Origin: a virus
DNA: 20,367 nt
Strand: one strand, 5' to 3'
Virus record (IMG/VR): IMGVR_UViG_3300030107_006356
Span: 1 to 20,367 of that record
How positions within the stretch are numbered: position 1 is the stretch's first letter; the number at the start of each line of letters is the position of its first letter. Positions 1 through 20,367 of the stretch are shown in pieces. Below the pieces are notes generated by a model, which worked only from the letters and a program-made list of their open reading frames with translations, was not told the DNA's origin and did no database searches. The position numbers and the translations under genes were made by a program.

Positions 1-300
1 ACTGAAGTTGCTATTAAAAACAATGTTGTTGTTATAGCTGTATGTGAAATAACTAAACAAGCAATGACTGAAGGTATGAACATATCGTCTGTTAGAGGCT
101 CATTTAGAATAGCATATAATGCAAGTAAAATTCTTTCACTAACAACAAAGAAAGATGGAGAAGGTATGGTTACTCAAATGATGATTAAGACAACAGCTAA
201 TAGAGAAGCAGGTGCCTTAGATTTATTACTTGATGTTAATAAACTAAATCTTGTAAATCCTGGTCATCTTCTTGATAACTTAATGAATAAAGATGGGTAG
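1..300 (+). CDS. Replicative DNA helicase, DnaB/RecA-fold C-terminal end (5' partial)
   Basis: The frame is open from the first base, so this is the last 99 residues of a longer gene whose start lies outside the window. The fragment looks like the end of a DnaB-type RecA ATPase core. It has a hydrophobic beta strand (NNVVVIAVCEITKQ), where DnaB proteins have their 'vPviaLSQL' strand. Next comes VRGSFRIAYNASKILSL, matching the 'LRGSGSIEQDADVVLFL' segment around motif H4. Then IKTTANREAG matches the 'iaKnRnGptG' strand with the arginine finger. In this family the protein is the hexameric 5'-3' helicase that unwinds DNA at the phage fork. The Walker A and B motifs would be upstream and cannot be checked. 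An internal ATG at 64 is not a credible start because homology-like sequence runs in front of it. A KaiC/RadA-like RecA ATPase is the main alternative. Confidence 0.68.
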   Translation, partial: TEVAIKNNVVVIAVCEITKQAMTEGMNISSVRGSFRIAYNASKILSLTTKKDGEGMVTQMMIKTTANREAGALDLLLDVNKLNLVNPGHLLDNLMNKDG

Positions 301-472
301 AGTAACAGAGTTCGTTCATTTCATGAATAGGAAAGACATAGGTTTAGGTGTTAATCCACCCGAGCGGGATTATACACATTTTACGCCTTGGACTAAACAT
401 AAAAGATGGCGTTATGAATACCAAAAAATGCTCAGAGAACAAGAAAAAATAAAAGCAAAGGAGAAAAAATGA
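293..472 (+). CDS. Small basic hypothetical protein, 59 aa
   Basis: The ORF starts at ATG 293 inside the last codons of the helicase gene (ATG GGT AG overlaps its TAG) and ends with TGA at 470-472, which overlaps the ATG of the DUF932 gene (ATGA). It therefore fills the gap between two recognisable genes exactly, with overlaps at both ends, as expected for translational coupling. No clear Shine-Dalgarno sequence precedes the ATG, which also fits coupling to the helicase stop. The product begins MGRVTEFVHFMNRKDIG, has a Pro/Trp-containing middle (NPPERDY, TPWTKHKRWRYEY), and ends in a charged Lys/Glu-rich tail that is probably helical. I do not recognise a family. The aromatic and basic middle could bind nucleic acid, but that is only a guess from composition. 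Confidence 0.6.
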   Translation: MGRVTEFVHFMNRKDIGLGVNPPERDYTHFTPWTKHKRWRYEYQKMLREQEKIKAKEKK

Positions 473-1251
473 AATATGATAATCCATATTTACCAATAAG
501 AAAAGTACCTTTAGAATTTGAAGGTATAAAATCATCAGCATTTTCTGTTCAAATGGAACATAAGCAAAACTGGAATGAGGTAGGTGTAGTAAGTAGTAAA
601 TATTTATTAATACCTAACGAAGAAGTAAAACAGTTAGCAGATGATATAGTGCAAGAGTCTACACTAGAATGGTCACCATTAAAAACATTCTTTGATGGTA
701 GAAGATACTTTTATGGATTGCAATGCAATTCTATTAAAAAGGACGTTCAACAAGATGACCCAGTTGGAATAGGCTTAGGTTTTTGGAATAGTTATGATGG
801 TAGTACAGCATTATCATTTAAACTATTTATAATAAGACTTGCATGTACTAATGGTATGCTAACTAGAGATTACTTTCAAAACTTTAGATTTAAACACGAT
901 AAATCATCTGAAGGTTATGAAAGGCAATTTGAACAAGCTGTTTCTATAATAAATAATTGCGGTGAAAAAGCAGAAGATGTTATAGAAGGAATGACACGAT
1001 TAACTAAAGCACCTTTAATTAATACCTATGATTTAAAAGATATTAGACTTAGATTACCAAACATCCCTACAGGGAATTGGGGTAAAATGGTAGATAGATA
1101 CTTAGACAAATATCAAGATAATATGGACAATCACTGGGGATTTCTTAATGCTGCTACTGATATATTGTGGCATTCAGACAAACCAACTGTGTCTAGCTTT
1201 CAACAAAATCAATATATAACTGACTCATTGTTGGACGGTGTGAGGTTATAG
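469..1251 (+). CDS. DUF932-family phage/plasmid-like protein
   Basis: This 260-aa protein resembles the DUF932 family (phage/plasmid-like protein TIGR03299). The family signature is visible as FWNSYDGSTA at residues 105-114 (family pattern 'nSyDGs.al') followed by RLACTNGM at 123-130 (family pattern 'R.vCtNgm') and FKHDKS at 141-146. The length is close to that of the shorter family members. DUF932 proteins are common in phages and plasmids, often near replication and recombination genes, but their biochemical role is not established, so none is assigned here. The start at 469 is set by AAGGAG at 458-463 with 5-nt spacing and overlaps the preceding 59-aa gene by ATGA. The placement just after a helicase suggests the DNA-metabolism operon. 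No membrane segment or signal peptide is apparent. Confidence 0.8.
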   Translation: MKYDNPYLPIRKVPLEFEGIKSSAFSVQMEHKQNWNEVGVVSSKYLLIPNEEVKQLADDIVQESTLEWSPLKTFFDGRRYFYGLQCNSIKKDVQQDDPVGIGLGFWNSYDGSTALSFKLFIIRLACTNGMLTRDYFQNFRFKHDKSSEGYERQFEQAVSIINNCGEKAEDVIEGMTRLTKAPLINTYDLKDIRLRLPNIPTGNWGKMVDRYLDKYQDNMDNHWGFLNAATDILWHSDKPTVSSFQQNQYITDSLLDGVRL

Positions 1252-1264
1252 TAGGAGGAACAAC

Positions 1265-1310
1265 GAAGAAAGGGATGTAAGTCGTCACGTGAATCGCTTT
1301 CCCTTTCTTT
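1265..1310 (+). other. Strong inverted repeat / hairpin in the leader of the next gene
   Basis: AAGAAAGGGA (1266-1275) is perfectly complementary to TCCCTTTCTT (1300-1309), giving a 10-bp stem plus a G-U pair at 1265/1310. The 24-nt loop contains the palindrome TCACGTGA (1285-1292). It lies between the DUF932 stop and the ribosome binding site of the 86-aa gene (AGGAG at 1316-1320). The lower stem resembles a terminator, but no U-run follows (the sequence continues TTTAAAC), so a leader hairpin controlling RNA stability or ribosome access is as likely as termination. A free AGGAGG (1253-1258) sits just before it. Confidence 0.5.
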
Positions 1311-1324
1311 AAACTAGGAGAAAT

Positions 1325-1585
1325 ATGAAATACAGAAAAATGACAAATAAAGAACAAGATAATGCATTTAAGAATATAAATAAAAGCTTAGAATTTATAT
1401 TTAACAAATTACAGAATATAGAGCATTACTTAACTAGTGTTAACAATGTAGTTGAAAATTATGTATTATTTAATAATGATAAGGAAGAATTTATAAAATA
1501 TTTAAAGGAAAAACATGAAGAACAAAGCGAAAAGAATGGAAGTTCACAACAAGAGAGTGAAACTGATAAACAAAGCGACAAATAA
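1325..1585 (+). CDS. Hypothetical hydrophilic protein, 86 aa
   Basis: The ATG at 1325 has a good ribosome binding site (AGGAG, 1316-1320, 4-nt spacing). The product is highly charged: MTNKEQDNAFKNINKSLEFI opens a predicted amphipathic helix, and regularly spaced Leu/Ile/Phe residues through about residue 60 suggest a coiled coil. The tail is a disordered, Gln/Ser/Glu/Lys-rich segment (about residues 62-86). There is no membrane segment and no cysteine. I do not recognise a family, and a small structural or adaptor role is all the composition allows. The gene follows a leader hairpin, and its last 71 bases overlap a second reading frame starting at 1515. Confidence 0.6.
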   Translation: MKYRKMTNKEQDNAFKNINKSLEFIFNKLQNIEHYLTSVNNVVENYVLFNNDKEEFIKYLKEKHEEQSEKNGSSQQESETDKQSDK

Positions 1586-1652
1586 TGGTAAATGTTGGTG
1601 GTTACACCAATGGATAACAGGTAATATAAACTTTTATAGGAATATAGATTAA
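1515..1652 (+). CDS. Possible overlapping small basic protein, 45 aa
   Basis: A second frame opens at ATG 1515 inside the 3' end of the 86-aa gene and runs to TAA at 1650-1652. It has a reasonable ribosome binding site (AAGGAA, 1505-1510, 4 nt before the ATG). The product starts MKNKAKRMEVHNKRVKLINK, strongly basic, and ends in an aromatic segment containing CWWLHQWITG. Start overlaps of this kind recur in this module (for example the nuclease gene at 2363 inside its predecessor). Against it, the frame is short, and its last third coincides with a possible promoter (1602-1630) and the first base of the candidate ncRNA. It could be a chance frame. No family recognised. Confidence 0.4.
   Translation: MKNKAKRMEVHNKRVKLINKATNNGKCWWLHQWITGNINFYRNID
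1602..1630 (+). promoter_or_regulatory. Possible sigma70-type promoter for the structured RNA
   Basis: TTACAC (1602-1607) and TATAAA (1625-1630) are separated by 17 bases, a standard spacing for a -35/-10 pair. Transcription would begin near 1637, just before the closing stem of the candidate ncRNA (1652). In sequence this AT-rich such matches arise by chance, and the phage may use its own polymerase with different promoters, so confidence is low. Confidence 0.28.
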
Positions 1653-1822
1653 AATTATATTAAAAGCAGAGTAGAGAGCTGTACAATAAGTGTTCTGTCA
1701 TGTCTTTTACTTATTGGTGGGTCCCTTATGCCTATTTCGCGAGAGCAGCCATGGGAGTGTTCATGGGTTAGTTATTCCCCCTTTCCTCTTCCTTATTGAT
1801 ACTCTGCTTTTAATTCTAATTT
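1652..1822 (+). ncRNA. Candidate structured non-coding RNA (~170 nt), family unknown
   Basis: The largest gap in the + strand module holds an element closed by a perfect 15-bp stem: ATTAAAAGCAGAGTA (1659-1673) pairs with TACTCTGCTTTTAAT (1800-1814). Beyond a small internal loop the stem continues for 6 bp (AAATTA 1652-1657 with TAATTT 1817-1822). Inside, CAATAAGT (1684-1691) pairs with ACTTATTG (1709-1716), extendable by one G-U pair, to form a hairpin. CCC..ATG (1723-1730) can pair with either of two CATGGG copies (1750-1755, 1762-1767). The interior is markedly richer in G and C than its surroundings and has no credible ORF. The long terminal stem and size recall 6S RNA or phage ornate RNAs in outline only; I do not recognise a known family. 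A 5' UTR element or packaging RNA is also possible. Confidence 0.55.
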
Positions 1823-1860
1823 ATTTTTCTTATATTATAATACGAGAAAAAGGAGATTAA

Positions 1861-2049
1861 TTGAGTACAACTAAAAAAACTAAAGCACCTAAAGGCAAAG
1901 AAGCCATAGGTAGTAAACCAGAAAAAGCATTGAAAGATGTTTTTTTAGAAGAAGCAACTAATGTTAGACTAAGATTAAGTATTCTTGAGAAATCTGTAAA
2001 AACTATGGAGGATATTCTTTCTAAAGTAAGAGATAGGCTTGGATTATGA
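1861..2049 (+). CDS. Small coiled-coil hypothetical protein, 62 aa (TTG start)
   Basis: Translation most likely begins at TTG 1861, because AGGAG (1851-1855) lies 5 nt upstream and no ATG is suitably placed. A -10-like TATAAT at 1836-1841 precedes it, but I find no convincing -35. The first 20 or so residues are Lys/Thr/Pro/Gly-rich and probably disordered (MSTTKKTKAPKGKEAIGSKP). Residues 22-62 form one predicted amphipathic helix with Leu/Val/Ile at heptad-like positions, ending LSKVRDRLGL, so a self-associating coiled coil is likely. The stop overlaps the start of the next gene (ATGA, 2046-2049), implying coupled expression. No family recognised. It is the first gene after the candidate structured RNA. 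Confidence 0.6.
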   Translation: MSTTKKTKAPKGKEAIGSKPEKALKDVFLEEATNVRLRLSILEKSVKTMEDILSKVRDRLGL

Positions 2050-2246
2050 AATTTATATCTAAGAAATATATAAGAATGGCATTTAAAGATGCAGGTTTGC
2101 AGATTAATGAAGAAGCTGTTGATAAAATATCAGAATCTTTTAAAATCAAAGTATCAAGTTATACTTTAGTATCTAAAGATTTAGGTTATAAAAGAATAAC
2201 TGAAGATAAAATACCAATAATACTAGGAGAGTATGATGCTGGCTAA
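2046..2246 (+). CDS. Possible histone-fold protein, 66 aa
   Basis: The 66-aa length equals that of archaeal histones, and the pattern is similar. IRMAFKDAG (residues 9-17) matches the alpha-1 end and loop of HMfB-type histones ('IgRIIKDAG'). INEEAVDKISESF then resembles the start of the long helix ('vSddAritLakil'). LGYKRITEDKI (46-56) matches loop 2 and the start of alpha-3 ('aGrKTIkAEDI'). Differences are real: the stretch between KDAG and RITEDKI is about five residues shorter than in HMfB, and the conserved Asp of alpha-3 aligns with Lys55. If correct, it would dimerise and bind or bend DNA. It may instead be an unrelated three-helix protein. There is no strong ribosome binding site; the ATGA overlap suggests coupling to the 62-aa gene upstream. 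Confidence 0.6.
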   Translation: MKFISKKYIRMAFKDAGLQINEEAVDKISESFKIKVSSYTLVSKDLGYKRITEDKIPIILGEYDAG

Positions 2247-2421
2247 AGAAATGTCTATTGAAGATAAGGCTAGAAATATAATCACCTTTGCTAGGTCTGT
2301 AAACGAAAAGAATGTTGACAAAGTAGTAAAAGCTTTATTAAATTTAATTGAGGAACAGACTTATGAAAACTTCATCCAAGAAGGGCAAAGGCAGAAGATT
2401 ACAGAATTTTGTAAAAAATAA
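2233..2421 (+). CDS. Small helical hypothetical protein, 62 aa
   Basis: The ATG at 2233 has AGGAGA (2225-2230) two bases upstream. A second ATG at 2236, giving 61 aa and 5-nt spacing, is equally plausible or better. The gene overlaps the preceding histone-like gene by 14 bases. The product appears all-helical and charged: SIEDKARNIITFARSVNEKN, then VDKVVKALLNLIEEQTYENF, ending Lys-rich. There are no cysteines, membrane segments or catalytic motifs. No family recognised. Its last 59 bases overlap the nuclease gene starting at 2363, so it belongs to one tightly coupled operon running from about 1861 to 3045. Confidence 0.55.
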   Translation: MMLAKEMSIEDKARNIITFARSVNEKNVDKVVKALLNLIEEQTYENFIQEGQRQKITEFCKK

Positions 2422-2728
2422 ACTGTATGAATATTTCCCAACTCTCAGAGAAGGCGATATAAAAGGTGCTGTAATGGGAGAGTCTGGAGAAGATATTAAA
2501 TTATCTCCAGCAGCTAAAGACTTAATACATTATAGCTTTGAATGTAAAAATCAAGAGAGGCTTAATGTGTGGTCTTCGTTAGAACAAGCTGAAACCAACA
2601 GTAATAGCAGAGTACCTGCATTGGTTTTTAAAAGAAACCGCTCAAAAACATACATTGCAATTGAATTAGAAGAATTTTTAAAACTTATAGGAGATAATAG
2701 TGCCAAAAAAGAAACCCCACATACCTAA
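2363..2728 (+). CDS. PDDEXK-superfamily nuclease, Holliday-junction-resolvase-like
   Basis: This 121-aa protein has the layout of small phage PDDEXK nucleases. A basic N-terminal helix (KKGKGRRLQNFVKNKL, residues 6-21) is followed by GESGEDIKLSP with catalytic-type Asp44. A beta strand then ends in FECKNQ with Glu60 and Lys62 (the E-x-K pair), and a helix carries Gln75 (SSLEQAE). The next strand, PALVFKRNRSKTYIAI, is typical of the phage members. The family cuts branched or structured DNA using Mg2+, serving recombination or packaging. The TTG at 2348 would add five residues, but GAGG (2350-2353) at 9-nt spacing favours ATG 2363. The 5' end lies within the preceding gene. The closeness to helicase and DUF932 genes supports a DNA-metabolism role. 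Confidence 0.72.
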   Translation: MKTSSKKGKGRRLQNFVKNKLYEYFPTLREGDIKGAVMGESGEDIKLSPAAKDLIHYSFECKNQERLNVWSSLEQAETNSNSRVPALVFKRNRSKTYIAIELEEFLKLIGDNSAKKETPHT

Positions 2729-2930
2729 GTATACAGATATATTTAAGAAAACAATAAATGTTTTAGGAACAGAAGTAAGCAGCCCTTATTTCAATGAATC
2801 ATCAATATCTTATTATTTTGAACTATGTCTATTAAATAGAAATTACGAAGATTTGTCAGAAAAAAGACAAGAAGAGATATGTGATTTAACTAATATCTAC
2901 TTTTTTGAAAATTTTAAACCTAGTGCTTAG
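2700..2930 (+). CDS. Hypothetical protein, 76 aa (GTG start)
   Basis: The GTG at 2700 is preceded by AGGAGA (2689-2694) at 5-nt spacing, which decides the start. The gene overlaps the nuclease gene by 29 bases. The product begins PKKKPHIPKYTDIFKKTINV, basic and proline-containing, then turns acidic and aromatic (SISYYFELCLLNRNYEDLSE, IYFFENFK). The pattern of alternating charged and aromatic helices is compatible with a small soluble partner protein. There is no membrane segment and no motif that I recognise. The stop (TAG, 2928-2930) overlaps a short membrane-type ORF beginning at 2923. Confidence 0.55.
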   Translation: MPKKKPHIPKYTDIFKKTINVLGTEVSSPYFNESSISYYFELCLLNRNYEDLSEKRQEEICDLTNIYFFENFKPSA

Positions 2931-3045
2931 ATTAATAGCCCTTATAATAGGTATATTGATGTGTTTTGCAGACTTTTGGTCAGGCTTCTACTTCATTGTC
3001 GCATTACAGATAATGTTGTCTTATTACGACATATTTAACGATTAA
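2923..3045 (+). CDS. Putative 40-aa single-pass membrane protein
   Basis: A GTG at 2923 overlaps the end of the previous gene and opens 40 codons, ending with TAA at 3043-3045. The product is mostly hydrophobic: LRLIALIIGILMCFADFW (residues 2-19), then GFYFIVALQIMLSYY (21-35), ending DIFND. It would form one long or two short membrane helices. Such micro-proteins at the end of phage operons are sometimes holins, spanins or superinfection-related proteins, but nothing here selects among these. There is no clear ribosome binding site, so expression would depend on coupling to the 76-aa gene. An internal ATG (2959) would give 28 residues. Its stop abuts the stop of the opposite-strand 1202-aa gene with no spacer. 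Confidence 0.45.
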   Translation: MLRLIALIIGILMCFADFWSGFYFIVALQIMLSYYDIFND

Positions 3046-6000
3046 TTAGTTATCTAAAATATACTCTAACCCAGGCTCTAAACCAGCCCTGATACCTTTA
3101 CCTATAAAATTCATACCACCAGTTACTGGTACTGACATATTTGTTATATGTCTTGCTAAGTCCCTCATTTCCCCAGTCATTGCTACTAATACCCCTAAAA
3201 TAAAATCAAATCCTAAATTAGGTAAATATCCCATCATAGTTTTCCTTCCATAATACTGAAGAAAATTAACCCAGTCTTCTTCGTCAGGTTCATCCTCTCC
3301 TGTCAATCCACCCCATAACATAAATTTCAAACTTAAAGTCATAGGTAACATCATCCAACTCATAGCATCAGATGTTATCGAACGAGTTTGTTTAAATCCA
3401 ACTATCCATTTTACCATATTCCTTGTTCCTGGTATTCTTAAGAAAGGTGACATTAAAACATCCCAAACTAAAGTTATAAATCCTGTTAAAGCAAATAAGT
3501 TTCTAACTTGTGCTACAGCAGGATTAACAGTTCTTTGTTTTCTATGCCTACCTGTAGCGTAATGTGCATAAACCCAAGGAGTCATAGCTCCACCAGGTAA
3601 ACCAGCCTCATAAATTAACTTCAATACAGCTTTTATGTCAAAATGCTTTAAAAATGTTCCTTGACCTAAAATCTTCTTATCACTCTTCATACTATAATAA
3701 GCTTCTTTTATTACTCTAAAGTGCCTTCCTGTCTGTTGTTGGGAAAAATATTTAAACTTACCCATCAAATTTCCTAATCCATTCCAATTCATTTGTCCTA
3801 CATCTTGTGAAGATAATCCAAAATTAGTAAAGTTAGAAAAATTAACTCCAAAATCAAGAGCTTTATCAATCATCTCAGGGTCAGTATATTGCCACCAATT
3901 TGCAGAAGTATGTCCAGGTAATAAGTTTTGTTTTTGCATTCTATTCAAACCTATGATAAAGGATATTGTTCTTACAAACGCTTCCCCATCACTCATAACA
4001 AACCATTTATTACCTTTAATCATATCACTATATGTTTTTACAATATTTTGAATAGGCATTTTAATTAAAGCACCTGGTTTCTTAATCCAAGGTAATTTCT
4101 TAATGCCTTTAAAATCTAACATTTTATTAAATTCTAATTCCTTAGTAATAGCCCATTGAACAAGTCTATTTGTCCAGTATTTTGTTCTATCTTTTCTAAG
4201 TTCCATTTGTTTTTCTTTTATTTCACTAATATTTTTAATTTCAATATCTTTTGCTTTCATAAAAGAGCTTGAATTAGAAAGAATATTTGAAACATTATCA
4301 GTAAATATCTTTTGAGCATCTGCTAATGATGTTCCCTTCTTAATAAGATTGTGATACATAACCATTTCATGCAATATAGCATCTGCTGTTTTATTTTCAA
4401 CTTGAGCTTTTAATAAACCATTAACTTGAGCTCTACTAAAGAACTCATTAAAACTTGTAATACCAGAATCACCCACCATTTGCTCAATCAATTCATTTCT
4501 TTTGCCTAACAATATAGGCTTATTATCCTCACCTAAAATAAGTTGACCAGTTTTTTCATCTATTCGATATTCTAAAGTATCGTCACTTAATATATTCCAA
4601 GCACTCATTAGTTGGTCCATACCATAATCTGAAACATTCTGATAAGCACCACTTACATTAGTAAGAGCTGTACTTATCTCACTTAGAAAACTACCTGATA
4701 AAAAACTACCAACACTACGCATTGATTGGTTTACTTGTCCTGGACTTCTTTTTACTTTATGCACACCTGGTATTAGGTTAATTCCTTTATTAAAAAAATT
4801 AACTACATTAGTTACGCCTTCAGTTGTAATTCCACCTGGACCTCTTAAATCATCTGGAGCAAATGGTACTTTATATAAATTAACTGCTGTCTCTATCAAA
4901 ACATCTCTTGTATTGTCATTATCAGCTTTAAACGCTAATCTCATAGATTCTAGCAAATGCCCTGTCAATATATTTCTTTCTACTGTAGACATTATTTGTC
5001 TTAAATAATCATTATAAACAGCCTTTTCAGCTCTTGTATGTCTAATATCATATGCATTACTTATTCTTTTAGCATACTTATTGTGACTTGCGAAAGGTAT
5101 AACTATATCATTTTGTTGGTCATAACCATACTGTCCATTATAACCTTCTTTTTGTCCTTCTAAAGCACGAATACCAGCCTGTAAGCCAGTGATTTGTTTG
5201 TCTAAATTTTTCTTACCCTCTACACTTAATTTGTTAAACTTATTGGGATTATCCATAATTCTCATCAAACTTAATGTTTTTAATCTCATTCTTTCTAAAG
5301 TACTATCAATCATAAATGTAAAGTTATCTTTATTATATCTTATTGGCCAGTGATTACTTCTTTTTTCAGCAGTAGCTCCTGATTCAAGAACAAACTCATC
5401 GTTTATATTCATACCGAAGATATTTTTAAACCTTTTAATCATTTCTACTTCATCATCAGGTAGATTAGGTATAACCTTTTTAGCTAACTTACCACCTAAA
5501 AATATAGCTCTTAATTGTTTGGTAGTATATTTATCATTAAACATTTTAGACATCTTCTCTAATAAAAAGTCAACAGATTTTTTCATTTCCATTTCCATAT
5601 ATTCGAAAGCAGCATCATCTATTTTTCTTCCTTCTTCAGCATAATGAAAAAACTTACCTTTTTGTGAATCATTTAATTCTAAATACCAATCTCCCTTTTG
5701 TCCTTCAGGAGGAGTATATTCTTTTAAAGGTACAGGTTCGTGGAAAGAATATCTTACTTCATTAGTTTTTGGATAAAATTCAAATTGACCTTCAATATCA
5801 TTACCTTCATTATCTTTTTTGTTTATCGGTCTCCAATCGCTATATATCATAAATTGTTTGGTTTGCTCATCATAATAAATCCATCCCATCATATATCTAT
5901 GAAATAATGCATCTGCTCTATCTTTAGCATCCAAAATTCTTCTACCATCTATTGTGTTAGTATAAAAACCATTAATATTAACAATCTCGGTAATACCATC

Positions 6001-6654
6001 AAGAACTTGCTGCATATTCATTGAAAGCCTTTTGTCATCTCCAGTTTTATAGCCCAATATTCTATTTAATTTTTTGTGGTTTGAGAAAAATAACTCAATT
6101 CTAGCACCAGTGTTAGTAGCATATTTTGCAACCTTTGTTGCTATATTGTAATAAGAGCCAGTTGGGTCAGCTAATCCAACCTGCTTAGGTGTTTTAATCT
6201 GCCTTATAAGACCACCAAAATTTCCTGTAATAAGTCCTGTTTTTGTAACAGCTCCTGCCATATCTAATACAGCTTGCATAATAATCTTTGTTGTCCCTTC
6301 GCTCATTGCAGCAATATCAATTTTACCATCTATAAAATAAGTATCTCTATCAATATGTTGTTTAATAAAATCATTAGCCATTAGTTTTATTCCAGGATTA
6401 GCACTAATTACAGCATGTATTATAGCTGCTCTTGCTTTTCTTATATTTTTCTTACCATACATTTTATCAAAAGTTTCGTCAAGTACTTCACCAGGAATTA
6501 ATTGCCCTGCTGAATAATCTGCAGCTAAGTATTCTCCAACAGGAGTAGATTCATCTACAATTAACATATCTGCTATAGCATTTAAATCTTTTATTTCTTG
6601 AGTATCTTTTATAATCTCTTTGTTAGCTCTATTTATTTTGCATGTTTCACTCAT
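3046..6654 (-). CDS. Large virion-type protein with C-terminal membrane segments, 1202 aa
   Basis: This gene follows the giant polymerase gene through a TAATG overlap (6652-6656), with AAAGGA just upstream of its ATG, so the two are made together. The first ~650 residues are mixed helical, soluble-looking sequence. The middle (about 640-960) includes FLSGSFLSEISTALTNVSGAYQ and aromatic stretches such as FGVNFSNFTNFG. The last ~160 residues hold three hydrophobic segments, about 1050-1069 (LFALTGFITLVWDVLMSPF), 1100-1116 (LPMTLSLKFMLWGGL) and 1145-1161 (FDFILGVLVAMTG), separated by an acidic turn (EDEPDEED). The architecture resembles the C-terminal membrane-like regions of phage polyvalent or ejected internal virion proteins. 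I infer a companion cargo protein that helps the polymerase cross the host membrane. I see no enzyme motif. The family assignment is uncertain. Confidence 0.7.
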   Translation of the reverse strand: MSETCKINRANKEIIKDTQEIKDLNAIADMLIVDESTPVGEYLAADYSAGQLIPGEVLDETFDKMYGKKNIRKARAAIIHAVISANPGIKLMANDFIKQHIDRDTYFIDGKIDIAAMSEGTTKIIMQAVLDMAGAVTKTGLITGNFGGLIRQIKTPKQVGLADPTGSYYNIATKVAKYATNTGARIELFFSNHKKLNRILGYKTGDDKRLSMNMQQVLDGITEIVNINGFYTNTIDGRRILDAKDRADALFHRYMMGWIYYDEQTKQFMIYSDWRPINKKDNEGNDIEGQFEFYPKTNEVRYSFHEPVPLKEYTPPEGQKGDWYLELNDSQKGKFFHYAEEGRKIDDAAFEYMEMEMKKSVDFLLEKMSKMFNDKYTTKQLRAIFLGGKLAKKVIPNLPDDEVEMIKRFKNIFGMNINDEFVLESGATAEKRSNHWPIRYNKDNFTFMIDSTLERMRLKTLSLMRIMDNPNKFNKLSVEGKKNLDKQITGLQAGIRALEGQKEGYNGQYGYDQQNDIVIPFASHNKYAKRISNAYDIRHTRAEKAVYNDYLRQIMSTVERNILTGHLLESMRLAFKADNDNTRDVLIETAVNLYKVPFAPDDLRGPGGITTEGVTNVVNFFNKGINLIPGVHKVKRSPGQVNQSMRSVGSFLSGSFLSEISTALTNVSGAYQNVSDYGMDQLMSAWNILSDDTLEYRIDEKTGQLILGEDNKPILLGKRNELIEQMVGDSGITSFNEFFSRAQVNGLLKAQVENKTADAILHEMVMYHNLIKKGTSLADAQKIFTDNVSNILSNSSSFMKAKDIEIKNISEIKEKQMELRKDRTKYWTNRLVQWAITKELEFNKMLDFKGIKKLPWIKKPGALIKMPIQNIVKTYSDMIKGNKWFVMSDGEAFVRTISFIIGLNRMQKQNLLPGHTSANWWQYTDPEMIDKALDFGVNFSNFTNFGLSSQDVGQMNWNGLGNLMGKFKYFSQQQTGRHFRVIKEAYYSMKSDKKILGQGTFLKHFDIKAVLKLIYEAGLPGGAMTPWVYAHYATGRHRKQRTVNPAVAQVRNLFALTGFITLVWDVLMSPFLRIPGTRNMVKWIVGFKQTRSITSDAMSWMMLPMTLSLKFMLWGGLTGEDEPDEEDWVNFLQYYGRKTMMGYLPNLGFDFILGVLVAMTGEMRDLARHITNMSVPVTGGMNFIGKGIRAGLEPGLEYILDN

Positions 6655-9600
6655 TATTTACATCCTTTATCTACCATATTAAGTGGCTCATATTCCATTT
6701 TTCTTGCTTTACCAACAACTTCTGACCTTAATGCATTAGCTTCTAAGTTATATTTATCATAAAAAGCTTTCATAAAACTAGGCTCTAAAGTAGTTTCTGC
6801 CCAAGAGTTTTTATTTACAGTAGGTATACTCCCAGCAAAGTTAGCAGAAGTAACAATTTCACCTCTAACATTTTCAAGTGGAAATCCTTGCATAAAATGA
6901 TAAGTAGCAGCAACTCTAGCTACATTACTTAAACCATCATAAACCTTACTCCACTTTATAGTATGTTGCTCAAAGTCTCTAGTATCTTGAGTTCTAGAAC
7001 CTACAACCTTCGTTTTGTTTAAAATACTATAATAATCTGAACCCATATTTTCAGCATATTCAATACCTTTTTCAATTTCAGAATCTCTGTACTTAGTTTC
7101 AGTTATATCTTTCCCATCTTTCATTAATGCTCTATTGAAAAAGTCTTTTCTTTTTAAAGTCATATATTCCATAGCTAAGTTGTGAGCATTTCTATGAACA
7201 TTGACAGAAACTTGTTGAGTACTTCTTGGACTTTTGTCTAATTTGTGATGATAAACTATATCATTATAAACTTTTGCAGGTGCGGTAGCTATAAGTTCAT
7301 CTATAGCCATTGGCTGTTCATCTACTTGAGTTATACTCATTTTAGTAGTAGGAGCAAATATAATGGTACCTTGAGCATTTTGAACATTCTTTAGAGTTCT
7401 TGGTCCCCATCTTTCGGAAGTATGTTCTACTAAACCAAAACTTTCAAGAAACATTTTATCGTAAATTGGAGCCGAATCAATACTTTTTTGTCTCTTAAAT
7501 CCTTTAGGTGCTGTTCCTCCTGTCTTATAACCCATTTCTTTTCCAACCTCAAGACCCCAAATATCAGGACCATATTGTCCTCCACTTATTATTATTCCAT
7601 CTTGATTAAAATTCTCTAAGCCTTTCTTTAATATGTTTTTAACATCAGTTTCTACCATACCTTGTCTTGAACCTGCTATATTAATAGATGTTAAATTATT
7701 ACGCGCTATCCAATCAGATAGTTCTTCAGCTGTTGGGTTGACAATTACAGCTTTATTATTACCTTTTTGTATTTCCTGTAAAACATACCTATAAGTTAAT
7801 CTAGAACCAGTAGTTTGAATAAAAGCTGATTTAGTATATATACTTTCTGAACCTCTTATATCATCGATATTTTTAAAATCAACTTGCAATCCAAAATCAT
7901 TCATTAATTCACTTCTATATTCAACAAACTCTAAGTACTCTTGACTAGCCTGTAATAGGGTCGTAGATTTTAATCTGTTCCTAGTTCTATTTAAACCACT
8001 TCTTATTCTTGCTGCCTTTTTAAAATTGCTTGAAAGGTGTTTTTTGATTAGCAGGTAATGTTCAAAAGATATAGGTTTTTTTGTATCAGCATATTCAAAG
8101 ACTTTGTATAATACTTTATCTCCTCCAGATATAGCAGTGTCTTCCGATATTAAATAAGGTCTAAAATCCCACTCATCTAAAAGACCAAATTTAGCATTAT
8201 CCATAGCTGCTTGAGCCCATATTCTCATATAAGTTTCTATATCACCCTCCCATGCACCTTTTTTACCCTTGTAAGTACCTTGTTTATGCTGAACTTTTTC
8301 ATTAGGTTGTTTTATTCTGATAACTCTTCCATCAATTTTTAAATCTTCCATTACAGAAACAAATGTACCATAAGTAGATTGAACATTTACTAACTCACCT
8401 ATAGCACTATAACCAGCACTAAATGCATATATTAAATCATTTCTACCATCTGTAGATAGTATAGAATGACCTTTAGAATCTTTATGGACCCAATCAGGTA
8501 ATGAAATAGCTTCTACTTTTACATCACTATAGAAATCTCTAAATGCCATTGTTACATTATCGTTTGCAGAATTGTCTCCCATTAATTCAATGTGTGCAGT
8601 ATCTCCATCTCCATCAGCCTCTAATTTAACTTTTACATCTATATAGTTTAAATCTACTAAACCTCTACCATTATGCATTGAAACAACTCTAGCCATATAT
8701 ACTCCACCCTTGTTATTAACAGGGTATCTTGATACTTGTACATAGATAGGATTTTCTTTTAACCACTTATTTACAGATTCTATACCCTGTTTATAAGCAT
8801 TATTTCCAGTTTTTTCTTTATACAATCTTCTTATAAATTTAGAGCTTCTAAAAGATAACGAAACTTCACCTTCATTTAATTGCCCTGTAACATCTCCTCT
8901 TATCTCAAAAACTCCACCATCAGAGAACTCAAGTTTCATTTCAGGTTCAAGTTTCTTTGTAAAAAGCATTACATCATTTTTTGCATAAGTAGTAGGGTGT
9001 ATACCTGAGTTTAATTCTATGTGCCCATAAGCGTAAGGCATCCAATTTTCAGCGTCTGACATATTTTCTTCATTATACCAATTTTGCATAAGTTGTGGGA
9101 TAGATTTATTATCATTTGGAATACCAAGCATATAAGCCTGTTTCAATCCTCTTATCATTTTTTTGTAATAATTATTATAAAACACTTCTCTAATAGCAGG
9201 GTCGTGTATATAATTATAAACTTGAATACCATGGCCTACTCCATCTGTATCTTTATCATCATACTTAGTAAAGCCTATACTAGTCCCAGGTAATATTAAA
9301 GAGTTGTCATTAACATCAAATAAACCACCTATTTTAGCTTCATCTTTAGTCACAACCATATCAACATATTTACCATCAGCATCATAAATGTTTCTATTTT
9401 CATCTATTGTAAATAAAACCTTTTTAGTTTTTTTGTCTCTAATAACAAAGTTTGCTTTAGGTATAACATGCTCGTGTTTTATAGCAACTATATCCTTACC
9501 TTCTTTATGATATATAACAGTCTTAGCCTTGTTTGCTTGATATAGTCCGTGAGATGTTTCAAAATTATTAAACATACCTTGAGAGGTTAATGAGTTTCCA

Positions 9601-12600
9601 TCTAATATATATACATCACCTAATCCTTTAATATTTCTAACTGCAGAAGTTACCCAGCTTCCATCTTTAGCGGCAAATTCTACATTATTGTAATCAAATC
9701 TATCAACCCTAAAAGAAGGCATCATTTGACTTACAGTAACTGGCGTAAATGGGATTTTGAGCCTGTCGTAAACATTCGTGCCTCCTTTAGGGTCGTTTAA
9801 ATAATAAGGATAAATTTCCTTTACAGCTTTATGAACTGCTATATTTTCTGCAACTTCTTGCTTGCTCCCACTTATTAATGCATTTATTTTTGCAACAGCA
9901 GTTAATCTTATATTCTCAGCAACATCTTTACCATCATCTTTTATATATCCCTCAAGTTCTTCATTAGCAAAATAAGCTAAAGCATCTTCTGCATCTTTTT
10001 TATCTTCTTCAGTAACATCTACAATATACAACATTCCTCCATCACCTCTTGCAAATGCAATGGCCTTATCTGCTTTTCTTAATTTTTTAGTAAAACCTTC
10101 TAAAAATTCTTGTGTATACTTTTCAAAAGTTTGTCCAAATATAGGTATAGGTTTTAACTGTTTCCCTTTTTCTGTTTGAACTTCTTTTTTAATAAGCTCA
10201 CCTTGAGCATTTCTTACAAAGCCTTGATTTTCATATATATCGCTATCACTTAACACATAGTAAATTCTTTCATCATCTTTGTAATTCATTTCATATAATG
10301 TGTTTTTTTCAAATGTATTGTGAGTTTGTCCTGTATGTGGATTTTCTGGTCCTTTTAAATCAATCTTAACATTTTTAAGTTTCATTACTGAACTTTCTGG
10401 TGTTTTCACAAGATACTTAGTAATAAATAAGTTATTTTTTTGATTTCTCGTACCAACTTGTTTACCATCAACTAAAACAATCTCACCGTTTGTTGCAACA
10501 CTTGAATTAACCCTATTGTAATGTTTAATCAATTCTCTTAAATTCTCATTAGTAAAATAACTGCTTCTTTTATTTAATTTTCTTGCAACAAATTCTACCC
10601 AAGTATCAAACCTGTCTTTATGCGTCCCTAATTTATCATTTTCAAAGTGAATTTTAGCTTCAAAATTAATATCTCTAACTGCAGCTGCTGTAATATATAT
10701 ACCTAATCCACCAAACACCATCTTATCATCTATTGATAATTCTTTTTCATCTGTTCCTTTTCTTTTAATAGTATACATATCGTGAAATTCTTGGTCATTA
10801 GCCCAACTAACAACCCTACTGTCCATATCTTTATTGTTCATCCATCTTTTATAATCAGGGTCACTTTTTGCTGAATAGCCCATTCTTTCGTACTTTGCAT
10901 GATTTTTATTAAACCATCTTTCAAATTCGCCCAATAACTGAGTAGGAAGATTTTCTAGCATACTTGCTCTAAATTTATTTATTTCTGCTTTTCCTCCAGA
11001 TTTTCTTTCTTCTTCAGGTAATCTCTGAACTTCTTCCCATGCAGTAGTGAATGCAGCATGTATTTCTTGAACTTTTTCTGTTCTAACAGATAAATCTCCC
11101 AGCTCTATAGCTCTTTGCAGTTTTCTGTTAACTTGCATTCTTGTGTGAGGTATAGTCTTTTTATTATTTTCACCATCTAATAGTTTCTGATGTCTTTCCC
11201 ATCCTTGACCAGTAATTTTATCTTGGTTTTTAATTTTAACTTGATAGTAAGTATCGACAGCTCCAGGAGGAATGACTTTTCTTATAGAAAGTCCCAATTT
11301 TTTTTGATTCTTTAAAACTTTGCTCATACCTTGAGTATACCATATACCAGCAGATGGAGCATATATTTTAGGCATACCATCATTATCTAATTTAATAAGA
11401 TTATCTTTTGTTAATTGAACTTGCCCAATTCTACCATTATTGTTATATATATCGTATTCCATAGCTAAAAATGCTTCAAAAGGACTTTTTTCAAATAGAC
11501 CTTTTATTACATCAACTTTATTACTAACAAAAAAAGTATGCCCTTTTCGTCCAGACATATTTTTTAATTTGCCTCCTGTTGTTGTTTCATAATTTTTTAT
11601 TGCATCACTTACAATTTTTTTCATATTAGTCATATCAAATAGATTTTCAAAAATATACTTTCCATTTTCTTGTTTAAAAAGACTTGCTAACAAACCATTA
11701 TAAACAATTCCTCTTGGAGTTTTAGAAAATACTATTGGCGTATTTGTTTTTTCTGCTTCATTCAAAATTGACCCTTCAACTGTATTTGCTTTATTTAAAG
11801 AACCGTAATCTCTATTAGTTGTTGAAATAGCTTCTTTAAACCACATTGCAAGAGACCCTTTTTTAAGGTCATTTATCATTTTTTCGGTAAGATGTTCAGT
11901 AGGGTTTAATTCTATATATTTAGCAACAAAAGCATTAAGCCCTAACTTATTTCTTAACTTTGAATCTAAAATTGTCTTATTTAAAAAAGGAGAAAACATA
12001 TCCCATGCTGCTTGAATTTCATCGTTGTATATCCTACCAGCTCCTTTATTACCTTGAATATTAGCATTAGAAGCACCATCCGCAATATAAATATTTCCAT
12101 TTTTTTGAACAGCTGAACTAGAATGAATAATTGAATGGATAATATTATTTAAGAACCATTTATTATTTTCTTTAATACCTATATCTACAATATGAGAAAG
12201 CAAAGGAGTCTCTTCGGTTTTTGCAGCTTTGTCGGATTGTTTAAAAGTTAATGCAGATATTAATGCAGGTAAATGCAATCTATTATATCTATCAGTATAA
12301 TGCTCAAAACTAGCACTTATCATTGAATTTAATAATTTATTAAAAGGCTTTTTACTTGCATCATTTTCTTGTAATGTTCTGAATAAGCTAAAATTATCAC
12401 GCATTTTTTTAGTGTTAAACTCACTTTCTTTCAAGCCTTCTAATCCAGAAAGAATTACATTTTCAGACCTTTTGATACCCCTTTTTAAATTATCATACAA
12501 ATTAGCTTCAGAACTCTCATCATAAACATTAAATGATTGTTCTTGATATGCTGATTCGTCAATTGCTGTAATAAGTGTGCCACTATTTATTTTATTGTAA

Positions 12601-15600
12601 CTATTTATATTATTGTAACTATCACTTATCTTGGCATTATCACTTGGCGCAAATACAGAGCTGTTAAAATATTTTACTAATTTAGCTCTATCTGATAATT
12701 TGCTAACTCCAGCATGGTTAGGTCCAGTATTAGAATAAACACCGTAAGTAGCCTGTGGGTTTATTCTAGGAACACCCATAGGATTAACATCAGCACTCAT
12801 AAATACTTTATTCCCCTCAAAACCTTGACCAAGAGCGTTAAATAATTCTGAACGAAAATGCGAGGCAGCATCACCTATAAGTCTGGATAAAACAAATAAT
12901 TCTAAAGAGTCTGCTCCTAAAGAATCTAAAGTAGAGGAATATTTTTTAACGATATTTTTAAAAGTACTATCTTCAAGAAGTTCTGCAAAATAACCTTTTA
13001 TATTATATCCTGGCTGAACAATAAAGTCATCTGTTCCTGGACTAAAACTTTCTATTGGTTTTTTAACAGTAAAATTAAGATAAAAAGCATCATATATTTG
13101 TTTTTCAATAATCATAGTAACAAAATTTTGTGTCATAATTGTAGATTTATTATCAGAATAGTGCTTAATATCTTTAAAGAACCTTTCTGATACACTCTCA
13201 GCAAGTCCAAAATCATCATAGGCCATTGCAGGAGTCATAGAGCCACGTTTTAGAGCGTATTTTGTAAATAACCCCTCCAAATCCTGTTTATAACTTAAAA
13301 ATCCCTTCATCAATTTTTTGTGTAACGAATTATCAAAATTACTTATCTTAACAGATTGTTTAATCATTTCTTCAGTATTTGTATAACCAGTTAAAGGGAC
13401 TCTTTTCGTATAAATCTGTCCATCGGTATTATTTATGGTAATTCTTCTTATATCACTTAGTGCTTTATGAACGTTTGTTGCAAAGTTTAATCTTGATACT
13501 TTAGTTTTTGAATCAATATCAACCGTTTCAGAATCTTTTGTTCTTCCAAACACATTATATAATCCTATATTTTGTACTGAAATGTTATATTGAGAATCTT
13601 TTATTCTTGCCTCTAATTTTTTCATATAACCTAAATCAAACATTGCATCAGTAGTTTCTTGAGGCATATTAAACTTAAATATAACTTTACCCTGAAGAAT
13701 TTCATTAATAAAATTTAAGCCTATATTTATAACATCATCTTCAGCTTTTAGATAATCGTTTTGTGTTGCTTCTGGATTTTTTTCTAAATTTCTGAGTGTA
13801 CTTATCTTATCTAAAAAATCTATTTTGTCTACACCTATATTAAATGCTTCATTTAACATCGTCTCAAAAATAGACACAGCCCATGTCCCAGAAGGTGTAT
13901 CGTTAGTTCTACGATTTTGAAAAGCTTTATCTTGCATAAATATATTCTGATATACTGATGCACTACCATTTTTTTCACCTAACTTTATAGTGTCATCATC
14001 TTTTTGGTCAGGCATATTAAATTTAAGTTTTTTTATTCTTGCTCCATGAATTACAGAAACCTCAAAAGTAGGCATAACTGTTTTACCAGTTTTGTAGTAA
14101 AACTCTTCACGAGGTATAGACATTAACCAAATATCATCAAAATTATTTTTCATTTCTCTTAAAATGTTATCTAAAGCTGGCCTTACAAGACCGCCCTGTC
14201 CGCTATAACCATGATTTTCAGTATAAGTCATATGTGTAGCAGACATGCCTTCTAATAGATTATGAAAAAATTCTCCAAAAAAATATCTAGGGTCAACAGT
14301 AGTTAAAAGTTTTTCATAAGATGCATTGTCTACATAACCATTTTTGTATATAACTTTTCTTAAAAAGTCCTTATCAAACATAAGTGAATTAAATACATTT
14401 GCAGTAGGTTCATAACGATTTAAATATGCAGTTACTTTCTCCATATTATCTCTTACATAATCTAAAATATCTGTTTGATATTCATGTAATATCATATCTC
14501 CATTTACTCTTTGATATACTTCATACCATCCTAATCCAGAACCTTTAAAAGTATACTTTCCTGTATTCTTCTTACGTAAAAATTCAAAGTCATGATGTTT
14601 AGGTACATGTAATGCATGATTTACAAACAGATTCATTCTATAAGATGAAGTTTCATTTTTCATGTCTTTAAACCAAGACCTTCTATGATTAAGTTGGAAT
14701 CCTTTATATCCAGGTAATGCAAAAAAGGTTATATCATTTTCTTTATTGTATTCTTCATAAATTTGAATCCATTCCATAGGATTATTACTTTTTCCATCGT
14801 ATTTTTTATTGTACCAATCTATAAATTTTCTAATATGCGTTTTTTCACCATCTTTTAAACCCTGCCTTCCAGCTAAATCTTTTGAAGCTATTTGTACATT
14901 TTTAGATTTTTCTATACCCTTTTTAGCAATCAATTGACTTAAGTTATCAATCAAGCCATATCTAACATTTATAACACCTGCTTGTAAAGCGGCTAATAAT
15001 TCCACATCTTTTTTTACACTATCTTCTAACTCGTTAAAACTTTTCTTTCTTTGGAAAAAATCTATTTCTACGTTATTTTCATTAACTTCTGGTAAATCTT
15101 CTAATTTTTTTAATCCGTCTTTTATAGGTTTAATATTAATTGGACCCAATTCTTTTACATAGTTTTTTTGTATAACATTTACTAGTTTTTTAACCCTTTT
15201 ATTAAACTGCTCTTTGTTTAATATTCCAGAACTATCTGTAGAATTAAATGCAATATCATCAAGAACCATCCCTAACATAACAGATGACATTTTTGCTTTA
15301 GATTCCGATTTTTCCATGTCTTGCTCAAATTCTTTACTTACTTTTGCTATAGAAATAGGGACTTGTTCTAAAAAGTTTAACTTTTTATTGATAGAATCAA
15401 TTTCACTAAGTGCTTTCTTTAAACCTATTTTAGCTTCCTGGTGTTGTTTTTCTGGATTTTTCTTCATAGAATCAGGTAATTGATTTAAATAATCTGTAGT
15501 AACTATCTCTATTGTTTCATTATAACTATCTATATTTGAATTAAGTATTTTTAATCTTGCGGTAAGTGCATTTGTTAATCTTTCTAGATTAGAATCAAGA

Positions 15601-18600
15601 CCTTCCATTGTAATATGGCTAATTAAATCAGTTTCGGCTATTAATTCAGACATAACAGATTCATTTATTTTTATATTTTGTAAACCACTTTTGTTTGCTA
15701 TCATATCAGCTATAGCATCTAGAGAAGTATTTATATTTAAATCTTCAGCGTATATGTCATTTATATTAAGAATTTTTTTAGCAGCATCTTGACCTATTAG
15801 TTTAGCAGTTAAAAATCTACCTGTAGTACTTAAAGTAACCTTGAAATCATTAATTGATGTATCAAGTATTTCTCTTTGGTCTAATTGTTCAGAAAGCATA
15901 CCATCTTCTGCCCACTTTAATTTATTGAATTTGAAATCTAATTTTAATTCAAACATCTTATAATACTCTTTTATCATTACCCACAACTTTGTAGCAAGTT
16001 CATAAAAGGTATTGTTCTTATGTTTGGTTTTAGCAAGTTTTTGTAAAGTAAAAGCCAAAAGCTCTTCACCCCAAGAATCTTCATCATATTTTATTTGAAT
16101 TTTTTTAAACCTCTCAGCACCCTCTTTAGTTCTAAGTATTTTATCTACCAAACTTTTAAATAACTCGTTGTTATTTATTTTTAAATCATATATAAAAGGA
16201 TGTGAAAATTCATGAAAAGGAGATTCATCATTTATTAAATCTAAATTAAAATATACAATGCCACCCTTAATCCATGCTCTACTACCTTCTTTATCTTTAG
16301 GGATTAGCTCAGGGTCTTCTATAATTCTATATTGTATTTTCCCTTCAAAAGTTTCAAATAGTGCATCCATTATAGGTATTAATTTTTCTTTTTTATTTCT
16401 TCTTCTAACGTCTATTTCCGCCTGTTGCCTAGGGGTTAAAGTAGAACCTAAAAATTGGGCTGTTTCTGCATCTGACATATCACCTATTTCTGTTTCAATA
16501 TCAAGTATTTTTTCTTCTCTTTCAAACTCTGTTTTACTTAATTTTTTTTCTTCTTCTGTAATTCGTTCTTTCCAGACACCTTTTTTTATATTAGCATCTA
16601 TATTTATTTGAGCAAATTCAATAGCTTCTTTTATTGTTGGAATACTTCCAGCTGTAAAAGTGTATCCAGTCCTTTCATCAACAACGTGATAACCTGTCTT
16701 CTCTTTATATACAAAAAACTTTCTTTCAGTATTTTTTAATTTAACCCTTTTACCAGAAACTCTTTTAGGACCATCATTGGTCATTGTTCTAAATTCCTCA
16801 TATCCTCTTTTATGTTTTAAAACTTCATCCTGATTTGTAGTTTTTACTTTTTCGGTTTGAAGGTCAAAACCTGCCTTTTTAGAAGGTTTTTTATCCTTCC
16901 CTTTGCTTAACATCTCTTCGACTTTTTCTGAGTCTTTTTGCACCTTTTTGTCTGTAGGAGGCTTACTATCTGCAGGGGCTGTTGGTGGTGGAGTTACTGT
17001 TTTTGTAGTAGGTGGAGTTTTAGCTTCTGTATCTTCAACAATAGTTTGGCTAACAGGAATATTAGCTAGTTTAGATTCATAATCTTCAATAATCTGTTTA
17101 ATTGAATCAACCTGTTCGTTTTGTCCATCAAAATAAATACCTAATTTTTGATAAAATTGGTCCTTATTGATACCTAAATCTTGTAAAATTTGAGGTCTTT
17201 CTTTTATAAGGTTTATAAGTGGTTCAGGATTGGATTCTAATTCATCATTTAAATTTAAACTTTCTTGTTGTTCTTCCCATATTGTTTCTGCTTCTCCTTT
17301 TGTAAACCCTGCACCATGGTCTCTTATATCTAAACCCATAAATCCAAGAACCATTATATTTTCTTCACCAGCTTTATTGTATTTTTCTATTTTTTGGCTA
17401 ACATTATCAGTATCATCAGTCTCGACTTGTTCGCTAATATCTTTATCAAACCACTCAACTTCTTTTTCAATCTGTTCTATACCTCCATGAGATTCAGCGA
17501 TTTTCTCCATATTAGCAATATAATTTTCATATTGAGTTTTTAAAGTTTCTGCTTCTTTTTTGTTTAATTCTTTTTTGTGTCTATATATAATATCACCATC
17601 TTTAGATTTGATGATAATTTGTTTTTTACCTTTAAGTGTCGGTTTTTTACCCTTTTTTGTAGCAGGTCCTTCTACTTCATAATCTATTACTTCAACGCTT
17701 CCACCTAAACCTTCTTTCATATTAACTACATCTAATTTTTCCATCTTAGCAATGTAAGATATTTTTAATGCTTCTGCTACCTTAAACGCTTCTTTAAATG
17801 TTTTAAATCTTGTTTTAATAGGTTTTCCAGTTTGAGGGTCAGTAGCAGAATCTCCTTTTAATTCAAATCTATTTTCGTAATCAGTTCTTCCTGTAGTTTT
17901 AGGAGTTACACCATCAGCTTCGTAAATTAGTTCACCATTTTTATCTGTTTGATATTCAGGAGGAGCTTCGTATATAACATATTCGTTAGCTTTACCTTTG
18001 GTTTTAACTGTTTCAACAACTGGTGTATTTGCCCCTTCTCTAAATGCAAACTTTTTGTCTCTCCAATTAATATATCTTGAACTGCCTTTTATACCTTGAA
18101 CAGGACCAGAAACTGAACCTATAGACATAGCCCCAAGCATACCACCTACAAAATCAGTAAGAAATTCTTCTCCTCCATATGAAAACTCTTTAAATCCTTC
18201 ATCTTTCCAGCCCCATGAGGCAAAAGTTTGACTACTTAAAGATTGTAAAACTTCCTCTACACCCTCAACAATACTCCCAGCCACAAACTTTGTACCTGTA
18301 CTTGCAACTTTACCTAAAAGATGTTTTCTTAAAACTTTATCACCTCTTATTAATTCTCTATAAGTAATATCACCCATTCTCTTCATCATAGCATTATAAG
18401 TCATTAAACCAGGTAATTTTTGAAGTTTTTTAGCAACCATACCCTTACCCATAGCGATTGTGTTACCTGTCGCTATATCAAATATGAGTCCAGCAGATAA
18501 TTTTTCTATATAACCATTAACAACAGCGGTAGCAATTGTAGCCATAGTAGAGGCATCTATAGCATCATCATCGCTCATACCTTTTCTATACAAACCACCA

Positions 18601-20126
18601 TCTTTACTATAATATTTTTCATTTTGGTACTGATTTAACATTGAACTTAAAGTAAATGTTTTGTTATATCCTGGATGATAAAATGTGTCGTTATCTTTAA
18701 AATATTGGTTTTTATATAAATCTCTAGTTATTCGTAAATCTTCTTCCATTACATCTGAGTTTACAAGTCTGTCATTAGTTAAATATTCTATACTTTCATC
18801 TAAATGACCTATACCTTCCATAACACCACCAGCAATTCCAGAACCCCATGCAAAACCCCTTCCAAACTCCTTTCCTGTGACTTTAAGCATTTCCTTTCCT
18901 TTGCCTTTTTTGAAAGCATTTAAAGCCTTAAGAGTACCTAATATCATACCTGCTGTTTTAGTAGTTATAATAGAAGGAACCACACTAGTTGCTATTGCAG
19001 TTAATTTTTTAGTATTCCAGTCACCTTCTGTTAATTTTTGACCTTCTGTCCATCTTAATGCAGCTAATACATCTGGATTTTCTCGTAAATATTTTTCCCA
19101 TTGCTCATCAGAATCATCTTGCATTCTTACTAAATTTGCAGAAAGCGTTTTACCTAATCCTTGAAACAAGTTGACTTCTTCAGTCCAAATCTTATTATAG
19201 TTCCAATTAAACAAATCGGTAGCATATTTTCCATCTTTTTCATCGGTAGGTATATCGGTTAACATAGGACTACCTTCAAGCAGTCTTTGGCTATTAACTG
19301 TAGCTAATGCTTTATTTTTTGCATATCTTTCTAAAATAAGGATTCTTTGTTCAGGAGTCGCGTTTTTTACTTCTTCTTTAATTGAATCAGGTAAATTAGA
19401 TGAGGCAGTTCCTTCATTATTAGCTATACCATTCCACGTACTTGCAGGCAATCCTGAACCTTGAATTTTTCCTAATATGTTATCAAAACCTTCACCCATA
19501 TCAGTTACCCCATCAATCGTAAATTGTATAGTATTAGGTATTATTGTATCGAGAAATCTAAGACCTTGATATAGATGTCCCTTAGCAGTTGTCCACCATG
19601 CAGGTTCAGTTATTTTGTCTAATAATTCAGGACGGTTTTGTGCTATATACGCATATGTTTCTTTATCGGATTTTAAATGAAATTGAGGATAAGCAGTTTT
19701 AAAATCATTTACTAAATCATTCTTTGCATAAAAATCAAAATCTTCATTTCTTGCCTGACCTAGTTGTTCTTGCGTTCTTACAGGAACAGTTTCATAATAT
19801 TCTTTTTGAGGAGGTTCTCCTAAACCAAAGAAAGGCATTACGCCACCCGTTATTTTATTACCTAACTCATCAAAAGTTTGCATACCAACTTCTGATTCTA
19901 ATGAGGTAAGCCCTAAAATCCCTTTTGGTTTATATCCTGTTCCTACTTCACGAGTTAAATCAGGGTCAAGTTCTTCAATAGGAGTATCTTGAGCTTTTAT
20001 TTTCTCATCTTCTATTGCATCTAATGATGTAAGTACATCTTCTTTTATTACTTGATTTATTTTTTGTTGTTGTAATAATTGTTCTAATAAGTCATCATCA
20101 TTTATCAGTCTGTTATAATTACCCAT
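6654..20126 (-). CDS. Giant 4490-aa polyvalent protein: zincin peptidase, multisubunit-type RNA polymerase core and SLOG domain
   Basis: This single frame fills two thirds of the window. In order it shows: glycine-rich hydrophobic segments (about residues 373-400, 420-442, 525-560, 649-680); a proline-rich linker (about 1036-1058); a zincin motif HEFSH (1305-1309) followed by WGEELLAF with Glu1354/1355 as possible third zinc ligand; HEYQTD (1881-1886) and a W...A...G.DKI.F segment (near 2082-2105), as in phage polyvalent proteins; an RNA polymerase core; and ISGGQ...RTLKNVQNAQGTIIF (4180 to about 4255), a SLOG/YspA-like Rossmann signature. In the core, DGNS (3509-3512) fits the first double-psi barrel, RYP (3800-3802) and DGDGD (3838-3842) fit the second (beta' 'R.P' and 'NADFDGD'), and DNAK (3976-3979) fits crAss-like phage polymerases. 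The likely role is a virion-carried polymerase for early genes. The start has RBS AGAGGTG (20131-20137). The polymerase call is firm on motifs; roles of the other domains are inferred. Confidence 0.82.
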   Translation of the reverse strand: MGNYNRLINDDDLLEQLLQQQKINQVIKEDVLTSLDAIEDEKIKAQDTPIEELDPDLTREVGTGYKPKGILGLTSLESEVGMQTFDELGNKITGGVMPFFGLGEPPQKEYYETVPVRTQEQLGQARNEDFDFYAKNDLVNDFKTAYPQFHLKSDKETYAYIAQNRPELLDKITEPAWWTTAKGHLYQGLRFLDTIIPNTIQFTIDGVTDMGEGFDNILGKIQGSGLPASTWNGIANNEGTASSNLPDSIKEEVKNATPEQRILILERYAKNKALATVNSQRLLEGSPMLTDIPTDEKDGKYATDLFNWNYNKIWTEEVNLFQGLGKTLSANLVRMQDDSDEQWEKYLRENPDVLAALRWTEGQKLTEGDWNTKKLTAIATSVVPSIITTKTAGMILGTLKALNAFKKGKGKEMLKVTGKEFGRGFAWGSGIAGGVMEGIGHLDESIEYLTNDRLVNSDVMEEDLRITRDLYKNQYFKDNDTFYHPGYNKTFTLSSMLNQYQNEKYYSKDGGLYRKGMSDDDAIDASTMATIATAVVNGYIEKLSAGLIFDIATGNTIAMGKGMVAKKLQKLPGLMTYNAMMKRMGDITYRELIRGDKVLRKHLLGKVASTGTKFVAGSIVEGVEEVLQSLSSQTFASWGWKDEGFKEFSYGGEEFLTDFVGGMLGAMSIGSVSGPVQGIKGSSRYINWRDKKFAFREGANTPVVETVKTKGKANEYVIYEAPPEYQTDKNGELIYEADGVTPKTTGRTDYENRFELKGDSATDPQTGKPIKTRFKTFKEAFKVAEALKISYIAKMEKLDVVNMKEGLGGSVEVIDYEVEGPATKKGKKPTLKGKKQIIIKSKDGDIIYRHKKELNKKEAETLKTQYENYIANMEKIAESHGGIEQIEKEVEWFDKDISEQVETDDTDNVSQKIEKYNKAGEENIMVLGFMGLDIRDHGAGFTKGEAETIWEEQQESLNLNDELESNPEPLINLIKERPQILQDLGINKDQFYQKLGIYFDGQNEQVDSIKQIIEDYESKLANIPVSQTIVEDTEAKTPPTTKTVTPPPTAPADSKPPTDKKVQKDSEKVEEMLSKGKDKKPSKKAGFDLQTEKVKTTNQDEVLKHKRGYEEFRTMTNDGPKRVSGKRVKLKNTERKFFVYKEKTGYHVVDERTGYTFTAGSIPTIKEAIEFAQINIDANIKKGVWKERITEEEKKLSKTEFEREEKILDIETEIGDMSDAETAQFLGSTLTPRQQAEIDVRRRNKKEKLIPIMDALFETFEGKIQYRIIEDPELIPKDKEGSRAWIKGGIVYFNLDLINDESPFHEFSHPFIYDLKINNNELFKSLVDKILRTKEGAERFKKIQIKYDEDSWGEELLAFTLQKLAKTKHKNNTFYELATKLWVMIKEYYKMFELKLDFKFNKLKWAEDGMLSEQLDQREILDTSINDFKVTLSTTGRFLTAKLIGQDAAKKILNINDIYAEDLNINTSLDAIADMIANKSGLQNIKINESVMSELIAETDLISHITMEGLDSNLERLTNALTARLKILNSNIDSYNETIEIVTTDYLNQLPDSMKKNPEKQHQEAKIGLKKALSEIDSINKKLNFLEQVPISIAKVSKEFEQDMEKSESKAKMSSVMLGMVLDDIAFNSTDSSGILNKEQFNKRVKKLVNVIQKNYVKELGPINIKPIKDGLKKLEDLPEVNENNVEIDFFQRKKSFNELEDSVKKDVELLAALQAGVINVRYGLIDNLSQLIAKKGIEKSKNVQIASKDLAGRQGLKDGEKTHIRKFIDWYNKKYDGKSNNPMEWIQIYEEYNKENDITFFALPGYKGFQLNHRRSWFKDMKNETSSYRMNLFVNHALHVPKHHDFEFLRKKNTGKYTFKGSGLGWYEVYQRVNGDMILHEYQTDILDYVRDNMEKVTAYLNRYEPTANVFNSLMFDKDFLRKVIYKNGYVDNASYEKLLTTVDPRYFFGEFFHNLLEGMSATHMTYTENHGYSGQGGLVRPALDNILREMKNNFDDIWLMSIPREEFYYKTGKTVMPTFEVSVIHGARIKKLKFNMPDQKDDDTIKLGEKNGSASVYQNIFMQDKAFQNRRTNDTPSGTWAVSIFETMLNEAFNIGVDKIDFLDKISTLRNLEKNPEATQNDYLKAEDDVINIGLNFINEILQGKVIFKFNMPQETTDAMFDLGYMKKLEARIKDSQYNISVQNIGLYNVFGRTKDSETVDIDSKTKVSRLNFATNVHKALSDIRRITINNTDGQIYTKRVPLTGYTNTEEMIKQSVKISNFDNSLHKKLMKGFLSYKQDLEGLFTKYALKRGSMTPAMAYDDFGLAESVSERFFKDIKHYSDNKSTIMTQNFVTMIIEKQIYDAFYLNFTVKKPIESFSPGTDDFIVQPGYNIKGYFAELLEDSTFKNIVKKYSSTLDSLGADSLELFVLSRLIGDAASHFRSELFNALGQGFEGNKVFMSADVNPMGVPRINPQATYGVYSNTGPNHAGVSKLSDRAKLVKYFNSSVFAPSDNAKISDSYNNINSYNKINSGTLITAIDESAYQEQSFNVYDESSEANLYDNLKRGIKRSENVILSGLEGLKESEFNTKKMRDNFSLFRTLQENDASKKPFNKLLNSMISASFEHYTDRYNRLHLPALISALTFKQSDKAAKTEETPLLSHIVDIGIKENNKWFLNNIIHSIIHSSSAVQKNGNIYIADGASNANIQGNKGAGRIYNDEIQAAWDMFSPFLNKTILDSKLRNKLGLNAFVAKYIELNPTEHLTEKMINDLKKGSLAMWFKEAISTTNRDYGSLNKANTVEGSILNEAEKTNTPIVFSKTPRGIVYNGLLASLFKQENGKYIFENLFDMTNMKKIVSDAIKNYETTTGGKLKNMSGRKGHTFFVSNKVDVIKGLFEKSPFEAFLAMEYDIYNNNGRIGQVQLTKDNLIKLDNDGMPKIYAPSAGIWYTQGMSKVLKNQKKLGLSIRKVIPPGAVDTYYQVKIKNQDKITGQGWERHQKLLDGENNKKTIPHTRMQVNRKLQRAIELGDLSVRTEKVQEIHAAFTTAWEEVQRLPEEERKSGGKAEINKFRASMLENLPTQLLGEFERWFNKNHAKYERMGYSAKSDPDYKRWMNNKDMDSRVVSWANDQEFHDMYTIKRKGTDEKELSIDDKMVFGGLGIYITAAAVRDINFEAKIHFENDKLGTHKDRFDTWVEFVARKLNKRSSYFTNENLRELIKHYNRVNSSVATNGEIVLVDGKQVGTRNQKNNLFITKYLVKTPESSVMKLKNVKIDLKGPENPHTGQTHNTFEKNTLYEMNYKDDERIYYVLSDSDIYENQGFVRNAQGELIKKEVQTEKGKQLKPIPIFGQTFEKYTQEFLEGFTKKLRKADKAIAFARGDGGMLYIVDVTEEDKKDAEDALAYFANEELEGYIKDDGKDVAENIRLTAVAKINALISGSKQEVAENIAVHKAVKEIYPYYLNDPKGGTNVYDRLKIPFTPVTVSQMMPSFRVDRFDYNNVEFAAKDGSWVTSAVRNIKGLGDVYILDGNSLTSQGMFNNFETSHGLYQANKAKTVIYHKEGKDIVAIKHEHVIPKANFVIRDKKTKKVLFTIDENRNIYDADGKYVDMVVTKDEAKIGGLFDVNDNSLILPGTSIGFTKYDDKDTDGVGHGIQVYNYIHDPAIREVFYNNYYKKMIRGLKQAYMLGIPNDNKSIPQLMQNWYNEENMSDAENWMPYAYGHIELNSGIHPTTYAKNDVMLFTKKLEPEMKLEFSDGGVFEIRGDVTGQLNEGEVSLSFRSSKFIRRLYKEKTGNNAYKQGIESVNKWLKENPIYVQVSRYPVNNKGGVYMARVVSMHNGRGLVDLNYIDVKVKLEADGDGDTAHIELMGDNSANDNVTMAFRDFYSDVKVEAISLPDWVHKDSKGHSILSTDGRNDLIYAFSAGYSAIGELVNVQSTYGTFVSVMEDLKIDGRVIRIKQPNEKVQHKQGTYKGKKGAWEGDIETYMRIWAQAAMDNAKFGLLDEWDFRPYLISEDTAISGGDKVLYKVFEYADTKKPISFEHYLLIKKHLSSNFKKAARIRSGLNRTRNRLKSTTLLQASQEYLEFVEYRSELMNDFGLQVDFKNIDDIRGSESIYTKSAFIQTTGSRLTYRYVLQEIQKGNNKAVIVNPTAEELSDWIARNNLTSINIAGSRQGMVETDVKNILKKGLENFNQDGIIISGGQYGPDIWGLEVGKEMGYKTGGTAPKGFKRQKSIDSAPIYDKMFLESFGLVEHTSERWGPRTLKNVQNAQGTIIFAPTTKMSITQVDEQPMAIDELIATAPAKVYNDIVYHHKLDKSPRSTQQVSVNVHRNAHNLAMEYMTLKRKDFFNRALMKDGKDITETKYRDSEIEKGIEYAENMGSDYYSILNKTKVVGSRTQDTRDFEQHTIKWSKVYDGLSNVARVAATYHFMQGFPLENVRGEIVTSANFAGSIPTVNKNSWAETTLEPSFMKAFYDKYNLEANALRSEVVGKARKMEYEPLNMVDKGCK

Positions 20127-20145
20127 TTACACCTCTATTATATAT

Positions 20146-20367
20146 TTAAAACGTAGATACTCCACCTTGAATGTACTTAAAAAACTCAGGAGTTATATCT
20201 TGTGGACTAAACTGTGGATTATTTAAAGTAACCCACCAAGATTGAAGCATTTGTCTAAAATATAATTCACGATTTCCAGCTGTAGAACCTACATCATAGT
20301 CCCCTGCTTCTTGACCTATACCACCAAAATCTAATCCACTACTTTCCCAAGTTCCTTTACTATCCTT
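20146..20367 (-). CDS. C-terminal part of an unrecognised, probably virion, protein (5' end outside window)
   Basis: On the - strand a frame is open from the window edge to a TAA at 20146-20148, giving 73 C-terminal residues. They include a glycine-rich stretch (LDFGGIGQEAGDYDVGSTAG) followed by an aromatic helix (YFRQMLQSWWVTLNN) and end FFKYIQGGVSTF. It lies 19 bases upstream of the giant gene in the same direction, so it is probably part of the same late or virion operon. The composition is like phage internal or structural proteins, but I recognise no specific family. It has no stop in frame and shares the region's AT-rich codon use, which supports a real gene. Confidence 0.6.
   Translation of the reverse strand, partial: KDSKGTWESSGLDFGGIGQEAGDYDVGSTAGNRELYFRQMLQSWWVTLNNPQFSPQDITPEFFKYIQGGVSTF

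Follow-up and report, generated by a model that had tools for sequence, protein, structure and literature searches.

The question raised by this locus is whether a very large phage protein contains an RNA polymerase (RNAP) of the double-psi-barrel kind, and what such an enzyme would do for the virus. The window, a viral contig of 20,367 bases considered over its whole length, holds an intact open reading frame (translation table 11) on the minus strand that encodes a giant protein of 4490 amino acids (aa; table 1). The original prediction placed an RNAP active site at 8150–9660 and proposed that the phage packages and injects the enzyme. It relied on three short motifs, RYP, DGDGD and DNAK, and each was found at the predicted residues of the intact frame, with DGDGD at the end of KLEADGDGD (residues 3834–3842). 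DNAK is indeed present at 3976–3979, but a second copy lies at residues 2496–2499, outside the conserved region. In shuffles of the giant protein D.DGD alone occurs in 8.6%, and R.P followed 25–50 residues on by D.DGD in 0.4%; since the single motif is not rare, unlike the pair, relatives were needed for a decisive test.

Table 1. Features of the giant gene and its neighbour, in window coordinates; residue numbers refer to the giant protein.
Feature	Position	Strand	Evidence
Giant protein carrying RNA polymerase, 4490 aa	6654..20126	-	Intact ORF, table 11; relatives 1.5–3.8 kaa
Zincin-like metallopeptidase candidate, HEFSH at 1305–1309	15927..16337	-	tblastn to relatives; HExxH position in relatives
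Conserved RNAP region, residues about 3050–4110	7797..10979	-	tblastn coverage, up to 38 loci; AF2 and Foldseek
Beta-like barrel (DPBB-B) candidate, residues about 3503–3622; DG 3509–3510, K3535, K3550-H3551, D3595-E3596, K3598	9261..9620	-	Invariant columns; model strands
Beta-prime-like barrel (DPBB-A), residues about 3737–3848	8583..8918	-	Model strand pattern, invariant motifs, Foldseek
R-x-P motif (RYP), residues 3800–3802	8721..8729	-	Motif positions; invariant in alignment
Catalytic metal-binding motif DGDGD, residues 3838–3842	8601..8615	-	Motif positions, invariance, R-x-P spacing
Candidate bridge helix, long helix 3892–3925 with GxxAIGExxN	8352..8453	-	Model helix 873–906; motif comparison; HMM-HMM
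DNAK, residues 3976–3979, inside family motif LQAAxDNx(K/E); crAss-like RNAPs have A(F/S)VDN(A/V)K	8190..8201	-	Alignment
SLOG (cpYpsA-like) domain, inserted ahead of the conserved C-terminal part; not found in 30 relatives searched	7341..7862	-	Pfam PF12694 E=5.7e-11
Conserved C-terminal part, residues about 4275–4480, possible clamp element	6687..7304	-	tblastn, up to 17 loci; alignment to L085 C-terminus
Helical partner, 1202 aa, directly downstream of giant gene in relatives	3046..6654	-	tblastn; AF2 mostly helical

Relatives and the conserved active site

By tblastn the RNAP region has no match among 50,697 phage records. Close-relative scans of viral contigs with full-protein or domain queries found no RNAP relative, and neither did such queries against PDB sequences, where no significant sequence-only match to solved RNAPs was obtained. 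PHROGs and NCBIfam gave nothing useful for the giant protein, Pfam detected a SLOG domain only, and the C-terminal 1990 aa retrieved only SLOG-type proteins from plasmids by tblastn. The pattern ADGDGDTA was discarded as a means of finding relatives, all 13 of its loci being unrelated. To Pfam, NCBIfam, PHROGs and BLAST against those phage records the family described here is invisible, and it was found by motif spacing and fold only.

Written as a degenerate DNA pattern, R-x-P, 34 residues and A-D-x-D-G-D occur in 61 viral stretches, six of which align to the giant protein over 430–1075 residues at 24–32% identity (E down to 3e-79); five of these six also carry the 1202-aa neighbour. A second search, derived from the six-sequence alignment, used only [LY]EADxDGD and the LQAA-DN stretch and recovered 35 loci, 34 viral and one in a Flavobacteriales MAG, with a few near-duplicates among them. 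Because R-x-P took no part in this second search, its fixed spacing in the newly found members was not imposed by the method. A scan of viral contigs with the crAss001 RNAP gave only four relatives. The result is a family of about 35 viral sequences, unlabelled until now, and it is a new RNAP family. On one contig, L113 (NHFY01000017.1), binned to the Flavobacteriales MAG TMED123, the giant gene has a relative that is accompanied by the beginning of the partner gene; this hints at the host without proving it.

The window and 30 relatives, the latter 19–34% identical to it, were aligned. Among the residues invariant in all 31 sequences (window numbering) are D3509-G3510, K3535, K3550-H3551, D3595-E3596 and K3598, together with R3800, P3802, D3838, D3840-G3841-D3842, Q3972-A3973 and D3976. 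From the arginine of R-x-P to the first aspartate of D-x-DGD there are 38 residues in 31/31 sequences, compared with 39 in 13/13 crAss-like sequences, and 29 of the 31 also have an AxxDN (DNAK-like) motif further on, at +118 to +144. The residue between the first aspartate and DGD varies freely across the family (G, Y, F, N, S, Q, A or H). Conservation by tblastn covers residues about 2950–4110 and 4275–4480 of the giant protein, so the polymerase does lie at 8150–9660 but runs well past those limits.

These patterns bear on two readings in which the motif is not a working active site. DGDGD resembles calcium-binding loops in composition, and the R.P and D.DGD pair does turn up in that 0.4% of shuffles; both would suit a surface calcium-binding loop accompanied by R-x-P through coincidence. 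We reject this reading, to which we give a practically negligible chance, on the invariance of D-x-D-G-D around a position free to vary, the fixed spacing from R-x-P and the fold matches described below, the significant ones being RNAPs. The extreme divergence of the family would also suit an RNAP that has decayed, lost its activity and been retained for a structural or ejection role; this is very unlikely, as all 31 sequences keep the catalytic aspartates and the lysines although they have changed at most other positions.

Predicted fold and known polymerases

An AlphaFold2 (AF2) model of residues 3020–4140 (pLDDT 79.8, pTM 0.79) was compared with the PDB by Foldseek. The best matches are QDE-1 (E=1.2e-10), the phi14:2 virion RNAP (6vr4; 1.9e-9) and P23-45 gp64 (1.2e-5), followed by P74-26 gp62 and then the large, beta-prime subunits of cellular RNAPs. 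In a viral library, unnamed proteins come first (A0A516LSI3, E 4.6e-68, TM 0.76), and Crassvirales proteins and P23-45 gp64 come next. The PDB superpositions have large rmsd and modest TM-scores (0.35–0.44 for the best two families), which means that the chain as a whole is arranged differently or that the model captures just part of it. In the model R-x-P stands at the end of a strand, and the aspartates occupy a loop between a helix and the following strand. This is the arrangement expected from the NADFDGD motif of cellular beta-prime.

The DxDxD motif of a two-barrel RNAP is thus found in a beta-prime-like double-psi barrel, on the grounds of invariance in 31 sequences and the fold match. 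Preceding it is a strand-rich region with conserved basic residues, K3535, K3550 and K3598, as expected of a second barrel; these are candidate equivalents of the catalytic lysines. The candidate bridge helix spans 34 residues in the model, and its motif can be aligned to GKSGVGITAN of phi14:2. These matches argue for a two-barrel (DPBB-type) RNAP within the giant protein, with which the invariant aspartates and lysines and the long candidate bridge helix agree, and the two outcomes that the original prediction had named as fatal, the lack of a barrel fold and a calcium loop, are not borne out. An HMM-HMM comparison with crAss-like RNAPs, which it had also proposed, places both conserved blocks in register, but weakly (E 0.05 and 0.002) and as two alignments rather than one; this split follows from the roughly 115 additional residues that phi14:2 has between the blocks.

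The Crassvirales virion RNAPs (phi14:2, 2180 aa, 6vr4; crAss001 gp50; versions of 4.4–4.8 kaa in Suoliviridae) share with the present family a single chain, two barrels and giant sizes, as well as the order R-x-P then D-x-D-x-D, GxxxxGxxAN and VDN(A/V)K. The interval from GxxxxGxxxN to AxxDN is 68 residues in the window and 66 in phi14:2 (GKSGVGITAN to AFVDNA), whereas from DxDxD to the bridge-helix motif the present family has about 115 fewer residues, and there is no BLAST-level similarity. The family has DxDGD where Crassvirales have DFD(I/V)D, with the spacing of 38 rather than 39; the DxDGD motif that the original prediction gave for crAss-like enzymes does not hold for phi14:2, which has DFDID (1361–1365).

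QDE-1 (2j7n), the RNAi polymerase of Neurospora and best Foldseek match, likewise has two barrels in one chain, but it is cellular, 11% identical and not part of a giant fusion. Around the active site the best local sequence match is Thermus phage P23-45 gp96 (RNPVMGHGGALLQARV / DFDGDT), with an alignment better than 496 of 500 shuffles. This protein, an RNAP fused to a tape measure protein in 5002 aa (PMC10770324), also combines a two-barrel RNAP and a metallopeptidase domain in a giant chain. In gp96, however, the RNAP is N-terminal and the tape measure has membrane domains, whereas the present RNAP is close to the C-terminus in every member, the window included, and not at the N-terminus of a tape measure protein; hydropathy detected no transmembrane-like segment in the giant protein of the window, and a relative's genome looks podovirus-like.

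The suggestion that sheer size, beyond that of the phi14:2 enzyme, might denote a new architecture does not survive these comparisons, as single-chain two-barrel RNAPs in giant phage proteins are already known. Crassvirales RNAP genes encode up to approximately 6000 aa (PMC10136315), annotated coding sequences overlapping the RNAP in Crassvirales cr4_1, cr1_1, cr50_1 and cr10_1 run to 4460–4774 aa, and gp96 exceeds the window's protein. The main idea of the original prediction is right, and the kind of system is already known; what is new is the family, its missing annotation and its presence in a phage whose relative differs from crAss001 in packaging and capsid genes.

Gene order and the proposed role of the polymerase

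Nearly all relatives encode a protein of approximately 1.1–1.4 kaa after the giant protein. In the window this is the 1202-aa partner, whose AF2 model has no PDB match and which has no Pfam match; near its N-terminus lies an invariant cysteine (C5). Homology of the partner to phi14:2 gp76 was considered and set aside, the match being weak and confined to the C-terminus (E=0.03) and the model lacking a PDB match. Elsewhere in the window, 469–1251 encodes a 260-aa protein of phrog_1221 (E 1.6e-16) that also occurs in Arthrobacter and Streptomyces phages and a few crAssphages.

The giant gene and its partner of approximately 1.2 kaa are convergent with replication genes in both the window and relatives. 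In relative G001 (54,180 bp) the order is TerL, portal, MCP, further late genes, giant protein, partner and then convergent replication genes including DnaB; the pair closes the late operon, and the ends of the record fit a permuted map. In phi14:2, gp76 (1421 aa) and gp77 (2180 aa, the RNAP), annotated as structural from virion proteomics, similarly end the structural block and meet the replication block end-to-end. For crAss001, mass spectrometry of virions revealed the RNAP-associated gp47, gp49 and gp50 (PMC10172136).

The TerL, portal and MCP of G001 belong to phrog_38, phrog_156 and phrog_1328, and are not of the crAss type; their crAss001 counterparts are phrog_6681, phrog_6547 and phrog_11589, although the crAss001 portal also matches phrog_156 weakly. 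The crAss001 MCP found nothing in 16 relatives. Crassvirales membership is rejected on these three genes of G001 and not on the window itself: judged on this relative, the phage is probably not strictly crAss-like, and the gene content of G001 suggests a podovirus-like lineage of approximately 54 kb outside Crassvirales.

Computation thus gives the fold, the conserved active-site residues, the family and the gene order. We consider it probable that residues approximately 3050–4490 form a single-chain, two-barrel, DNA-dependent RNAP that is packed in the virion, ejected and used for early transcription. The three aspartates of D-x-D-G-D in the beta-prime-like barrel would hold the catalytic metal ions and the beta-like barrel would supply the invariant lysines, while after the barrel the long helix would serve as bridge helix and the DNAK block as the start of the trigger region. 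RNAP activity and transcription of early genes are likely. The giant protein would be made late, enter the virion together with the 1202-aa partner and be ejected with the DNA, whereupon the RNAP would transcribe the convergent early and replication genes until the host RNAP takes over. Packaging and injection are plausible by analogy, as the gene order matches that of the virion cargo genes of phi14:2 and crAss001. A search for a shared early promoter, as 10-mers between the genes of the window and of seven relatives, found none clearly beyond shuffles, in a weak and underpowered test.

An active RNAP could also be made after infection, for middle or late genes, and never packaged. P23-45 has such a non-virion two-barrel enzyme (PMC10770324), gp64, which is among the fold matches. 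We think this improbable: gp64 is a 616-aa early protein, whereas the present RNAP belongs to a giant chain that also has a metallopeptidase motif, like gp96, and in a relative the giant gene ends the late operon on the strand opposite to the replication genes. Injected cell-like RNAPs for early transcription are documented in a few phage groups, and the present family suggests that a set of small-genome, uncultured phages does likewise.

Accessory domains and further giant proteins

Intact relatives of the giant protein are 1.5–3.8 kaa long, the window's 4490 aa being the longest seen. Twenty of 24 intact relatives have HExxH upstream of the RNAP. R-x-P is 467–571 residues away from the C-terminus in intact relatives; in the window, which has the SLOG insertion, the distance is about 690. 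Among the window and the 30 relatives searched this insert occurs in the window's member only; the Pfam cpYpsA match covers residues 4179–4261. The halves of the cpYpsA profile are swapped in the insert (63–134, then 1–75), a permutation relative to the model.

In the giant protein of G001 (L085:4643–4819, residues 932–990) there is an FtsK gamma DNA-binding domain (Pfam E=5.5e-25), which resembles that of the L113-bearing Flavobacteriales MAG; neither the window nor any other viral relative searched has it. Leptolyngbya phage Lbo-JY46 (L002:11539–19785) encodes a 2748-aa hypothetical protein with two HExxH motifs, no D.DGD motif and a weak match to the metallopeptidase region of the window (E 0.2).

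Large polyvalent phage proteins (PMC5512222) are likewise very long and multidomain, with metallopeptidase and SLOG-type accessory domains; the present family differs in that its conserved core is an RNAP and its accessory domains vary among relatives. It is speculative that the metallopeptidase upstream sets the polymerase free or is directed against proteins of the host. A more elaborate picture seems doubtful, namely a clade of virion RNAPs in small (approximately 54 kb) podovirus-like phages outside Crassvirales, with protease and polymerase in one chain, in which the metallopeptidase may release the polymerase after ejection and the SLOG insert peculiar to this member may be a sensor for a nucleotide-type ligand at the C-terminal part of the polymerase.

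With the conserved-motif alignment, proteins of this sort can be annotated and the deep diversity of two-barrel RNAPs can be sampled. The active-site block is shared, in register, by further giant phage ORFs (L022, L027/L035/L046, L028/L037, L041/L053 and L050/L081; E 2.5e-8 to 0.011), and giants of this type therefore appear widespread. The families of L022, L027, L028, L035, L041, L046, L050, L053 and L081 are probably further undescribed giant RNAPs. Their ORFs are approximately 1000–3000 aa long, many being cut by contig ends; in them R-x-P and ADxDGD are the same distance apart as in the present family, and several also have an HEFAH motif.
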